DNA of 64,000 bases, taken from Limnospira fusiformis SAG 85.79 (GTDB taxonomy: Bacteria > Cyanobacteriota > Cyanobacteriia > Cyanobacteriales > Microcoleaceae). The notes under the pieces are model-generated. The model saw nothing but the letters and a program-made list of their open reading frames with translations. It made no database searches and was not told the origin of the DNA. Below, in pieces: positions 1 through 64,000 of the stretch. The translations under genes were made by a program, and so were the position numbers. Every line of letters begins with the position of its first letter. Positions within the stretch are counted from its first letter, which is position 1. The DNA is taken from NCBI RefSeq assembly GCF_012516315.1, contig NZ_CP051185.1, positions 951,459-1,015,458 of the forward strand, written 5' to 3'.

Positions 1-200
1 GTATTGGTGAGGTAGTGGATGTTTTAGTTGAACAAGAAAACCCCTCTACAGGCGAGTTTATAGGGCGATCGCCCAGGTTTGCGCCAGAAGTCGATGGTTT
101 AGTATATGTAGAAGGAAACGCGCGTTTAGGGTCCTTAGTTTCCGTGAAAATCACCGATGCTGATATTTATGACCTCTATGGTCACACCCTAGAAAATTAA
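1..200 (+). CDS. rimO: Ribosomal protein S12 methylthiotransferase RimO, C-terminal end (partial)
   Basis: The gene enters from before base 1 and is open from base 3 to the TAA at 198-200, giving 65 residues. They form a TRAM RNA-binding domain; [18 protein letters not shown] fits the RimO form of the domain rather than that of MiaB, which usually has a different tail. RimO is a radical-SAM enzyme with two iron-sulfur clusters that adds a methylthio group to a conserved aspartate of ribosomal protein S12. The radical-SAM part lies outside the window, so the assignment rests on the tail only. The reading frame ends directly before a repeat block. Confidence 0.75.
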
Positions 201-795
201 CCCACAATTAATAATTAATAATTAATAATTAATAATTAATAATTATTGTCGGGTTTCTACCCCAGCAGTCAAGAAACCTCCCACCAGTCAAGAAACCCGG
301 TTTCTCCAAGAAACCGGGTTTCTCAGCCAATAATTGACAGTCGAACCCGCCCCCCACAATTAATAATTAATAATTAATAATTAATAATTATTGTCGGGTT
401 TCTACCCCAGCAGTCAAGAAACCTCCCACCAGTCAAGAAACCTCCCACCAGTCAAGAAACCTCCCACCAGTCAAGAAACCTCCCACCAGTCAAGAAACCT
501 CCCACCAGTCAAGAAACCCGGTTTCTCCAAGAAACCGGGTTTCTCAGCCAATAATTGACAGTCGAACCCGCCCCCCACAATTAATAATTAATAATTAATA
601 ATTAATAATTATTGTCGGGTTTCTACCCCAGCAGTCAAGAAACCTCCCACCAGTCAAGAAACCTCCCACCAGTCAAGAAACCTCCCACCAGTCAAGAAAC
701 CTCCCACCAGTCAAGAAACCCGGTTTCTCCAAGAAACCGGGTTTCTCAGCCAATAATTGACAGTCGAACCCGCCTCCCTCCACAATTATTAATTA
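201..795. repeat. Three-unit repeat block with variable 19-bp sub-repeats and perfect hairpins
   Basis: Three long units follow one another, each beginning with an AATTAATAATTAATAATT-type stretch and ending in a shared segment around AATTGACAGTCGAACCCGCC. Inside each unit the 19-mer TCAAGAAACCTCCCACCAG is repeated 1, 5 and 4 times in turn. Each unit then has a perfect 15-bp hairpin, AGAAACCCGGTTTCT, three-base loop CCA, then its reverse complement, at 291-323, 512-544 and 714-746. A small open frame across 612-806 is made of repeat and is not counted as a gene. The AT-rich part runs into the stop codon of aroA. Confidence 0.9.
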
Positions 796-2148
796 TTAAT
801 TATTAATTATCAATTGCTGTAAACTTCCCACAAAATCCGGGTAGGAAATAGCCGCCGCTTCGGCGCGATGAATAGTGGTAGAACCCGCCGCATTTAAAGC
901 AGCGATCGCCAAACTCATAGCGATACGATGATCCGTGTCACTGTCAACTTCAGCGCCGCGCAAAGGGAAGCCACCAGTAATTTCTAAACCATCAGGTAAC
1001 TCGGAAATTTTCGCCCCCATTTTAGTCAATTCCGTAGCCATAACCTGAATGCGATCGCTTTCTTTAACCCGCAATTCCGCCGCATCTCGGATGGTAGTAG
1101 TACCCTCGGCAAAAGCCGCCGCCACTGCCAAAATCGGAATTTCATCAATTAACCGAGGAATCAAATCCCCCTTAATTTCACAGGCTTTTAATGGCGAGAA
1201 ACGGACTCGTAAATCTGCCACAGGTTCCCCCGCCACAAGTCGTTCTCCTTGGGATTGAATATCAGCCCCCATCATAGCCATAGCCTCCAAAATCCCCGTC
1301 CGGGTGGGATTAACCCCCACATTTTCGATGGTTATATCGGAACCCGGAACAATAGAAGCCGCCACCAACCAGAAAGCAGCGGAACTGATATCACCGGGGA
1401 CAATCACAGTTTGCCCCTGCAATTTAGCCGGTCCGAACACCGTCACGCTGTTAGTGTCTGGATTGACCGTTAATTGCGCCCCAAACGCCTTTAGCATTCG
1501 TTCCGTGTGGTCCCGTGACAAGGCGGGTTCCGTCACGGTTGTAGCCCCTTCTACCATCAATCCAGCCAACAAAATACAGGACTTGACCTGAGCCGAAGCG
1601 ATGGGGGAATGATAATGAATCGGTTGCAGTTGTTGACCATGAACCGCCAGAGGAGCGAAAGAACCCGATCGCCGTCCCCAAATAGTCGCCCCCATTTGGG
1701 TGAGAGGTGCAATCACCCGATCCATTGGTCTTTTGACCAGGGAACTATCCCCTGTGATAGTAAAGAGGCGATCGGGGTGAGAAGCCAAAATCCCCAGCAT
1801 TAGCCTCATGGTAGTGCCAGAATTGCCAGCATCAAGGATGCGATCGGGTTCCTGTAAATTACCGATACCACAGCCTTTCACCTTAATCTGTTGTGAGTTC
1901 AACTCGGAAATTTCTGCCCCCAACCCAGAGAAACATTCAGCGGTGCTGCGAGGGTCTGCACCCAAGAGTAAACCCTCAATGGTGGTAACTCCTTCTGCTA
2001 GGGCTCCTAACATTAAAGCACGGTGGGAGATAGATTTATCGCCGGGAATGCGAAGGCGACCCTGGAGGGATAAACCGCAAGAGGGAGGGTCAATTTTGAG
2101 TTTCTGTTGTTTTTCTGTATTTTCTAGGGTGACAACTACAGATGGCAT
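796..2148 (-). CDS. aroA: 3-phosphoshikimate 1-carboxyvinyltransferase (EPSP synthase)
   Basis: Catalyses the sixth step of the shikimate pathway, joining shikimate-3-phosphate and phosphoenolpyruvate, in the cytosol. The 450 residues carry the family signatures in order: [19 protein letters not shown] near residue 35, [17 protein letters not shown] near 105, RVKESDRI near 365 and [15 protein letters not shown] near 405. Length is normal for the family. The last codons (LIINN) and the stop at 796-798 lie inside the AT-rich repeat, so the repeat has been recruited as the end of the coding sequence. The gene is divergent from the small unknown gene at 2249, with a 100-bp shared upstream region. 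Function is certain by motif. Confidence 0.97.
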
Positions 2149-2248
2149 TAGGATAGATGTAGGTAAGGATTAATATTAAGATCCTATCGCTTTGGGGGTC
2201 CTGAGTTGCTATCAGGACTGAAAATCCTATCAATTAACAAGATATTTT

Positions 2249-2740
2249 ATGCTCACTCATCACCGTAAGCCTGTTCGTCTATCTTGGATTTCTACGGATT
2301 TACCGCTGCGATCGCAAATTGAGACGGCGGCTACCCTTTACCAAAAAGACAAACAGCAGTTTCACTTGATCCTACAGGAACCAGATCTGTTAGATTGGCA
2401 ATTGGAGAGTGATGGCGATCTATCCCCAATTGTACCATTATCTCATCAACCCAGACTGCTATGGTTGGAAGTGTCCCCCGGTCGTGCTGTCATGACTATG
2501 CAGGGAAAAAGCAACTTTAGCTATCGTCACCTATGGCAAAAAGGGATGTACGGGCTCAGTCGTTATTATCTTCAGGGTCAGTCGGAGTCTTTACCGAATC
2601 AAATTCGCCTGCGAAATTTTACCCGCGACCTAACTTTAGTTGGTTATCCCCTGCCAGAATTTTTGCGACTGGAGTATGAACTTTGGTCGGAAAAATTGCG
2701 CCTAGGTAACTATGTTTTACTGCTAGAAATTCACCATTAA
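2249..2740 (+). CDS. Conserved-looking protein of unknown function, 163 aa
   Basis: I do not recognise the family. The product is soluble, with no signal peptide or membrane segment, rich in aromatic residues and Leu, and alternates short predicted strands (RLLWLEVSPGRAVMTM) with basic and aromatic patches (YRHLWQKGMYGLSRYYL). It begins with ATG at 2249, 100 bp from the divergent aroA start, and ends four bases into the converging gene at 2737. The sustained open frame, codon use like its neighbours and tight convergent packing support a real gene. Function cannot be assigned. Confidence 0.7.
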   Translation: MLTHHRKPVRLSWISTDLPLRSQIETAATLYQKDKQQFHLILQEPDLLDWQLESDGDLSPIVPLSHQPRLLWLEVSPGRAVMTMQGKSNFSYRHLWQKGMYGLSRYYLQGQSESLPNQIRLRNFTRDLTLVGYPLPEFLRLEYELWSEKLRLGNYVLLLEIHH

Positions 2741-3216
2741 TTAGTCGATTTCGGCGGACAAGAAACTAGCATTTCCTGGGTTATATTATCATGGCGATCG
2801 CCTGCTTGCTGAGTCCTGATTGTGGCTTGGTGCATTTGTTGTTTGGCTTGTTTAAGTTGTTGTCGTCCTTGAAAGCTAACGGGGATAGTTTGTCCGGTTT
2901 CCAGCACCTGAGCCGTTTGGGTGAGACCTATGGCTATCTCCCGGAAACTCTGGCTATAACCATTTTGAAAAGTTTGTAATTCCTCGTTGTGAATATCTAG
3001 TTTTTCTACTTGGTTAGCGATGCCATCAAGTGCTAGGGCTAACTGTTTGGTAGTCGCTATATCGTAGCGATCGCTTTGGGCTGTAATTAAGGAATTACCC
3101 CGGTGTACCACATCAATTAGTTTTTCGCATTGCTGTACTTTTCCCCTCAAACAGCCTCCCAAGAAAGTAGTTAGCAGCAAGCTGATTATTAAAAACTTAC
3201 CACGAGATAAAATCAT
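2737..3216 (-). CDS. Putative lipoprotein of unknown function, 159 aa
   Basis: The N-terminus MILSRGKFLIISLLLTTFLGGC is a lipoprotein signal peptide with lipobox LGGC, so Cys22 is the likely lipid-modified residue and the mature protein is probably membrane anchored and extracytoplasmic. The rest is polar and rich in Gln, Ile and Leu, with heptad-like stretches (LDGIANQVEKLDIHNEELQTF; LKQAKQQMHQATIRTQQ) that suggest helical bundles. A Cys near the end (LVSCPP) could pair with Cys29. It converges on, and overlaps by four bases, the gene ending at 2740. I do not recognise the family. Confidence 0.7.
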   Translation of the reverse strand: MILSRGKFLIISLLLTTFLGGCLRGKVQQCEKLIDVVHRGNSLITAQSDRYDIATTKQLALALDGIANQVEKLDIHNEELQTFQNGYSQSFREIAIGLTQTAQVLETGQTIPVSFQGRQQLKQAKQQMHQATIRTQQAGDRHDNITQEMLVSCPPKSTN

Positions 3217-3321
3217 TGGCGATCGTACCCTCCCATTGATTGGATTTGTTGATTAGTTTAACTGATACCTGGCTATTATTTCAAAAAACTACCCCCATGG
3301 CAAGACATCATAACGAAAATC

Positions 3322-3405
3322 ACCCGGTTTCTGAGTCGGGGGGGGGTCAAGAAACCCGGTTTCTCAAAGAAACCCGGTTTCTCAGTCGGGGGGGGGTGAA
3401 GGCAG
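3322..3405. repeat. AAACCCGGTTTCT / G9-tract repeats
   Basis: Three copies of an ACCCGGTTTCT-type core alternate with two poly-G tracts (TCGGGGGGGGG). The core is the same one that builds the hairpins at 291-746, so this is a dispersed family in the genome. A 67-codon open frame spans the region but is composed of repeat, and I do not count it as a gene. The rest of the 3217-3475 gap shows nothing else I can name. Confidence 0.75.
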
Positions 3406-3475
3406 CAATTGAGGGCTGCTGTCGGAGCCAGACTAGAGTATAATTAATAATTAGAGACCTCGAAAACAGCTATAA

Positions 3476-3928
3476 ATGACCAGATTGATCTACGACCAAT
3501 TCACCAAACAATATATCCAGGAACTCTTAAAGCAATTAGGTGCAACTGAAACCAGCAAAACCATGGCTTCAGAAAGGCGAGAAATTGACATCTTTTTCAC
3601 ACCCCGCCCGGAAAATATCGCCTCAGCTAGTAACCTAGGCTTATTGGGAAAATTAGCCACCACCCCAGCGGTTTTTGAGCCTTTTAGCAATCCCGTTAAA
3701 CCCAGAGAAATTCGCAGTTGTCTGGTGAAGCTCCTAGACATGAAGGCGCAATGGGAACGCCAAGCCACTCGGGAAAAAAGACGGCTCGCTCCCGGAGAAT
3801 CACCCCGGTTGTGGATTCTGACCCCCACCGTATCCCCTGCCATTTTAGCAGATTTTGGCGCTACCGTAGACTTGGAAAACTGGATGAGTGGGGTGTACTT
3901 TCTCCCCAAGGGACTGGAAAGCGCTATG
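3476..3928 (+). pseudogene. 5' remnant of a PD-(D/E)XK-like / Rpn-type cyanobacterial protein, cut by IS630
   Basis: The N-terminus MTRLIYDQFTKQYIQELL followed by EIDIFFTP resembles the abundant cyanobacterial family often annotated as Rpn-like or PD-(D/E)XK nuclease proteins; this is recognition from memory and moderate. The homologous part runs to about GVYFLPKGLESA, then the frame enters the left inverted repeat of the IS element at 3929 and stops at 3970 after an unrelated tail (MTACSLNMCNNEYL). The rest of the gene is not found on the far side of the IS, where a different protein tail begins, so insertion was accompanied by deletion or rearrangement. Any product would be a truncated 150-residue protein. 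Confidence 0.6.
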
Positions 3929-4970
3929 ACAGCTTGTTCATTAAATATGTGTAACAATGAATACCTATAACAACTTGGTGATCAACTAGGGCTAAACTCA
4001 ATTCCAACTGGATTCACCCATGAGCCGTTATTCTGTTGCTTTTAGGAAAAAAGTGGTCACCGCCTATCAATTAGGCCAAGGCTCAATTAGGCAACTTGCA
4101 GAGCAATTTATGATGAGTCCTGCTACTGTTCATAGTTATATCAAAAAAATATCGAGAAACTCAAGATATAACTCCTCAAAAGCCCGGGCTCAATCGTCCT
4201 AGCCAGCTAGAATCTTATCGAGACTTTATTATTCAGATGGTACAAGATTACCCAGATGGGACAGTTCGACAGTATCGAGAACATCTCCTAAATGAGCTGG
4301 ATGTTTATGTCAGCGTCGGAGGAATGTGTGAATTCCTCAAAAAAGAAGAACTAACTCTTAAAAAAAATTACCGGTCAGAAAAGGTAGCAACGGAAGAAGG
4401 TCAACAACAGCGATTTGATTACCGAGAGCGGGTGAGATGTACCTCAAAAATGATATTCATTGATGATACAGCTTTCTGGGTAGGGATGATTCCCTCTATA
4501 GCGAGGAGTAAAAAAGGCAAAAAGCATGATGTTTAATACCAGTTTATTAAGGCAGAAAAATGACCTTAATTGGAGCCATAAGTATCGAAAAATTGGTAGC
4601 TAAAAAAGCCATATAAGGCTCGATGAAAGGTAAAGATTTTCAGGATTTTATTGAACAGGACTTGGTTCCGAGACTGAATCCAGGGGATGTCGTAGTTATG
4701 GATAACCTTAATATCCATAAAATGGAGGGCATTGAAGAAATGATCACTGCTACGGGAGCCAGAGTAGAATATTTACCACCCTACTCACCAGATTTCAATC
4801 CTATTTAAATGTTGTGGTCAACGGTTAAGTCAGTGGTCAGAATGTTTCCAACACGAGCAATGGAAGCACTAGAACAGTTAATTAAACTGGCTCTAATGCT
4901 GATAGAAATACGTTTAAGAACTGGTTTACTAAATGCGGTTACTGTACTAATTAAATATCGAACAAGCTGT
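3929..4970 (+). mobile_element. Decayed IS630-family insertion sequence, about 1.04 kb
   Basis: An 11-bp perfect terminal inverted repeat, ACAGCTTGTTC at 3929-3939 and GAACAAGCTGT at 4960-4970, brackets a broken IS630-type transposase. The length fits the family. IS630 elements insert at TA; a TA lies near each end (GCTATG on the left, GTAAGA on the right), but a clean TA duplication abutting the repeats is not evident, in keeping with decay or rearrangement. The left flank and right flank belong to different gene families. Confidence 0.8.
4020..4970 (+). pseudogene. IS630-family transposase, multiply disrupted
   Basis: The helix-turn-helix N-terminus (MSRYSVAFRKKVVTAYQLG...IRQLAEQFMMSPATVHSYIKK) begins at 4020. 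The frame breaks at a run of seven A (4143-4149); removing one A restores KKYRETQDITPQKPGLNRP and reading into the block from 4237. The first acidic motif is FIDDTAFW near 4462. A second frame break follows SKKGKK near 4520, and an in-frame TAA lies near 4615. The second acidic motif is VVVMDNLNIHK near 4700. The third should read NPIE.LW, but the glutamate codon is TAA at 4806-4808, so the catalytic triad is broken by a nonsense change exactly at its third residue. The element cannot encode active transposase. Confidence 0.85.
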
Positions 4971-6311
4971 AAGACTTCGTGGGCTGATTTGGTGTTGCGG
5001 TTGGGTTGGTTAAATCGGGTGGGCAGAGATGGACGCGGCGATAGTAGTATTTTTGCCTTTTATCATGCGACGTTTCAGGAGTATTTTGCAGCCTTGACGG
5101 TGGAGGATTGGGATTATTTTATGCCTCGGAATCATGTTAATTTTCCGGTGGCGGGGATGCGGTATCGGATTTTTGAGCAGCAGTGGAAGCAGGTGATTTT
5201 GTGTTGGTTGGGGCGTAAGGATATTAAGGCCCAGAAGAAGGAGGAGTTTATTCGGGCGTTGGTTGAATTTAAGGGTGGGGTCAGAGATTTTTATGGAGAT
5301 CAAGCCTATTTGCTGGCTGCTGCTGGGATTAATCAATTTAAGGCTTGTTCTCTGGCTACCGAGATGGTGCGGCAGGTGGTGAAGTGGGGGTTTGGTTATT
5401 TCAATACTGAAAAACAGGAATGGCGAACCTTTTTAGACCCCATCAAAGAAGCGGCGAGAGAGGTGATACCACAAACCATTAGACCCTTGGCGATCGCTGT
5501 ATTGCTTGAAATTATCCGCACTACTGAGAATGAAAATAGCCGTAGGTGGGCGGCAGATAGTTTAGGGAAAATCGACCCAGGAAATCCCAAGGCGATCGCT
5601 GGATTGCTTGAAATTATCCGCACTACTGAGGATAAATTTACCCGTATTCAGGCGGCAGATAGTTTAGGGAAAATCCTCACCACACCTGAACAATATGCAG
5701 GAGTCGTCTCCGCCTTAAAAGACTGCCTCAGCGATGAAACCTACAGAGACAACTTTAAACGATTCGCTAAATGCTACGAAGTCATCTGGGACTGTGCCGA
5801 AAACCTCCCCTATCCCGAATTTTATCAAGCATGGCACAATCTCGCCGCCACCCCGACCCCCTTTATTCAACAGTGTAACCTCGCCCTTGTCCCCCAAATC
5901 CTCAACCAAGCCATCCAAACCCACCCCCTCAACTGCCAAGCCATTTGCATCGATGGCAGCCGCTTCAGCGACCCCAGCAACCCCGCCTTGCAAATCTACA
6001 CCACCTTGAAAAAAGCCGGATGTCCCCCCAGTCCCGACGGTAAACCCCGTACCATTGCCGAATTACAAGCCTACTGCGAGGATGACCTCAGCGACCATCC
6101 AATTGCCCTCATCCTCTACGAAGAACCCACCGACCCACCCCCCCAAGGCTTTGATATCGCGGTACTCAATAAACTCGCCCGCTTTAGCCATCCCCCCATG
6201 GCGGTGATTGTCCCCCAACGCCTCCCCGAGTGCCGATTACCGCAATTCCTAGAAAGCGACCCCGATTTGATTGCCCATCTCCTCCAGTGGTTGCAAAACT
6301 TGGCACGATGA
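4971..6311 (+). pseudogene. C-terminal remnant of a NACHT/STAND protein with HEAT repeats
   Basis: The open frame starts inside the IS (ATG at 4809) and passes in frame into this segment. IFAFYHATFQEYFAAL is the helical motif that follows the NTPase in NACHT/STAND proteins. Two nearly identical HEAT-like units follow (AIAVLLEIIRTTENENSRR... and AIAGLLEIIRTTEDKFTRI..., about 34 residues each), then an alpha/beta C-terminal domain containing CIDGSRFSDPSNPALQIY and HPIALILYEEP. The Walker A and B NTPase part is missing: the IS abuts the tail and the sequence left of the IS belongs to another family. NACHT proteins in bacteria often act in antiphage defence. The tail is well preserved for a remnant, so a shortened product is possible. 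Confidence 0.7.
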
Positions 6312-6456
6312 ACGGGTGAAATTAGCATTCAATCCCTGAGCATCGGACATGGCTCTACTATAACCCGGTTGCGGGAAACTGGGCTATAATTGCTGTTGTT
6401 GGTGACACCAAAAGGCGATGGCAGCCACCCCTAAGCTACTACCATATTGATGAGGC

Positions 6457-6822
6457 TTAGGTGTTCGGTTGTAGGGTATTTTTGCCCAGGGAAATCACTA
6501 ATTGAATTAGGCGAGATATATGGGTGGGTTTAGCGATCGCCCAAATATTAATGCTCACACAAACCGCGGCCAAAAATAACAGAATAAATGTGGGAGCCAT
6601 CACCACACCGATCGCAAACCAAGTCCAAACATGAGCCACTAGAACCCCAGCATATAAACTGGCAAATCCCACCATCAATAACATTTGCTGCTGAGAACGT
6701 CCCACCGCTGTAAAAATCATCGTTTGCAGAGTCGCGATTAAATTCATGGGGACTAAGAAGGCGCAAATCATCCCACAATTAGCGCGGGAAAATTCGGCGA
6801 TACTATTGACATCTAAAATCAT
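6457..6822 (-). CDS. Small integral membrane protein of unknown function, 121 aa
   Basis: Three to four hydrophobic segments are visible: about residues 16-40 (GMICAFLVPMNLIATLQTMIF), 46-65 (MLLMVGFASLYAGVLVAHVW) and 68-95 (FAIGVVMAPTFILLFLAAVCVSINIW). The C-terminal 25 residues are basic and polar and likely cytoplasmic. I do not recognise a family, and no catalytic motif is visible. It is followed upstream on the same strand by a 40-codon gene with a single membrane segment, so both could be transcribed together. Confidence 0.65.
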   Translation of the reverse strand: MILDVNSIAEFSRANCGMICAFLVPMNLIATLQTMIFTAVGRSQQQMLLMVGFASLYAGVLVAHVWTWFAIGVVMAPTFILLFLAAVCVSINIWAIAKPTHISRLIQLVISLGKNTLQPNT

Positions 6823-6895
6823 GGTGTTTTATAATGGTAGAATTTCCTAAAGTGTAGCTGAGTTTTCCCAGGAAATACTGAATCTTTGCCAAAAT

Positions 6896-7018
6896 TTAAT
6901 CATCTTTTTTCCGTAGGGCTGTTGTCCAAAAATTCGTGAACATCATCAGCATCGCACCTAAAAAAATTATCCCAGCTAATCCCGCTGCGATCGCAGTTTC
7001 CCAATCAATGTTTTCCAT
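6896..7018 (-). CDS. 40-residue single-span membrane protein
   Basis: ATG at 7018 to TAA at 6896 encodes 40 residues: an acidic start (MENIDWETA), a hydrophobic span of about 20 residues (IAAGLAGIIFLGAMLMMF) and a short tail ending RKKDD. The size and layout resemble the tiny accessory subunits of thylakoid complexes, but it does not match PsbM, PsbX, PsbY, PetM, PetN or PsaM as I know them. No clear Shine-Dalgarno sequence precedes the ATG. It sits between two genes with no other explanation for the open frame. Function is unknown. Confidence 0.4.
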   Translation of the reverse strand: MENIDWETAIAAGLAGIIFLGAMLMMFTNFWTTALRKKDD

Positions 7019-7152
7019 AGAATGAATATCATGCTATCCGTCTAACCCACACCTTAGCACAAATACCCACCGCCAGAGAACGGGTAATCACCGACCCCCT
7101 AGATTCTGTAACATATCTTAATATAGTAAACAGCAACACCTGAAGGACAGAT

Positions 7153-8634
7153 ATGGCTACAGAAAATAAAAAAGCACCTTGGGACATCAATCGGTTTGTA
7201 AAAACCCTCAACTATTTTGGCGTAATTCCGTTTCTAGGTAGTTGTCGGTGGCTACAGAAGCTATTTGGGGGGGAAGCCAAGCCACCGAGTCCCCCCTCTG
7301 AAGTCGTCCTAGTGGTCGGTGCGACGGGGGGAGTAGGTAAGCGGGTGGTTAAACGCCTCCAGCAACAGGGTATCAAAGTAAGGGCCTTGGTTCGAGACCG
7401 GAAACGGGGACTAGAAATGCTGGGAAATAAGGTTGATATCATGGAGGCTGATTTAACCATCCCCGAAACCCTTACCCCCCAAGTCATGCAGGACGTGACG
7501 GCAATTATTTGTTGTTCAGGAACCCGAGTCCAACCCGTAGAAGGGGATACCCCCACCCGCGAAAAATACTATCAAGGGGTTAAATTTTATATGCCGGAGG
7601 TGGTTGATATTCCCGAATTGGTGGAATATAAAGGCATTCAAAATCTGATTAATGCTACCCCTAATACCTTGCGAAATTCTGGTCAAAAAATTCTGTTTGA
7701 TTTTACCAAGCCAGACGCTGAACTAAAGGCGACTTGGGGGGCTTTAGATGATGTGGTGATGGGGGGAGTTAGTGAAAGTTCCCTGCGACTAATTGGGGAT
7801 GCTGCTTTATTTACGGGCAATGTTTCGACGGCTAATTCTGGGGGGTTTGTCTCTGTCAGAACTCGGAATTTTGAACCGCCTTTAGATTTATCGGAGTTTG
7901 CGGGAATTGAACTGCGGGTGAAAGGAGATGGCAAGCGTTATAAGTTTATTGCCCGCTGTGATGAAAAGTGGGATAGTATTGGTTATTGCTATTCCTTTGA
8001 TACGGTTTATAATATTCCCATGACTATCAGGATTCCTTTTGAACAATTGATTCCTGTGTTTCGTGCCAAAACCCTTAAAGATAATCCCGGGTTTAACTCA
8101 AAATCGGTCTATGCGTTTCAATTGATGCTGAGTAAGTTTGAATATGATGGGGAGTTAAACCCTAAGTTTGAAGCGGGTATGTTTCAACTGCAAATTGAAT
8201 CGATTAAAGCCTACGGAAATGCGGCTAAACCTCGCCTGGTGATGGTGAGTTCTGCGGGTGTCACTCGTCCGGGAAAACCAGGATTAAATTTAGACGAAGA
8301 ACCTCCGGCGGTGCGAATGAATGACCAATTGGGAGGTATTTTAACCTGGAAATTGCGAGGGGAAAATGTAGTGCGATCGAGTAATATTCCCTATACGATT
8401 ATTCGCCCCTGTGCTATGACGGAAGAACCTGGCGGCGAGGCTTTGATGTTCGACCAAGGAGATACTATTAAGGGGAAAGTCAGTCGAGAGGATATTGCGG
8501 AACTCTGTATTAAGGCATTAAATCAACCATCTGCTACTAATGTTACTGTGGAGGTGAAGGCTTTGGCTAATGGCGATCGCTCTCCCCACTCGGCACCGGA
8601 GTCGGGGTTATTTGCGACTCTCCAACCTGATTAA
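7153..8634 (+). CDS. Atypical SDR with inserted CIA30 domain (HCF173-like)
   Basis: The 493 residues have an NAD(P)-binding Rossmann start, VLVVGATGGVGKRV at about 52-65. An inserted CIA30-type beta-sandwich runs from about 175 to 350, starting ILFDFTKPDAELKATWGALDD and including DVVMGGVSESS. The Rossmann C-terminal half follows (LVMVSSAGVTRPGKPG, PYTIIRPCAMTEEPGG). An SDR interrupted by CIA30 is the architecture of plant HCF173, which promotes psbA translation and photosystem II assembly, and of its cyanobacterial relatives. AAGGA lies seven bases before the ATG. The last codons and the terminator hairpin form one copy of a 108-bp direct repeat that recurs beyond the restriction cassette. 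A role in photosystem assembly is inferred from architecture only. Confidence 0.8.
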   Translation: MATENKKAPWDINRFVKTLNYFGVIPFLGSCRWLQKLFGGEAKPPSPPSEVVLVVGATGGVGKRVVKRLQQQGIKVRALVRDRKRGLEMLGNKVDIMEADLTIPETLTPQVMQDVTAIICCSGTRVQPVEGDTPTREKYYQGVKFYMPEVVDIPELVEYKGIQNLINATPNTLRNSGQKILFDFTKPDAELKATWGALDDVVMGGVSESSLRLIGDAALFTGNVSTANSGGFVSVRTRNFEPPLDLSEFAGIELRVKGDGKRYKFIARCDEKWDSIGYCYSFDTVYNIPMTIRIPFEQLIPVFRAKTLKDNPGFNSKSVYAFQLMLSKFEYDGELNPKFEAGMFQLQIESIKAYGNAAKPRLVMVSSAGVTRPGKPGLNLDEEPPAVRMNDQLGGILTWKLRGENVVRSSNIPYTIIRPCAMTEEPGGEALMFDQGDTIKGKVSREDIAELCIKALNQPSATNVTVEVKALANGDRSPHSAPESGLFATLQPD

Positions 8635-8680
8635 ATATTACCTTACTTAAAGTAGTGAAAGCGGGCGATAATGCCCGCTA
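8573..8680 (+). repeat. Direct repeat, copy A (3' end of the HCF173-like gene plus terminator)
   Basis: These 108 bases match 10615-10722 with one difference (G at 8601, A at 10643). They hold the last 20 or so codons of the upstream gene, its stop codon and the hairpin. The pair brackets the whole restriction-modification cassette. Confidence 0.95.
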
Positions 8681-8685
8681 TTTTA
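8661..8685 (+). terminator. Probable terminator of the HCF173-like gene
   Basis: Inverted repeat GCGGGC, loop GATAAT, GCCCGC, followed by TATTTTA. It lies 27 bases after the stop codon. The same hairpin recurs at 10703-10720 in the second copy of the direct repeat. Confidence 0.6.
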
Positions 8686-8738
8686 TGAGTTAATCGGGTC
8701 AATCCTATATATACTGATATATGATGGGTAAACTGATA

Positions 8739-9761
8739 TTAAAAAAGCTGTAATTGCCGGGAATGAGGAAGAAGGGGGACTGATTCACCTAACATAACTT
8801 TTTGATGCAGTAAACTTAAATCCTGCTGATTAATCTTGTCTTCCATAAAGCGTAACGAAGAAGTCGCCACATATTCTAAATCTGTCTCAAAAGCCAACCA
8901 ATGGCGGCATTCCTGTTCAGCCACAAATCCCGTGGTATTAGAACCAGAAAATATATCAACGACTATATCTCCGGGGTCTGTTAAAAGTTGAATAAAAAAC
9001 TTAGGCAGTTGACTGGGAAAACGTGCAGGATGAGCTTTTAATCCCAAGGCTTTACATCCCCTGAGATATTGGCTATTGGAATCTGTATTAGGAATTTGCA
9101 AGAGATTACAAGGAATTGCACCGCCGTTATTTTTAGCAAAGGATTTGCTAATATCATGTCCAGATGGGCGCTTTTTGGCATTATAAAACTTGTCAGGATC
9201 AGCCAGCAGTTTTTGCATTCTGGGGCTATAATCAGTCAATACTTTAGTTACATCGGATTTGGGAAATTCCGACTTACTAAACCACCAAACTGTATTGATT
9301 GAATCTTTGACCCTAATCTTGCGTTTGTTAACCCATTCTATAGGACTTGGTAACTTGGAAGGATTAAACCAATAAAAATCTTCAGCCAGGAAAAAACCAA
9401 TGCGATCGCAAAAATAAATAGGAACCCTAAAATTATACAAACTTCTAACAGGTTTTCCCTTTTCATAAGCACCACCTAAATCTAAAACAAAGCTGCCATC
9501 ATCTTTCAACTTTTGATAGACAACTCTGGCAAATTGGGCTAACCATTCAATATATTCGCTCTGGGTTTTATTTCCATATTCTTTTTGTCTTTGTAGTGCA
9601 AAAGGTGGACTGGTTAAGACTAGGTTAATGCTCTGATCAGGAAGCTGATTTAACAATTGCAAAGAATCCCCACAGAATGCAGCCCCCAGACCAGTATAAT
9701 AACTGGGTTTGCTATTGATTTTTGTGAGATCTAGTGGAAATTTAATCTGTTCTGTGGTCAT
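8739..9761 (-). CDS. PvuII-type DNA (cytosine-N4) methyltransferase
   Basis: Modifies DNA to protect it from the partner endonuclease. The 340 residues place catalytic motif IV, TSPPFAL, at residue 50 and the AdoMet-binding motif I, VVDIFSGSNTTGFVAE, near residue 270. That order is the beta class, and SPPF is typical of N4-cytosine enzymes. Blocks such as FYWFNPSKLPSPIEWVNKRK, RPSGHDI..SF and KAHPARFP closely match M.PvuII as I remember it, so the expected target is CAGCTG with methylation of the inner cytosine. It is divergent from the C gene across a C-box operator, exactly as in the PvuII system. The specificity is inferred from similarity. Confidence 0.93.
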   Translation of the reverse strand: MTTEQIKFPLDLTKINSKPSYYTGLGAAFCGDSLQLLNQLPDQSINLVLTSPPFALQRQKEYGNKTQSEYIEWLAQFARVVYQKLKDDGSFVLDLGGAYEKGKPVRSLYNFRVPIYFCDRIGFFLAEDFYWFNPSKLPSPIEWVNKRKIRVKDSINTVWWFSKSEFPKSDVTKVLTDYSPRMQKLLADPDKFYNAKKRPSGHDISKSFAKNNGGAIPCNLLQIPNTDSNSQYLRGCKALGLKAHPARFPSQLPKFFIQLLTDPGDIVVDIFSGSNTTGFVAEQECRHWLAFETDLEYVATSSLRFMEDKINQQDLSLLHQKVMLGESVPLLPHSRQLQLF

Positions 9762-9777
9762 GATTTATTAATTATGC

Positions 9778-9803
9778 TACTTATAGTCTGTAGATGTATG
9801 GTC
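9778..9803 (+). promoter_or_regulatory. C-box operator between M and C genes
   Basis: Two boxes, TACTTATAGTC (9778-9788) and GATGTATGGTC (9793-9803), are spaced by four bases. They resemble the C-protein operators of PvuII- and Esp1396I-type systems (consensus about GACTNNNAGTC twice). The second box overlaps the first in-frame ATG at 9794, so the C protein must start downstream. TATATTATATAGG at 9813-9825 offers a -10 element. Confidence 0.7.
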
Positions 9804-9844
9804 ATCACTACCTATATTATATAGGATATGTCAGCTATCAGAAT

Positions 9845-10057
9845 ATGCCATCTAGTGCTAGAAATATTTTTGCTAAAAGATTAAAGCAAATTCGTAAAAT
9901 GCGAGGACTTTCCCAGGAAAACCTAGCTGATATAGCAGGTTTACATAGAACCTATGTAGGCTCTGTGGAACGTGGGGAACGTAATGTGTCAATTGACAAT
10001 ATGGAACGTCTAGCTAAGGCGCTTGATGTTGAAATTACTGAACTTCTGAGGGAATAG
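9845..10057 (+). CDS. Controller protein of the restriction-modification system (C.PvuII-like)
   Basis: A 70-residue helix-turn-helix protein of the XRE/C-protein type: [20 protein letters not shown], then [20 protein letters not shown] and [14 protein letters not shown] proteins bind C-boxes, activate their own and the endonuclease gene, and so delay restriction until methylation is complete. The frame is open from an ATG at 9794, but that codon lies within the operator, so I choose the ATG at 9845 (MPSSARNIF). The gene precedes the endonuclease by five bases, giving a C-R operon. Dimerisation and the operator interaction are known for the family and inferred here. Confidence 0.9.
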
Positions 10058-10062
10058 TAACT

Positions 10063-10551
10063 ATGAAATCTCATCCAGACAAAGCTATTCTTGACGAGTT
10101 ATTTCCATATATTCAGCAGTATCAAGCACTAGCTACTAAACACGGAATTAATGATATTTTTCAAGATAATGGAGGTAAACTTTTACAGGTAATTTTGGTA
10201 ACTGGATTACAAATAATACCTGGAAGGGAGGGGAATGATGCTAAAGATGCTGATGGTAATGAATTTGAACTCAAGTCAGTTAATATCGCTCTAACTAAGA
10301 GTTTTTCTACTCATCACCACATTAACCCGCGCATAATTGATAAATATAGACAAGTAGACTGGATCTTTGCAGTATACCGGGGAATCAACTTGTTGTATAT
10401 TTATAAACTTACATCCTCAGACTTAGAATATTTTTATAGGAAGTGGGAAGAACAGTGGTACAGTAAAGGTGGAAAAGATATTAACAATCCCAAAATCCCA
10501 TTAAAGTACGTTATTGAACATGGACAGCTATTATACTCTATTGACAGTTAG
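10063..10551 (+). CDS. PvuII-type restriction endonuclease
   Basis: The 162 residues are unmistakably a relative of R.PvuII (157 aa): [35 protein letters not shown] and KDINNPKIP all agree with what I recall. The catalytic residues Asp59, Glu69 and Lys71 correspond to Asp58, Glu68 and Lys70 of R.PvuII, and the His-rich recognition segment is kept. It should cut CAGCTG as a dimer, leaving blunt ends. All three genes of the cassette look intact, so the system is probably active. CAGCTG occurs in the window (for example at 55386), so the site is not absent from the chromosome and methylation is needed. Confidence 0.94.
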
Positions 10552-10614
10552 GGGCTATTTTTGATAAGATTAACCCAGCAATGTATGGACTGATAAAACC
10601 TCAGAAAATTGTCA

Positions 10615-10722
10615 GCGATCGCTCTCCCCACTCGGCACCGGAATCGGGGTTATTTGCGACTCTCCAACCTGATTAAATATTACCTTACTTAAAGTAGTGA
10701 AAGCGGGCGATAATGCCCGCTA
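10615..10722 (+). repeat. Direct repeat, copy B
   Basis: Second copy of the 108-bp segment at 8573-8680 (107 of 108 identical). It carries the end of the HCF173-like reading frame out of context, followed by the same hairpin, and marks the right edge of the restriction cassette. Confidence 0.95.
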
Positions 10723-10856
10723 ATTTATTATTTATGGAAACTGGGAAAATTAACCTGATATTAAAGAGTTATTCCCGGTTATGGTCTGCCCTAAAATTAG
10801 CCCTATTCCACCAAAAACCGGGTTTTAAAATTGTCACAATTCCAGCAAATTGGCAA

Positions 10857-11516
10857 TTAGCGAACATCCACAGAAACTAATGTATCTAGGGGTAATTCCC
10901 CACCAATAGCCAGTATCCGATAAACTCCATTTTCTGGTAGCCGGGTAGAAATGTTTTGGGTTCCTGTCTCTAAAATCTTGCCATGAGGACCGGCGATCGC
11001 TAATTCGACTCCAAACCCTGTCACTTTCATCATTTGACCCTGGCGACAACGAATAGTTAGGGGTTGAATACTGCGCGCCGATAATGTGAACCCCACAGAC
11101 CCGTTATATTCCCCTGAACGAATTACAATAGGGCGATCTGGTAAAGAACGATACTTAGATAATTTTTGGTTTATAGTATCGTTAGAATTATCTTTATCTT
11201 CTAGTTCGGGTTCTGGTTTGGGTTCTGGTGATGGTCGTTCAATTTGAACCTCAATAGCACAATTGGTAGACTCAATGCGTGGATAAATCATCACCCGATA
11301 TATTCCAGTTTCCGGCATATTTCCCTGCCAACGACCCGAAGATACAAAGGCTAATTCGCGACCGGAAGGGCTATAAAGTTCAGCTTGCAAAGTTCCCGCC
11401 CAAACAATTAGTGTGACTTTTTCTGCTTTGTTAGCAGTGAAAATATAGAGGGTTGGTTGTCCGATATTTTCGCGAATTGTGCCGGATTCTGGCAAAGACA
11501 AAATTGGATATTGCAT
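10857..11516 (-). CDS. Two-domain beta-rich protein of unknown function, 219 aa
   Basis: There is no signal peptide. Two beta-rich domains of about 85-90 residues (1-90 and 130-219) are joined by a Pro/Glu/Asp linker, PSPEPKPEPELEDKD. The domains look like duplicates: AELYSPSGRELAFVSSGRW with PETGIYRVMIYP in the first matches ELAIAGPHGKILETGTQ with PENGVYRILAIGG in the second. The G-[IV]-Y-R-[VI] strand recalls PPC-type pre-peptidase domains. Function is unknown. A small 47-codon gene lies just upstream on the same strand. Confidence 0.7.
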   Translation of the reverse strand: MQYPILSLPESGTIRENIGQPTLYIFTANKAEKVTLIVWAGTLQAELYSPSGRELAFVSSGRWQGNMPETGIYRVMIYPRIESTNCAIEVQIERPSPEPKPEPELEDKDNSNDTINQKLSKYRSLPDRPIVIRSGEYNGSVGFTLSARSIQPLTIRCRQGQMMKVTGFGVELAIAGPHGKILETGTQNISTRLPENGVYRILAIGGELPLDTLVSVDVR

Positions 11517-11540
11517 GGTAATTTACCTAATTAAATGTGG

Positions 11541-11684
11541 TTAAATTTCAGATATACTTTCGAGATGATTGACCTGTTTACATAGACGATCTAATAATTC
11601 TGCTAAAAATTGTTGTTCAGATGGGACTATAATTTTAGGCTGCTGTTTACAGGTGCGATCGCTTCGTTGATTGTGTGTTAACAT
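11541..11684 (-). CDS. Small protein, 47 aa
   Basis: ATG at 11684 to TAA at 11541 encodes 47 polar residues ending in an amphipathic helix (QQFLAELLDRLCKQVNHLE). AGGGG lies about nine bases before the ATG, a good ribosome-binding site. It lies 24 bases upstream of the two-domain gene on the same strand, so the two are probably co-transcribed. No family recognised. Confidence 0.4.
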   Translation of the reverse strand: MLTHNQRSDRTCKQQPKIIVPSEQQFLAELLDRLCKQVNHLESISEI

Positions 11685-11942
11685 AGATATAACCCCTGTT
11701 GCTAAGGTGATTAGTCAGATACTGATGTCTGTGCTTGTCTATGTTTTTACTGTAGGATTAAAACTCTCAAATGTGGCGATCGTAGGTGATACTATCACGA
11801 CTTACACATCACTACCAGTGTCTTTGTGTTCTATAACCCCCGTTTAGGTAGAGGTCTGGGGGTGGAGTTGACCCCAGGTTATGGACAGTTGCGTAAATGT
11901 CATGCGATCGCGGTAGTCAAGGCTAATCAATACATGATATAA

Positions 11943-12530
11943 ATGATATATGCCTCGAGTAAGGAGTGGGTAACTTTGCCACTAGATGAGATAAATTCTT
12001 ACTCTCAAATTCCTACACAGCCAGAGTTACAGGACTCTGAATATCTGAACAGCAAAGATTGTTTTTGTTGTGTCAGTGAACCTAGAGCAGTCAAAAATCG
12101 CATTAACCAGTGTTTAGGCATTGCTAAACGTCACAGCCTACCCGTATCCTTGGCACTAATGGGGATGGAGGGTTTAGATCTGTGTCTCCAACAACAGGGA
12201 TATCAGAAAACTGATCAGGTGTTAATGGAACTCATCCAAGAAATTCAGGATCACCTACGCGAATGCGACTGGGTAGCCTACTGGGGTAATAATCAATTTG
12301 TGATGGTGATTTTCTCGGACCCACCAGGGGCAAAAATTGCGCTCAAACGTATTTGGCAAGCCTTTAAAAGTCGCGAAATTCACTTAGATGATGCGGTAAT
12401 TACCTGTTCTGCCAGAATAGGTTTTACTCAAGTGCATCATAATGAACACATGAATGCCTGTTTAGAACGCATGGAATCTGCCTTACATAAGGCAAAAACG
12501 ACAAACAAAGCCTTGGCTTTTTTAGCTTAA
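11943..12530 (+). CDS. Degenerate GGDEF-domain protein
   Basis: Residues 50-195 have the fold pattern of a diguanylate cyclase: a Leu-rich helix (LALMGMEGLDLCLQQQGYQ), VLMELIQEIQDHLRECDWVAYWG, and the terminal KAKTTNKALAF that matches the usual end of a GGDEF domain. The signature itself reads GNNQF instead of GG[DE]EF, so catalysis is very unlikely; such proteins may bind nucleotide or act as partners. Reading is open from ATG at 11943, but a strong AAGGAG at 11961-11966 sits nine bases before an in-frame TTG at 11976, a credible alternative start. No sensor or membrane domain is attached. Confidence 0.75.
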   Translation: MIYASSKEWVTLPLDEINSYSQIPTQPELQDSEYLNSKDCFCCVSEPRAVKNRINQCLGIAKRHSLPVSLALMGMEGLDLCLQQQGYQKTDQVLMELIQEIQDHLRECDWVAYWGNNQFVMVIFSDPPGAKIALKRIWQAFKSREIHLDDAVITCSARIGFTQVHHNEHMNACLERMESALHKAKTTNKALAFLA

Positions 12531-12562
12531 ATTAGCTCCCCAAAAGTTATGATTAGTGGCAT

Positions 12563-13294
12563 TTACCACAAGCTACCACCACCGCCTTGATGATGCCGAT
12601 AAATCTGATAATAATACCGATAACTATAAACATGAATCGCTATTCTTTCCTGTAGGATTTGTTGTAGCAAGTTAAGGCGTTTGGTATCAAAATCTGGGGA
12701 TGGAGAAATCTGCTGTTGTTGTTGGAGAATCGCAAACTGTTGGTTAAGTTGATTAAGGCGATCGCTTCCTGTAGCTTTAATTAATCTTCCAAAGGGAACA
12801 TAACCTAAAGCCCGATAGATAGGTTTCATGGGAGAATCATCATCATAAAGTAGCATATCCCCCGGAGTTTCAATGCGGATAATATTAGGGATCAAATCGG
12901 GATATTGACTAATAAAATTAGCTTGTGCTACAGGTCCAGATCCAAAAACTATAACTTTTAAATTTTCAGGATTAACCCCCGCATCAACTAACATCGCCGC
13001 ATAGAGAATACTCGACCCACCTAAACTGTGTCCGGTGACGACAATTTCCACATCAGTTTTCGGGTTATTTTGAAGGTCTAGAATATCCTTGATCATCTCT
13101 TGGGAAATTTGATGATTAAACACAGAACCGGAATAATCACGGAACCCTTGATGAATTAACGCACCAGCACCAGGATAAAGATGTTCGGGTAAAGCAGAGA
13201 CAGCGACAGCGATATCGTTGGGGTCTTCTAAGCTAGGATAAAGACCTTTAAACCCAATTACAAATGATACTTTTTCCATACCACCAGGGAGCAA
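12563..13294 (-). CDS. Class 3 lipase-like alpha/beta hydrolase
   Basis: The nucleophile elbow is VVTGHSLGGSSILYAA near residue 90, with HQGFRDYSGSV upstream, as in lipase class 3 proteins. A candidate acid and histidine follow (PGDMLLYDDD; RIAIHVYSYRY). The frame begins with TTG at 13294; an ATG lies five codons later. The protein ends GGGGSLW, a tail almost repeated at the end of the third gene of this cluster (GGGGMIW). It is the last of three same-strand genes; the second encodes a small exported protein and the third an exported DUF4105-like protein. No signal peptide is seen here. The substrate is unknown. Confidence 0.75.
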   Translation of the reverse strand: MLPGGMEKVSFVIGFKGLYPSLEDPNDIAVAVSALPEHLYPGAGALIHQGFRDYSGSVFNHQISQEMIKDILDLQNNPKTDVEIVVTGHSLGGSSILYAAMLVDAGVNPENLKVIVFGSGPVAQANFISQYPDLIPNIIRIETPGDMLLYDDDSPMKPIYRALGYVPFGRLIKATGSDRLNQLNQQFAILQQQQQISPSPDFDTKRLNLLQQILQERIAIHVYSYRYYYQIYRHHQGGGGSLW

Positions 13295-13342
13295 CTCTCC
13301 CCGGCTTAAAAAAACAGCATAGCCACCCAGATGCTGGTCTTT

Positions 13343-13678
13343 TTATACCAGAAAGAAATCCGATAATCTTAATCGGGTATTGACTACTTTGATAGCATCA
13401 GGTTCAGTTTCATATAGTGCGGCTATATTGGCGATCGCCTGCTGTCTAGCGGCTTGATTTCCAGTGTTCTCCGCCTGAAATAACTCGTAGATTAACTGGG
13501 TGGTGAAGTGAGAGGCTTTCCCAATCATTTCGCATTCTCTATTTCCCGACCTACATAGGGACTCAAACTCGGGAGAACTGATCAGGGGTACATTGGCTGA
13601 AGATGGTTGACGAATTCCGGTGGCTATAACTAAAGTTGCCACCATTGTTGAATACAGAAATAGCCGTTTTTTCACCAT
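13343..13678 (-). CDS. Small exported protein of unknown function, 111 aa
   Basis: An N-terminal signal peptide (MVKKRLFLYSTMVATLVIATGIRQPSSA) with likely cleavage after SSA gives a mature protein of about 83 residues. The two cysteines (CRSGNREC) could form a disulfide in an oxidising compartment. The C-terminal half is helical and rich in Ala and Gln. It lies between the lipase-like gene and the DUF4105-like gene on the same strand with short gaps, so the three probably form one operon. Family not recognised. Confidence 0.65.
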   Translation of the reverse strand: MVKKRLFLYSTMVATLVIATGIRQPSSANVPLISSPEFESLCRSGNRECEMIGKASHFTTQLIYELFQAENTGNQAARQQAIANIAALYETEPDAIKVVNTRLRLSDFFLV

Positions 13679-13721
13679 GATAATTTACCCTAAAAAACTG
13701 GGTAGTTAATGACTGCTAATA

Positions 13722-14771
13722 CTACCAAATCATCCCGCCACCACCAGTGTTTTTTAACTCATCATTCAAATCAGCGATCGCCATTCCTTTAATCCCTCGA
13801 CGTTGCAAAGCGTTGGGGGAAATATTGGGGATATGTTCCTGCAAAAATTCTAACTTAGTGTCATCTAAACTATCAGCCAAAAACTGATTAATCGCCTTTT
13901 GATCTAATGAGCCATTAGCCAATAAAATGGATATCTTTTCTCCGGTCGGTGCATTAATCAAAAGTTCCTCTTCTGAATGAGGATCTCTCTGATAGCCAAT
14001 GGTTTGGTCAATGATTCTAAAGACTTCGGTAGTACAATTTCTACTCAGGCTATTATACATTTGAGTTAACCCAGCTTGGTGGCTTTTGGTTATAGCATTT
14101 AAAAGTAACTGATTTCTTTGTGTGGGGGTTAAGTTTAATTGAATTTGTTGAACTTTATGACCGTCTTGAATAATCATCCGTTGAACTCTGGACTCCAAAG
14201 AAACCAAACGATAGGCGATCGCAAAATTATCAAAGAAACCCGCCACCAAATCAAAGTTACCCCCCACCACGGCTACAGCTTCCACCGAAAAAATCAGGTC
14301 TTTTAGCTGCACGGGGGACTGGGGAGAACCGGGAATTTGAGGAATTAACACCACCTCGGAACCGGGAGAAAAACGGAATCTTAGTTGAGCATGGGAGGCG
14401 GGAAAGGGATATTCCAGTTGATAGATAACTTCGGCTACGGAGTTGGGGAGAATTTTAGCGACCCAAAACTGATTTTGGTGACTGACATTAGCTACAGCGA
14501 TCGCCTCGGGTTCGATACCATATTCAGCCGCCTCAGCAGCAGATAAACGTCGCAGCGATCGCTGGTGACAGGAATTGATACACTGACCCTGATAAATTCC
14601 CCGTGGCATTTTAGCTTGAGGGTCAAAGCGATCGTTCAGATCACACCGACAATTAGCATCAGGGAGAGTAGGTCTAGTCTCCACAGCTCTACTAGACAAC
14701 CCAGGAGTCAACAGGAAAATTGCCGAAGTGAGAGTAAGCAACTTGATCCTGAAAATCTGCCTATTTTTCAA
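13722..14771 (-). CDS. Exported DUF4105-like protein with GGGGMIW tail
   Basis: The frame is open to an ATG at 14831, but that ATG lies over a TATAAT element at 14811-14816. A perfect AGGAGG at 14781-14786 sits nine bases before an in-frame TTG at 14771, so I choose TTG. This start gives a clean signal peptide (MKNRQIFRIKLLTLTSAIFLL...SSRA). The middle part has YNSLSRNCTTEVFRIID, the Asn-Cys-Thr-Thr motif of the DUF4105 family, which may be papain/NlpC-like in fold. The mature protein starts with a Cys-rich segment (CRCDLND...CINSC). It ends GGGGMIW, like the lipase-like protein of the same cluster. Function unknown; extracytoplasmic location is inferred. Confidence 0.7.
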   Translation of the reverse strand: MKNRQIFRIKLLTLTSAIFLLTPGLSSRAVETRPTLPDANCRCDLNDRFDPQAKMPRGIYQGQCINSCHQRSLRRLSAAEAAEYGIEPEAIAVANVSHQNQFWVAKILPNSVAEVIYQLEYPFPASHAQLRFRFSPGSEVVLIPQIPGSPQSPVQLKDLIFSVEAVAVVGGNFDLVAGFFDNFAIAYRLVSLESRVQRMIIQDGHKVQQIQLNLTPTQRNQLLLNAITKSHQAGLTQMYNSLSRNCTTEVFRIIDQTIGYQRDPHSEEELLINAPTGEKISILLANGSLDQKAINQFLADSLDDTKLEFLQEHIPNISPNALQRRGIKGMAIADLNDELKNTGGGGMIW

Positions 14772-14919
14772 GTATGCAGCCCTCCTAACGCATCGGACAC
14801 CATTAGAGCTATTATAGCAAAAATCTGGCAACCATCACCTAATAAATTACCCCATCAGGTGAATTGATTAGCAGTGTAACTCGATATCATAATAAATACA
14901 GAGTTTAATATGAACTTTT

Positions 14920-15084
14920 ATGCTTAACAAATCTTCACAATCCGCTGATCAAGTAGCCATTTTATTTTTGATAGGCTATCTGATTGTGTCGCTGGCTATA
15001 ACTTTGGGGTTTCATATCACTGCACATTACACTGAATCTGTCACCAATTCCATGATTGAATCTGATTCTAGTTTAACCCCATAA
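14920..15084 (+). CDS. 54-residue single-span membrane protein
   Basis: ATG at 14920 to TAA at 15082-15084: a polar start, one hydrophobic span (VAILFLIGYLIVSLAITLGF) and a polar tail ending SSLTP. No obvious ribosome-binding site. Three CTGTAAATC/G-like repeats follow the stop. The coherent topology supports a small membrane protein, but no family is recognised. Confidence 0.4.
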   Translation: MLNKSSQSADQVAILFLIGYLIVSLAITLGFHITAHYTESVTNSMIESDSSLTP

Positions 15085-15133
15085 ATGGCTGTAAATGGCT
15101 GTAAATCCCATAAAGACCTGTAAATCCAGGAAA

Positions 15134-16168
15134 TTATAACCCTTGACAATAACTCAACAAAATGCTAGTGCAATGAGAAATTGCCCCTAAATGAGCAATC
15201 TCAAATCCATGAGTATTTTGGGTAGGAAAACTCAAACAAGCCGCCCTAGAAATATGCCCAAACTTCATAGCAATAGAAGCATCACTACCAAACCCCCGAA
15301 TAATTGCCGATTGAATCGATACATTTACTCGCTGAGATGCTTTCCGTAATTCAGCATTTAACCCCTCATCATAAATGCCATAACCATCTTGAGATAATAG
15401 CACGGGTTTCTCACCAGATTCTATGGGATATTCTGGCGCTAGGGGACAAATTTCTAAAGCAATTAAGGCATCCAGACGGGTGCGATTAGTAAAATATAAA
15501 GCGCCGATCGCCCCCACTTCTTCCTTAGCAGAGGCTACCAAATAGACGGTTACCGGAGGATTTTTAATCTGTTTAGCCAACTCTAATAAAATCGCCAAAG
15601 AGGCTTTATTGTCGAGGGTATAACTAGCGATATAGTCCCCCATGCGGAAAGGTTTTTTGCGATGTTTTCCTACTACTACACGAGTACCAGGATGCACCCC
15701 GGCTGCTTGTAAATCCTGTGGCGATCGCAGAGTTTCTACCCAAGCATCCTCCCAGGTTAACGCCTTCTCAGTCTGAAAAGACTTTTGGGGGGACTCATGG
15801 GAAATATGGCGGGAACCAAAGCTAAGAATGCCTGAAATTGTCTGATTATCTCCCCGTAGGTCTACGACTCCCTCACCATAAACCCAAGGAAAAGATCCCC
15901 CTAATTTCCGAATCCTGACCCGTCCGTTAGGTTCAATATTATTAACAATAGCGCCTATCTCATCTTTATGTCCGGTAATAGCGATCGCCACATCAGGATT
16001 TTGACCAGGTATTTCAGCGATGACATTTTCCGCCTGGTCTTTCCACACCTTCACCCCCAAATCCGAAAAGCGATCGAGCAGGAAGCCATCTATTTCGGAC
16101 TCGTCGCCACTAGGAGAGTGACACATCACTAACTGTTCAATAGTGGCAAATAGTTGGTCAAATTCCAA
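15134..16168 (-). CDS. M42-family metallo-aminopeptidase
   Basis: The 344 residues fit the M42 glutamyl/deblocking aminopeptidase family (FrvX/CelM): a start with VMCHSPSGDE, metal ligand AITGHKDEIGA near residue 66, YTLDNKASLAI near 185, catalytic glutamate AKEEVGAIGA near 217, and the final metal ligand NTHGFE near 320. These enzymes are large tetrahedral cytosolic complexes that trim peptides after the proteasome or Lon. The motif usually containing a metal-binding Asp after the EE pair reads ALEICPL, a variant. No operon partner is visible, and the gene is separated by 24 bp from the His-rich gene on the same strand. Confidence 0.9.
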   Translation of the reverse strand: MEFDQLFATIEQLVMCHSPSGDESEIDGFLLDRFSDLGVKVWKDQAENVIAEIPGQNPDVAIAITGHKDEIGAIVNNIEPNGRVRIRKLGGSFPWVYGEGVVDLRGDNQTISGILSFGSRHISHESPQKSFQTEKALTWEDAWVETLRSPQDLQAAGVHPGTRVVVGKHRKKPFRMGDYIASYTLDNKASLAILLELAKQIKNPPVTVYLVASAKEEVGAIGALYFTNRTRLDALIALEICPLAPEYPIESGEKPVLLSQDGYGIYDEGLNAELRKASQRVNVSIQSAIIRGFGSDASIAMKFGHISRAACLSFPTQNTHGFEIAHLGAISHCTSILLSYCQGL

Positions 16169-16192
16169 TTAATCCCCCCTATATGTTATGGA

Positions 16193-16639
16193 TTATTTAC
16201 TGTCTTTCTTGGGTTTAAAAATCGGCCCCCAAATTCCCAAAAAAATCAACACAATTAAAACTATAAATGCTCGTTCCGAATTCACATCGACCATTGATTG
16301 CATATCCATTAGAGGAGGCGGTTCGATAATGGGTGGGTTTAGATCGGGATTTCTATAAAAATCCTGGTAGTTGATCACAGGTCGCAGAGTATAAGGATAC
16401 TCATGAGCAGGTCGATGGCGGCGAGGTCGATGGTATTGTACCGGGTGAGGATCATGGTGTGGGTGGGGGTCATGGTATCTAGTTGGCTGATCATGTCTAG
16501 GTTGTGGATGGGGTCTATGGGGCGGAAATGTATTGCACTCATCAATATAATGATGATGATGAGCAGAAGCCGACCCAACGGACAGAATACTCCCGACCAT
16601 CGCCAAACCAGTTATGGTCAACAATTGCCACTTTTTCAT
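16193..16639 (-). CDS. Exported histidine-rich membrane-anchored protein
   Basis: A signal peptide (MKKWQLLTITGLAMVGSILSVGSASA) is followed at once by HHHHY and then about 60 residues unusually rich in His, Pro and Arg (DPHPHHDPHPVQYHRPRRHR), then a Pro-rich stretch, a hydrophobic span (AFIVLIVLIFLGIWGPIF) and a basic tail KPKKDSK. A periplasmic or lumenal metal-binding role (Ni, Zn or Cu) is a reasonable inference from the histidines. GAGGAG lies eight bases before the ATG. The 5' leader is interrupted by a group II intron ending 31 bases before the start codon. Confidence 0.75.
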   Translation of the reverse strand: MKKWQLLTITGLAMVGSILSVGSASAHHHHYIDECNTFPPHRPHPQPRHDQPTRYHDPHPHHDPHPVQYHRPRRHRPAHEYPYTLRPVINYQDFYRNPDLNPPIIEPPPLMDMQSMVDVNSERAFIVLIVLIFLGIWGPIFKPKKDSK

Positions 16640-16669
16640 GATCTACTCCTCACCACCGGATGACAATTG

Positions 16670-17582
16670 GTAGGGGTCGAAAGGAAAGTCACCTTTCCCA
16701 ACTCCCATTCAAAACCGTGCTTGATACTTTCACATCACACGGCTCCTGATGTGGATACCCTATTTTGTCAGTAGGAACAGGGTTACTACCCCCTGCTTTA
16801 TGACTTCAACTTTAGGAGCTATATACACCACGTAGTCTTTAAACTCGCTCACGGTCGTAAGCACTCTTACATCATCGCAGTCTCTATATCCACACCGTGA
16901 CTAGTGGGCATATCCCAACCATTACAGTTAGGCATTAGCTTTCAGTCACATCCTTTCCCCTTATGGGCATACGCTTACACTTTTCACTACTCCAGTGAGT
17001 AATATTGCTCACTTTCTTATATGGAGAGCCTAACAGGGGTTTCAACGTTCCGTATATATGGGCATTCCATCTTTAGATTTGTCCTATCCACCGGGGTACT
17101 TTTAAAGGTCTGTGAAGATGGCTAGTCAAGTCCTCTTCTTTTCCCCTTGTTCTTTTGAACACAGCGTGTCAACCTATTTCGCTACCTCGATATTACGATG
17201 GTTCAAGCCAGACATTCGGTTTCCCTAATCATGGATGGTTGGCAGTGGTCGGATTTTGGGAATGGGTTTTCCCTCACGCCTTCCGTTCCCCGCTTCAATC
17301 CCAGATTTGTGATTTCTGAAACTGGGGGTGGCTATCGCCTTTACTCTTTCCCATAATCACCCCAAGTGGGTTGAAATACTCCTCCTAAGTATACTTGGAC
17401 GGTATTTTGTGATTTCTTAAAATGGGATTGACCTTGAGTTCCCTGCCTTGCTTAGTGCAACAACTCACTAAACGTCGGGACATATATACAGTTAAGGGGT
17501 TAGACTGGTTGAAGGTCTAATTTTCCCTCTAGGAGGTTATTTCAGGCATTGCAGCCTTATTTCACTCCTAAACGTCTCGCAC
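16670..17582 (-). ncRNA. ORF-less group II intron, 913 nt
   Basis: On the minus strand the element starts GTGCGAG at 17582. Domain V is at 16712-16745: 34 nt starting GAGCC, with the AGC triad, a GAAA tetraloop and a two-base bulge, paired throughout. Domain VI follows, with a GGAAAG/CTTTCC stem and an A eight bases from the 3' end as candidate branch point, and the end is CCCCTAC at 16670. The seven bases before the 5' splice site (ATAGTCA) can pair with TGATTAT at 17353-17359, a good EBS1 candidate. There is no reverse transcriptase or maturase frame, so splicing would need a protein supplied in trans. It sits in the leader of the His-rich gene in sense orientation. Confidence 0.85.
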
Positions 17583-17664
17583 TGACTATTTATCAATAGC
17601 AAATGGCGATCAGTATATCACACATAGCAACCCTGGAAGCAGCTACAGCACCGGACCCGATCAC

Positions 17665-18996
17665 TCAAAATTCCACGGCTTCCTCAACCTTCTTATTTGG
17701 GAAAGTCGGTAATTGAATAGCAGACCAAGACTCCAACTTCCGGCGATGCTGGGGATAGATTAAAGGTGCCGGCCAATTATCCCCGTTTGGTCCAGACCCC
17801 ACCCCGGCTAGTTGAGGGTTAGCCACTGATTCCTCTACTGGCTCTGGTGCGGCATATTCCAAGCGGATACGCTGTAGTTCCTCATCTACCAATCGAGGTT
17901 TCGGCCACTCTTCCAGCACGGGTTCACCCGGCGGAACAATTGACTCAATAGATATCTCTGTAGAGGGTGGGGGTGCGATCGCCTCGGAATCGGAAACATC
18001 GGACTTTGGTGATTCTCCCTGAGATCCTAAACCCTCCTTAGTTGATAGTAAGGGCGGCATAACTGGGGTAGGGTTATCATCACCTTGGGTAGGTGTTGTT
18101 AATTCGTCTGACTCCTCTACCGATGACCCTTGTTGTGCGAATTGAGCAGACCAAGGTTGAACAGGTGAAGCCTTAGATAAATTCATGGTCTGGGAATCAA
18201 TCACAAAGGATGGCGATGATACCTCATCATCAGTACAATTGACCTCTGGCGAGGGTGAATCAACGATTAACTCAGGATTTGGGCTTACAGCAGATTGGCG
18301 AATTTCCTTCATCATATCCAAAGCCGCCTTAAACTCAAGAGTGTAGCGTTGTTGGCGTTGTAAACGCGATCGCAACTCACGGCAGGTATTTTGAACCCTG
18401 ACTAATTCGTGGGACTGTTCATTGTAACCTTGACGGGTCATTGCACATTCTCTTTCCATCTGAGCCATGCGAGTTTGACTCGTATCCCACTGTTCAGTCA
18501 GGTTCTCTACCAAAACTTGCTGTTGTCGAATCACCCGGTTAGCAACATCTAGCTTTTTGAACAGACGATTCACCTGTGCGCGGGTAAAATCTAGTTCCTG
18601 CAATTGTTGATCAGAATTACTTTTGTGTTCCCTTAACTGTTGATGACAATCTTCCAGTTGTTCGGACAGTTCAGCAATGCGATCGATTAAATCCCGGTTA
18701 CAAGCGTGAAGTGCTTTAATCAGAGGAGTTTCCGCACTACCCTCAAGCTCATTAATCCCGCCAGTAGCTATCTGGGGCGCTGTTCCTTCCGCCCTAACAG
18801 AGGCATTTTCTGGGGATTCTGTAACCAGAGGAATTTGATCAATAGCGATCGCATCAGGAAAATTCACCGTTTCCCAATCATCATCCCCTGTGTGGGAAAT
18901 GTGGGTCAGCGGCTGCGCCACACCAGCTTCATACTCTGGGATGGCTGCTTCATCGGGGGATTGATTCAGGGGGAGATCGGCTTCAGACATGGACAT
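17665..18996 (-). CDS. Coiled-coil protein of unknown function, 443 aa
   Basis: An acidic disordered N-terminus (residues 1-95) is followed by a long coiled coil (about 95-240), with heptads such as LIDRIAELSEQLEDCHQQLRE and VNRLFKKLDVANRVIRQQQ, then a Pro/Ser/Glu-rich region and a C-terminal segment (YPQHRRKLESWSAIQLPTF). No membrane segment or catalytic motif is visible. Such cyanobacterial coiled-coil proteins are generally uncharacterised; a scaffold or cell-shape role is possible but not supported directly. The gene is divergent from the phytol-kinase-like gene. Confidence 0.7.
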   Translation of the reverse strand: MSMSEADLPLNQSPDEAAIPEYEAGVAQPLTHISHTGDDDWETVNFPDAIAIDQIPLVTESPENASVRAEGTAPQIATGGINELEGSAETPLIKALHACNRDLIDRIAELSEQLEDCHQQLREHKSNSDQQLQELDFTRAQVNRLFKKLDVANRVIRQQQVLVENLTEQWDTSQTRMAQMERECAMTRQGYNEQSHELVRVQNTCRELRSRLQRQQRYTLEFKAALDMMKEIRQSAVSPNPELIVDSPSPEVNCTDDEVSSPSFVIDSQTMNLSKASPVQPWSAQFAQQGSSVEESDELTTPTQGDDNPTPVMPPLLSTKEGLGSQGESPKSDVSDSEAIAPPPSTEISIESIVPPGEPVLEEWPKPRLVDEELQRIRLEYAAPEPVEESVANPQLAGVGSGPNGDNWPAPLIYPQHRRKLESWSAIQLPTFPNKKVEEAVEF

Positions 18997-19117
18997 ATCC
19001 CAGACAGTTAGATAATCTCAGTATTAGTTTATCTTGACAATTGACAAACTTGGAGCTTGAAACATAACCCAATATATTCTGAATTTGGTTTCCTATTTTA
19101 TACACTACTGTGAATTT

Positions 19118-19807
19118 ATGCTTTCTGATTTAACTGCAAATCCCAACATTTGGCTTCATATCTCTCTGGTGGGTCTATGGTTAGCCTTAGTCCTGATTAT
19201 TGCTGAAGGACTCAACCGCCTATTTTCGGTAGATCCAGAAATATCCCGAAAGGTGGTGCATATTGGGACCGGAAACGTGATTTTATTAGCTTGGTGGCTG
19301 GATATCCCCGCTTCCATCGGTATAGCAGCCGGGGTATTATCAGCAGCGATCGCCTTAATTTCCCTAAAAGTCCCCATTCTCCCCAGTGTTAATAGTGTCG
19401 GTCGCCAAAGTTTAGGGACATTTTTTTACGCCATCAGCATTGGTATTCTGATCGCCTGTTTTTGGCCGCGCCAACAACCCCACTACGCCGCCCTAGGTAT
19501 TTTAGTCATGACCTGGGGAGATGGTCTCGCCGCCACCATAGGTCAGAAATTCGGTTACCATAAATATCAGATCTGGGGAAGCCAAAAAAGTTGGGAAGGT
19601 TCCCTCACCATGACTTTAACCAGTTTTATAATATCCACCCTAATTTTACTGCCAGTCTATGGTAACACCTGGCAAATTTGGAGTATCTCCCTAGCCGTCG
19701 CCCTCGGTGCTACCCTGTTGGAAATGGTATCTAAATTAGGTATTGATAATTTAACCGTTCCCCTCGGTAGCGCGGCGATCGCCTTCTTTCTCCATCAACT
19801 TTCTTAA
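19118..19807 (+). CDS. Phytol kinase-like / polyprenol kinase family membrane protein
   Basis: The protein has six to seven membrane spans and the family signature SRKVVHIGTGNVILLAWW near residue 45, GDGLAATIGQKFGYHK near 150 and SWEGSLTMTLTSF near 170. These are the conserved features of the DGK1/SEC59/VTE5 superfamily, which phosphorylates phytol, dolichol or diacylglycerol, often with CTP. In cyanobacteria and plants the closest known role is recycling phytol from chlorophyll for tocopherol and other prenyl lipids. The frame is open from 19085, but ATG at 19118 (MLSDLTANP) is the natural start. Substrate not proven. Confidence 0.82.
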   Translation: MLSDLTANPNIWLHISLVGLWLALVLIIAEGLNRLFSVDPEISRKVVHIGTGNVILLAWWLDIPASIGIAAGVLSAAIALISLKVPILPSVNSVGRQSLGTFFYAISIGILIACFWPRQQPHYAALGILVMTWGDGLAATIGQKFGYHKYQIWGSQKSWEGSLTMTLTSFIISTLILLPVYGNTWQIWSISLAVALGATLLEMVSKLGIDNLTVPLGSAAIAFFLHQLS

Positions 19808-19809
19808 TC

Positions 19810-19896
19810 CTACCCCACACCAAAAGCCCCCAACCAAACCATAGCCAACCCTAGGGCTAGTATAGACACCGCCGGACTAGGCATTGCATCTCCCAT
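19810..19896 (-). CDS. Possible 28-residue membrane peptide
   Basis: ATG at 19896 to TAG at 19810 encodes MGDAMPSPAVSILALG followed by a hydrophobic end (LAMVWLGAFGVG). It converges on the phytol-kinase-like gene, 2 bp away. AAGG is very close to the ATG. The single-span layout is coherent but the length is too short for certainty. Confidence 0.25.
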   Translation of the reverse strand: MGDAMPSPAVSILALGLAMVWLGAFGVG

Positions 19897-20085
19897 CCCT
19901 TGGCTTAGGTGAAAATACTAGCACTAACTGCTATAGGTTCTGGTTGGAGGACAATCCAATGCTCGAACTTTAAACCAACCCGCTAAGACCGTCTTGATCA
20001 CGTAAACCTCTTGGGAGCGTGGAAGCCCCGTGTCTTTAGACCGGGGAGGAAACGCGACAGGGGGACTTTAGTCCCCGTCAATCTT

Positions 20086-21357
20086 TCAAGCATAGGCGTA
20101 ACCATCCTTCCTGTGAATGGGTTGGCAGTATTTGTGGCTGATGCCTGCCACCCGTACCGAAGCGGTGGTAATATCAAAACTACCAGACGCACGGCAGAGA
20201 ACCCGTCCTAGATATGAGCCAATTTTCTTCCCCGCTGTGACCAGTGCCGTCACCATGTCGCCAGTCTGAAAGCCTTTATGAATTTGCCTCCTGGAGCGGT
20301 GACGATTCGGGAATCCGTACTTATTCGTCCCGCACATCTGACGGGTTCCATGCCCCTTTGCTAAAATCAGCAACGGTTTTGAAGTCAGAACTTCCAGTGA
20401 TTCGACTGGTCCAACACAGGCAGCATCAAGCCAGTGAGCTTTAGGTAGGTTGAGCCTCAGTCGATTGAACTTCGTTTGTCCGCCCGTTCCTGTGGTAACT
20501 GGGAGTCCTGTTGCTTTCAGAGCCTTGAACAAGGCCCATCGGGTCGAGTTAACGGCAGCCGCATCTTTAAGGGGTGATTTGGCCTGCCTGAGAAGACGAC
20601 TCAGGACATCAGGCTGGCCCGATAAAAAATCCCGAATGTCCCCATTGCCTTTGGCTTGATTGCATGAGTGGCAAGCCATCGTCAGGTTAGAAACCCGGTC
20701 AGAGCCACCCTTAGAGCGAGGCTGGATATGCTCAACTTCAAGTAGTACATTTTGAGCCCCACAGTAAGCACAGGTTCTGCCCCACTTTTCCAACAGGTAT
20801 TCCCTGATTTCATAGCCTTGTAATTCTCCCTGCTGATACTCAACACCTGAAATCTCAGGGTTTTCCATCAATTGCAGGTCGAACCGTACTAGCTCTTGGG
20901 TAATGCGGCCAACTGGGGCAAGTCTACGAAATCGGTGAACCCAGGTCATTAGAGTATCTACTCGATGCTGCCAGCTGGGAGCTAACCAACCTTCGGGACG
21001 AGTCCGATTCAAGAACCGAGCTGGTCGATATCGGGTCTTGCGGTTTCGTCGAGAACGTCGGAGTTGACGACGAGAGAGCAATGCTTCTTTAATCTGCTGT
21101 CCTCGGTGCTGCAACTCGGCAGCAAAGATAATATGATTCCCTTGCTTCAAGGCAATTCCAGTGACTTTAGAGCCTGGGTCTAATTTGAGTTCGAGGGGTT
21201 CAGGATTAGCGTCAACCTCCTTGTTTAGAATAATGGTGAATGGGTAGCGTCGAAATACCGATGCTTTCCCGGCTTTGAGCAGTGATCGTGCCATCCCTGG
21301 CTTGCACGGTGTCAGGGGCTTGCGGTTGGTATCTAAAACGAAAACATGGTTAGACAT
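20086..21357 (-). CDS. iscB: IscB RNA-guided endonuclease
   Basis: IscB is the ancestor-like relative of Cas9, an omega-RNA-guided DNA nickase/nuclease. Domains in order: PLMP (VFVLDTNRKPLTPC, KPGMARSLLKAGKASV), RuvC-I (LKLDPGSKVTGIAL, Asp60), Arg-rich bridge helix (RRQLRRSRRNRKTRYR), RuvC-II (ITQELVRFD), HNH with zinc cysteines (CAYCG, LEVEHIQPRSKGG, CHSCNQAKG), RuvC-III (HWLDAACVG), then a C-terminal domain (GTRQMCGTNKYGFP). All nuclease residues appear intact. The frame is open 14 codons further upstream, but ATG at 21357 (MSNHVFVLDT) is the family start, and the upstream sequence belongs to the omega-RNA. Target activity is inferred from family knowledge. Confidence 0.95.
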   Translation of the reverse strand: MSNHVFVLDTNRKPLTPCKPGMARSLLKAGKASVFRRYPFTIILNKEVDANPEPLELKLDPGSKVTGIALKQGNHIIFAAELQHRGQQIKEALLSRRQLRRSRRNRKTRYRPARFLNRTRPEGWLAPSWQHRVDTLMTWVHRFRRLAPVGRITQELVRFDLQLMENPEISGVEYQQGELQGYEIREYLLEKWGRTCAYCGAQNVLLEVEHIQPRSKGGSDRVSNLTMACHSCNQAKGNGDIRDFLSGQPDVLSRLLRQAKSPLKDAAAVNSTRWALFKALKATGLPVTTGTGGQTKFNRLRLNLPKAHWLDAACVGPVESLEVLTSKPLLILAKGHGTRQMCGTNKYGFPNRHRSRRQIHKGFQTGDMVTALVTAGKKIGSYLGRVLCRASGSFDITTASVRVAGISHKYCQPIHRKDGYAYA

Positions 21358-21603
21358 TGTTGCGTCTGTTCTGATTGCTCGTAACGTTTGCTTCGCCAAG
21401 GTTCAGAGTCGGTACTTTCCAAATCGCACTGTCTTAACCCCTTAGGACTGTTTAACGATTTGGTTCTAGTGCCTGGAACTAGCACGCATTCCAGGGTAGG
21501 AACTTTAACTCTTGCTCTGAACGTAGCCAGTTAAGGCTTAAGCTGGTCAGCTACCTGAAAGCGGGGGGCACGAAGCCCCCGTGCTTCAGCCGGGGGTGCT
21601 GAC
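21358..21603 (-). ncRNA. Omega-RNA scaffold upstream of iscB
   Basis: The segment directly 5' of iscB is about 90% identical to 30480-30698, with a common sharp end at 21603. It is rich in inverted repeats, including GGGGGC/GCCCCC around a short loop and ACTAGAACC/GGTTCTAGT-like arms. In IscB systems the guide is the stretch immediately 5' of the scaffold; here that is the reverse complement of 21604-21620 or so, which is the 3' flank of the small gene. Coordinates of the RNA ends are approximate on the iscB side. Confidence 0.8.
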
Positions 21604-21624
21604 GCTGACTCTATCCCCTAGCGT

Positions 21625-21777
21625 TTACTTCAGGGCTGGGGAAGGATTTTTACAGGGAGTTCCTTCAAACGGGCTAGGACCTACTTCTGGATAAGCATCG
21701 TCAGTGGGGCTAAAAATCCGAATCACTGCTTCGGTTAGGTAAGCCATCATATTTGATAGTTTAGACATCATATTCAT
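21625..21777 (-). CDS. Small conserved-looking protein, 50 aa
   Basis: ATG at 21777 to TAA at 21625. The motif IFSPTDDAYPEVGPSPFEGTP has the look of a conserved cyanobacterial small protein I cannot name. The N-terminal half (MNMMSKLSNMMAYLTEAVIR) is an amphipathic helix. GTGAGG is a good ribosome-binding site seven bases before the ATG. The IscB element lies 21 bases beyond the stop codon in the same orientation, so read-through transcription of this gene would produce the guide and the omega-RNA. Confidence 0.6.
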   Translation of the reverse strand: MNMMSKLSNMMAYLTEAVIRIFSPTDDAYPEVGPSPFEGTPCKNPSPALK

Positions 21778-22112
21778 AAGAAAACCTCACTTTTCTCTTG
21801 CCTTATATACCTACTATACTAGATGAAATTTCTGGATTTGCACAATATTTGCAATATTTATTTGCAATCAACGGATAATTCACCATAATCGATAAATCAT
21901 GTTATAATATATAGGTTTGCCTCCGTCTCCGTCTCCGTATCATCTACCTAGCTAAAATCAAGCGATCGCCTTCTCTAAGCAACTCCCTAAAATCAGTACA
22001 ATTACTCAAAGAATATCCTCGGAAAGTTTAGTTAACAAAAATCACAGTTTTTTTTAAGTTTTGATAATTTTTGTAAAAAACAGTTAATAAAAAGCGAGAT
22101 CCGCCGCCAAGA
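21778..22112. other. Intergenic region without a gene
   Basis: An AT-rich 335-bp stretch with a short tandem CTCCGT repeat (21922-21939), one HIP1 site and poly-T/poly-A runs. It should hold the promoter of the 50-aa gene. I see no coding frame or structured RNA. Confidence 0.6.
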
Positions 22113-22132
22113 GGCGGGCAATGTAGCCCGCC
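22113..22132 (-). terminator. Probable terminator of txlA
   Basis: Inverted repeat GGCGGGC, loop AATGTA, GCCCGCC, lying ten bases after the txlA stop codon; on the minus strand a CTTTTTATT run follows about 17 bases later. Confidence 0.5.
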
Positions 22133-22141
22133 CGAAAGGCT

Positions 22142-22729
22142 TTAGAGTTTGACTTGGCTACCGTGTGCGCGAGGATCGGTGTTAGCATCCCCAGAGGGGA
22201 CAACAGGGGCTTTAAAAGTGGAAACCTGCCCCATAGTTTCGACTGTTGGCATCAAATTACCAGCGATCAAAGCATCTAAACGAGACCCTAGGTTAGGTCG
22301 GGGAATTTCTCCGATCGCCTCCCCCATAACTTCAGCTTGATCATTGAGAAAGACAAAATGGGGAATCCCATCAACTCGATACTTGAGAATTTCCGGGAGC
22401 CATTTAGTATTATCAACATTGAGCATGACAAAATTAATGCGATCGCCATAACTATCGCGCAGATCTGCCATATCTTCAGCCATAGCCTGACAGGTTGTAC
22501 ACCAATTAGCATAAAACTCCATCAAAGTCGGTTTACCATTACTCAAAGCCACCTCAAGAGGGGTTGATTCCGTGGCCAGTTCCGTTAAAGATATAGAGGT
22601 AGCATTAGTTCGGAAACCCCAAAAAACCAAGACACTGAGAACAATTGCCACAAGAGCAATCAGAAAGTTTCTCAAACGAGTTGTGAATGAAGAAGTAGTT
22701 AAACTAGAATCAGATGGATTTGTACTCAT
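22142..22729 (-). CDS. txlA: Thylakoid thioredoxin-like protein TxlA (HCF164-like)
   Basis: The protein has an N-terminal membrane anchor (FLIALVAIVLSVLVFWGF, residues 22-40) and a thioredoxin fold with the redox site WCTTCQ near residue 76, then VDGIPHFVFL carrying the cis-Pro loop. This matches the TxlA/HCF164 family, which passes reducing power across the thylakoid membrane for cytochrome c and b6f maturation. The last 40 residues form a polar tail. It is divergent from the NIL-ferredoxin gene across 149 bp. Confidence 0.9.
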   Translation of the reverse strand: MSTNPSDSSLTTSSFTTRLRNFLIALVAIVLSVLVFWGFRTNATSISLTELATESTPLEVALSNGKPTLMEFYANWCTTCQAMAEDMADLRDSYGDRINFVMLNVDNTKWLPEILKYRVDGIPHFVFLNDQAEVMGEAIGEIPRPNLGSRLDALIAGNLMPTVETMGQVSTFKAPVVPSGDANTDPRAHGSQVKL

Positions 22730-22878
22730 TTAATGCAGCTAGTCACACAGATGATCGTCTTGGGTACAGTGTAGCGAATTAGACAAGTGCGGGGAAAATA
22801 GAAAGCGATCGCCCCACCAAAACAGCCACCATTGGTGATCGCATGGTATGATAGAGATGCTGTATTCTGCCGGGAAGC

Positions 22879-23283
22879 ATGAAAAAACGAGTCACTTTGA
22901 CTTTTCCCAAACGTTCAGTGCAGATGCCAATTACCTACCGACTGGCCAAAGATTTTAATGTAGCTGCTAATATTATTAGAGCGCAAGTGGCCCCTAATCA
23001 GGTAGGAAAACTGGTAGTAGAGTTATCGGGAGATATAGACCAACTCGAGGCGGCGATCGATTGGATGCAATCTCAAAACGTGACAGTTTCCCTAGCCAGT
23101 CGAGAAATTATCATTGATGAACAAAGCTGCGTAGACTGTGGACTATGTACAGGTGTATGTCCGACAGAAGCACTAACTCTCAATCCCGAAACCTTTTATT
23201 TAACATTTACGCGATCGCGTTGTATTGTGTGTGAACAGTGTATTCCCACCTGTCCCCTACAAGCGATTTCCACCAATTTATAA
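22879..23283 (+). CDS. NIL-domain plus two-cluster [4Fe-4S] ferredoxin
   Basis: Residues 1-75 are a NIL domain, the ligand-sensing fold also found in methionine ABC importers. Residues 80-134 are a bacterial-type ferredoxin with two CxxCxxCxxxCP motifs, CVDCGLCTGVCP and CIVCEQCIPTCP, so two [4Fe-4S] clusters. NIL-ferredoxins are linked in some prokaryotes to sulfur transfer into homocysteine and methionine; the role in cyanobacteria is inferred. GGGAAG precedes the ATG. It is followed after 10 bases by a membrane protein gene on the same strand. Confidence 0.9.
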   Translation: MKKRVTLTFPKRSVQMPITYRLAKDFNVAANIIRAQVAPNQVGKLVVELSGDIDQLEAAIDWMQSQNVTVSLASREIIIDEQSCVDCGLCTGVCPTEALTLNPETFYLTFTRSRCIVCEQCIPTCPLQAISTNL

Positions 23284-23293
23284 TCTGGTAGCC

Positions 23294-23734
23294 ATGAAAT
23301 CCCATCAGATCGCGCCTATGCTTTGGGTGTCAATTTTCTTACTGATGCTCACCTATATGGTGTTTGGGTGGGATTTATTTAACCGACAAATAGAGTGGCA
23401 CTTTTGGGTAATTATTAAATTAACTATTATCTTACTCGCCCTGTTTTTCACAGTTCCTTTAGAGAATTTAAGCCGTCCTCTCAATCGCTGGTTTCAGTCA
23501 AATATTGGCGCTTTTTTATCTGTAGTGGTCGGTGCTTTCTTACTGGTAGTATTAGCCACCAGGATGGAAATTTTTACCACTCTTCTGATGTCTTTATCCG
23601 CCACCATTCTCACCCGTATGGAACTACAAACCCACAGCACCAAAAACTGGCAGGCATTTTTAGTCCTGTGTCTGGTGTCAATGCTGGGGTTAGTAGTCGG
23701 CTGGCAACTTCATCACCTAGCGAGTATAATTTAG
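23294..23734 (+). CDS. Four-span membrane protein of unknown function
   Basis: The open frame extends back to 23225, overlapping the ferredoxin, but ATG at 23294 (MKSHQIAPMLW) is the sensible start, giving 146 residues. Four hydrophobic spans are visible: LWVSIFLLMLTYMVFGW, FWVIIKLTIILLALFFTV, GAFLSVVVGAFLLVVLAT and AFLVLCLVSMLGLVVGW. No motif identifies a function. The close spacing suggests co-transcription with the NIL-ferredoxin. It overlaps by four bases the converging larE gene. Confidence 0.7.
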   Translation: MKSHQIAPMLWVSIFLLMLTYMVFGWDLFNRQIEWHFWVIIKLTIILLALFFTVPLENLSRPLNRWFQSNIGAFLSVVVGAFLLVVLATRMEIFTTLLMSLSATILTRMELQTHSTKNWQAFLVLCLVSMLGLVVGWQLHHLASII

Positions 23735-24558
23735 GTGTAGGTAACGAGGAGTTCCGGTTGTAATACTTGATTTAATTTACCACTACGATATCCTTCTAGG
23801 TCTAAGGTAACATATACAAAACCCAATTCCTGAAAAGTTTTCACTAAAAGTGGCAAATCATTTTGAATTATAAACTCCTGAATTTGTGCTGGTGGCAGTT
23901 CAATCCTAGCCGTGTCTCCCTCGGAGCGCACCCGCAGATTTTGCCAACCCAAACGGCGCAAATAAACCTCAGCACGTCCGACCCTCTGCAATTTAGCGAT
24001 CGTGATTTCTTCTCCATAGGGAAAACGGGAACTTAAACAAGGTTGAGAAGGCTTATCCCAGCAACTTAACCCCAGATATTTAGAGATTTCCCGTACCTCA
24101 GCTTTAGTAACTCCCACCTCTGCTAAAGGCGATCGCACTCCCCTTTCCTTAGCGGCTTGCACTCCCGGGCGATAGTCCTGCAAATCATCAGCATTCACAC
24201 CATCAACTATGTATAAATAACCCCGTTGTCTAGCTAAGGGTTTAAGCTGGTCATGCAGTTCACTTTTGCAGAAATAACAACGGTTAACCGGGTTAGCGGT
24301 GTAATTAGGATTAGCCATTTCCTGAGTGTAGATTTCCTCATGAGATATGCCAATCATCGCCGCCTGAATGCGAGCATCTTCCAAATCTTCCGGTAACAGG
24401 GAAGGCGAAACAGCGGTGACAGCTAAAGCGCGATCGCCCAAAATATCATAGGCAATTTTCGCCACCAACGTACTATCTATTCCTCCCGAATAGGCAATTA
24501 ATGCCTGCTCCATTTCAGCAAATAGGGATTGAAGTTGTTGTAATTTCTCGATCACCAT
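23731..24558 (-). CDS. larE: ATP-dependent sacrificial sulfur transferase LarE
   Basis: An N-type ATP pyrophosphatase with the PP-loop SGGIDST near residue 24 and the family's second half, including NRCYFCKSELHDQL and DKPSQPCLSSRFPYGE. The Cys of PSQPCLSSR is the position from which LarE donates its own sulfur to pyridinium dicarboxylate during synthesis of the nickel-pincer cofactor of lactate racemase and relatives. No larA, larB or larC is in the window, so the client enzyme is unknown here. Length (275 aa) is normal. Confidence 0.92.
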   Translation of the reverse strand: MVIEKLQQLQSLFAEMEQALIAYSGGIDSTLVAKIAYDILGDRALAVTAVSPSLLPEDLEDARIQAAMIGISHEEIYTQEMANPNYTANPVNRCYFCKSELHDQLKPLARQRGYLYIVDGVNADDLQDYRPGVQAAKERGVRSPLAEVGVTKAEVREISKYLGLSCWDKPSQPCLSSRFPYGEEITIAKLQRVGRAEVYLRRLGWQNLRVRSEGDTARIELPPAQIQEFIIQNDLPLLVKTFQELGFVYVTLDLEGYRSGKLNQVLQPELLVTYT

Positions 24559-24654
24559 AGTTTTTTGTGTTATTTACCCGTAATTACAGGTTATCATCTT
24601 CCCTCGGTTATGGCATACCCCCTCTCTACTAGGAGCGATCGCACAGACAAAAAT

Positions 24655-24692
24655 TGAGCCGGGGGGTTTCGCATCAGGAAAACTCCGGCTCA
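24655..24692 (-). terminator. Terminator of the DUF4912 repeat gene
   Basis: An 8-bp stem TGAGCCGG/CCGGCTCA with a 22-base loop, followed on the minus strand by ATTTTTG. It lies about 60 bases after the stop codon of the minus-strand gene ending at 24753. Confidence 0.6.
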
Positions 24693-24752
24693 TGTTCTTA
24701 ATTCGCAATTGCTAAGATCAGACTTTCATCATCGGTTATATCGCTTAATATC

Positions 24753-27446
24753 CTAACCCACCCACTCTAAAACGGCTTCCTCGCGGGTATTAGTGTGACG
24801 TTCGGGAGTTTCACGATTAAACTTCATGTGAATCGAACGGGTTTGCTCACCATCAGCAGCAACAGCCATAATTGGATAGTCAAATTGACCATCAGGGAAA
24901 TACATTTGGAATCGGAACGTACCATCAGGATTGAGTTGAATCGGTCGTCCGCCAATACTAACCTTAGCATCAGGCTCAGTTGCACCATAAATGATTAACT
25001 CAGCATCAGCCACCAACCAGAATTTACGGGGACGAATGGGAGGCATTGATGCAGCCATCCCAATACCAGACATCCCGATACCGGACATAGAGTAGCCTAG
25101 GGCGGAACCGGACATAGTGAAACCGATACCAGACATCCTTTCCGCCATTCCGACACCGGACATTCCCACGCCGGACATGGAGTAGCTTAGGGCGGAACCG
25201 GATTCGGTCATTCCCACGCCGGACATGGAGTAACCCATACCGACACCGGACATTCCGACACCGGACATAGAGTAGCCTAGGGCGGAACCGGATTCGGTCA
25301 TTCCCACGCCGGACATGGAGTAACCCATACCGACACCGGACATTCCCACACCGGACATAGAGTAGCCTAGGGCGGAACCGGATTCGGTCATTCCCACGCC
25401 GGACATGGAGTAACCCATACCGACACCGGACATTCCCACGCCGGACATAGAATAGCCTAGGGCGGAACCGGATTCTGTTACGCCTAATCCGACACCGGAC
25501 ATTCCGACACCGGACATGGAGTAACCTAAACCGACACCGGATTCTGTTACGCCTAATCCGACACCGGACATTCCGACACCGGACATGGAGTAACCTAAAC
25601 CGACACCGGACATTCCGACACCGGACATGGAGTAACCTAAACCGACACCGGATTCTGTTACGCCTAATCCGACACCGGACATTCCGACACCGGACATGGA
25701 GTAACCTAAACCGACACCGGATTCTGTTACGCCTAAGCCGACACCGGACATTCCGACACCGGACATGGAGTAACCTAAACCGACACCGGATTCTGTCACG
25801 CCTAAGCCGACACCGGACATTCCGACACCGGACATGGAGTAACCTAAGCCGACACCGGACATTCCGACACCGGATATGGAGTAACCTAAACCGACACCGG
25901 ATTCTGTTACGCCTAATCCGACACCGGACATTCCGACACCGGACATGGAGTAACCTAAACCGACACCGGACATTCCCACACCGGACATGGAGTAACCTAA
26001 ACCGACACCGGATTCTGTTACGCCTAAGCCGACACCGGACATTCCGACACCGGACATGGAGTAGCCCAAGCCGACACCGGACCCGACACCGGACATGGAG
26101 TAACCTAAACCGACACCGGATTCTGTTACGCCTAAGCCGACACCGGACATTCCGACACCGGACATGGAGTAGCCCAAGCCGACACCGGACCCGACACCGG
26201 ACATGGAGTAACCTAAACCGACACCGGATTCTGTTATCCCTAAGCCGACACCAGACATTCCGACACCGGACATGGAGTAACCTAAACCGACACCGGATTC
26301 TGTTATCCCTAAGCCGACACCAGACATTCCGACACCGGACATGGAGTAACCTAAGCCGACACCGGACATACCGACACCGGACATAGAATAGCCTAGGGCG
26401 GAACCGGATTCAGTCATTCCCACACCGGACATGGAGTAACCTAGGGCGGAACCGGATTGAGTTACGCCTAAGCCGACACCGGACATTCCGACACCGGACA
26501 TGGAGTAACCTAGGGCGGAACCGGATTGAGTTACGCCTAAGCCGACACCGGACATTCCGACACCGGACATAGTTTCACCGACACCTGATGCCCACTTACC
26601 GACACCAGAGGGGAAAATATAGGAACTGATGCCATGTTGGAAACTGGAAACATGGTGCATGGAACCAAATAGGGAACCAGCGATGCGTTGAGCTTCTGCT
26701 TCTTTGGCTAGATTGAAGAGGTCGTCGTAAATGCGATCGCCATAAGATAAGCCAGGGGGTGATAGTTGGGCAAAAGTTTGACCTTTGAGTTCATCACCCC
26801 AAGATACTGTAATGAATTGGTCATCAATCCACTCAGAGGGATAAATGGGGGGAATCCGAACCGCCTGGGAACGGGCCATAGCTAACCAGCGACCATCAGC
26901 GCAACGGTAGCCAATTTCGATCACATAATCGCGATCGCTTACAGGAATTGGTAAATACCATTCCCGCGCCATTTCATCGCAAGGGTATTCCTGAACGCTG
27001 TGGGGACTCTGATTGCTGAGATTTATACCTGTTACGTCATAAATCCGTAAAGCCAGTTGTTGCCCACCTAATCGCCGGAATTGTTCTTTTTGTTGACTGG
27101 AGATATCCCAGTAAGCATAAGCCCATTCCGGGTCTCTTGCCATCAGAACTACGCGACTTTCACTATATCCGCTGCCAAGTTCCACTAGATTTTCATCAAC
27201 TGAGGACAGGAAATCATCTGTTTGTTCTTCCTGGCCTAATGTAAACTTTGCTACTTCCACTTCTGCTTTTGCCTCCAAAGTACGGGATTGACTAGGGGAT
27301 GAAAATCTTTGACGTTCAATATCTTGAATGGCAGCTAAAAGCTGGGCTTTACGCATTCGGCTATAGCGAGAAATACTGTACTCGCTGGCGACTTTGCGTA
27401 ATTGTCGCAATGTCATTTCTTCCAAGGGGGGTCTTTCTTTTGCCAT
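24753..27446 (-). CDS. DUF4912 protein with a giant SGVG/GYSMSGVG repeat insert, 897 aa
   Basis: Residues 1-47 resemble a SAP or Rho-N-type helical start (LRQLRKVASEYSISRYSRMRKA). Residues about 75-225 are a DUF4912 domain (VVLMARDPEWAYAYWDIS, LRIYDVTG). About 275-798 is low-complexity repeat built from SGVG blocks: GYSMSGVGMSGVGLGVTESG and shorter variants, arranged in units of about 15 and 23 residues. The last 95 residues return to a beta-rich DUF4912-like end (RKFWLVADAELIIYGATEP). No signal peptide is seen. The repeat is Gly/Ser/Val/Met rich with almost no charge, resembling structural or silk-like sequences. Function is unknown; the repeat length may vary between strains. Confidence 0.85.
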   Translation of the reverse strand: MAKERPPLEEMTLRQLRKVASEYSISRYSRMRKAQLLAAIQDIERQRFSSPSQSRTLEAKAEVEVAKFTLGQEEQTDDFLSSVDENLVELGSGYSESRVVLMARDPEWAYAYWDISSQQKEQFRRLGGQQLALRIYDVTGINLSNQSPHSVQEYPCDEMAREWYLPIPVSDRDYVIEIGYRCADGRWLAMARSQAVRIPPIYPSEWIDDQFITVSWGDELKGQTFAQLSPPGLSYGDRIYDDLFNLAKEAEAQRIAGSLFGSMHHVSSFQHGISSYIFPSGVGKWASGVGETMSGVGMSGVGLGVTQSGSALGYSMSGVGMSGVGLGVTQSGSALGYSMSGVGMTESGSALGYSMSGVGMSGVGLGYSMSGVGMSGVGLGITESGVGLGYSMSGVGMSGVGLGITESGVGLGYSMSGVGSGVGLGYSMSGVGMSGVGLGVTESGVGLGYSMSGVGSGVGLGYSMSGVGMSGVGLGVTESGVGLGYSMSGVGMSGVGLGYSMSGVGMSGVGLGVTESGVGLGYSISGVGMSGVGLGYSMSGVGMSGVGLGVTESGVGLGYSMSGVGMSGVGLGVTESGVGLGYSMSGVGMSGVGLGVTESGVGLGYSMSGVGMSGVGLGYSMSGVGMSGVGLGVTESGVGLGYSMSGVGMSGVGLGVTESGSALGYSMSGVGMSGVGMGYSMSGVGMTESGSALGYSMSGVGMSGVGMGYSMSGVGMTESGSALGYSMSGVGMSGVGMGYSMSGVGMTESGSALSYSMSGVGMSGVGMAERMSGIGFTMSGSALGYSMSGIGMSGIGMAASMPPIRPRKFWLVADAELIIYGATEPDAKVSIGGRPIQLNPDGTFRFQMYFPDGQFDYPIMAVAADGEQTRSIHMKFNRETPERHTNTREEAVLEWVG
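25050..26620. repeat. In-frame coding repeat array of the DUF4912 gene
   Basis: About 1.57 kb of imperfect tandem repeats with the core CCGACACCGGACATTCC (on the plus strand), in composite units of about 45 and 69 bp. All unit lengths are multiples of three, so gain or loss keeps the reading frame. Some blocks alternate GSALGYS with GVGLGYS, showing sub-families that have been shuffled or converted. Confidence 0.9.
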
Positions 27447-27748
27447 AGGTTGGTGATCTCCATGTGTTCAGACAGCAGGCTGTTGGCTCTGTAGATTTTC
27501 TTTGGGATCGTGGGGATCGCTCTCGTTAATCAACATATTGCAGAAAATATCCAGAGGGGTCAAGGGGTAATCCCAAAAATTATAAGTAAATATACTGTTT
27601 TATAAGGTTTTTGGGATCATTGTGTCATAGTTTCATGATATATCATGGCATTGGGGATCGTCTGCATCCAAAAAAAAATCCCCGGCGTGGGCCTGGGGTT
27701 GTAGGTAGATTCTTAAAAAGTGGAGTGGGGGGTTGGGCGTGGCCAAAG
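27447..27748. other. Intergenic region without a gene
   Basis: This 302-bp gap lies between two minus-strand genes and should hold the promoter of the DUF4912 gene (near 27450-27600, with TATACTG and TTATAAG sequences). I see no coding frame with support. Confidence 0.5.
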
Positions 27749-30104
27749 CTAACGAATTATCTCCCAATCCCGTATCCGCCAAGGACCCTGATCTCGGACG
27801 AGTTGATATCGAACCTGTAGGGTGCTATCCTCAGACCTCTCCATTTGATTACCTTGATAGAATTGGGTAACTTCCCGCACCTGAGCATCAACAGTACCTT
27901 GATTGGGATTATTCTCATTGACATCAACACTCTGGACCCTAACTTCATGCTGAAAACGCCTGTGGGAATTTTCCTGCCTTAATGACTCGGAAAGCCCCAT
28001 CCACCGAGCCAGGGAAGGCTCAACCAAAATTTCCCTTAATCCTTCAGTTTGATGTTCAGGACCTAGAGCGGCAGATTTAGCAGTCAACCACTGATTAACT
28101 ACCTGTTGGGCTACAGTGGGGTCCAGGTCAGCCGCTAGGGGGTTCTCTGGTTCGGGTTCAGGAATAGCGATCGGAGAATTATCAAGGCGGATTTCGGGTC
28201 CATCGACTGTCAATCTCGGCCCACCCATTCCCTCTAGGGCATTACCAATCCAACCCCAAATGGCACTCAAAATCATCCATAATAACCAAATCCCAAACAA
28301 TCCCACCAAACCTACCAAGATTAATCTTTTAACCTTGTAGTTGGATTCATGAGTTGACTTACCCCTACTTCGTCTAGGAGAGTGAGACTGAGGGCTACCC
28401 TGACCCAGTGGTGGCAGATTAGCCGTAGGAGTACCGTTTAATCGGGCGCTAGAAGATGCCACCGGAGAGGGTTGATGAGATGTAGATGAACTCCCTCTGG
28501 CTGGTTTTTGTAGGTAGGTCGATTCATTAGTAGATTGATTGAATCTACCTGGCGGGGTGGTTTTGGGAACCTGTGCGGAGGGAGAATTAGCACCACTATG
28601 GGATGACTGAGAGCCTGTAGGCATTCCCACAGAACCGGTAGGCGAATGCCCATTGCTTAGACCATCAGGACTAGAGGAGTAAGGTGCTGATTGAGCGGGA
28701 TTTGCAGATGTTGAAACTGCGGGGGTCGATCCCGATTGCGCGTAAGTCAATTCATTATCTGACCTACTGCTGCGGCGAGGTTGTACTACTACCCACTCAT
28801 TTGATGTGGCACGCGCCTCGGCGGGAAGTGCCTCTAAATAGGATTGAACCTGCTTATTAGCAAAATATTCTTTCAGAGAAACTGACTGATTTTGCAAATC
28901 CCGGAAATGGGGGAAAACTTCTTCGGCTAACCAGTGTTCTGCATACAGACATAACCCGGGTAACAGGTCTGGCGAATCTACAGAATTTTCCCGAATAAAG
29001 GCGATCGCTTCCTGTTCCTGGCTCAAATCTAAGGCTCGACTAGCTTCTTCAGTTTGTCCTAGTAACAGACAACAAACTGCTTTTTCTAAATGCACGTCCT
29101 GGCGGCGACCTAACTGCATTAACATTAACTTAGCTTTGCGAATCAAAGCAGGTTGGGCGCGTGCAAATCCCTGAGCCAATAAAGCATAAACAGCCAGGTA
29201 TGTGCTAACGGCGGAGGGACGATGAGCCTCCATCTCAAATAGGGTCTGTTGTTCGGTGGTGGTTAAAGAACTACGCAATTGCTGGATAAAGCGTAGAAAA
29301 TCTTCGACATTCAGACCAGAGCGATCGTCACCGTGACCATCAATACCCCCCCTTTCGTGGAGCATTTCCCGCAACAATTGCAATCCCCGCCGACGTTCAT
29401 CAGCTTTTTGTTCTGGTAGTTGCAGCAGTTCGATGATACGGTAGGGGCGCAGTTTATAAAGGTCTGCCTGCATTTCTCCCCGTAGACTCGCAAACAGGCT
29501 TTCTCGTAACAGTAAATCTTGACCCGATTCTAGGGAAATAGCAGCGTTTTCATATTGCCGAGACTGCCACTGTTCCCGACCTAGTTCTAAATATGCTAGG
29601 GCTACGGTGAGAATTATATCCGGCAAAACTAGATCAGGATCTCCAAACCGACCATCTTTCAGACCAATACTGCTGGTTCCTATCAAGGGACGAGTCAGGG
29701 CGACAACTTGTTCATATTCCCCTAATTCTTGCAAGATCAGCAATGCGCCGACAAACTGGCGATCGTCTATCTCTATACTGGCTCGGTGAGAATCTGCGTC
29801 CTTTCCACCCCCGGCCCCCGACAGGCTCATGACATTCGGGCCTCCGAGGGTTCTCACGGTACGCGAGCCAGGATCGTAGGTCTTGGCTAGAAAACCCATG
29901 TCATAGGCCCCGCGTTGGTCTGGGTCTGACAGGACTGCGTAGGCTTCATCAATTAACTGCTTTCGAGCATCGATCGCTAGATCAGAATACTCCCGCCTGG
30001 GAAGCTGCTGTTGGCGATCGCCTCGAATTAGCCTGCTTTAACTGGTCCGCAGTCGCTTGGATTGGTAAGCCTAAAATTCGGTAGTAATCTAGTGGAATAC
30101 GCAT
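27749..30104 (-). CDS. zipN: Cell division protein ZipN/Ftn2 (ARC6-like) with an apparent +1 frameshift
   Basis: ZipN is the cyanobacterial homologue of plastid ARC6, an FtsZ-anchoring divisome protein. The ATG at 30104 begins a DnaJ-like domain (MRIPLDYYRILGLPIQAT...LKQA), but the frame breaks at 30024-30030 and stops within 20 codons. Removing one T from AATTCG restores RGDRQQQLPRREYSDLAIDA and runs to LSDPDQRGAYDMGFLAKTYD. The remaining 716 codons (from 29899) are intact: helical middle part, Ser/Pro linker, one membrane span (LVGLVGLFGIWLLWMILSAIW) and a C-terminal IMS-type domain (WRIRDWEII). A sequencing error, a real mutation with internal restart at 29899, or frameshifting could explain it. 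ZipN is essential in studied species, so an error or a tolerated truncation is likely. Confidence 0.85.
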
Positions 30105-30326
30105 TCTGGTTCATCCCCAAGGGCGAGCGACTGATTTAGGGCGGGTTGGGCATCTTCCCGGACCATGCCATCTCACTGTCCGGGATATAGGGCAGGGGTC
30201 AGGAGGAGTGGCGGAAGACGGAGTAGGGAAAAAAATTGTCGGTTTACTATTCCTATTCATCGGGTCTTTCCGAAAAACCAGTTTAACCGACCCCTACCAG
30301 GCGAGTTCGTGTGGCTTATCTGTCAC

Positions 30327-30698
30327 GTAAAACTCCTGGGAGGGTTGGAAGCTCCGTGATTGATCACGGAGAGGAAAACCGACTCAAGCGGCTGACCGCC
30401 GCCAGCACCCCCTTGCGGGGTGGAGGGGTATGGTTGCCCCTCCATGGAGCTATGGTTGGCTCCGACTCCCTTGCGGGGTAATGTTTGCTTCGCCAATGTT
30501 CAGAGTCGGTACTATCCAAATCGCACGTCCTTAACCCCTTAGAGATGTTTAACGATTCGGTTCTAGAGCCTGGAACTAGCACGCATTCCAGGGTAGGAAC
30601 TTTAACTCTTGCTCTGAACGGAGCCAGTTAAGGCTTAAGCTGGTCAGCTACCTGAAAGGGGGGCACGAAGCCCCCGTGCTTCAGCCGGGGGTGCTGAC
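30327..30698 (-). mobile_element. Miniature IscB-less omega-RNA element, 372 bp
   Basis: Both ends match the iscB element at 20002-21603: the left end after TCAC (30323-30326) with GTAAAACTCCTGGGAG, and the right end ending GGGGGTGCTGAC at 30698. The left hairpin is a perfect CTCCGTGAT, TG, ATCACGGAG (30352-30371); its bases differ from the first copy yet still pair. The whole iscB frame is missing, with about 110 bases of unrelated sequence in its place. This is a non-autonomous derivative whose main content is an omega-RNA. Confidence 0.85.
30480..30698 (-). ncRNA. Stand-alone omega-RNA (no iscB)
   Basis: About 90% identical to the omega-RNA upstream of iscB over 220 bases, with the hairpin arms kept, including GGGGGC/GCCCCC. 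Its boundary at 30698 is followed by different flanking sequence, so the putative guide differs. The scaffold would be expected to work in trans with the IscB encoded at 20086-21357. Expression is not shown by sequence. Confidence 0.75.
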
Positions 30699-31070
30699 TA
30701 CGATCTACCGGGCGTGAACCCGTCCCCACTGTCCCCGCGAATAAACCAACGGGGATTTTTAATTATATCCTACACAATGTGGTGCATTCTACCCCAAATA
30801 TTAGGTTAATTATAGGTTAGTCCTTGCTATTTATCCCATCCTCGATCGCCTACCCTGAAAAAACTTCGTTTTGCCCCTATTCCTATAGAATAGTCTCTAG
30901 CAGCGGCGGGTTTATGTGGCGGGGAGGCAGCGGGTCTATGTAGTTCATCTGTTACTGGGATCTACCGGGCGTGAACCCGCCCCTACAAATTACCATATAC
31001 CCCGTGAACCCGCACCTACTTATAATTAATTGGCAGCACGCAGCAGTAAACAGTTTCACAAGGTAACGCA
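30699..31070. repeat. Intergenic region with dispersed GTGAACCCGCCCC repeats
   Basis: Holds several copies of the family that includes GATCTACCGGGCGTGAACCC (30702 and 30959) and a possible small hairpin TCCCCG/CGGGGA followed by TTTTT near 30735-30765. The pdhA promoter should lie here. No coding frame is supported. Confidence 0.7.
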
Positions 31071-32102
31071 ATGGTTAAGGAACGCACAGTACCTAGTTTT
31101 CAAGTCGATTCTGTAGTCATCACCCGAGAGGAAGGGTTGATGCTTTATGAGGATATGGTGCTAGGGCGCTTATTTGAGGACAAGTGCGCTGAAATGTACT
31201 ACCGGGGTAAAATGTTCGGGTTTGTTCATCTTTACAATGGACAGGAAGCCGTCTCTACCGGGGTAATTCGCTCTATGCGCCGCGACCAGGATTTTGTCTG
31301 TAGTACCTATCGCGACCATGTACACGCCCTCAGTGCTGGAGTTACCGCACGAGAGGTTATGGCTGAATTGTTTGGTAAAGCCACTGGTTGCTCTAAGGGT
31401 CGTGGCGGTTCGATGCATATGTTCTCGTCTCAACATAATTTGCTCGGCGGCTTTGCTTTTGTGGCGGAAGGTATTCCTGTGGCTACGGGGGCGGCTTTTC
31501 AGAGTAAGTATCGCCGGGAAGTAATGGGAGATGAAAGTTCTGATACGGTCACGGCTTGCTTTTTTGGGGATGGAGCCTGCAACAATGGACAGTTCTATGA
31601 GTGCTTGAATATGGCAACTCTCTGGAAGTTACCTATTTTGTTTGTGGTGGAAAATAATAAGTGGGCTATTGGTATGGCTCATGAACGGGCGACTTCTGAC
31701 CCGGAAATTTATAAGAAAGGCCCCGCTTTTGGAATGCCTGGTTATGAAGTTGATGGTATGGATGTTTTGGCGGTTCGAGAGGTGGCTCAAAAGGCGATCG
31801 CTAGAGCCCGTGCTGGTGAAGGTCCAACCCTGATTGAAGCGTTGACTTATCGTTTCCGAGGTCACTCTTTGGCTGACCCTGATGAATTGCGCGATCGCGA
31901 TGAAAAAGAGTTTTGGTTTGCTCGTGACCCTATTAATAAGTTTTTCGCCTATTTGACTGAACATAATCTCGCTGATAGTGACGAGTTGAAGGCGATCGAC
32001 AAAAAGGTTCAGGATCTCATTAATGACGCGGTTGAGTTTGCTCAGACTAGCCCTGAACCTGACCCTAGCGAGTTATATCGCTATATTTATGCTGACGACT
32101 AA
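31071..32102 (+). CDS. pdhA: Pyruvate dehydrogenase E1 component, alpha subunit
   Basis: Decarboxylates pyruvate with thiamine diphosphate as part of the pyruvate dehydrogenase complex that makes acetyl-CoA. The 343 residues include RGGSMHMF, the thiamine-diphosphate motif [17 protein letters not shown] near residue 165 and the regulatory-loop region [15 protein letters not shown] near 260. AAGG lies about ten bases before the ATG. E1-beta is not adjacent, as is usual in cyanobacteria. It lies next to acetate kinase and phosphoketolase, all feeding the acetyl-CoA/acetyl-phosphate pool. Confidence 0.95.
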
Positions 32103-32378
32103 GGGATGGGTTGATACGCCACCCAATAGGGCGGGTTGATACGCCACCCAATAGGCGGGTTGATACGCCACCCAATAGGCGGGTTGATACGCCACCCAAT
32201 AGGGCGGGGGCGGGGGCGGGGGCGGGTTTATGTGACTGATCTGTTACTACCATATAGCCTGGTGAACCCGCCCCTACAGAAGACCCTGGTGAACCCGCCC
32301 CTACAGAAGACCCCGGTGAAACCGCCCCGACAGAAGACCCCGGTGAAACCGCCCCTAAAAGGCGAGTCGGTTGCTAAC
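32103..32378. repeat. Tandem repeats between pdhA and ackA
   Basis: First, four copies of GGGTTGATACGCCACCCAAT, then three GCGGGG-type units, then four copies of GGTGAACCCGCCCCTACAG-type with AAGACCC spacers. It ends at the convergent ackA stop. The small open frames across it are repeat-derived. Confidence 0.85.
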
Positions 32379-33590
32379 CTAGGATTTTAGTAAATGCCAG
32401 CATTCAGTGGCGATCGCCCAATCTTCCTCGGTGTGGATCACAAATATCGGCACTTGGGAATCACTGGCGGCGATGTTACCATCTCCTTTAATGTTGCGGT
32501 TTTTATCGGGGTCTAATTTGAGTCCGATAAATTCAAAATCTTTGCAGGTTTCTTGACGCACTAAACCTGCGTGTTCTCCAATACCTGCCGTAAACACTAA
32601 ACCATCTAGTCCCCCTAAACTGGCTAACATTGAACCTATCCCAGTTCGCAGGCGGTGAATAAACATCTCAAAGGCTAAGATCGCCCGTTCGTTGCCGCTA
32701 TTCTGTTCCTCTTGAACATAGCGCATATCTCCAGATATTCCGGTAATTCCCTTTAACCCCGATTGTTGATTTAGCATTTGATTAAGGCGATCGCTATCCC
32801 AACCATATTCCCGCATCAAAAAAATCAAAATTGCTGGGTCAATCGAACCACTCCGAGTTCCCATCATCAAACCTTCTAAGGGGGTAAATCCCATAGTAGT
32901 ATTCACACTAATTCCATCCCGAATAGCTGCCAAAGAACAACCATTCCCTAAATGGCAAGTAATTAACCGCAAAGACTCCAATGGTTTCCCAATTAATTGA
33001 GCTGCTCTCTGTCCGCAATATTTATGGCTTGTACCATGAAAACCATAGCGCCTAATCCCTTTAGTAAACCATTCATAAGGAATCGGATAAACCGCCGCAT
33101 ATAAGGGCATTTGACTATGAAAGGCTGTATCAAATACCGCCACCTGTGGCACATTTCCTAACACCTTTTCTATGGCTGAAATTCCCTGTAAATGAGAGGG
33201 GTTATGAGCCGGAGCTAGGGGGATTAATCGGGCGATCGCCTCTTTCACCTGCTCATCAATTATAGTCGCCCTAGAATAGTCAGTTCCTCCATGTACTACC
33301 CGATGACCAACTACATTAATTTCCCCCAGACTATTGAGGACTTTAGTCTCCCCTTCTATCAGGCTATTTAACATTTTGCCAATGGCTTCTGCCTTCTGTT
33401 CCGAATCAATTTTACTCTCCGATTTCACCCCATTGGCTTTCACTTTCATTTCCCCAAAAGGTGGCATTCCCCAATCAATAGCCGCCTCCCAAATAGGTTC
33501 TAGGGGAGATGATGGTAGGCTATCTCCGTTCAGATCATATAAGCAGCTTTTTTGGGAACTTGAACCAGCATTTAAAACAAGAATTTTCAT
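32379..33590 (-). CDS. ackA: Acetate kinase
   Basis: Interconverts acetyl phosphate and ADP with acetate and ATP. The 403 residues begin MKILVLNAGSSSQKSCLYDL and contain VVHGGTDYS, FDTAFH, YGFHGTSHKY near residue 185, CHLGNGCS and MGFTPLEGLMMGTRSG, and GIGEHA near the end. All are standard ASKHA kinase signatures, and the length is normal. It converges on pdhA and is divergent from phosphoketolase, its natural metabolic partner. Confidence 0.97.
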   Translation of the reverse strand: MKILVLNAGSSSQKSCLYDLNGDSLPSSPLEPIWEAAIDWGMPPFGEMKVKANGVKSESKIDSEQKAEAIGKMLNSLIEGETKVLNSLGEINVVGHRVVHGGTDYSRATIIDEQVKEAIARLIPLAPAHNPSHLQGISAIEKVLGNVPQVAVFDTAFHSQMPLYAAVYPIPYEWFTKGIRRYGFHGTSHKYCGQRAAQLIGKPLESLRLITCHLGNGCSLAAIRDGISVNTTMGFTPLEGLMMGTRSGSIDPAILIFLMREYGWDSDRLNQMLNQQSGLKGITGISGDMRYVQEEQNSGNERAILAFEMFIHRLRTGIGSMLASLGGLDGLVFTAGIGEHAGLVRQETCKDFEFIGLKLDPDKNRNIKGDGNIAASDSQVPIFVIHTEEDWAIATECWHLLKS

Positions 33591-34093
33591 AGTTTAAATT
33601 TATGATTTAATAATAGTTGATTGATGGCTTTTTGGGGTGTTTTAGTGATGACGGGCGAGTTGATGAGCCGGGAGAGGGCTGCGGGAGAGGGCGGGTTGAT
33701 CTGGCTTATCTGTTACTACCATATATCGCCGTAAACCCGCCAGGAAAGGAACCCCGACCATATTGGTTTAACCGTTTGAGCAACATTTGGCTACTTCTAT
33801 TAATGGAATTGACGATAATGGAGCCACCGAACTAATTAGTTAATGGAATGATGATCAGCAGCAAAATTTACCTTAAAATAGACTAAAGACCACTTAAAGT
33901 CAAGTTAAAATCAGGTTAAATCTTCATAAACATCACCCAATTAATCATGAAAACTTGCAATTTAGGGAATCTTAGGATATTAATAGAGAAACTCCGTCCT
34001 ATCGGATCATCCAGAATGTTAGCATTAGCCTAACCTCCCTGGAAAGATCTATCTAAAGTAGGATGTCAATAAGGTAAATCAAGGTAAATATTT
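33591..34093. other. Divergent regulatory region between ackA and phosphoketolase
   Basis: The 503-bp gap holds one dispersed GGCGGGTTGATCTGGCTTATC-type repeat (33685-33735), a Pho-box-like direct repeat (33891-33920) and, near 34080, an AAGG before the phosphoketolase ATG. No gene is seen. Confidence 0.6.
33891..33920 (-). promoter_or_regulatory. Pho-box-like triple repeat upstream of phosphoketolase
   Basis: On the minus strand three 8-mers, TTTAACCT, TTTAACTT and TTTAAGTG, recur with an exact 11-bp period. The cyanobacterial SphR/PhoB box is three tandem PyTTAAPyPy(T/A) separated by three bases; the first two fit fully and the third has one mismatch. It lies about 175 bp upstream of the phosphoketolase start. 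Confidence 0.45.
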
Positions 34094-36511
34094 ATGGTGG
34101 CAGCACCCTCTCAAACGTTAGAGACAACCTATCCTCTCAGTGACGAAGAGATCCGGAAAACTCATGCCTACTGGCGTGCCTGCAATTATCTTTGTGTAGG
34201 GATGATCTACCTGCGAGATAATCCGTTACTAAAAGAACCCTTAAAACCTGAACATATCAAATATCGCCTTCTGGGTCATTGGGGGTCTAGTCCCGGTTTA
34301 AGTTTTATCTACATTCACCTAAATCGGCTAATCAAAAAATATGACCTGAATATGATCTATATTGCGGGTCCAGGACACGGCGCACCGGGTGTTCTCGGTC
34401 CAGTATATTTAGAAGGAACTTACTCGGAGGTTTACCCGGATAAAAGTCAAGATGCTGAAGGGATGGGAAAATTTTTCAAACAGTTTTCATTCCCTGGCGG
34501 TATCGGTAGCCATTGCACCCCAGAAACCCCAGGTTCTATCCACGAAGGGGGGGAACTAGGTTATAGCCTCTCCCATGCTTATGGTACAGTATTTGACCAT
34601 CCAGAACTGATTACCGCGGCTGTGGTGGGAGATGGAGAAGCGGAAACGGGACCCCTAGCAACGGCTTGGCATTCCAATAAATTTATCAATCCTATCCGTG
34701 ATGGTGCGGTGTTGCCGATACTACACCTAAACGGCTATAAAATCGCTAACCCCACCATTCTCTCAAGAATTCCCAACGAGGAACTTAAAAACCTATTCCG
34801 AGGCTATGGTTATACTCCCTATTTGGTGGAATGTAGCCAAGATGAGGATTATGGGTCGGCTCATCGGAAAATGGCTGCGACCCTAGAACATTGTATCAAC
34901 GAAATTCGCGATATTCAACAACAGGCTCGTAGCAGTGGAAAGGCTACCCGTCCCCAATGGCCGATGATTATTTTGCGATCGCCTAAAGGTTGGACAGGTC
35001 CGAAGGAAGTAGACGGTCGCAAAGTTGAAGGTTTCTGGCGCGCGCACCAAGTCCCCATGTCTAATGTCATTGGGAACCCCCATCAAATGAAAATCCTAGA
35101 AGACTGGATGCGAAGTTACCAGCCAGAAGAACTCTTTGATGAAAACGGAACTCTTATTCCTGAACTCAAGGAACTAGCGCCAACGGGTGTCCGTCGCATG
35201 AGTGCTAACCCCTTTGCTAACGGTGGTATTTGGCGGCGTGACTTAAATATGCCAGACTTCCGTAAGTATGCTGTAGAGGTTCCTAAACCAGGTCAAAGTG
35301 AGGCGGAAAACACTCGACCTCTCGGCAATTTCCTCCGGGATGTCATGGGTAAAAATATGACGAATTTTCGGATGTTTGGACCTGATGAAACTGCCTCTAA
35401 TCGCCTTAATGCTGTCTATGAAGTCAGTAAAAAAACCTGGATGGGTGAGTTTTTAGAGGAAGACTTAGACGGTAGCGAATTAGCCGCTGATGGTCGGGTT
35501 ATGGAAATGTTAAGTGAGCATACCCTCCAAGGCTGGTTAGAAGGCTATTTGCTGACTGGATGTCATGGTTTCTTCCATACCTATGAGGCTTTTGCTCATG
35601 TGGTCGATTCCATGTTTAACCAACACGCTAAATGGTTGGAAGTCTGTAAAAAAGAGGTGCCTTGGCGTTCTCCGATCGCCTCTCTGAATATCCTACTCTC
35701 TTCTACGGTTTGGCGACAAGACCACAATGGTTTTAGTCACCAAGATCCCGGTTATGTGGATTTGGTTACTAATAAGAGTCCTGATGTGGTTCGGGTTTAT
35801 TTTCCCCCTGATGCTAATTGTTTACTGTCCTGTGCTAATCATTGTCTCCAAAGCAAAGATTATGTCAATGTCATTGTGGCAGATAAACAAAAACATCTAC
35901 AATTCCTGAATATGGATGATGCTATTAAGCATTGTACTAAAGGAATTGGGATTTGGGAATGGGCTAGTAATGATGATTGTGGTAAAGACCCCGATATTCC
36001 TGATGTGGTGATGGCTGGTTGTGGTGATGTCGCCACTAAGGAGTCTTTGGCTGCGACCGCCATTCTCCGGTCAGAATTTCCGGAGTTGAAAATTCGCTTT
36101 ATTAATGTGGTCGATCTGTTTAAGTTACAACCGGATACTGAACATCCACACGGTTTGTCTGATTGGGATTTTGATAGTTTGTTCACTACTGACAAACCTA
36201 TTATCTTTAATTTCCATGGCTATCCTTGGTTGATTCATAAGTTGGCTTATCGTCGCACTAATCACCCCAATTTGCACGTGCGCGGCTATAAGGAAAAGGG
36301 TAATATTAATACACCCTTGGAATTGGCGATCGAAAATCAGGTCGATCGCTTTAATTTGGTGATTGATGTCATTGACAGAGTTCCCAAATTGCGATCGGCG
36401 GCGGCTTATGTTCGGGAACGCATGAGAAATGCTATCATCGAAAATGTCGCCTATGCCTACGAACATGGTCAGGATCAGGAGGAAATTAGTAATTGGAAGT
36501 GGCCTTTTTAG
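34094..36511 (+). CDS. xfp: Xylulose-5-phosphate/fructose-6-phosphate phosphoketolase
   Basis: Splits xylulose-5-P or fructose-6-P with phosphate into acetyl phosphate plus glyceraldehyde-3-P or erythrose-4-P. The 805-residue length is normal. It has [34 protein letters not shown] and [20 protein letters not shown] with the thiamine-diphosphate motif [19 protein letters not shown], then [19 protein letters not shown] and [19 protein letters not shown] near the C-terminus. Its acetyl phosphate product is the substrate of the neighbouring acetate kinase. A Pho-box-like repeat lies upstream. Transcription is divergent from ackA. Confidence 0.96.
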
Positions 36512-36670
36512 CTGATACCATCTCCGGGTTAACTGCTGACCCATTAGTAGGATAACTTAACTTGATTAGGCGATTCGCTGACAGTTGGTCTAACATATAC
36601 TCATGCGATCGCCTTTTTTTATCCTCAGCATAGACGGGTGATCTCATCACTATTTCAGGAAACTAAAAAC

Positions 36671-37735
36671 ATGACCATTATTCTCGCCGGAGACATAGGA
36701 GGAACCAAAACTATTTTATCCTTATTTGACGCAAATTATCTCGATACCACCGCCGCCGTCCCCCAAGTTAAATCATTATTTGAGCAAATATATCCTAGTC
36801 AGAATTATATTGATTTAGTCCCCATAGTTAAAAAATTTTTACAAGCAGCCTCTCAGCAAGTTACTGAATACGCAAAACCGGAAAAAGCGGCTTTTGGGAT
36901 TGCGGGTCCGGTGGTCAATAATAGCTGCGAACTCACTAACTTGAGTTGGTCTTTAGATAGCGATCGCCTTCAGCGAGAACTAGATATTTCCCCAATTAAA
37001 CTAATTAATGATTTTGCTGCTATTGGTTATGGCGTAGTCAGTTTATCACCATCAGATTTACACATTCTCCAACCCGGAAAACCCGATGTTTCTGCGCCTA
37101 GGGCTGTTATAGGTGCGGGAACAGGTTTAGGAGAAGGTTTTGTGATTCCCCTTTCCCAAGGCGGCGGTTATCAAGTCTTTTTCAGCGAAGGCGGTCATAC
37201 TGATTTCGCACCCAGATCCGAGTTGGAATTTCATCTCCTAGGCTATTTACGAGAACTCTATAATATCACCAGAGTATCCGTAGAAAGAGTAGTATCGGGG
37301 ATGGGAATTACCGCGATTTATCAATTTTTGCGTGACCATGATATTTCTCAAGAATCTCCCGAAATTGCCCAAATTTATCATACCTGGAAACAGGAAATCG
37401 GACAAGAACACAAAACCGTAGACCTCGCCGCCGAAGTCTCTAAAGCCGCCTTGGCTAAAAGTGATTATCTCTCGGTTCAGACTATGAAAATTTTTGTGGA
37501 AGCCTATGGCGCAGAAGCCGGAAATCTCGCCCTCAAATTACTACCATACGGCGGGTTATATGTGGCGGGGGGAATTGCTGCTAAAATTCTCCCCTTAATA
37601 CAGGAAGGAAACTTTATCAAAGCCTTGAAAGATAAGGGTCGCGTTAGTCCTTTATTAGAACAAGTACCTGTCTATATTGTTCTTAATCCTAAAGTCGGTT
37701 TAATCGGTGCCGCATTATGTGCAGCACAAATCTAA
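36671..37735 (+). CDS. glk: Glucokinase (ROK-unrelated, bacterial Glk family)
   Basis: Phosphorylates glucose with ATP. The N-terminal phosphate motif is AGDIGGTKTILSLFD near residue 6, followed by FGIAGPV, LINDFAAIGYG near 110, GAGTGLGEGFV near 150 and the glucokinase metal/sugar motif FSEGGHTDFAPRSELEFHLL. ATG at 36671 (MTIILAGD) is preferred over the earlier ATG at 36638, as GlK proteins usually start just before the phosphate loop. It follows phosphoketolase by 159 bp on the same strand. Confidence 0.93.
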   Translation: MTIILAGDIGGTKTILSLFDANYLDTTAAVPQVKSLFEQIYPSQNYIDLVPIVKKFLQAASQQVTEYAKPEKAAFGIAGPVVNNSCELTNLSWSLDSDRLQRELDISPIKLINDFAAIGYGVVSLSPSDLHILQPGKPDVSAPRAVIGAGTGLGEGFVIPLSQGGGYQVFFSEGGHTDFAPRSELEFHLLGYLRELYNITRVSVERVVSGMGITAIYQFLRDHDISQESPEIAQIYHTWKQEIGQEHKTVDLAAEVSKAALAKSDYLSVQTMKIFVEAYGAEAGNLALKLLPYGGLYVAGGIAAKILPLIQEGNFIKALKDKGRVSPLLEQVPVYIVLNPKVGLIGAALCAAQI

Positions 37736-38037
37736 ACAAAAAACTATTTCGGTTTGGGGGTTGACTTGCGGTGATGTTTATGCCATAATTATTACCATGG
37801 AAAAAGGTGGCGGCATATATAAGCTAAAATCTATGGTTAAGCTCATCGATAGTGCAGCTAATCAATAGTTAAACGGTCAACCCTTGAACCGATAGCTGGA
37901 AACGATAGCGGGAGTTGAGAGAGGAAAGAGAGATAATTCTACTCAGATAGAAACAATTAAGAATTGTGGAAGTTTCCGGGGTTGAGCAACTATGATGTGT
38001 TATGAAGGGAATACGAAATGCGATCGCATAATCTCCT
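37736..38037. other. Intergenic region without a gene
   Basis: About 300 bp between glk and the alpha-2-macroglobulin gene. I see no conserved repeat and no supported frame; it should carry the downstream gene's promoter. Confidence 0.5.
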
Positions 38038-41000
38038 ATGGTAACAATAGGCTTTTCCCGTAGAATCTGGAAGCGGTTTTTCCTAGTCTCGCTGTTTATC
38101 CTCACCATAGCCGGGTGTCGAATTTTCAGCAGTCAACCCGTTGGTGAACCGATGGTCAACATATCCCCGCTACCTCTTCCCCAACTCCCCGAGTGGATAG
38201 AAGAAATTAGTCCTACAGAGGAAGCCACATCTTTAGGTCAGATTAGAATTACTTTTAGCAACCCGTTAATTCCGGTTGAACGTCTGGACTCTCCCAACCA
38301 GAGACAACAACTCAGACACTTTGACATCAACCCCAAAATACCGGGAAGATTCCGATTTCTGACACCCCGGATGGTAGGTTTTCAAGCGGAAGAAGCCATT
38401 CCCCTAGCCACCCGCTTTCAGGTGACGCTAAAAAAAGGACTCAGCGATCTCAGCGACCATCAACTAGAGTCAGACATAGCCTGGACTTTCAACACTCCAG
38501 CCATTCAACTGTCAAACCTTCCGGGGACGGAAGATAACCCTGGTTTCCCTGACCAACCGATAGGTTTAGACCCCACCCTAAAATTTACATCTAACGTAGA
38601 ACTAGATCTCGCCTCAGTCAACGACCATATTAGAGTCATTTCCGACAAGACCAAAAAAGGGATTCCTCTACGGGTAACACTAGATAGACCGGAAGCTGAT
38701 GGGGGGGATGTGGCGCGAGAAGACAGAGATAGTCTATTTTCCCATAGCTGGGATTATAACATAAAATTTCAGCAAAAGCTAGAAAAAGCCAGCCGTTACA
38801 CCCTAGAAATCACACCGGGACTGCAATCAAAAACGGGAAATCTAGCCAGCCAATTTCTAATTTCCCACCCAATTTACACCTACGAACCCTTACAGTTTCA
38901 AGCGATACAATTTTATGGAGAACCTAGGGAAGGTGGAACCTATGGAAGATTTACGAATGGGAGTCCTCAACTGAAATTTAATAACGGAATTACGGCGCAA
39001 TCAGCAAGAGAAAATATAACGATAAACCCTCCCCCAGCAGGAGATGCGCCGCCGCTGATACAATCATACGACGGTAACGATACAATCAGCTTAAATCCCT
39101 GGTCTTTGGAACCTCAAACAAATTATGTAATTACGATTGGCGCTAACCTGGAAGATACCTTTAATCAAAGGCTAGAGGAACCCATCAACCTTAACTATAA
39201 AACCGGAGATCTGGCGGCTGACCTGTGGACTCCTTCTGGTTTAAATATTTTTCCATCTGGTAACAATTTACAAATTAACATTTCTACTGTTAATATACCC
39301 GAATCCCGCTATCAAGCAGCTTATGCAATTATCCAGCCAGAAGATTTAGTCTATGCAGATCAAGCCTATCCGAGTCGGGAGGGTAAAAACTTACTACCCA
39401 CCTCAGATAAATGGCAAACTTTTAGGATTAATGGTGGTGCGACTAATCAAACTATCGAAACTTCGATTAATCTGCGAGACAGGTTACAAGGGAAAACGGG
39501 AATGTTAGCCTATGGAATTAAAGCTAAAACGACTTCCTATCAAAAAAATGGTGTGACTCAATGGAATGAACCTAGCTTTTATGGGATGGTTCAGTTAACT
39601 AACTTAGGTGTGTTTTCCCAGTGGTTTCCAGAGTCGGGAATGGTGAGAGTTAATCATTTAGATGACGGTTCACCAGTAGCATCAGCATCGGTGGAAATAT
39701 ATCAATCTCAACTGAATGCTAGATCATTTCCTAAACCAACTGCTTGTGCTAGGGGAATTACTAATAACCAGGGATTGCTATTGTTAACGGCGGAAAACCT
39801 GCGGGGGTGTATGGGAGGTAATCGGTTTAATGAACCTCCAGAACTCTTGGTAATTGCTAAAGAAGGGGATGACTGGGCATTCACTCGCAGCTACTCCTAC
39901 AGTGGCGCTTATGGCTATGGAGTTTATGCGGGTTGGGATGAAAATCAACCGATTTCTCGCGGAACTATTTTTTCAGACCGACAACTATATCAACCGGGTG
40001 AAGCTATAGCTTTAACGGGAGTGGCTTACTATTTACAAAATGGAGAATTACAGCCAGATAAAAATACGGTGTATAATCTCACGTTAGAAACTCCGACGGG
40101 GGAAAAACGAGAATTAGGGGATTATTCAACTAATCAATTTGCTACGTTTTCGGTAGAATTTACGGTGAAGCCAGATGACCCTTTGGGGAATTATGTAATT
40201 CAGGGTAAAGGTATTAGTGGGGTAGAAATTTTTGGTAATTTTCGGGTCGCAGAATTTAACCCCCCTAACTTTAAGGTTGATTTGAGTCTTGACCGTCGAT
40301 TAGCTGTGGGTCAGGATAAGGTTATGGCGACAGTTCAGGGAGATTATTTATTCGGTTCTCCGGTAGTTGGTGGTGAGGCTAAATATTATGTGACGCGGAC
40401 TGCTAGTGATTTTACTCCCATAGGTTGGGAAAAATATCATTTTGGAAGACAGTGGTTTTGGCCGGAAGAAAAACCGACGATTTCTAGTGATGTCTTACAG
40501 CGATCGCAAAATTTAGACGCGGCGGGTTCGGGAAGTGAAATGATCACTGTTAGCGGTGATGTTCCCTATCCCCTCAGATATCAAGTTGATGTGGAAGTGA
40601 CAGATGTTTCTAACCTGTCGGTCGCGGACTCCCAAAGTTTTACGGTCTTACCTAACCATCAATTGATTGGACTGAAAAGCAAATTTGTAGCTAATGTTAA
40701 TCAGGCTTTTCCGGTGGAAGTGATTGTTACTGATGTTGAGGGTAAATCAATTAATAATGTTCCGGTGAAGCTGGAATTGCAGAAAATGAATTACAGCAGT
40801 ATTACCCGGGTGGTAGAAGGGGGACAAACTAACCGAAATCAACTGGAATATCAAACAGTGGATACTGTAGATGTCAGGAGTGGTAATACGGCGAAAACTG
40901 TAGAATTAACGGCGAGGGAATCGGGTTCTTATCGCATTCAGGCGAGATTTGCTTCGGACCCATTAAATACGCCGAAAGCTACTGATATTCAAATTTGGGT

Positions 41001-43788
41001 AACGGGTGATGGTCCGGTGAGTTGGGGAAATCGTTATGATAACCGCCTCGAAATTCAACTAGACCGCGATAATTATCAACCTGGGGATATGGCGACGGCT
41101 TTAATTCAATCACCCTATAGGGAGGGAGAGTTATTTTTCGCAGTAATTCGCGATCGCATTTTGTATCAAACCCTAATTCCGGTGAAAGGCGGCGCACCAG
41201 AAGTCCGATTTCAAGTCACACCCGAAATGCTACCTAATGTGGCTGTAGAAGCGGTCTTAGTCCGTCAGGGAGAACCTCTATCACAACTGGAACCGGGAAG
41301 TATAGATAATCTGGTATCTATCGGAATGACTCCGTTAAATGTTAGCAAAAATAGCAAATACTTACAAGTCAAAATTAACCCGAATCAATCGGAATTTCAA
41401 CCGGGTTCCCAAGCTACGATTAACCTAGAGTTAACCAAGGATAATTATCAACCGATTAGCGGACAAATCACTTTAATGGTGGTTAATGATGCGATCTTGC
41501 AACTTAACGGCTACCGACCCCCCAACTTAGTAGATACTGTATATGCTGAACAATCAATATCGACCCGATTAACAGATAACCGTCCTGATGTGGTAGTACA
41601 ATCATTAATGTCACCGTTAGCTAAAGGTTGGGGTTATGGTGGAGGATTTTCCGCCGCCACTGTTGATACATCTAAGTTGCGTCAAGACTTCCAAGCGTTA
41701 GCCTACTATAACGGTTCAATTATCACGGACAACCAGGGAAAAGCCACGGTTAATTTTACGTTACCTGATAATTTAACCACCTGGCGAGTTATGGCGATCG
41801 CTACTGACGAAAATTTAGAATTTGGGTCAGGGGAAGCGACATTTATCACCAGTAAATCCCTATTATCTAATCCGATACTACCACAATTCGCACGGGTAGG
41901 CGATCGCTTTTTGGCGGGAGTTTCCATCACCAACCGAGACCACCTGAAAGGACAATTAGACATCACCGGAGACCTGAGTGGTGGACTGTTATTTTCAGCG
42001 GGGAATAAAACCAGCCACCACCTGAAAACCCAAGCCGAAGTAGACACGCAAGCCTATCGTTTTCCGGTGTTAGTTGAACAAGTGGGAAATTCCCAGGTAA
42101 AATTCACCAGCAGACTGCAAAATAAAACTGATAGTTTTCAAGTTCCTTTGGAGGTAAAACCCCTAGAAACAACGGAACAGGTAATCGCCTCAGGGACCAC
42201 CCGCGAAACTGTTACCATTCCCATTAATATTGATGAAAAGGTAGTCCCGAATGCGGGAGGTCTAACTATTTCCCTGGCTAATAGTTTAATCCCCCAATTA
42301 ACCCAACCTGCGGCTCAAATTTTCCAACAGCCAACTTTACCATTCTTAGAACCAATAGCCAGTCGTTTATTGATAGCAAGTAATCTCCAGCTTCTGGATA
42401 AAAATCCTAATGATTTATCCGGCTTAAATTTGGAACTACAAGCTAATGATGCTATCACCAGATTAGCAGGCTTACAAAAAGAGGATGGCGGTTTCGGCTA
42501 TTTTGCCGCCGCGAATATTTCCGATCCTGTCCTATCTAGTTACGCTGCCGAAGCTTTAGCCAAAGCATCTCAGGCTGGATTTACGGTTAATAATAATATG
42601 ATTAACCGCCTGAGAAATTACCTTAATCAAGTAGTTGCTAATCCTGCTGATGATGGCTTCTGTGTTGATAATATATGTAAAAGCCGCCTGCGTCTTGAAG
42701 CCTTAATCGCCTTATCCTACTTGGGAGAAACCCGCAGTGATTTCATGGCAGAAATTTACGGCAATTGGCGGGAATTTGACCCCGCCACCCAAATTAAACT
42801 AGCTGGTTATTTAGCCAACTTCCCCCAATGGGAAACGGAATTTAATACCATTTTCCAAGATATCCAAAAACACATTTATCAAACGGGACGGACAGCGACG
42901 GTTAATTTACCCCCCGGATATCAATGGTTAGCCTCTCCGACGGTTTTACAGTCTCAAGCATTACGCCTATATATCACCCAAAACCAACAGCCAGAAACTA
43001 TCAGTAGATTAGTCGAAAGTCTGTTAAACTTGCGTCGTGAGGGAATTTGGCAAAATGACTATGATACCGCCGAGGCGTTAACGGCGTTAGTGGCTTATCA
43101 ACAAACCCAAACCACGTCGGAAAGTTTGCGGATTAATTTGCAAGTAGGGAACTACATATCACAGCAAATCGAGTTAGGAAATGATGGTAATTCTAGCTTT
43201 AATCTTAGCCTACCTATGGCAGAATTACCCCAAGGAAATTATCAACTATCGATTAAACCTGAAAATTCGGGTAATTTGCATTATTGGATCAAATACAGTT
43301 ATCGCTTAGAAGGAAAACAACCGGGTCAACTTAATGGTCTTCGGGTTATTCGGACTATTAGACCAGCTAACGAAACTCAAATTTGGCAAACCTATAGCCT
43401 CGCAGCGGAGTCTAAACCTTTAACGGTCAAACCGGGACAGGTCTTTGATATTGGCTTGGAAATTATCGCAGATCATCCCGTGGATAAAGTGGTGATTGTT
43501 GACCCCCTCCCGGCGGGTTTAGAAGCGATTGATAGGAGTTTTGATACCAGTAATCAAGCGTTACAACCTCAGACTGATAGTTGGGAAATTGCCTATCAAA
43601 CTATTTATCGCGATCGCATTATGGCTTATAGCGATCGTCTCATACCTGGTGCTTATCATGTTCATTATCTAGTACGTTCTGTCACTCCAGGCGAATTCAT
43701 CTGGCCGGGTGCAGAAGCCTATCTACAATATAACCCAGAAGAGTTCGGACGAACTACCTCTGGATTGTTAGTGGTATCCGATAGATAG
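38038..43788 (+). CDS. Alpha-2-macroglobulin-like lipoprotein lacking the thioester
   Basis: The N-terminus carries a lipoprotein signal (FLVSLFILTIAGC, lipid-modified Cys27). The 1916 residues have the bacterial alpha-2-macroglobulin layout: N-terminal MG domains, the MG-bait region with YGGGFSAATVDTSKLRQDF and AYYNGSIITDNQGK, an ANAT-type DNLTTWRVMAIATDENLEFG, then a thioester-domain helical toroid (ANDAITRLAGLQKEDGGFGYF). The reactive motif, normally GCxEQxxSR, reads PFLEPIASR, so both Cys and Gln are gone and covalent trapping is not possible. Family members defend periplasmic or surface proteins from proteases; some lack the thioester (YfaS-type). The relation to the PBP at 46233 is suggestive only. 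Confidence 0.9.
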   Translation: MVTIGFSRRIWKRFFLVSLFILTIAGCRIFSSQPVGEPMVNISPLPLPQLPEWIEEISPTEEATSLGQIRITFSNPLIPVERLDSPNQRQQLRHFDINPKIPGRFRFLTPRMVGFQAEEAIPLATRFQVTLKKGLSDLSDHQLESDIAWTFNTPAIQLSNLPGTEDNPGFPDQPIGLDPTLKFTSNVELDLASVNDHIRVISDKTKKGIPLRVTLDRPEADGGDVAREDRDSLFSHSWDYNIKFQQKLEKASRYTLEITPGLQSKTGNLASQFLISHPIYTYEPLQFQAIQFYGEPREGGTYGRFTNGSPQLKFNNGITAQSARENITINPPPAGDAPPLIQSYDGNDTISLNPWSLEPQTNYVITIGANLEDTFNQRLEEPINLNYKTGDLAADLWTPSGLNIFPSGNNLQINISTVNIPESRYQAAYAIIQPEDLVYADQAYPSREGKNLLPTSDKWQTFRINGGATNQTIETSINLRDRLQGKTGMLAYGIKAKTTSYQKNGVTQWNEPSFYGMVQLTNLGVFSQWFPESGMVRVNHLDDGSPVASASVEIYQSQLNARSFPKPTACARGITNNQGLLLLTAENLRGCMGGNRFNEPPELLVIAKEGDDWAFTRSYSYSGAYGYGVYAGWDENQPISRGTIFSDRQLYQPGEAIALTGVAYYLQNGELQPDKNTVYNLTLETPTGEKRELGDYSTNQFATFSVEFTVKPDDPLGNYVIQGKGISGVEIFGNFRVAEFNPPNFKVDLSLDRRLAVGQDKVMATVQGDYLFGSPVVGGEAKYYVTRTASDFTPIGWEKYHFGRQWFWPEEKPTISSDVLQRSQNLDAAGSGSEMITVSGDVPYPLRYQVDVEVTDVSNLSVADSQSFTVLPNHQLIGLKSKFVANVNQAFPVEVIVTDVEGKSINNVPVKLELQKMNYSSITRVVEGGQTNRNQLEYQTVDTVDVRSGNTAKTVELTARESGSYRIQARFASDPLNTPKATDIQIWVTGDGPVSWGNRYDNRLEIQLDRDNYQPGDMATALIQSPYREGELFFAVIRDRILYQTLIPVKGGAPEVRFQVTPEMLPNVAVEAVLVRQGEPLSQLEPGSIDNLVSIGMTPLNVSKNSKYLQVKINPNQSEFQPGSQATINLELTKDNYQPISGQITLMVVNDAILQLNGYRPPNLVDTVYAEQSISTRLTDNRPDVVVQSLMSPLAKGWGYGGGFSAATVDTSKLRQDFQALAYYNGSIITDNQGKATVNFTLPDNLTTWRVMAIATDENLEFGSGEATFITSKSLLSNPILPQFARVGDRFLAGVSITNRDHLKGQLDITGDLSGGLLFSAGNKTSHHLKTQAEVDTQAYRFPVLVEQVGNSQVKFTSRLQNKTDSFQVPLEVKPLETTEQVIASGTTRETVTIPINIDEKVVPNAGGLTISLANSLIPQLTQPAAQIFQQPTLPFLEPIASRLLIASNLQLLDKNPNDLSGLNLELQANDAITRLAGLQKEDGGFGYFAAANISDPVLSSYAAEALAKASQAGFTVNNNMINRLRNYLNQVVANPADDGFCVDNICKSRLRLEALIALSYLGETRSDFMAEIYGNWREFDPATQIKLAGYLANFPQWETEFNTIFQDIQKHIYQTGRTATVNLPPGYQWLASPTVLQSQALRLYITQNQQPETISRLVESLLNLRREGIWQNDYDTAEALTALVAYQQTQTTSESLRINLQVGNYISQQIELGNDGNSSFNLSLPMAELPQGNYQLSIKPENSGNLHYWIKYSYRLEGKQPGQLNGLRVIRTIRPANETQIWQTYSLAAESKPLTVKPGQVFDIGLEIIADHPVDKVVIVDPLPAGLEAIDRSFDTSNQALQPQTDSWEIAYQTIYRDRIMAYSDRLIPGAYHVHYLVRSVTPGEFIWPGAEAYLQYNPEEFGRTTSGLLVVSDR

Positions 43789-43859
43789 ACTCGGAAAAAC
43801 CGGAAAAACTCGCCCTATTATAGCATAAATGGAGGATAATAGCAAGTAATCATAATCAA

Positions 43860-44588
43860 TTATGTTAAGACTTGGTGTATAGTTTCTACAAGTTGTTCAA
43901 GAAAATCAACGCAGTCGCTAACTAGACGGTCATCAATAGGCCATCTGTTTCCGATGCCAAAAGAAGGGTCTATATCAGCTTGATGAGCAATTTTATTTCT
44001 GCGATCGACTATTGCACTAAGTTGTTGTTTGATATCTTGTGCTGATTTCCCCATTTGCTGCGCTACCTCATCCCACAATTTTTGCTCATAAATAAGACGA
44101 ATAGCATCGGCTATTTTATCTGGTTTTTGAAAACTCTTATATCCCAGGTTTTCTCGGAGTTCATCATTGAGTAATGAAGTCTGATTGAGTTTATTTTGAA
44201 TCGCGCTTGATATCAGCGGAAGCAAATCTGATACACTGGGAGATTCTGGCAGAAATGACCCGGCTTGGCTTAACTGAATTTCTGTTTCTAACCAAGATTC
44301 AATATTCATCAGCATTAATCTGTCATTGGTAGTGTTACCTAATGACACTTGAAAACGTGAAAAGGCGGCAGTTTGAGGACGTTCACCTTTATAAATTTCT
44401 AACATTCCCAGGGTGACAACTTCATGGATATAGTAATCTAATGCACTTACGGCTAAAACCAGGGATGCTCGTAAAATATCAGATAAATCTAAAGCCGGGG
44501 TCGATTGAGATTTAATATAGTTATGAACATCAATTAAATCCCTAACACGAGCAATACTGACCCGAAATTGGTCAAGCGCTAATTGCAT
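43860..44588 (-). CDS. HEPN-domain protein (RiboL-PSP type)
   Basis: An all-helical 242-residue protein with the HEPN signature RRNKIAH: Arg197, then Asn198, and His202 (RxxxxH, RN start). In active HEPN RNases these residues form the catalytic centre. The N-terminal part DILRASLVLAVSALDYYIHEVV is the usual first HEPN helix pair. It overlaps the ParA-like gene by 17 bases, so translation is coupled. HEPN proteins are toxin parts of many defence and toxin-antitoxin modules. Whether this pair is a defence system is inferred from architecture and context, not shown. Confidence 0.75.
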   Translation of the reverse strand: MQLALDQFRVSIARVRDLIDVHNYIKSQSTPALDLSDILRASLVLAVSALDYYIHEVVTLGMLEIYKGERPQTAAFSRFQVSLGNTTNDRLMLMNIESWLETEIQLSQAGSFLPESPSVSDLLPLISSAIQNKLNQTSLLNDELRENLGYKSFQKPDKIADAIRLIYEQKLWDEVAQQMGKSAQDIKQQLSAIVDRRNKIAHQADIDPSFGIGNRWPIDDRLVSDCVDFLEQLVETIHQVLT

Positions 44589-45636
44589 AACTCTGAGAAG
44601 TTAATCCGATAATTTTATCTGCTAGGTCGGCAAATACCTGATAAAATTCTTGCTGTTTTTTCTGATTGTTTTGGTAAACTTTGCCAGCTTGTTTTAATTG
44701 CTCACGAGTTAAAGCATAAATCGGAGTTTGATGCTGTTGAGACAGAGCAATCAGACTATTAAAGTTGGAAATCTTAGTTAAAGTAAAAGTTTCGCTAATA
44801 CCTTGCTCAAGATAACTGGGAGTAGGTAACATTAAACCAGATTGTCTGAACACAGGAACCAATTTATCCTTAACATCTGCCTCGATTCTATCAATCCATT
44901 TTTGAAAAGCTACAGTTTCCCTACCGTGAATAATGCGATAATTCTGAATAATAGTTCCCAGAAACCGAAGTTTAAAATCAGGAAATGGATATATTGCCTC
45001 TTTTAAAATCGGTAAGGAACTGGCTTTTTTCGCCCATAATGACCATTTTGGCAAAATTTTACTCAAGGATTCAATCGCCATCACGGAGAAGAAATCAGCG
45101 GTAGTAGGAATGATAAAAAAGTCGCTGGTCATCAACAAATTTTGATTAATTGAATTTAAGCTAGGACTCATGTCAATTAAAATATAATCCGCATTAAACC
45201 GCGCGGCAGTTTTGTTAAACAAGTCAGTAATAGACCCGGGTAAATTTTGGAGTGTTTGAATCGAACTACTTAACTCTTGAGCAATACCTAGGGTAACTTC
45301 ATACTCAGCAAATCCTACATTACCCGGAAGTAAAAATAAGCCTTCTTGACCTGATAAAGCAACACAATTTACGGCTTCAATGGGTTTGGGTTGACCTTCA
45401 AAAGCTGGCGCGAGTCCGGTTTTAATGTTGGAATGTGTATTGTAGATAGCTTCGATTCTCCCTTGGTCATCTTCGGTATCTTCACCTAAAGCCATACCAG
45501 TTAAATTACATTGTGGGTCAGCATCTACAATAATCACTTTTTTGCCTTTTGCTGCTAACATCCAACCTAAGTTAAATGTAGTGGTGGTTTTACTGACTCC
45601 GCCTTTGTGATTAAATAGGGCGATTTTCTGAACCAT
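44572..45636 (-). CDS. ParA-like P-loop ATPase
   Basis: Deviant Walker A motif NHKGGVSKTTTTFNLGWMLA near residue 10, then VDADPQCNLTG, IDMSPSLNSINQNLL and the C-terminal helix-rich half. This is the ParA/MinD/Soj-type ATPase family. There is no ParB partner nearby and no plasmid replication gene, so a classical partition role is not supported. The last codons overlap the HEPN gene. ATPase plus HEPN nuclease in an overlapping pair points to a regulatory or toxin-antitoxin-like function; the ATPase could be the sensor or inhibitor. Confidence 0.85.
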   Translation of the reverse strand: MVQKIALFNHKGGVSKTTTTFNLGWMLAAKGKKVIIVDADPQCNLTGMALGEDTEDDQGRIEAIYNTHSNIKTGLAPAFEGQPKPIEAVNCVALSGQEGLFLLPGNVGFAEYEVTLGIAQELSSSIQTLQNLPGSITDLFNKTAARFNADYILIDMSPSLNSINQNLLMTSDFFIIPTTADFFSVMAIESLSKILPKWSLWAKKASSLPILKEAIYPFPDFKLRFLGTIIQNYRIIHGRETVAFQKWIDRIEADVKDKLVPVFRQSGLMLPTPSYLEQGISETFTLTKISNFNSLIALSQQHQTPIYALTREQLKQAGKVYQNNQKKQQEFYQVFADLADKIIGLTSQSYAISA

Positions 45637-46084
45637 GATATTTACCCTGTTTTGAACTCCGCAATCAATTATGGCTAATTATAGCAAATAATCATTGCCC
45701 CAACTGTCAATAATAATCTCTATGGAGGTTTGAGACTCACTTCAGATGCTGTCTGATGATGTTGCTGTATCAATTCTGAGGTGATGGTGATGAGGTGAGA
45801 GTGGTTGGGGTCTCTGTGGATATGGGGAGACTCATGGCTAAATTTTATGGGTCATGTTAGGATGGAGCTAAAGGCTGGGCGGTGACGGTTATGGTTCTAG
45901 GGACGGCCGCGAAATCTATGGGGCTCTCAAAGGCTGAAACGCTTACCCAGAGGCAGATTAAGCCCCAACCGGAAAATTTTTTTAAAAAAATCGGCAAAAG
46001 GGTTGACATAAGTTGAAAGATTCGCTAAGTTAATAAAGGTGAGAGCGACACAAGCTCGAAACCAAAAGGCGAAACAAAACACAA
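45637..46084. other. Intergenic region upstream of tRNA-Glu
   Basis: The 448-bp gap includes upstream sequence of the ParA-like operon and, at its end, the tRNA promoter. No repeat array or supported gene is seen. Confidence 0.6.
46003..46031 (+). promoter_or_regulatory. Sigma-70-type promoter of tRNA-Glu
   Basis: TTGACA at 46003-46008 and TAAGTT at 46026-46031 are spaced by 17 bases and point to the tRNA, which starts about 54 bases downstream of the -10 element. Confidence 0.7.
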
Positions 46085-46157
46085 GCCCCCATCGTCTAGA
46101 GGCCTAGGACACCTCCCTTTCACGGAGGCGACAGGGATTCGAATTCCCTTGGGGGTA
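46085..46157 (+). tRNA. tRNA-Glu (UUC)
   Basis: A 73-base cloverleaf: acceptor GCCCCCA pairs with TGGGGGT, anticodon loop CTTTCAC gives UUC, T-loop TTCGAAT is standard, and the discriminator base is A. CCA is not encoded. In cyanobacteria glutamyl-tRNA also feeds tetrapyrrole synthesis. Confidence 0.97.
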
Positions 46158-46232
46158 CTCAAAAGTTAAGATTAGGGTAGAGATTGCGAGAGTGGTCTCT
46201 ACCCTTGTCTCTTTGGTGATAGTTGGCTAACC

Positions 46233-48524
46233 TCAAGGGAGGATCTGGCGCATATAATTGCCCCATAATTGGGCTGCATTAGCGCTACTGCCAAAAGTAG
46301 GGGAATTGTCGTCATTACCGAGCCAAATGCCTGTGGTGAGTCTCTGACTGGGTATGTAGCCAATAAACCAGAGGTCAACATTGGAGTTAGTGGTGCCAGT
46401 TTTTCCGGCTTCCCCTAAACCCAAACTAGCATCCTGACCTGTACCCCAACGAATTACCCCTTGTAGCATGGAGGTCATGGTTTCTGTGACGAGGGGAGAA
46501 AGGACCTGGGGGACTCTGGGATTTTCCCGATCATAGGCATAAATGACCCGACAGCTATTAATATCGAGGGGGTCGGTGCAATCACTACTATCTAAAATAC
46601 GTCTAATGGCGTGGGGACGGTGAGCCAAACCTCGATTGCCGATGACATTAAAAGCGCCTGTCATCTCTAATAGGGTAACTTCACTTTGACCCAAAACCAA
46701 ACCGGGAACGGGATTTAAATCGGAGCGAATGCCTAGCCGTCGTGCAATCTCGACGACGGAATTTAAGCCGACTTCCTGGGCGACTCGTAGGGCGGTGACA
46801 TTTTCGGATAAAGCCATGCCGCGATACATATCGACAGACCCACTACTACGATCGCATCCTCGAAAAGTTTGCCCTTGCCAAGTCAGAGGTTCACAGGAAT
46901 AGGTTCTACCAGGGGGGATACCCTTATCTAAGGCGGCGGCATAAGGAAACAGCTTAAAGGTAGATCCGGGCTGTCGTAGGGCTTGAGTGGCTCGGTTAAA
47001 TTGACTATCCCCATAACTGAGTCCTCCGACCATAGCCATGACAGCACCATTGCCGGAGTCGAGAGTTACTATTCCCCCCTGAGAAAAGCCAGCGCCCGCC
47101 CCTACAGTAGCTAGATGTTGTTGCAGAGACCTCTCAGCGACGGCCTGCATTTGAGGATCTAAAGAGGTTTCGACAATAAAGTTACCCTCTCGCGCCAATT
47201 GACTGCCGAGCAGTTGCTCTATTTCGGTAAATACATAATCATAAAAGTAGGGGGCTATGGTACTTTCGAGAACTTCCCGCGCCCTGGGGTTAATTTCAAT
47301 ACGCGATCGCCGCGCCCGATCTGCCTCTTCTGAGCTAATCATTCCCAGGGCTTGCATTCTCGCCAAAACGCGATCGCGATACTGAACAGCTAACTCATAA
47401 TTTTGAATAGGATTAAAACTATTAGGGGCGGGCAGAATCCCGGCGAGGGTGGCGGCTTCCGACAGGGTTAAATTAGTGGCTGATTTGCCAAAATAGAACT
47501 GAGCGGCATTTTCAAAACCATAGAGGTCTAAGCCTAAATAGACTCGGTTCAAATAGGTAAGTAACAGGGTATCTTTTCCGTAAAAAGTCTCTAATTTTAG
47601 GGCAACGATCGCCTCTCTAGCCTTGCGGCCGGGGGAATCTTCTGTGCCGACATACTCCCTAAATAAAGTCCGGGCTAACTGCTGGGAGATGGTGCTACCA
47701 CCTTCTCGAATTTGACCCCCTTGTAAATTGGTGACAAAAGCCCTTAAAATCCCGATGGGGTCAATACCAAAATGCCAATAAAAACGGCTATCTTCGGAGG
47801 CTATAACGGCATTGGGTAGGTAAGAGGCAAAATCGGATAAAGCCTCCAATTCCAGTTGTAAATTATTGTTAGTGATACCCCGCAGCGGCTGACGATCGCG
47901 GGAATAAACGACGACGGGGCCATTGATAGAGCGAGGGAGAGGTCGCACTGTAAAATATTGCCACTGCCACAAGACGACCAAGGCAACTAAAGCACTAATA
48001 CCACAGAAGGCATAAAGACCAGAGCGCAGTAACCGCACATACCAGCTAGGGGGATCTACATACTGAACCCTAACACCATTAGCAAGTTCTGGGGGACCCA
48101 AAGTAATGACATCCCCATGACGCAGGGGAAAAACCTCAAGTCGCCGCCGTCCCTTATAGATGCCATTGGTAGAATTTTCGTCTTTGATATAAAATTGTCG
48201 AGAGGGATGTTCTCCCAAAATGGTTTTATGTGGTGGTTGTCGTAGTAAACACAGATGCACTTGACTAACGACCGGATTGCGAACCACGATATCACTAGAT
48301 CGCGAAGAACGACCAATGATATAGCGATCGCCCAATAGCGGATAAACATCAGCCTTATCCGCATCGGCATTTTGCACCCAAAGTTCAGGAACCCTACTAT
48401 TAGGCTTTAGCAACAGCCGAGAGAAGTTAACCCGGGCGTGAATAGTCTGCACAACCTGGGTGATGGCATTTATAACTGTATTTGACTTCGGGTCCGGCTT
48501 TTTAGATGACATATTTAACGACAT
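46233..48524 (-). CDS. Class A penicillin-binding protein with N-terminal FHA domain
   Basis: Residues 60-150 form an FHA domain (YIIGRSSRSSDIVVRNPVVS, ENSTNGIYKGRR), a phosphothreonine reader. A membrane span lies at about 168-190. The glycosyltransferase domain has ASEDSRFYWHFG (Glu244) and GGSTISQQLARTLF. The transpeptidase domain has active Ser521 in STFK, SEN at 573-575 and KTGTT near 700. The combination FHA-PBP is seen in cyanobacteria and suggests control by a Ser/Thr kinase, such as those at 55-64 kb; this is an inference. All catalytic motifs are present. Confidence 0.93.
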   Translation of the reverse strand: MSLNMSSKKPDPKSNTVINAITQVVQTIHARVNFSRLLLKPNSRVPELWVQNADADKADVYPLLGDRYIIGRSSRSSDIVVRNPVVSQVHLCLLRQPPHKTILGEHPSRQFYIKDENSTNGIYKGRRRLEVFPLRHGDVITLGPPELANGVRVQYVDPPSWYVRLLRSGLYAFCGISALVALVVLWQWQYFTVRPLPRSINGPVVVYSRDRQPLRGITNNNLQLELEALSDFASYLPNAVIASEDSRFYWHFGIDPIGILRAFVTNLQGGQIREGGSTISQQLARTLFREYVGTEDSPGRKAREAIVALKLETFYGKDTLLLTYLNRVYLGLDLYGFENAAQFYFGKSATNLTLSEAATLAGILPAPNSFNPIQNYELAVQYRDRVLARMQALGMISSEEADRARRSRIEINPRAREVLESTIAPYFYDYVFTEIEQLLGSQLAREGNFIVETSLDPQMQAVAERSLQQHLATVGAGAGFSQGGIVTLDSGNGAVMAMVGGLSYGDSQFNRATQALRQPGSTFKLFPYAAALDKGIPPGRTYSCEPLTWQGQTFRGCDRSSGSVDMYRGMALSENVTALRVAQEVGLNSVVEIARRLGIRSDLNPVPGLVLGQSEVTLLEMTGAFNVIGNRGLAHRPHAIRRILDSSDCTDPLDINSCRVIYAYDRENPRVPQVLSPLVTETMTSMLQGVIRWGTGQDASLGLGEAGKTGTTNSNVDLWFIGYIPSQRLTTGIWLGNDDNSPTFGSSANAAQLWGNYMRQILP

Positions 48525-48629
48525 TCCGCATATAGCCGTTATGTGAGACTCACTGGCCGTAGCTGACTCGGAAAATTATAACACCTACTTTTCCTAGTCC
48601 GTCGAGTAGTGATTCACGGTTGGGGCAAA

Positions 48630-49766
48630 TCAAGGGATAATTCTATAGAGAGTATCACGCTGGAGGGGTTTTCGTTGGACGGAGGCGATCGCCTCTTTCA
48701 GGTCTTCTACTGTCCTACAGGTTCCCCCCTTAGCCCCTGCCATAGTGGTGATATGTTCTTCCATTAGGGTGCCGCCGATATCATTACAGCCCCATTTCAG
48801 GGCTTCTGTGGCACCGGATAAACCCAATTTTACCCAACTAGGTTGATGGTTAATAATCCAGTTACCCAGGAAAATCCGGGCTACAGCCATTAATCTGAGG
48901 CTATCAGCTAAAATTGGTTGGTCTCTTCCTACTCGGCGGCGTAAGGGGGGAGGTGCTTGTTCCCCGACAAAAGGCAAAGCAATAAATTCGGTAATTCGGG
49001 CGGGATAATTCCGGTCTATAGCTTTTTGTTGTAGCGATCGCAATTTGTGCAAGTGGTCGATCTGCTGTTGGGGGGTTTCAATGTGACCACATAATATGGT
49101 GCTAGTGGTGGGAACTCCTAGACTGTGGGCGGTTTCTACAATTTCCAACCAGGTGGCTGTATTAATTTTTTCTGGACAGATGACCTGGCGAATGCGATCG
49201 TCTAATACTTCGGCGGCTGTTCCTGGCATAGAACCGACTCCGGCATCCCGCAGTGAACCTATGACTACATCATAACTGAGGCGATCGCCACGGGCAATAA
49301 ATTGCACTTCCTGGGGGGAAAAAGCATGAAGGTGTAAATTGGGAAACTCGTTTTTGATGGTTTTCACCAACTGGAGATAGTAGGGTAAAAACTGACCGTT
49401 AATCTGAGCCTGGGGATTTAATCCCCCCTGCATACAAATTTCAGTCGCCCCCCTTTCGACAGCATCTTGGGCTTTTTCGAGAATTTGCTCAAAACCCAAC
49501 CAAAAGGCTCCGGCTTCCCCTTCATCACGCCGGAAAGCGCAAAAATTGCAATGCTGTTCACAAATGTTGGTAAAATTCAGGTTGCGATTAATTACATAGG
49601 TTACAGTATCCCCACAATCACGCGATCGCCACTTATCTGCTACCTCTCGCAGACGTTCGGTAACTTTCGGGTGATTTGCTTCCAGTAGGGTTAATCCTTG
49701 CTCTGGGGATAAATCAGCCCCTTCTGAGGCGTAATCTAAGATGGCATCAACGGTTTGAGTTAACAT
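48630..49766 (-). CDS. cofH: FO synthase subunit 2 (CofH), radical SAM
   Basis: The radical-SAM motif CEQHCNFC (CxxxCxxC) near residue 70 and the long [15 protein letters not shown], with ICMQGGLNP and [15 protein letters not shown], are typical of CofH. It joins tyrosine-derived radical chemistry to 5-amino-6-ribitylaminouracil on the route to 8-hydroxy-5-deazaflavin (FO). The frame extends to an ATG at 49817, but ATG at 49766 ([10 protein letters not shown]) is favoured. FO is the antenna chromophore of 8-HDF-type photolyases, and one lies 3 kb away. The partner cofG is not in the window. Confidence 0.92.
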
Positions 49767-49834
49767 ACAATCTATTCGATAGTGTCCCAAGTTACATCGG
49801 TCAGCATATTTACTCAAGTTCTTTAGTTAATTGG

Positions 49835-51205
49835 ATGACAGCAATGATATTACAATCTGCTTTATCTATTCGAGTTCCCAGACCACAACTGCTCTGGTTT
49901 TCCCCCAAATTGGGGAATGTACCGATGGTGATGCTTATGGGTGCAACTATGTTCCTGTTCACGATCGCACCTATTCTAGCTCAGGAAGAACCCGCACCGG
50001 AATCGTCCCCCACTTCCGAAATCGATCGCCCCTCTGTTGATCATAATCAATTACACAATCAGGGAATTGAACAATTCCATAAAGGGGAACATCGCGAAGC
50101 CCTAGAAAGCCTGGAACAGGCATTGCAAATTCGCCGCCAACAAGGCGATCGCCTGGCTGTAGCAGAAACACTCAATGCTATTGGTGAAGTTTACAGCAAT
50201 TTTAACGAAAGCGATCGCGCTTTACCAGCTATTCAAGAAGCCCTAGAAATTTATCGCCAACAAAACCCCGAAGCCGCCTCGGAAACGGCTCTCGTCCAAA
50301 GGGGTAAAGCCCGCAGTCTCAATCTCCTCGGTTTTGTTCGCCGCCAACAGGGTGAATTTTCCGAAGCCCTCCAACACCACCAAGAAGCGCTCAGATTAGC
50401 TCAAAGTGCAGGCGATCGCAGTGAAATGGGGGAATCCTTACATAATATCGCGGCTGTCTATGCTAGTCAAGCTCAACCTACCCAAGCCCTCGACTATTAT
50501 GAACAAGCCAGGGCTATCCGTCAAGAGGTGGGAGATTTACGGGATCTTTCTCGCACCCTGAACAATTTAGGCGCACTTTATTTTAGCATAGGAGAGGTAG
50601 AAAAAGCCCTAGAAATTTATCAACAAGCCCTAGCTTTTCGCCGCCAAATAGGAGACCAAGCGGGGGTAGGGCGGTTATTAAGTAATATGGCTTATATCTA
50701 CCGCGAAAATGGAGATGATTTCCAAGCCTTAGTACATTTTCAGCAAGCGGCTCAACTCTTGGAACGCATCAGAGATAACGCTGGGGCGGCTCGTATCTTG
50801 AATTTAATGGGGATGATCTATGAAAATTTAGACCAGGTTCCCCAAGCGATCGAAACCTATCAGCAGGCTGCTAATTTGGCTAAGGAAGCTAATGATGTGG
50901 GTCTAGCGGGGACGGCACTTAGCCAGATAGGTCGCCTTTATAACAGTCAGGAAATGTGGGAAAAAGCCCTGGAAATTTACCAGCAAGCCCTAGAATTTTA
51001 CCAAGAGTCAGACCAGCAGCCAGAGATTAGTCAAATCCTCAATAATATAGGTTCCATTCATGAGAACTTGGGGAACTATTCCCAGGCGCTAGAAACTTTA
51101 AAAAGTGCGTTATCTATCATCCAAGAAGCTGGAGACCCAGAAGCTGCACAGGCGACTCTCAACACGATTCAATCCCTCGAAGAAAGGTTAACGGAAAATG
51201 AATAA
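49835..51205 (+). CDS. Exported TPR protein, 456 aa
   Basis: Chosen start is ATG at 49835 (MTAMILQSALS); the frame is open further back, but across the cofH region. A hydrophobic segment (VMLMGATMFLFTIAPILA) with likely cleavage or anchoring near AQE suggests export. The rest is at least nine TPR-like units, recognisable by ALEIYQQALAFRRQIGD, ALEIYQQALEFYQES and similar. TPR arrays bind partner proteins. It is divergent from cofH. Function beyond scaffold is unknown. Confidence 0.75.
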   Translation: MTAMILQSALSIRVPRPQLLWFSPKLGNVPMVMLMGATMFLFTIAPILAQEEPAPESSPTSEIDRPSVDHNQLHNQGIEQFHKGEHREALESLEQALQIRRQQGDRLAVAETLNAIGEVYSNFNESDRALPAIQEALEIYRQQNPEAASETALVQRGKARSLNLLGFVRRQQGEFSEALQHHQEALRLAQSAGDRSEMGESLHNIAAVYASQAQPTQALDYYEQARAIRQEVGDLRDLSRTLNNLGALYFSIGEVEKALEIYQQALAFRRQIGDQAGVGRLLSNMAYIYRENGDDFQALVHFQQAAQLLERIRDNAGAARILNLMGMIYENLDQVPQAIETYQQAANLAKEANDVGLAGTALSQIGRLYNSQEMWEKALEIYQQALEFYQESDQQPEISQILNNIGSIHENLGNYSQALETLKSALSIIQEAGDPEAAQATLNTIQSLEERLTENE

Positions 51206-51876
51206 TTAATAATTAATAATTAATAATTAATAATTAATAATTGTAGGGGCGGGTTCCGCAGTTAGTCATAGGAATGAGGGAAGCGCTTAATAAACCCGCC
51301 CCACCGGGGAATTAATAATGAATAATTAATAATGAATAATTGTAGGGGCGCGCCTCCGCAGTTAGTCATAGGAATGAGGGAAGGGCTTAATAAACCCGCC
51401 CTCACCCCACCGGGGAATTAATAAACCCGCCCCACCGGGGAATTAATAAACCCGCCCCCGCCCCCACCGGGGAATTAATTGTTAATTATTAATTGTTAAT
51501 TATTAATTGTTAATTGTAGGGGCGGGTTCCGCAGTTAGTCATAGGAATGAGGGAAGGGCTTAATAAACCCGCCCTCACCCCACCGGGGAATTAATAAACC
51601 CACCCCACCGGGGAATTAATAAACCCGCCCTCACCCCCACCGGGGAATTAATTGTTAATTATTAATTGTTAATTGTTAATTGTTAATTGTTAATTGTTAA
51701 TTGTAGGGGCGGGTTCCGCAGTTAGTCATAGGAATGAGGGAAGGGCTTAATAAACCCGCCCCCGCCCCCACCGGGGAATTAATAAACCCACCCCACCGGG
51801 GAATTAATAAACCCGCCCCCGCCCCCACCGGGGAATTAATTATTAATTGTTAATTGTTAATTGTTAATTGTTAATT
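51206..51876. repeat. Four-unit composite repeat abutting folK
   Basis: Four units, each of the form GTAGGGGCGGGTTCCGCAG...AGTCATAGGAATGAGGG, then AATAAACCCGCCCC and CACCGGGGAATTAAT, separated by runs of TTAATTATTAATTG or TAATAATTAATA. The final AT run touches the folK start codon. No coding frame is supported in it. Confidence 0.9.
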
Positions 51877-52368
51877 ATGGATAGTAATGTCGCAATAGGT
51901 TTGGGTAGTAATTTGGGGTTGTCTGGTCAAACAGTAGAAACCGCCCTAGAATTACTGGAAGGCTATGAGGGAATTAGGGTGAAAAAACGATCGCATTGGT
52001 ATCGGACAATTCCTGTGGGACCCCCTCAGCCGGATTATATCAATGGGTGTGCTATTCTGGAGGTGACTGTCTCCCCTCAGTCCCTCTTGGAAACTCTGCT
52101 AGAAATTGAGAAGACATTGGGGCGGGTGCGTGGGGAAAGATGGGGACCGAGAACCCTAGATCTTGATTTATTGCTGTTCGATGATTTAATCTTGAATACA
52201 CCTACCCTAGAAATACCACACCCGAGAATGCGCGATCGCGCTTTTGTGTTAGTCCCCCTAGCGGAAATAGCCCCGGAGTGGATAGATCCTATCAGTAAAA
52301 AGGCGATCGCCCAATTGCTGGAAACTATCGATCAGTCAGGAGTCCAAAAACTAACTTTAACTAACTAA
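51877..52368 (+). CDS. folK: 2-amino-4-hydroxy-6-hydroxymethyldihydropteridine diphosphokinase (HPPK)
   Basis: Transfers pyrophosphate from ATP in folate synthesis. Signatures: VAIGLGSNLG near the start, SHWYRTIPVGPPQPDYING, LGRVRGERWGPRTLDLDLLLFD and HPRMRDRAFVLVPLAEIAP. ATG at 51877 is preferred to the upstream TTG at 51868. No Shine-Dalgarno sequence is seen because the AT-rich repeat directly precedes the ATG, so expression may depend on this unusual leader. The stop codon overlaps the ATG of the next gene (TAATG). Confidence 0.95.
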   Translation: MDSNVAIGLGSNLGLSGQTVETALELLEGYEGIRVKKRSHWYRTIPVGPPQPDYINGCAILEVTVSPQSLLETLLEIEKTLGRVRGERWGPRTLDLDLLLFDDLILNTPTLEIPHPRMRDRAFVLVPLAEIAPEWIDPISKKAIAQLLETIDQSGVQKLTLTN

Positions 52369-52913
52369 TGAAACTAGGTTCAGAACCCCCCGAAATTCTC
52401 GCACAACAACTCTTTTATCGAGGTCGGAAATTTAACTTTGATGTCCACCGCCTTCGCCTTCCTAATGGGGCGATCGGTCAGTGGGAATGTGTTAGACACC
52501 CCGGAGGTGCTTTGGTAATTCCCGTTACCCCAGAAGGTAAATTGGTATTGGTCAGACAATATCGATTTGCAGTGGAAGGGCGGACTTTGGAATTTCCAGC
52601 CGGGACGGTAGAAGTTAACGAAGACCCCGCCGAAACCGTCGGGCGCGAAATTGAAGAAGAAACAGGCTACCGCGCTCATAAGTGGCGTAAACTAGGGCAA
52701 TTTGTCCTCGCGCCGGGTTATTCTGATGAAATTATTTACGCCTTTCTCGCGGAAGATCTCGAAAAACTAGAAACTCCCCCCGCACAAGATGAAGATGAGG
52801 ATATAGACACGGTTTTGATGACTCCCCAAGAGTTGGAAAAGGCGATTTGGGAGGGGGAACCTGTGGATGCTAAATCTATCGCTAGTTTTATGTTGGCTAA
52901 ACCCTTTCTATAA
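52368..52913 (+). CDS. NUDIX hydrolase (ADP-ribose pyrophosphatase-like)
   Basis: The Nudix box GTVEVNEDPAETVGREIEEETGYR fits GX5EX7REUXEEXGU. The N-terminal sequence (RGRKFNFDVHRLRLPNGAIGQW) and C-terminal half fit ADP-ribose pyrophosphatases. Translation is coupled to folK by TAATG overlap. The substrate is likely ADP-ribose or a similar nucleoside diphosphate derivative; specificity is not proven. Confidence 0.9.
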   Translation: MKLGSEPPEILAQQLFYRGRKFNFDVHRLRLPNGAIGQWECVRHPGGALVIPVTPEGKLVLVRQYRFAVEGRTLEFPAGTVEVNEDPAETVGREIEEETGYRAHKWRKLGQFVLAPGYSDEIIYAFLAEDLEKLETPPAQDEDEDIDTVLMTPQELEKAIWEGEPVDAKSIASFMLAKPFL

Positions 52914-52925
52914 CTCTGTGTGTTT

Positions 52926-54350
52926 ATGTCGGATTTAATCTTATTTTGGCATCGTCGAGATCTGCGGATTTCCGATAACTGGGGACTGGCGGCGGCGCGT
53001 CGGGTGACTTCTCAGGTGGTGGGGGTCTTCTGTCTTGACCCGGCAATTTTGAGCGGTGATGATATCGCCCCCGTCCGTGTGGCTTATATGATCGGCTGTC
53101 TCCAATGTTTACAACGCGACTACCAACGGGGGGGGAGTCAATTACTGATTATTCAGGATAACCCGGCTCAAGGTCTGCGAAAATTGGCGGTGGCTTTGGG
53201 GGCGATCGCTGTTTATTGGAATCAAGACGTTGAACCCCTCGCCAGACAACGCGATCGCTCTGTAGAAGAGTCTCTCACAGAGGTGGGGATTAAAGTTGAG
53301 ACTTTCTGGGATCAGGTTTTGCATTCCCCAGAAGCCATTTTTACGGGGTCTAAGGAACCCTATAAGGTTTATACTCCCTATTGGCGCAAATGGATTCAGC
53401 AGCCCAAACCAGAACCCTGTGATACCCTAAAATCTAGGGGGCTGACAGAGGCTCAGGAAAAGGCGGCGAGGGAGGGGGGAGCGATCGCTTTACCCACCGC
53501 TAAGGATTTGGGATTTATCTGGTCGGAACCTTTTATCCTAGAACCCGGAGAAACGGCGGCGAGCGATCGCTTGCAACTCTTCTGCGATCGAGCCATTTAT
53601 GAGTATGACCAAGGGCGGAATTTCCCCGCTATTGATGGCACTTCTCTGTTGAGTCCGGCTTTGAGATTTGGGGCGATCGGTATCCGTACCTTATGGCAAA
53701 AAACCCAAGAAATTATGGCTTTAACTCGCAGTGACGAAGCCCGCGACCATATTCAAACTTGGCAGCAGGAAATCGCTTGGCGGGAGTTTTATCAACAGGC
53801 TTTATATCACTTCCCCGCCTTAGCCACGGGAGCATTTCGTCAGCCTTTTGACCGTTTTCCTTGGTCAGATAATCAAGAACATTTCCAGGCGTGGTGTCAA
53901 GGACGCACCGGATATCCTATTGTTGATGCGGCTATGCGTCAACTCAATGAAACCGGATGGATGCACAACCGTTGTCGCATGATTGTCGCCAGTTTTTTGA
54001 CCAAGGATTTAATCATCAATTGGCAATGGGGAGAAAAGTATTTTATGCAAAGACTTATTGATGGGGATTTAGCCTCAAATAATGGTGGGTGGCAGTGGAG
54101 TTCCTCCAGTGGGATGGACCCTAAGCCTTTGCGGATTTTTAACCCCGCTTCCCAAGCTCAAAAATATGACCCGGAAGCTGAATATATCCGCCAGTGGTTG
54201 CCAGAATTGCGGAATTTGGACACCGCCCACCTCGTGACTGGCAAAATTTCCAGGAGCGATCGACAAGCCTGTGGCTACCCACAGCCCATTGTAGACCACA
54301 ATCAACAACAAAAATTGTTTAAGTCGATTTATTCCCAATTAAAGGCTTGA
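52926..54350 (+). CDS. phrA: Deoxyribodipyrimidine photolyase (8-HDF type)
   Basis: Repairs cyclobutane pyrimidine dimers with light. The N-terminal antenna domain ([21 protein letters not shown]) and the FAD-binding half ([55 protein letters not shown]) are standard class I photolyase signatures. An 8-HDF antenna, as in the Synechococcus enzyme, is expected because cofH is nearby. ATG at 52926 (MSDLILFW) is chosen over the GTG at 52920. It is 12 bases after the nudix gene, so the three genes folK-nudix-phrA probably form an operon. Confidence 0.94.
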
Positions 54351-54408
54351 CAAATTCCCCCAACTATGGCAGGATATTAAATTGTGCCAAACAAATACAC
54401 CCACTCAT

Positions 54409-54492
54409 GCGGAACTGGCGGAATTGGTAGACGCGCTAGATTCAGGTTCTAGTGTTCGCAAGGACTTCCGGGTTCAAGTCCCGGGTTCCGCA
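54409..54492 (+). tRNA. tRNA-Leu (CAG)
   Basis: An 84-base class II tRNA: acceptor GCGGAAC pairs with GTTCCGC, anticodon loop TTCAGGT gives CAG, there is a long variable arm (TGTTCGCAAGGACT), T-loop TTCAAGT and discriminator A. It stands just upstream of a 162-bp tandem array that repeats its 3' end. Confidence 0.96.
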
Positions 54493-55340
54493 TTTGGAAG
54501 GAAATGGGCTGGGGGAAGTTGGGCTGATATATGCCACTGTTAACCGTGTTGGCATTTGCACTCGTTTTACACTCACTGCCAATAATGCGATCGCTTTTGA
54601 GTGCATCAGTGTGATGGTACAATGGGGGCTCAAGTTCCCGGTTCCCCATTGGGAAACAAACCCCGTTGGGCTGGGGGAAGTTGGGTTGATATATGCCACT
54701 GTTAACCGTGTTGGCATTTGCACTTATTTTACACTCACTCCCAATAATGCGATCGCTTTTGAGTGCATCAGTGTGATGGTACAATGGGGGCTCAAGTTCC
54801 CGGTTCCGCATTGGGAAACAAACCCCGTTGGGCTGGGGGAAGTTGGGCTGATATATGCCACTGTTAACCGTGTTGGCATTTGCACTTATTTTACACTCAC
54901 TCCCAATAATGCGATCGCTTTTGAGTGCATCAGTGTGATGGTACAATGGGGGCTTAAGTTCCCGGTTCCGCATTGGGAAACAAACCCCGTTGGGCTGGGG
55001 GAAGTTGGGTTGATATATGCCACTGTTAACCGTGTTGGCATTTGCACTTATTTTACACTCACTCCCAATAATGCGATCGCTTTTGAGTGCATCAGTGTGA
55101 TGGTACAATGGGGGCTTAAGTTCCCGGTTCCGCATTGGGAAACAAACCCCGTTGGGCTGGGGGAAGTTGGGTTGATATATGCCACTGTTAACCGTGTTGG
55201 CATTTGCACTTATTTTACACTCACTCCCAATAATGCGATCGCTTTTGAGTGCATCAGTGTGATGGTACAATGGGGGCTCAAGTTCCCGGTTCCGCATTGG
55301 GAAACAAACCCCGTTGGGCTGGGGGAAGTTGGGTTTCGCT
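54493..55340. repeat. 162-bp tandem array (five copies) with tRNA-Leu 3'-end echoes
   Basis: The marker ATGCCACTG recurs with an exact 162-bp period (G of ATG at 54533, 54695, 54857, 55019, 55181). Each unit ends in a segment such as GGGCTCAAGTTCCCGGTTCC matching the 3' end of tRNA-Leu (about 27 of 31 bases over the longer stretch). As 162 is 54 codons, long open frames appear on both strands and are artefacts. Each unit holds a HIP1 site. The last copy runs into the GTTGGGTTTCGCTGCG hairpin that ends the kinase cluster. Confidence 0.93.
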
Positions 55341-55357
55341 GCGCTTCACCCAACCTA

Positions 55358-57208
55358 CTAAAGCGCACAAGCCACCCGAAAACCGCAGCTGAAGTAGAGG
55401 AGGTCTGAGCCGCCCCTGTCGCGGTTGGCACAACGGCAGACTACTGGATTGAAGAGCCACGAACCGCCACGCAGCACCCTTCTTTCTTGGCTTTCCAAAA
55501 AGTTGACTAAATATTCAATAGGTTTTTGATAACGAATATCGTTGTCATAATCCCACACACCACCATCCGAAGGCGCACCATTGTAGCTGTCGTGCCAGGG
55601 GTCAGCGCACCATTCCGAAACATTTCCGTGGATATCATACAAGCCAAAGGCGTTGGCGTGTTGAAACTGACCGACGGGGGTGGTTTGTCCGCGGTAGGCT
55701 CCCAGGGGTCCTGAGCTATAGGTGTGGTTGCCATCGTAGTTGGCGAGGTCCGTCGTCAGGGTATCACCGACGTGAAAGGGGCTAGTGGTTCCGGCGCGGG
55801 CTGCATATTCCCACTCCGCTTCACTCGGTAATCGGTAGGGTTTGCCAATTCTCTTCGAGAGGCGGGCGCACCACTCCATTACATCATACCATGCAACCGA
55901 TTCAACGGGAAGATTTAATCCTTTAAAAGCTGAGGGGTCTGGGTTCAGGTCCCGTTGGAGTTTGGGGAAACTAGCCACTTGTCGCCATTGTGCTTGGGTA
56001 ACCGGATATTTCCCCATTAGGAAGGGTTTAATCGTGACTTGGTGTTGGGGTCTTTCCTTATTTAGTGAACTTCCAGCTTCACCACTCGGCGCACCCATTT
56101 TAAAGGTTCCCCCCGGAATTTTTACCATCTCCAGAGTCACACTATTTCCCAGGTCTTCGATAATACATTCAGCCTGACCGGGACGACGGTTAATTTCTCG
56201 ACCCATTGAATTGACCGTAACGATATCAAATTCAAACTTCTGGGTTCCCGGTTGGAAAGCTTTATTGGGAGTCTGTTTAACAGTCTCTGGGATGACGGTT
56301 TGAGGACTTGTTGGGTTGGTCGGTTTCCCATAATCTCGCTGTAAATCTTCCCACACTTCCGCTACAGATTGATAGCGTTTTTTAAATACTGTCTCAACCA
56401 AACGCTCTAAGATTTTGCCTAGTTTCTCACCCACCTGATTGCCATTTAAATGCTCACGCCACACCCATTGTGATTCTAAGGGGTCATATAAATATGACGG
56501 ACTCACTTGGGTTAGCAGATATAAACAAGTCACCCCTAAACTATATAAATCACTCCCATATTGAGGTTTTCCCATAGCCTGTTCCGGGGCGCAATATTCC
56601 GCCGAACCGATAACCGTTCCCGCTACGCTAAGAGATGTGCGCCGCACCTGTTTAGATGCTCCAAAATCCACTAGGACTAACTTATTATCACTGGCGCGTC
56701 TAATGATGTTTTCCGGTTTAATATCCCGGTGAATCACTTGATTTTGGTGGACGAAATCCAAAACTGGCAATAAATCCTCTAGCAGGGAACTGATTTGATT
56801 TTCGCTAAAAGCGCCTTGATTATCTAACTCCTGTTGTAGGGTTTCCCCTTTGATAAATTCCTGAATTAAATATTGACGGTTATCAGCCGTAAAATAAGCC
56901 AAAAGTTCCGGGATTTGGGAATGTTTGCCGAGGAGTTCTAAACGTTGGGCTTCTTGGTCGAATAATTCGGCTGCTTTTTGCAGGTTAGCGGTTCCTTGTG
57001 CCTGGGGAAGGAATTGCTTAATCACGCAGGGAGGTTTAGAAGGTTTGAAGTCATCCACTGCCAGAAATGTGCGTCCGAAGCCACCTTGTCCGAGGATGCT
57101 TTGAGCATAGTAGCGTTCTGCCAGTCGGAGTTGACTGCCACATTTTTGGCAAAATTGGAAACCTTCGGGGTTGATGTGGAGGCAGTCTGGGTTCAGACAT
57201 TGGCTCAT
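55358..57208 (-). CDS. Ser/Thr protein kinase with FGE-sulfatase domain, paralog 1 (variable C-terminus)
   Basis: Domains: zinc ribbon (Cys4, Cys9, Cys20, Cys23), then a Hanks-type kinase with glycine loop G40QGGFG45, Lys64, HRD 160-162 and DFG 181-183, all intact, a linker, and a C-terminal FGE-sulfatase/C-type-lectin-like domain (VTLEMVKIPGGTFKMG...FHVGDTLTTDLANY...YDIHGNVSEWCADP). The final stretch RVLRGGSW to FRVA is the place where DGR-diversified proteins of this fold carry the variable region, and it is hypervariable among the four paralogs (variable stretch at 55385-55456). Signal sensing by the FGE part and phosphorylation by the kinase is the likely mode; ligand unknown. Confidence 0.93.
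   Translation of the reverse strand: MSQCLNPDCLHINPEGFQFCQKCGSQLRLAERYYAQSILGQGGFGRTFLAVDDFKPSKPPCVIKQFLPQAQGTANLQKAAELFDQEAQRLELLGKHSQIPELLAYFTADNRQYLIQEFIKGETLQQELDNQGAFSENQISSLLEDLLPVLDFVHQNQVIHRDIKPENIIRRASDNKLVLVDFGASKQVRRTSLSVAGTVIGSAEYCAPEQAMGKPQYGSDLYSLGVTCLYLLTQVSPSYLYDPLESQWVWREHLNGNQVGEKLGKILERLVETVFKKRYQSVAEVWEDLQRDYGKPTNPTSPQTVIPETVKQTPNKAFQPGTQKFEFDIVTVNSMGREINRRPGQAECIIEDLGNSVTLEMVKIPGGTFKMGAPSGEAGSSLNKERPQHQVTIKPFLMGKYPVTQAQWRQVASFPKLQRDLNPDPSAFKGLNLPVESVAWYDVMEWCARLSKRIGKPYRLPSEAEWEYAARAGTTSPFHVGDTLTTDLANYDGNHTYSSGPLGAYRGQTTPVGQFQHANAFGLYDIHGNVSEWCADPWHDSYNGAPSDGGVWDYDNDIRYQKPIEYLVNFLESQERRVLRGGSWLFNPVVCRCANRDRGGSDLLYFSCGFRVACAL
55385..55456 (-). other. Variable region of kinase paralog 1 (DGR-like)
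   Basis: Codons after GGTTCGTGG differ from the other paralogs almost only at positions 1 and 2 of NNC-type codons. Residues read LFN..VV.....N.DRGGS.L.YFSC between constant blocks CRCA and FRV. A CAGCTG site (55386-55391) falls inside. Confidence 0.7.
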
Positions 57209-57337
57209 AATCAGGATGGTTATTGATACCTGATTCTACATTACCATAAATGCCAAAAATTAACCCGCTTTTTCACAGAAACCCGGTGGCTCACGGCTGG
57301 CTGGGAAGTTGGGTTTCGCTGCGCTTCACCCAACCTA

Positions 57338-59113
57338 CTAAAGCGCTACCCGAAAACTGAGGAAGTCGTCGAGGAAGTCTGGGTCGCCCCAGTTGCGGAG
57401 GGCACAACGGCAGCTTTCTGGATTGTAGCTCCACGAACCGCCGCGCAGCACACGTCTTTCTTTGCTTTCCAAAAACTTGACTAAATATTCAATAGGTTTT
57501 TGATAACGACTATCGTTCCCAACATCCCACACACCACCATCCGAAGGCGCACCATTGTAGCTATCATGCCAGGGGTCAGCGCACCATTCCCAAACATTTC
57601 CGTGGATATCATACAAGCCAAAGGCGTTGGCGTGTTGAAACTGACCGACGGGGGTGGTTTGTTCGCGGTAGGCTCCCTTGGGTTCTGAGCTATAGGTGCT
57701 GCTGCCATTGTAGTTGGCGAGGTCTGTCGTCAGGGTATCACCGACATGAAAGGGGCTAGTTGTTCCGGCACGGGCTGCATATTCCCACTCGGCTTCACTG
57801 GGCAATCGGTAGGGTTTGCCAATTCTTTTCGAGAGGCGGGCGCACCACTCGATTACATCATACCATGAAACTTTTTCAACCGGAAGATTTAATCCTTTAA
57901 ATCTTGAGGGGTCTAGGCTCAGGTCCCGTTGAAGTTTGGGGAAACTAGCCACTTGTCGCCATTGTTCTTGGGTAACCGGATATTTCCCCATGAGGAAGGG
58001 TTTAATCGTGACTCGGTGTTGGGGTCTTTCATCATCATCACTTTTAGCTTCACCACTCGGTGAACCCATAATAAAGGTTCCCCCCGGAATTAGCACCATC
58101 TCCAGAGTCACCCCATTTCCCAGGTCTTCGATAATACATTCAGCCTGACCGGGACGACGGTTAATTTCTCGACCCATTGAATTGACCGTAACGATGTCAA
58201 ATTCAAACTTCTGGGTTGGGGGTTTTGGACTATCATCAGATGGCTGTAAATCTGCCCAAACTTCCGCTACAGATTGATAGCGTTTTCTAAAGACTGTCTC
58301 AACCAAACGGTCTAAGATTTCGCCTAGTTTATCACTCACCTGATTGCCATTTAAATGCTCACGCCAAACCCATTGTGATTCTAAGGGGTCATATAAATCT
58401 GACGGACTAACTTGGGTTAGCAGATATAAACAAGTCACCCCTAAACTATATAAATCACTCCCATATTGAGGTTTTCCCATAGCCTGTTCCGGGGCGCAAT
58501 ATTCCGCCGAACCGATAACCGTTCCCGCTACGCTCATAGATGTGCGCCGCACTTGTTTAGATGCTCCAAAATCCACTAGAACTAACTTATTATCACTGGC
58601 GCGTCTAATGATGTTTTCCGGTTTAATATCCCGGTGAATCACTTGATTTTGGTGGACGAAATCCAAAACTGGCAATAAATCCTTGAGCAGCGAAATGATT
58701 TGATTTTCGGTAAAAGCGCCTTGATTATCTAACTCCTGTTGTAGGGTTTCTCCTTCGATAAATTCCTGAATTAAATATTGACGGTTATCAGCCGTAAAAT
58801 AAGCCAAAAGTTCCGGGATTTGGGAATGTTTGCCGAGGAGTTCTAAACGTTGGGCTTCTTGGTCGAATAATTGGGCGGCTTTTTCTAGGGTAGCGGTTCC
58901 TTGCGCCTGGGGAAGGAATTGCTTAATCACGCAGGGAGGTTTAGAAGGTTTGAAGTCATCCACTGCCAGAAATGTGCGTCCGAACCCACCTTGTCCGAGG
59001 ATGCTTTTAGCATAGTAGCGTTCTGCCAGTCGGAGTTTACTGCCACATTTTTGGCAAAACTGGGAACCTTCGGGGTTGCTGTGGAGGCAGTCCGGGTTGA
59101 GACACTGGCTCAT
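57338..59113 (-). CDS. Ser/Thr protein kinase with FGE-sulfatase domain, paralog 2
   Basis: Same layout as paralog 1, nearly identical in the zinc ribbon and kinase parts (HRD and DFG kept), with a shorter linker (DLQPSDDSPKPPTQK). The insert in the FGE domain reads GEAKSDDDERPQHR where paralog 1 has GEAGSSLNKERPQHQ. The variable end at 57356-57430 reads SYN..ES.....L.NWGDP.F.DDFLS. The 156-bp spacer before the start codon is repeated twice more beyond it as gene-loss scars. Confidence 0.93.
   Translation of the reverse strand: MSQCLNPDCLHSNPEGSQFCQKCGSKLRLAERYYAKSILGQGGFGRTFLAVDDFKPSKPPCVIKQFLPQAQGTATLEKAAQLFDQEAQRLELLGKHSQIPELLAYFTADNRQYLIQEFIEGETLQQELDNQGAFTENQIISLLKDLLPVLDFVHQNQVIHRDIKPENIIRRASDNKLVLVDFGASKQVRRTSMSVAGTVIGSAEYCAPEQAMGKPQYGSDLYSLGVTCLYLLTQVSPSDLYDPLESQWVWREHLNGNQVSDKLGEILDRLVETVFRKRYQSVAEVWADLQPSDDSPKPPTQKFEFDIVTVNSMGREINRRPGQAECIIEDLGNGVTLEMVLIPGGTFIMGSPSGEAKSDDDERPQHRVTIKPFLMGKYPVTQEQWRQVASFPKLQRDLSLDPSRFKGLNLPVEKVSWYDVIEWCARLSKRIGKPYRLPSEAEWEYAARAGTTSPFHVGDTLTTDLANYNGSSTYSSEPKGAYREQTTPVGQFQHANAFGLYDIHGNVWEWCADPWHDSYNGAPSDGGVWDVGNDSRYQKPIEYLVKFLESKERRVLRGGSWSYNPESCRCALRNWGDPDFLDDFLSFRVAL
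57356..57430 (-). other. Variable region of kinase paralog 2 (DGR-like)
   Basis: Aligned by codon with the other three variable regions; substitutions fall in AGC, TAC, CTC, AAC, GAC, TTC-type codons with constant third base. Constant GGTTCGTGG and TTTTCGGGT flank it. Confidence 0.7.
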
Positions 59114-59440
59114 AATCAGGAGGGTTATTGATACCTGATTCTACATTACCATAAATGCCCAAAATTAACCCGCTTTTTCACAGACACCTGATTTATCACG
59201 GCTGGGAAAGTTGGGTTGCGCTGCGCTTCACCCAACCTACTAAAGCGCTGGGTTGAGACACTGGCTCATAATCAGGAGGGTTATTGATACCTGATTCTAC
59301 ATTACCATAAATGCCCAAAATTAACCCGCTTTTTCACAGACACCTGATTTATCACGGCTGGGAAAGTTGGGTTGCGCTGCGCTTCACCCAACCTACTAAA
59401 GCGCTGGGTTGAGACACTGGCTCATAATCAGGAGGGTTAT
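59114..59440. repeat. 156-bp tandem scars with nine-codon minigenes
   Basis: Two tandem 156-bp units beyond the start of paralog 2. Each holds the kinase upstream spacer, the GTTGGGTTGCGCTGCGC hairpin and a fused minigene encoding MSQCLNPAL, made of the first kinase codons joined directly to the last two plus stop (59240-59269 and 59396-59425). They look like remnants of kinase genes whose whole body was lost, then duplicated. Confidence 0.85.
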
Positions 59441-59780
59441 TGATACTGATATATGCCACTGTTAACCGTGTTGGCATTTGCACTCATTTTACACTCACTC
59501 CCAATAATGCGATCGCTTTTGAGTGCATCAGTGTGATGGTACAATGGGGGCTTAAGTTCCCGGTTCCGCATTGGGAAACAAACCCCGTTGGGCTGGGGGA
59601 AGTTGGGTTGATATATGCCACTGTTAACCGTGTTGGCATTTGCACTTATTTTACACTCACTCCCAATAATGCGATCGCTTTTGAGTGCATCAGTGTGATG
59701 GTACAATGGGGGCTCAAGTTCCCGGTTCCGCATTGGGAAACAAACCCCGTTGGGCTGGGGGAAGTTGGGTTTCGCTGCGC
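59441..59780. repeat. Two further copies of the 162-bp repeat
   Basis: Same unit as at 54493-55340, with ATGCCACTG at 59453 and 59615 (162 bp apart), including the tRNA-Leu 3'-end echo. It ends in the GTTGGGTTTCGCTGCGC hairpin that follows paralog 3. It was presumably carried along when the kinase cluster was duplicated. Confidence 0.9.
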
Positions 59781-59801
59781 TTCACCCAACCTACTAAAGC
59801 G

Positions 59802-61613
59802 CTAAGAGTCGGGGGGGGCACAGGCTACCCGAAAACCGACGTAGTAGTCGAGGAAGTCCGGGCTGTCCCAGAAGCGGTAGGCACAACGGCAGTTTTCTGG
59901 AAAGAAGTCCCACGAACCGCCGCGCAGCACTCGTCGTTCCTTGCTTCCCAAAAAGTTGACTAAATATTCAATAGGTTTTTGATAACGATTATCGTTCCCA
60001 ACATCCCACACACGACCATCCGAAGGCGCACCATTGTAGCTGTCGTGCCAGGGGTCAGCGCACCATTCCCAAACATTTCCGTGGATATCATACAAGCCAA
60101 AGGCGTTGGCGTGTTGAAACTGACCGACGGGGGTGGTTTGTTCGCGGTAGGCTCCCTTGGGTCCTGAGCTATAGGTGTAGTTGCCATAGTAGTTGGCGAG
60201 GTCTGTCGTCAGGGTATCACCGACGTGAAAGGGGCTAGTGGTTCCGGCGCGGGCTGCATATTCCCACTCCGCTTCACTGGGCAATCGGTAGGGTTTGCCG
60301 ATTCTTTTCGAGAGGCGGGCGCACCACTCGATTACATCATACCATGAAACTTTTTCAACGGGAAGATTTAATCCTTTAAAATGTGAGGGGTCTAGGTTCA
60401 GGTCCCGTTGGAGTTTGGGGAAACTAGCCACTTGTCGCCATTGTGCTTGGGTAACGGGATATTTCCCCATGAGGAAGGGTTTAATCGTGACTTGGTGTTG
60501 GGGTCTTTCCTTATTTAGTGAACTTCCAGCTTCACCCCTCGGCGCACCCATTTTAAAGGTTCCCCCCGGAATTTTTACCATCTCCAGAGTCACCCCATTT
60601 CCCAGGTCTTCGATAATACATTCAGCCTGACCGGGACGACGGTTAATTTCTTGTCCCTTTGAATTGACCGTAACGATATCAAATTCAAACTTCTGGGTTA
60701 CCGGTTTGCCAGTTGTATTGTTAGTCGGTTTCCCATAATATCGCTGTAAATCTGCCCATACTTCGGCTACAGATTGATAGCGTTTTTTAAAGACTGTCTC
60801 AACCAAACGCTCTAAGATTTCGCCTAATTTATCACTCACCTGATTGCCATTTAAATGCTCACGCCACACCCATTGTGATTCTAAGGGGTCATATAAATAT
60901 GACGGACTCACTTGGGTTAGCAGGTATAAACAAGTCACCCCTAAACTATATAAATCACTCCCATATTGAGGTTTTCCCATAGCCTGTTCCGGGGCGCAAT
61001 ATTCCGCCGAACCGATAACCGTTCCGGTGACGCTCATAGATGTGCGCCGCACCTGTTTAGATGCTCCAAAATCCACTAGGACTAACTTTTTATCACTGGC
61101 TCGTCTAATGATGTTTTCCGGTTTAATATCCCGGTGAATTACTTTATGTTTGTGTACAAAATACAAAACTGGCAATAAATCCTTGAGCAGGGAAATGATT
61201 TGATTTTCCGTAAAAGCGCCTTGATTGTCTAACTCCTGTTGTAGGGTTTCCCCTTTGATAAATTCCTGAATTAAATATTGACGGTTATCAGCCGTAAAAT
61301 AAGCCAAAAGTTCCGGGATTTGGGAATGTTTGCCGAGGAGTTCTAAACGTTGGGCTTCTTGGTCGAATAATTCGGCTGCTTTTTCTAGGGTAGCGGTTCC
61401 TTGCGCCTGGGGAAGGAATTGTTTAATCACACAGGGAGGTTTAGAAGGTTTGAAGTCATCCACTGCCAGAAATGTGCGTCCGAAGCCACCTTGTCCGAGG
61501 ATGCTTTTAGCATAGTAGCGTTCTGCCAGTCGGAGTTGACTGCCACATTTTTGGCAAAACTGGGAACCGTCGGGGTTGATGTGGAGGCAGTCTGGGTTGA
61601 GACACTGGCTCAT
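59802..61613 (-). CDS. Ser/Thr protein kinase with FGE-sulfatase domain, paralog 3
   Basis: Same domains and catalytic residues as the other three (HKHKVIHRD, LVDFGASK). Linker short (GKPTNNTTGKPVTQK). The C-terminal end differs: after FRVACAP it continues PPDS from a run of eight C, so the reading end is longer than in paralogs 2 and 4. Variable region at 59835-59909 reads DFF..EN.....Y.FWDSP.F.DYYV. Confidence 0.93.
   Translation of the reverse strand: MSQCLNPDCLHINPDGSQFCQKCGSQLRLAERYYAKSILGQGGFGRTFLAVDDFKPSKPPCVIKQFLPQAQGTATLEKAAELFDQEAQRLELLGKHSQIPELLAYFTADNRQYLIQEFIKGETLQQELDNQGAFTENQIISLLKDLLPVLYFVHKHKVIHRDIKPENIIRRASDKKLVLVDFGASKQVRRTSMSVTGTVIGSAEYCAPEQAMGKPQYGSDLYSLGVTCLYLLTQVSPSYLYDPLESQWVWREHLNGNQVSDKLGEILERLVETVFKKRYQSVAEVWADLQRYYGKPTNNTTGKPVTQKFEFDIVTVNSKGQEINRRPGQAECIIEDLGNGVTLEMVKIPGGTFKMGAPRGEAGSSLNKERPQHQVTIKPFLMGKYPVTQAQWRQVASFPKLQRDLNLDPSHFKGLNLPVEKVSWYDVIEWCARLSKRIGKPYRLPSEAEWEYAARAGTTSPFHVGDTLTTDLANYYGNYTYSSGPKGAYREQTTPVGQFQHANAFGLYDIHGNVWEWCADPWHDSYNGAPSDGRVWDVGNDNRYQKPIEYLVNFLGSKERRVLRGGSWDFFPENCRCAYRFWDSPDFLDYYVGFRVACAPPDS
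59835..59909 (-). other. Variable region of kinase paralog 3 (DGR-like)
   Basis: Codon comparison as for the other paralogs; GAC, TTC, TTT, AAC, TAC, TTC, TGG, GAC, AGC at the variable sites with fixed blocks TGCCGTTGTGCC and TTTTCGGGT. Confidence 0.7.
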
Positions 61614-61739
61614 AATCAGGAGGGTTATTGATACCTGATTCTACATTACCATAAATGCCCAAAATTAACCCGCTTTTTCACAGACACCTGATTTATCACG
61701 GCTGGGAAAGTTGGGTTTCGCTGCGCTTCACCCAACCTA

Positions 61740-63590
61740 CTAAAGCGCTACCCGAAAACCGACGTTGTAGTAGAGGTTGTCCGGGTCGGACCTGTAGCGG
61801 TAGGCACAACGGCAGCTTTCTGGATTGCCGTACCACGAACCGCCGCGCAGCACTCGGTGGTCTTTGCTTCCCAAAAACTTGACTAAATATTCAATAGGTT
61901 TTTGATAACGATTATCGTTCCCAACATCCCACACACGACCATCCGAAGGCGCACCATTGTAGCTGTCGTGCCAGGGGTCAGCGCACCATTCCCAAACGTT
62001 CCCGTGGATATCATACAAGCCAAATGCGTTGGCGTGTTGAAACTGACCGACGGGGGTGGTTTGTTCGCGGTAGGCTCCCTTGGGTCCTGAGCTATAGGTG
62101 TAGTCGCCACGGTAGTTGGCGAGGTCGGTGGTCAGGGTATCACCGACATGAAAGGGGCTAGTGGTTCCGGCGCGAGCTGCATATTCCCACTCGGCTTCAC
62201 TGGGTAATCGGTAGGGTTTGCTGATTACTTTTGAGAGGCGATCGCACCACTCCATTACATCATACCATGAAACCGATTCAACGGGAAGATTTAATCCTTT
62301 AAATCTTGGGGGGTCTAGGCTCAGGTCCCGTTGAAGTTTGGGGAAACTAGCCACTTGTTGCCATTGTGCTTGGGTAACCGGATATTTCCCCATTAGGAAG
62401 GGTTTAATCGTGACTTGGTGTTGGGGTTCTTCTTCGCCATGATAGCGACTCCATCGCTTTTCGGATGCAGGTGAACCCATAATAAAGGTTCCCCCCGGAA
62501 TTAGCACCATCTCCAGGGTTACACCGTTTCCCAGGTCTTCGATAATACATTCAGCCTGACCGGGACGACGGTTAATTTCTCGACCCATTGAATTGACCGT
62601 AACGATATCAAATTCAAACTTCTGGGTTACCGGTTTGCCAGTTGTATTGGGAGTCTGTTTAACAGTCTCTGGGATGACGGTTTGAGGACTTGTTGGGTTG
62701 GGCGATTTCCCATAATATCGCCGTAAATCTTCCCAAACTTCCGCTACAGATTGATAGCGTTTGTTAAACACTGTCTCAACCAAACGGTCTAAGATTTTGC
62801 CTAGTTTCTCACTCAACTGATTGTCATTTAAATGCTCACGCCACACCCATTGTAATTCTAAGGGGTCATATAAATTCGACGGACTCACTTCGGTTAGCAG
62901 GTATAAACAAGTCACCCCTAAACTATATAAATCACTCCCATATTGAGGTTTTCCCATAGCCTGTTCCGGGGCGCAATATTCCGCCGAACCGATAACCGTT
63001 CCGGTGACGCTCATAGATGTGCGCCGCACCTGTTTAGATGCTCCAAAATCCACTAGGACTAACTTGTTATCACTGGCTCGTCTAATGATGTTTTCCGGTT
63101 TAATATCCCGGTGAATCACTTGATTTTGGTGGACGAAATCCAAAACTGGCAATAAATCCTCTAGCAGCGAAATGATTTGATTTTCGCTAAAAGCGCCTTG
63201 ATTATCTAGCTCCTGTTGTAGGGTTTCCCCTTCGATAAATTCCTGAATTAAATATTGACGGTTATCAGCCGTAAAATAAGCCAACAGTTCCGGGATTTGG
63301 GAATGTTTGCCGAGGAGTTCTAAACGTTGGGCTTCTTGGTCGAATAATTGGGCGGCTTTTTCTAGGGTAGCGGTTCCTTGCGCCTGGGGAAGGAATTGCT
63401 TAATCACGCAGGGAGGTTTAGAAGGTTTGAAGTCATCCACTGCCAGAAATGTGCGTCCGAACCCGCCTTGTCCGAGGATGCTTTTAGCATAGTAGCGTTC
63501 TGCCAGTCGGAGTTTACTGCCACATTTTTGGCAAAACTGGGAACCTTCGGGGTTGCTGTGGAGGCAGTCCGGGTTGAGACACTGGCTCAT
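61740..63590 (-). CDS. Ser/Thr protein kinase with FGE-sulfatase domain, paralog 4
   Basis: Same zinc ribbon, kinase (HRD, DFG intact) and FGE domains. The insert after MGSPAS reads EKRWSRYHGEEEPQHQ, different from the others. Its variable end at 61758-61832 reads YGN..ES.....Y.YRSDP.N.YYNV. It starts with ATG at 63590 and ends in the common hairpin. Family size suggests recent tandem duplication followed by C-terminal diversification. Confidence 0.93.
   Translation of the reverse strand: MSQCLNPDCLHSNPEGSQFCQKCGSKLRLAERYYAKSILGQGGFGRTFLAVDDFKPSKPPCVIKQFLPQAQGTATLEKAAQLFDQEAQRLELLGKHSQIPELLAYFTADNRQYLIQEFIEGETLQQELDNQGAFSENQIISLLEDLLPVLDFVHQNQVIHRDIKPENIIRRASDNKLVLVDFGASKQVRRTSMSVTGTVIGSAEYCAPEQAMGKPQYGSDLYSLGVTCLYLLTEVSPSNLYDPLELQWVWREHLNDNQLSEKLGKILDRLVETVFNKRYQSVAEVWEDLRRYYGKSPNPTSPQTVIPETVKQTPNTTGKPVTQKFEFDIVTVNSMGREINRRPGQAECIIEDLGNGVTLEMVLIPGGTFIMGSPASEKRWSRYHGEEEPQHQVTIKPFLMGKYPVTQAQWQQVASFPKLQRDLSLDPPRFKGLNLPVESVSWYDVMEWCDRLSKVISKPYRLPSEAEWEYAARAGTTSPFHVGDTLTTDLANYRGDYTYSSGPKGAYREQTTPVGQFQHANAFGLYDIHGNVWEWCADPWHDSYNGAPSDGRVWDVGNDNRYQKPIEYLVKFLGSKDHRVLRGGSWYGNPESCRCAYRYRSDPDNLYYNVGFRVAL
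61758..61832 (-). other. Variable region of kinase paralog 4 (DGR-like)
   Basis: TAC, GGC, AAT, AGC, TAC, TAC, AGG, TCC, GAC, AAC, TAC, TAC, AAC at the variable codons; it keeps the most AAC/AAT codons of the four, so it is probably closest to the unseen template. Confidence 0.7.
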
Positions 63591-64000
63591 AATCAGGAGG
63601 GTTATTGATACCTGATTCTACATTACCATAAATGCCCAAAATTAACCCGCTTTTTCACAGACACCTGATTTATCACGGCTGGGAAAGTTGGGTTGCGCTG
63701 CGCTTCACCCAACCTACTAAAGCGCTGGGTTGAGACACTGGCTCATAATCAGGAGGGTTATTGATACCTGATTCTACATTACCATAAATGCCCAAAATTA
63801 ACCCGCTTTTTCACAGACACCTGATTTATCACGGCTGGGAAAGTTGGGTTGCGCTGCGCTTCACCCAACCTACTAAAGCGCTGGGTTGAGACACTGGCTC
63901 ATAATCAGGAGGGTTATTGATACCTGATTCTACATTACCATAAATGCCCAAAATTAACCCGCTTTTTCACAGAAACCCGGTGGCTCACGGCTGGCTGGGA
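63591..64000. repeat. 156-bp tandem scars beyond paralog 4
   Basis: Two more scar units with the MSQCLNPAL minigene (ATG at 63746 and 63902, period 156), then the start of another spacer that runs off the window and ends with a version like that between paralogs 1 and 2. The cluster therefore continues past base 64000. Confidence 0.85.

Follow-up and report, generated by a model that had tools for sequence, protein, structure and literature searches.

How does a bare set of restriction-modification (R-M) genes come to stand directly behind a host gene, with the end of that gene repeated on its far side? The question is raised by a 64,000-nucleotide stretch of the Limnospira fusiformis SAG 85.79 chromosome (hereafter the window), in which a PvuII-type cassette of methyltransferase (M), controller (C) and restriction endonuclease (R) genes lies between two copies of the 3′ end of an HCF173-like gene. 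The features concerned are listed here, with G001 denoting a sister genome of the same genus and a different species, the one relative used for the empty-site comparison.

7153..8634, + strand: host gene of 493 aa, NAD(P)-binding and CIA30, HCF173-like, intact, with its 3′ end as the target of the duplication
8573..8680, + strand: repeat copy 1, the final 62 bp of the host ORF (8573-8634) and 46 bp downstream including the terminator; 107/108 identical to copy 2
8573..8580: HIP1 octamer GCGATCGC, left border of copy 1
8660..8679, + strand: terminator hairpin AGCGGGCGATAATGCCCGCT with T-rich tail, copy 1
8681..10614: inserted unit of 1,934 bp, absent from G001; M-C-R and about 60 bp at either end
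8739..9761, − strand: M, predicted N4-cytosine DNA methyltransferase of M.PvuII type, 340 aa (PDB 1boo, E 2e-146; PF01555; TSPPF motif)
9776..9807: operator-like conserved block in the M-C intergene, C-box region, GCTACTTATAGTCTGTAGA...GTCATCA (alignment of 17 loci including Proteus hauseri)
9845..10057, + strand: C, predicted HTH controller protein, 70 aa from the ATG at 9845 (PF01381, 2e-17)
10063..10551, + strand: R, predicted PvuII-type restriction endonuclease, 162 aa (PF09225, 2e-62; solved PvuII structures, E ~1e-73)
10615..10722, + strand: repeat copy 2, bearing the single derived base (G to A) and running on into host DNA collinear with G001
10615..10622: HIP1 octamer GCGATCGC, at the left edge of copy 2, where the R end of the cassette meets host DNA
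10702..10721, + strand: terminator hairpin, copy 2, 3′ of the R gene

From the pairwise comparison within the window, it is evident that the original prediction of 108-base direct repeats with 107 identities is exact to the base (8573-8680 and 10615-10722, one mismatch). The match continues, less closely, up to 120 bp (116/120, 8573-8692 and 10615-10734). A search of the whole 6.42-Mb host genome yielded exactly two occurrences of this 120-bp sequence, meaning that it is not a dispersed repeat. Nor is the similarity a chance one, since among 82 loci of the PvuII-type cassette family from many phyla the local score between left and right flanks is 108 for the window, 47 for locus L059 and 38 for locus L054, while all remaining loci, and shuffles likewise, reach at most 17. 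The repeat also has the content that had been ascribed to it, the final codons of the HCF173-like gene together with its terminator, in the form of 62 bp of ORF end, the stop and the hairpin at 8660-8679 (hairpin z −3.6 on the + strand and −2.8 on the − strand). The host gene was said to be left intact with the cassette behind its terminator, and the 493-aa ORF is indeed whole, with an orthologue of equal length in G001. The outward-facing M (leftward) and R (rightward) genes each meet a copy of the terminator, and copying it on both sides thus spares the host gene and insulates the cassette.

The cassette itself bears out the claim of an intact M-C-R set between the repeats: the M (−), C (+) and R (+) ORFs are all whole and of the PvuII family, with catalytic motifs in place, and spacers of 58 bp (copy 1 to the M stop) and 63 bp (R stop to copy 2) complete the insert. 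Judged by the endonuclease and methyltransferase families, the C protein and the divergent M / C-R order, it is a PvuII-type type IIP R-M system, which would cut and methylate CAGCTG. It shares R, M, the divergent order and the conserved operator block with the plasmid-borne PvuII system of Proteus (PMC3695507), but differs from it in having non-overlapping C and R ORFs, a chromosomal location and a host gene-end duplication at its flanks. A check of GC content had been proposed as well, and gave 36.6% for the insert versus 45.7% for the window. The CAGCTG site occurs 51 times in the host and 76 times in the cassette-free sister G001; because it is rare throughout the family, this sister included, its rarity is no proof of PvuII activity, and for the same reason the idea of dating the cassette by avoidance of the site was rejected. 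With 51 CAGCTG and 8 GTCGAC sites in 6.4 Mb, the host genome is extremely poor in both, as are most family members, with or without a PvuII system.

A transposon or integrase island was considered and rejected. The transposase-type terminal repeat that the original prediction had named as counter-evidence was looked for, and the insert has no terminal inverted repeats (local score 16, P 0.18 on shuffles); its 1,934 bp hold only M, C and R, with no recombinase or transposase gene. No attC-like sequence was seen by eye at the ends of the window cassette. Three other PvuII-type M-C-R cassettes (L009, L010 and L016) do show, by eye, integron attC-like sequences at their ends, which suggests another route of travel for this cassette family.

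The state of the site before the insertion can be seen in G001. This genome aligns to both cassette flanks (89% and 93%), and the two alignments overlap by 119 bp, that is, by one repeat copy with no cassette; a homologue of M.PvuII is likewise absent from G001 (best match 27 bits). The expectation that a cassette-free relative would carry one copy is therefore borne out. Over about 130 kb of synteny between the host and G001 there are six clean host insertions. A long target overlap (111 bp) is seen at the R-M insertion alone; at the other five the flanks overlap by ≤3 bp or leave a gap of ≤21 bp. As to its age, there is 1 difference in 108 positions between the two copies, compared with 12 and 13 between the copies and G001 (Fisher P 0.003). 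The copies share states that are absent from G001, and the one base that separates them is derived in copy 2. These shared changes favour a duplication younger than the split between the host and G001, barring gene conversion; none of the outgroups of the genus keeps the site.

Insertion of R-M genes with a long target duplication was reportedly described by Nobusato et al. in 2000 and by Furuta et al. in 2010. Duplications of the order of 100 bp are documented for such insertions (PMC3874152; PMC3031569), and the cases share with ours bare R-M genes with no transposase, a direct repeat of that order and a relative with a one-copy empty site. With the target present twice here and once in the relative, and with a unit of bare R-M genes, the data support the window locus as a new instance of this known process, in agreement with what had been proposed for it. 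What may set the present case apart from earlier ones is that the duplicate holds a gene terminator and has one HIP1 edge, and that in the sister species a non-R-M defence cassette has left a footprint of this kind.

This latter cassette lies in G001 between a 119-bp pair (2110311 and 2116126) made of the 3′ end of a sigma-factor-like gene including its terminator. The insert encodes MkoA (E 8e-79) together with a weak match to MkoB and is thus Mokosh-like, and at this locus the host genome has one copy, an empty site. The process thus extends beyond R-M systems, to which the Mokosh-like cassette does not belong.

A further case was found in Stappia sp. BW2 (L054). The locus adjoins a RepC-like gene and, as we presume, probably belongs to a repABC plasmid. 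Its PvuII-type cassette (6689-8561) is bounded on both sides by a repeat of 38 identical bases (44 at 95%). This repeat coincides exactly with the upstream gene's terminator hairpin and T-run, and that genome has no other copy of it. Three relatives (L180, L182 and L183) have one copy each, with the flanks meeting there, and a fourth (L181) has a different gene at the same spot, GIY-YIG-like by eye. There are thus three clean before/after pairs, from two bacterial groups, in which a cassette stands behind a host gene with a terminator on both sides, and they bear on the way in which bare defence genes travel when no mobile element carries them. Locus L059 (6142-10267) was not counted as a target duplication, since hsdS-end repeats in a type I R-M locus may arise otherwise. 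The hsdS end is present there three times, with two of the copies around a PvuII-type cassette that has a C-R fusion ORF, and this is possibly the result of serial insertions.

The left border of each window repeat is a HIP1 octamer, and the borders of other repeats in the host genome were examined as well. The two-copy filter was applied within 29% of the genome (1.87 Mb), a sample that includes regions selected for methyltransferase matches (4.00-4.19 Mb, 4.44-4.49 Mb and three single stretches); the 108-bp repeat itself was checked genome-wide. Among the 26 two-copy repeats there are 13 short-range (<10 kb) direct pairs, and HIP1, scored when the octamer lies ≤4 bp from the border in both copies, is present at 9 of their 26 borders, compared with a background of 1.3-1.5% and with none of the 16 borders of the other direct pairs. 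The binomial P, for a test conceived after the first borders had been seen, is ~5e-12 at the genome rate of 1.07% and 4e-5 if the rate is taken as 3%; because some of the pairs share one site the independent events are fewer, about six, for which P is 1e-7. Some of the HIP1-bordered pairs are not insertions, one example being a cas1 fragment on the far side of a CRISPR array. Neither the Mokosh-like duplication in G001 nor that in Stappia has a HIP1 border, so the process can do without HIP1.

HIP1 has been tied to recombination before, on limited evidence (PMC4390886). The cases in that review, namely plasmid recombination in PCC 7002, excision, and insertion of SDR5 into HIP1, resemble ours in having HIP1 at recombination junctions; unlike them, HIP1 stands here at the edges of duplications around defence genes and at a type III R-M insertion. 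The latter is a 7.4-kb insert (G000:C1:4008921-4017394, L216) with a type III R-M system (MTase_III, E 1.6e-143) and an AbiLi-like ATPase. Its insertion point is exactly one HIP1 of the G001 empty site, and HIP1 is found at both ends of the insert. The repeat that flanks it (4008921 and 4017329) was rejected as a target duplication, since the sister already carries both copies.

Overall, we consider the window structure to be best, and probably correctly, explained by insertion of the cassette after the split, with the second junction made through HIP1 microhomology and with no transposase. The host lineage, once separated from the sister, would have gained the 1.93-kb PvuII-type M-C-R cassette of cyanobacterial type. 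One cassette end was joined right behind the HCF173-like gene's terminator. The R end met, in place of the next host base, the HIP1 octamer that lies 108 bp upstream, so that the last codons and terminator were copied again on the far side, as the single copy in the sister and the two copies here show. At this second junction HIP1 may have served as microhomology in template switching or break repair, and re-entry upstream of the break would duplicate the stretch between HIP1 and the break. A dedicated recombinase would not be involved, and other defence-type cassettes in the genus may take the same route. The duplication of a terminator may reflect selection, as insertions elsewhere break genes, and not targeting.

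The same footprint would result from a staggered break at the gene end with single strands of ~108 bases, followed by ligation of the cassette and filling of the gaps, HIP1 being a coincidence or a nick site. Duplications of the order of 100 bp are described for R-M systems (PMC3874152), and the Stappia and G001 cases, with no HIP1 at the border, speak for such a break; the excess of HIP1 borders in the host genome is left unexplained by it. We regard this course of events as a fair rival, though the less likely one here. Campbell-type integration of a circle that carried the cassette and one 108-bp gene-end piece, for example one excised through the repeats in a conspecific strain, would yield exactly this structure, and the near-identity of the copies allows a conspecific donor. 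It appears improbable: an earlier insertion with duplication would still be required, the host genome has no further copy of the repeat, and no circle was found. That the cassette and duplication are ancestral and were lost in the sister by recombination between the repeats, which would likewise leave a single copy there, is very improbable given the 1 versus 12-13 differences noted above (P 0.003), which would demand gene conversion.

If insertion with re-entry at HIP1 is correct, the link to HIP1 gives a concrete and testable role to a palindrome of long-debated function. Loss of the cassette by recombination between the copies is plausible. A more general version, in which the genus has a transposase-free entry route behind terminators for many defence cassettes (R-M types II and III, Mokosh and others) with HIP1 as the preferred microhomology for repair-fork re-entry, is tentative and seems doubtful to us; were it true, the overabundance of HIP1 would feed the turnover of the defence arsenal.

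Several other repeat-associated loci were observed. A PARIS-like insert (2413168; L103:13168-16292), with an AriA/PtuA-like ATPase and an AriB-like gene, lies within a 194-bp duplicate formed by the 3′ end of a TPR/protease gene, and both borders are HIP1; it was dropped as an empty-site case because the insert is present in the sister too. At L095:1332-3804 the last 68 bp of dnaA are duplicated downstream, with type I R-M remnants (HsdS and the HsdR C-terminus) and a HicA-like gene between the copies; the right flank of this repeat was not found in G001. At G000:C1:1727155-1729956, a 60-bp cas1-like piece ending in HIP1 is copied beyond an apparent CRISPR array. Within the window, Rfam also identifies two HEARO (HNH endonuclease-associated) RNAs (21381-21603 and 30478-30698, both on the − strand) and a piece of a group II intron (16670-16747, − strand).

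Follow-up and report, generated by a model that had tools for sequence, protein, structure and literature searches.

The element at positions 30327-30698 (minus strand) of the window, by which we mean the whole 64,000-nucleotide stretch of Limnospira fusiformis DNA that was analysed, is very probably a non-autonomous IS200/IS605-type element that contains little beyond the gene of an IscB omega-RNA and is mobilised in trans, while a paralogous copy of its flank at 30959 is probably left uncut. The element is of a known type, an ordinary one, and its behaviour is standard for IS200/IS605-OMEGA elements. The main evidence comes from 40 aligned copies of the element family in the same genome and from the corresponding empty sites in a relative.

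The solo element and its family

The genome, which is of the Arthrospira/Limnospira type, was found to contain 50 HEARO matches, including 40 complete elements. Thirty-one of these are solo elements of 371-401 nt and nine carry IscB and measure about 1600 nt. All 40 begin with GTCAGCACC and end with TTTAC. Beyond the 3' end the genomic bases read GTGA in 38 of 40 cases, ATGA in one and GTGG in one (position by position, G in 39, T in 40, G in 40 and A in 39 of the 40), and no consensus is present on the guide side. These elements thus insert precisely beside GTGA, which is TCAC on the plus strand. The preliminary description had placed the insertion just 3' of TTAC or TCAC, in the manner of IS200/IS605 elements; the 40 copies bear this out for TCAC, whereas the complement of TTAC, GTAA, adjoins none of them. 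HEARO elements reportedly insert beside RTGA, according to the 2009 discovery work of Weinberg. Since GTGA was derived from the insertion preference of the 40 copies, it is on that basis that we treat it as the presumed TAM; in IS200/IS605 elements the insertion preference usually, although not necessarily, equals the TAM.

As the ends are fixed by the 40 copies, and also by empty sites in the relative, the solo element of the window corresponds to 30327-30698. It is complete, has a length of 372 nt and reads 5'-GTCAGCACC...GGAGTTTTAC-3' on the minus strand, with no IscB ORF inside. Its ends are ambiguous by up to 2 nt because AC is common to both. On its left side it is adjoined by ATCTGTCAC, including the transposition target and presumed TAM at 30323-30326 (TCAC on the plus strand, GTGA on the minus strand), and the flanks, when joined in a script, give ATCTGTCAC-TACGATCTACCGGGCG. 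The omega-RNA scaffold (Rfam HEARO, RF02033) occupies 30478-30698 on the minus strand and is complete over positions 1-211 of the covariance model, with a score of 160.7 bits against a gathering score of 83. Given that the scaffold begins at 30698 on the minus strand, the guide is encoded from 30699 upwards on that strand, in a 24-nt flank directly 5' of the scaffold (30699-30722, CGGGTTCACGCCCGGTAGATCGTA). By analogy with OgeuIscB (PMC9640706), the last 16-17 nt of CGGGTTCACGCCCGGTAGATCGTA are expected to form the effective guide.

A sister element of 1602 nt, which carries IscB, is located at 20002-21603 on the minus strand and is followed directly by GTGA on that strand. Its uninterrupted ORF (20086-21399, minus strand, 437 aa) contains RuvC and HNH regions, matches the guided IscB family (NF040563, 474.6 bits) with RRXRR and HNH, and also matched IscB structures. 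The scaffold of this element (21381-21603, minus strand) is near-identical to the solo scaffold and scores 163.4 bits with the HEARO model, compared with 160.7 bits for the solo copy. The encoded protein, with both nuclease regions, is a candidate for the nuclease that serves the solo omega-RNA in trans, from 9 kb away. Y1 transposase genes are present in the genome, and the end of one TnpA/TnpB element resembles that of the IscB element, with 79% over 71 nt (E 2e-11). A search for a transposase element with HEARO ends found only this partial end similarity. Elsewhere in the window, a group II intron match (Rfam RF00029) lies at 16670-16747 on the minus strand.

Empty sites in a relative

For comparison we used Arthrospira sp. 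PCC 9108, one relative from the genus; the two flanks of each insertion were joined in a script and the junctions were aligned. A contig search with a 38-base flank pattern matched only this genome. An empty homologous site spanning the junction was found for 30 of the 40 insertions, and in 26 of these no indels are present near the junction. Three of the alignments within these counts are weak: L001 was counted as gap-free despite a gap further out, L003 relies on a short match for its empty site, and L022 was aligned through a local duplication, which makes its junction uncertain. The 26 gap-free empty junctions show that insertion is precise, without target duplication or loss, as is typical of IS200/IS605 elements. 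Among them, GTGA is present in 20, all 16 of 16 guide positions match in nine, and both features occur together in seven. This shows that an empty site consists of the scaffold-adjoining flank followed by GTGA and that every guide encodes the empty site of its own element; a guide matching the empty site beside the presumed TAM, as in OMEGA systems, is thus found at the level of the family. For the elements L003 and L057, the insertion sites appear to lie in CGGGTT...AACTC palindromic repeats, the arms of which can supply GTGA.

Both the solo and the IscB-carrying insertions of the window are absent from Arthrospira sp. PCC 9108. For the solo element, the homologous locus lacks the element and its left flank differs, apparently through a rearrangement among repeats. 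We considered this locus as a clean empty allele and rejected it, as its left half is rearranged; with this junction, an exact empty allele of the solo insertion was not seen at the PCC 9108 locus.

Could the solo elements be inactive relics, with an unused omega-RNA and a flank match that merely records the insertion? The absence of IscB from the solo element is in line with this, and in a transcriptome study of Limnospira indica HEARO RNAs are regarded, by assumption, as remnants left after mobility (PMC8400943). We nevertheless regard it as unlikely: the solo scaffold scores as high as the IscB-linked copy, the copies are near-identical, and the relative lacks 30 of the 40 insertions. The latter two observations argue that the spread was recent. 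Moreover, with solo elements making up 31 of the 40 complete ones and most missing from the relative, the data indicate a burst of non-autonomous copies that was recent and specific to this lineage.

The second copy of the flank

The preliminary description drew attention to 21 bases at 30702-30722 that recur exactly at 30959-30979. This is correct: both places read GATCTACCGGGCGTGAACCCG. Their common membership of one repeat family is the reason why the match exceeds chance. No other site in the window resembles GATCTACCGGGCGTGAACCCG at up to three mismatches (0 expected in shuffles), a 20-base core of it is confined to the same pair of sites within the genome of 6.42 Mb, and a genome-wide pattern search for the repeat at up to three mismatches returned two sites. 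The 21-mer had, however, been described as lying next to the scaffold boundary. In fact 30698 is the last position of the scaffold, and the three guide bases at 30699-30701 had been skipped; they read TAC, where the second copy has TGG. When the full guide is compared with the second copy (30956-30979, minus strand), 22 of 24 positions match, namely position 1 and positions 4-24, which leaves mismatches at the second and third positions counted from the motif. The motif position (30952-30955, minus strand) is occupied by GTAA, or TTAC on the plus strand. It follows that GTAACA is not directly after the 21-base match, as had been stated, since CCA lies between them. GTAACA does fit the NWRRNA pattern that had been invoked, but this pattern is loose and the fit is weak evidence, given that the 40 copies point to GTGA.

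The target was also said to belong to a dispersed repeat family, and other uninterrupted copies could indeed be aligned. The family is palindromic (GGCGGGTT...ATCTGTNAC...GTGAACCCGCC), and the alignment shows the insertion position uninterrupted in other copies, including two more in the window, at 32239 and 33708, both reading ATCTGTTAC and then TACCATATA. The element interrupts one repeat copy, the right half of which (30697-30729, plus strand) pairs with 30954-30986 on the same strand at 88% identity; the latter is the matching part of an uninterrupted copy, in which ATCTGTTAC directly precedes the shared bases (ATCTGTTAC-TGGGATCTACCGGGCG). The copy at 30959, which the preliminary description took for an apparently empty copy of the insertion site, is a different locus, a paralogous member of the family and not the empty form of the solo insertion. 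The exact repeat arises because the element landed in one repeat copy with a second copy close by.

The exactness of the 21 bases may additionally have come from local gene conversion that, in this lineage, made the two repeat copies alike independently of the element, a process that is compatible with insertion by a trans-mobilised element and that we consider possible, at somewhat less than even probability. GATCTACC is common to both copies; in the relative, the first site reads CATATACC and the second holds a different repeat subtype. Against this, the comparison covers two genomes only, and most of the similarity follows from common descent within one repeat subtype: a further copy, at genome position 6070773, comes almost as near to the guide. 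This copy is the next best guide match among the copies read, with mismatches at positions 3 and 7 and, again, GTAA. At about 6.06 Mb, a tandem array of the same palindromic repeat, again uninterrupted at the insertion position, is located beside a Y1 transposase-like gene; in this region (L089, 6061515-6061748 with flanks), a 186-aa Y1 transposase-like ORF sits within tandem arrays with a spacing of about 82 bases, and the ORF and palindromic repeats bear a likeness to RAYTs with REP sequences.

The guide had been proposed to target the empty site. The filled and empty pairs of the family support this for the element's own empty site, but not for the copy at 30959, which is a paralogue that combines two mismatches with GTAA in place of a perfect TAM-proximal match beside the family motif. 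Kato et al. reported that OgeuIscB no longer cleaves when mismatches fall at TAM-proximal positions 1-14 (PMC9640706). Because positions 2 and 3 lie inside this intolerant stretch, the site at 30956-30979 is not expected to be cut by the solo omega-RNA complex and probably is not. It is very unlikely that the omega-RNA recognises and cuts the 30959 copy despite its mismatches and that the element homes into paralogous repeat copies. The 22 of 24 matching positions and the fit of GTAACA to the loose NWRRNA pattern would agree with cutting, and for TnpB, ectopic integration where the flanks are homologous has been put forward (PMC8612924); yet the mismatches lie where OgeuIscB tolerates none (PMC9640706), GTAA adjoins 0 of 40 insertions, and the site is intact in the chromosome. 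We also noted that GTAA and seed mismatches are found in the repeat copies closest to the guide, and that GTGA persists at some copies in the relative, which lacks this insertion. That the guide exerts pressure on the repeat copies, with the solo omega-RNA shaping the dispersed family by self-targeting or occasional homing, is very unlikely, and the counts behind it are far too small for a test.

Proposed cycle and relation to known systems

In IS200/IS605 biology, TnpA excises the element, the guided nuclease cuts the restored junction, and repair proceeds from the element-bearing copy. For the trans-mobilised solo element described here, a Y1 TnpA acting in trans would excise it and paste it 3' of TCAC. 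Its removal joins the guide-encoding flank directly to GTGA, as the empty homologous sites in the relative show for 30 of the 40 family members. IscB, also supplied in trans, would load the solo omega-RNA, and the complex could then cut a sister chromosome or an incoming allele carrying the flank-GTGA junction, after which repair would copy the element back. RNA-guided cleavage by the solo omega-RNA and IscB is what we infer. For TnpB, cutting of the restored junction and repair from the element-bearing copy have been proposed (PMC8612924), and a gene-drive effect has been described in plasmids (PMC11870625).

The closest known systems are the HEARO/IscB omega-RNA elements (IS200/IS605; ISC, OMEGA), with which the present family shares the Rfam HEARO scaffold, a guide that the flank supplies 5' of the scaffold, a motif beyond the opposite end of the element, precise insertion with no target duplication, and the coexistence of solo and IscB-carrying copies. 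Nothing essential differs; what is particular here is the apparently large and recent burst, mostly of solo copies. The TnpB elements ISDra2 and IS608 likewise take their guide from the right-end flank, use the TnpA target as TAM and have the donor joint as proposed cleavage target (PMC8612924). In contrast, TnpB has its guide at the 3' end of the RNA and its TAM 5' of the target, whereas IscB shows the mirror arrangement. OgeuIscB resembles the present IscB in its RuvC and HNH nuclease, 5' guide and 3' TAM with purines at positions 3 and 4, although its TAM is NNRR (PMC9640706), compared with the insertion motif GTGA, the presumed TAM here.

Taken together, 40 elements and 30 empty counterparts define, with no experiment needed, where the members of a cyanobacterial IscB family end and that their insertion motif is GTGA. 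They also provide natural guide-target pairs for asking whether IscB drives the retention of its elements, including solo omega-RNAs that would be served by IscB in trans.

Follow-up and report, generated by a model that had tools for sequence, protein, structure and literature searches.

What wrote the ends of four neighbouring kinase genes in Limnospira fusiformis SAG 85.79? The window, a 64,000-nucleotide stretch of contig NZ_CP051185.1, holds four paralogs with hypervariable C-termini. A preliminary description attributed this to adenine-specific copying by a diversity-generating retroelement (DGR) of the same genome, acting in trans. We compared these genes with their other copies on the same chromosome (G000), with those of a congener, Arthrospira sp. 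PCC 9108 (G001), and with DGR loci of relatives.

Arrays of kinase-FGE genes

The four tandem genes lie on the minus strand at 55358-63590 and encode proteins of 616, 591, 603 and 616 aa. All four proteins carry a protein kinase domain (PF00069) and an FGE-sulfatase domain (PF03781). The features of the locus are as follows.

55358..57208, minus strand: kinase-FGE variable protein gene 1, 616 aa
55383..55456, minus strand: variable region of gene 1, same sequence as in the copy at chromosome position 2708262
57338..59113, minus strand: kinase-FGE variable protein gene 2, 591 aa
57357..57430, minus strand: variable region of gene 2
59802..61613, minus strand: kinase-FGE variable protein gene 3, 603 aa
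59836..59909, minus strand: variable region of gene 3
61740..63590, minus strand: kinase-FGE variable protein gene 4, 616 aa
61759..61832, minus strand: variable region of gene 4
54525..55310, no strand: 162-base direct repeats downstream of gene 1, with more family copies at 59447-59908 between genes 2 and 3
59094..59517, no strand: 156-base direct repeats upstream of gene 2, the family recurring at 63571-63994 upstream of gene 4

The array extends past the window, the chromosome having eight copies with an intact variable region there. A second array, about 1.7 Mb off on the same chromosome, has four. The chromosome total is 12 copies with intact variable regions in two arrays, one truncated copy (at 1025101, omitted from our variable-region table) and one short conserved fragment. 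An MSQC N terminus is common to 10 of the 12 copies. PCC 9108 has six copies with a variable region.

The available text of a survey of cyanobacterial DGRs (PMC7517822) describes targets with a C-terminal C-type-lectin-like (CLec) domain, a variable region near the 3′ end and, often, an N-terminal kinase. The genes studied here have this layout: an N-terminal kinase, a C-terminal CLec domain with a variable end, and several paralogs. One match of the FGE-like domain, ranking second among 27 (E=5e-19), is 2y3c, the solved structure of the Treponema denticola DGR target TvpA. Together with PF03781 in 4/4 window genes, this match places the 3′-terminal variable region inside a C-type-lectin/FGE fold. 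An AlphaFold2 model of the FGE-like domain from 22 sequences had a mean pLDDT of 52.8, and below 50 across the variable region, and was not used.

Third bases are unusually constant at C-ending codons

Between GGTTCGTGG and TTTTCGGGT, 17 codons vary among the four window genes and 16 of them keep their third base. This recount agrees exactly with the preliminary description, and the seven codon sets quoted there are all correct. In the rest of the four genes the third base is kept in just 56/146 variable codons (Fisher one-sided p=8e-6).

The same pattern is seen when both species are taken together. At C-ending codon columns, cells with a base other than C number 249/2304 in gene bodies and 8/306 in variable regions (p=2e-7), the cells, like the copy pairs compared below, not being mutually independent. 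Third bases in these columns of the variable region are unusually constant within and between species, contrary to the refuting outcome named earlier, in which strains would show third-position changes as often as first and second. PCC 9108 by itself gave a non-significant result (0/102 in variable regions, 13/924 in bodies, p=0.25). In the SAG 85.79 variable regions 8/204 third bases have drifted, four of them in one copy. Over all codons of this genome, third-position differences per site are 0.13 in variable regions and 0.16 in bodies; this contrast is small, and it is at C-ending columns that the third-base calm shows.

Variable positions coincide with template adenines of relatives

DGR loci of relatives run in the order variable protein, reverse transcriptase (RT), template. 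Adenine confinement in Arthrospira was judged by proxy against these templates, neither chromosome having one of its own for comparison. We aligned 18 variable regions (12 + 6) with the templates of 11 DGR loci, which played no part in defining the hypervariable columns. Template adenines underlie 23/28 hypervariable columns and 5/61 others (p=5.6e-12).

The letters written at these sites also have the expected composition. In 16 distinct variable regions, the letter frequencies over 20 template-A sites were A.44, C.05, G.20 and T.30. Eleven genuine template/variable pairs, three of 14 loci (L158, L160, L161) having yielded none, gave A.48, C.06, G.21 and T.25, and the two spectra do not differ significantly (p=0.42). 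In the genuine pairs 2/676 non-A sites are changed, a value that is partly a selection effect, since the pair filter (no more than 4 other mismatches per 90 bases) favours A mismatches.

A 98-base template rebuilt from the Arthrospira variable regions finds genuine templates at most 60 bases from a DGR RT in 9/12 RT-positive relatives (10 loci), and in 4/5 of the plasmid records matched. Its reach across other genera is limited, as three of the 12 RT-positive genomes were missed (G008, G019, G057).

Because the adenine-site coincidence is joined by a letter spectrum equal to that of genuine pairs, DGR authorship of the variable regions is well supported by these sequence comparisons. Could selection have done the same? 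Positive selection on a ligand-binding loop, combined with paralog recombination and no DGR, would also favour first- and second-base changes. It does not predict hypervariable columns that match adenines in the templates of other genera, a DGR letter spectrum with rare C, or constant third bases at synonymous NNC/NNT sites, and we regard it as highly improbable.

Neither chromosome has a DGR reverse transcriptase or template

The preliminary description called for a genome search for a template next to a DGR RT. A Brt query (E<=1e-25) was positive in 12/59 genomes and found no DGR RT in the SAG 85.79 or PCC 9108 chromosome; at 1e-30, DGR RTs were found in 0/2 genomes of the genus. A profile of 12 cyanobacterial DGR RTs, from which 2/14 loci were omitted as incomplete or interrupted (L160, L163), gave best scores of 72 bits in SAG 85.79 and 74 bits in PCC 9108, against 687 and 708 in two positives. 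The best SAG 85.79 match is an RT-Cas1 fusion. A regular-expression scan for RT motifs at 80 loci, which is weak evidence, found none.

SAG 85.79 has 57 RVT_1 matches, of which two were named by NCBIfam and the others judged by the DGR RT profile, among the matches listed. This abundance might suggest that one of the genome's many group II intron RTs has taken over the DGR role. With 72 bits as the best DGR-profile score, far from those of true DGR RTs, and no template for any enzyme to copy, such a takeover is barely conceivable.

Matches to the rebuilt template in the two chromosomes are all of at most 87% identity and comprise, in SAG 85.79, 13 (12 variable regions and a fragment) and, in PCC 9108, seven (six and a fragment); none is a template. 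The same RT and template queries succeed in relatives, which serve as a positive control. The fragment, at chromosome position 5451919, was considered as a template remnant and rejected, since it is the degenerated end of a variable protein gene. Both species have it at an equivalent position within a 93% identical region, and no trace of a DGR RT is present nearby. PF05635 (avd type) has one match in SAG 85.79 and none in PCC 9108; in RT-positive relatives its matches lie away from the RT, and one such relative has none, and it is uninformative as a marker of avd.

Outside the chromosomes, viral contigs gave 0 matches to three exact patterns and phages none to the Arthrospira template. The closest template match among plasmid records was 80-85%, but the test is not a strong one, as Arthrospira plasmids were not seen among these records. 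Querying them with a group II intron RT produced no match, which does not tell whether Arthrospira plasmids are included.

The DGR reading thus divides. Adenine-directed writing of C-type-lectin/FGE-fold ends in signalling kinases is supported by the template-A coincidence, the letter spectrum, the TvpA match and the layout of relatives. A resident DGR acting in trans is not supported as first proposed, as neither this whole chromosome nor that of PCC 9108 has a DGR RT or template.

Apparently recent writing

In the comparison between species, 18.0% of C-ending third bases differ in gene bodies and 3.9% in variable regions. Within PCC 9108 the bodies of the copies are 0.6-2.8% apart, and 14/15 copy pairs have 16-22 differences within 72 variable-region bases (p 1e-18 to 1.6e-9). 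That all these differences lie at A sites is circular, because the 29 A sites of this pair test were drawn from the variable regions themselves; the independent test is that with relatives' templates. No variable region is common to both species, the closest pair having 12/72 differences. The writing looks recent, and part of it, at least, probably postdates the split of the two species. Gene conversion of bodies could make copies seem younger than their true age. The copies at 1006816 and 2708262 share such a tract, being identical over codons 586-668 and 5.8% different overall.

An older history would have the DGR lost before the species split, with the present diversity inherited and reshuffled by gene conversion. 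The DGR is absent from both species, gene conversion does move variable regions, as between the two copies above, and paralog loss and sorting could also explain why none is shared. Inherited variable regions should, however, carry body-like third-base change instead of the low value observed, and gene conversion would homogenise A and non-A sites equally. We consider this history improbable.

Alternatively, a DGR still active on a plasmid, prophage or strain-specific island outside both assemblies might diversify the chromosomal arrays in trans. In both species writing apparently took place after the split, but RT and template are in neither chromosome. DGRs of the same clade are present on cyanobacterial plasmids, some with a template that the rebuilt Arthrospira one finds, and the available text of PMC10907252 describes Thiohalocapsa reference loci with broken DGRs, of which the population contains intact forms. 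Against this, no plasmid or phage record searched holds an exact or close Arthrospira template, and the third-base drift in SAG 85.79 fits slowed or stopped writing. Continued activity elsewhere is possible but unlikely.

A proposed origin, and known systems

Taken together, the sequences make it very probable that a cyanobacterial DGR wrote the kinase sensors, and that it later disappeared from the chromosomes or is carried by an element missing from both assemblies. What the comparisons show directly is the adenine-site pattern and its agreement with relatives' templates, the letter spectrum, steady bases at template sites other than A, and two chromosomes without RT or template. With RT and template absent, though third-base constancy was upheld, we infer the DGR mechanism from its product. 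The variable protein would consist of an N-terminal zinc-ribbon-like prefix, a Ser/Thr kinase and an FGE/C-type-lectin-like domain. The last strand-loop region of this domain (~72 bases) would have been overwritten again and again by template-copied cDNA, randomised at the adenines of an AAC-rich template. Tandem duplication and gene conversion would have multiplied and reshuffled the genes, and the DGR, acting in trans, would have given every copy a distinct binding surface. We infer that the copies are kinases, each switched by a ligand of its own. More tentatively, a mobile or extrachromosomal DGR may visit or persist in Arthrospira populations, rewriting the chromosomal kinase arrays in trans, with machine and targets on separate replicons. 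Were this true, sequenced strains would display the targets only.

TvpA shares the FGE/C-type-lectin fold by sequence similarity, but its matched chain lacks a kinase domain. The DGR of Treponema denticola TvpA is chromosomal. In the BPP-1 phage DGR (AY029185; target rules in the available text of PMC3240598), the target gene carries an adenine-directed variable region at its 3′ end, as here; unlike here, RT and template adjoin the target, which is not a cellular signalling kinase.

The cyanobacterial survey, in its available text, reports target paralogs scattered over the genome and trans (remote) targets, and all 52 of its genomes were chosen for a complete DGR with RT, template and target (PMC7517822). 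The kinase-CLec targets and paralogs are alike; here, 12 variable regions lie on a chromosome with neither RT nor template. The main text, in that available part, names none of Arthrospira, Spirulina and Limnospira. In Thiohalocapsa PB-PSB1, according to the part of PMC10907252 available, there are targets lacking their own RT or template, and for some of them the rest of the reference genome contains no match. That genome has other DGRs and intact population versions, whereas here two species have no DGR. The open-access literature yielded no paper joining Arthrospira with a diversity-generating retroelement, or 'orphan' with DGR terms.

Kinase-FGE DGR targets are already known; what is new is arrays of such size with no DGR. 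A product of targeted hypermutation is here separated from its machine: a widely cultivated genus has 18 written targets across two species, and neither chromosome contains the machine. RT-first surveys miss such repertoires, since 8/59 searched genomes, including SAG 85.79 and PCC 9108, have variable-region-like matches and no DGR RT match. What becomes of a hypervariable receptor repertoire once its mutator departs, and whether DGRs on mobile replicons can act on chromosomal arrays, are questions that these genes raise.

Sequence 3′ of the variable region

A GACTC motif, considered as a possible 3′ initiation element, follows the variable region in 6/6 PCC 9108 copies and 3/12 SAG 85.79 copies; gene 3 is the sole window copy with it. 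A GGACT form follows 8/11 variable regions of relatives. The lack of the motif in the other 9/12 SAG 85.79 copies counts against the DGR reading. When folded, the 75 bases downstream of the variable region showed no common hairpin. Even so, SAG 85.79 copies that have the common shortened 3′ end carry different variable regions.

Kinase-FGE genes form arrays in two species

The window, chromosome positions 951459-1015458, contains four tandem minus-strand genes, each encoding a kinase domain joined to an FGE-sulfatase domain. HRDIKPEN and DFG, both kinase motifs, are readable in their translations, so by sequence the kinases look intact. A 4-Cys prefix scores above the NCBIfam cut-off in the one copy scanned. 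The chromosome of Limnospira fusiformis SAG 85.79 (a single contig of 6,423,694 bases, completeness 99.94%) carries 12 copies whose variable region, the ~72 bases near the 3' end that we distinguish from the gene body, is intact. These copies lie in two arrays, and 10 of the 12 have an MSQC N terminus.

Kinase-FGE features by chromosome position
1006816-1024898: first SAG 85.79 array, eight copies with intact variable region
1025101: truncated copy, SAG 85.79
2708262-2716833: second SAG 85.79 array, four copies with intact variable region
5451919-5451982 (SAG 85.79) and 6514125-6514188 (PCC 9108): short, decayed variable protein gene end, kept at the same location in the two species

Arthrospira sp. 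PCC 9108, the second species of the genus, has five copies within one array and one elsewhere. Read from ORF lists, corresponding arrays of both species are bordered by the same genes. The first array adjoins a photolyase-like gene and a 402-aa ORF, the second an 'MSTSTNST' ORF and a 308-aa ORF. A separate 365-aa ORF, kinase-like from its first residues, sits within the first SAG 85.79 array between two copies (1019418-1020515; loci L036-L037).

Variable regions carry a DGR-type signature

The preliminary description counted about 17 variable codons between its quoted flanks in the four window genes, 16 with the third base kept, and this count is exact. Over the rest of the same genes the third base is kept in 56 of 146 variable codons (p = 8e-6 for the difference). 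As a yardstick for whether this pattern is writing by a diversity-generating retroelement (DGR), we used the DGR loci of relatives. With the BPP-1 reverse transcriptase (RT) as query, 14 DGR RT loci were found in 12 of 59 genomes. A template/variable pair is present at 11 of the 14, with mismatches at template adenines. In an alignment to these 11 templates, 23 of 28 hypervariable Arthrospira columns fall on adenine columns, as do 5 of the remaining 61 (p = 5.6e-12). At Arthrospira A sites, positions that read adenine in the relatives' templates, letter counts (141 A, 17 C, 65 G, 97 T) agree with those in true template/variable pairs (150 A, 20 C, 67 G, 77 T; p = 0.42). In 9 of 12 RT-positive genomes, a 98-base template rebuilt from Arthrospira variable regions leads to a real template lying 27-57 bases away from the RT. 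Among five plasmid records, its match lies 37-55 bases from the RT in four and 2.3 kb away in the fifth. At one relative's locus (L153, G023), the DGR RT is flanked on each side by an AAC-rich template-like copy, two in all.

The FGE/C-lectin fold had been named as a known DGR scaffold, and the second-best solved relative of the domain is indeed TvpA. The fold by itself does not force variability, since 11 of 22 FGE-like sequences in our alignment share the near-invariant end SFSP.LCRSASRSWNE.

In the mechanism we propose, an AAC-rich template RNA would be copied by a DGR RT, random letters being placed at adenines. The cDNA would then replace the end of any array member matching the template. 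The likely outcome would be a repertoire of kinases with different predicted ligand pockets. Template copying with adenine randomisation, followed by replacement by cDNA, is the established DGR mechanism (PMC7517822, PMC8144416). For cyanobacteria, PMC7517822 already describes kinase-CLec variable proteins, remote targets and plasmid-borne DGRs. No large array lacking both RT and template in a pair of congeneric species turned up in the literature searched, whose coverage was limited.

Search for the RT and template

An RT and template acting from outside the window had been supposed, and neither was found across the source chromosome. The best match to a DGR RT profile there scores 72 bits and is an RT-Cas1 fusion by NCBIfam; in PCC 9108 the best match scores 74 bits. 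The same profile scores 687 and 708 bits in two positive genomes. At 1e-30, a DGR RT is found in neither of the two searched genomes of the genus. RVT_1 has 57 matches in the SAG 85.79 chromosome, many in pieces, and those inspected resemble enzymes of the group II intron and RT-Cas1 kinds; an RT-Cas1 fusion lies at about 3761833. By tblastn, no DGR RT remains surround the arrays; the matches were confined to group II-type pieces close to the second array. In SAG 85.79 the rebuilt template matches the 12 variable regions, a fragment and nothing else; in PCC 9108 it matches only the six variable regions and a fragment, with no template in either.

Six relatives (G011, G012, G016, G024, G054 and G058) have one or two variable-region-like matches each and no DGR RT match at the cut-off. 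They are possible further orphan targets, which argues that smaller orphans exist.

Timing of the proposed writing

At codon columns ending in C, non-C cells number 249 of 2304 in bodies versus 8 of 306 in variable regions (p = 2e-7), half of the eight sitting in one copy. Between species, these columns differ by 18.0% in bodies versus 3.9% in variable regions. Scrambled A sites with other bases uniform across diverged genes point to copying from one shared template; gene conversion would treat A and non-A sites alike. Gene conversion does occur, since the copies at 1006816 (window 55358-55620 region) and 2708262 (locus L038), although 1.7 Mb from each other and 5.8% different overall, have the same sequence at codons 586-668, a stretch that includes the variable region.

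In PCC 9108, 14 of 15 copy pairs differ at 16-22 variable-region bases, with bodies 0.6-2.8% apart. The remaining pair has identical variable regions and bodies 1.0% apart. The third-base test in PCC 9108 alone is not significant (p = 0.25), and third positions of all SAG 85.79 codons show 0.13 differences per site in the variable region versus 0.16 in bodies. Because of these two results and the gene conversion seen, writing after the species split is likely but not proven. Continuing activity is unproven.

The 3' end and recombination

In relatives, template/variable identity stops near a GGACT motif present in 8 of 11 variable copies, and the template has a different sequence there. The related GACTC is kept in all six PCC 9108 copies and in 3 of 12 SAG 85.79 copies; in the remaining nine the end is shorter. 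Should homing require the motif, most SAG 85.79 copies are no longer writable. But four SAG 85.79 copies share the shortened end FRVAL with different variable regions, which means that the motif is not required or that recombination has swapped ends.

Direct repeat families of 162 and 156 bases lie between the kinase genes (window 54363-55472, 59094-59908 and 63571-64000). Long open frames on both strands of some units look like repeat artefacts. The repeats may favour unequal recombination within the array.
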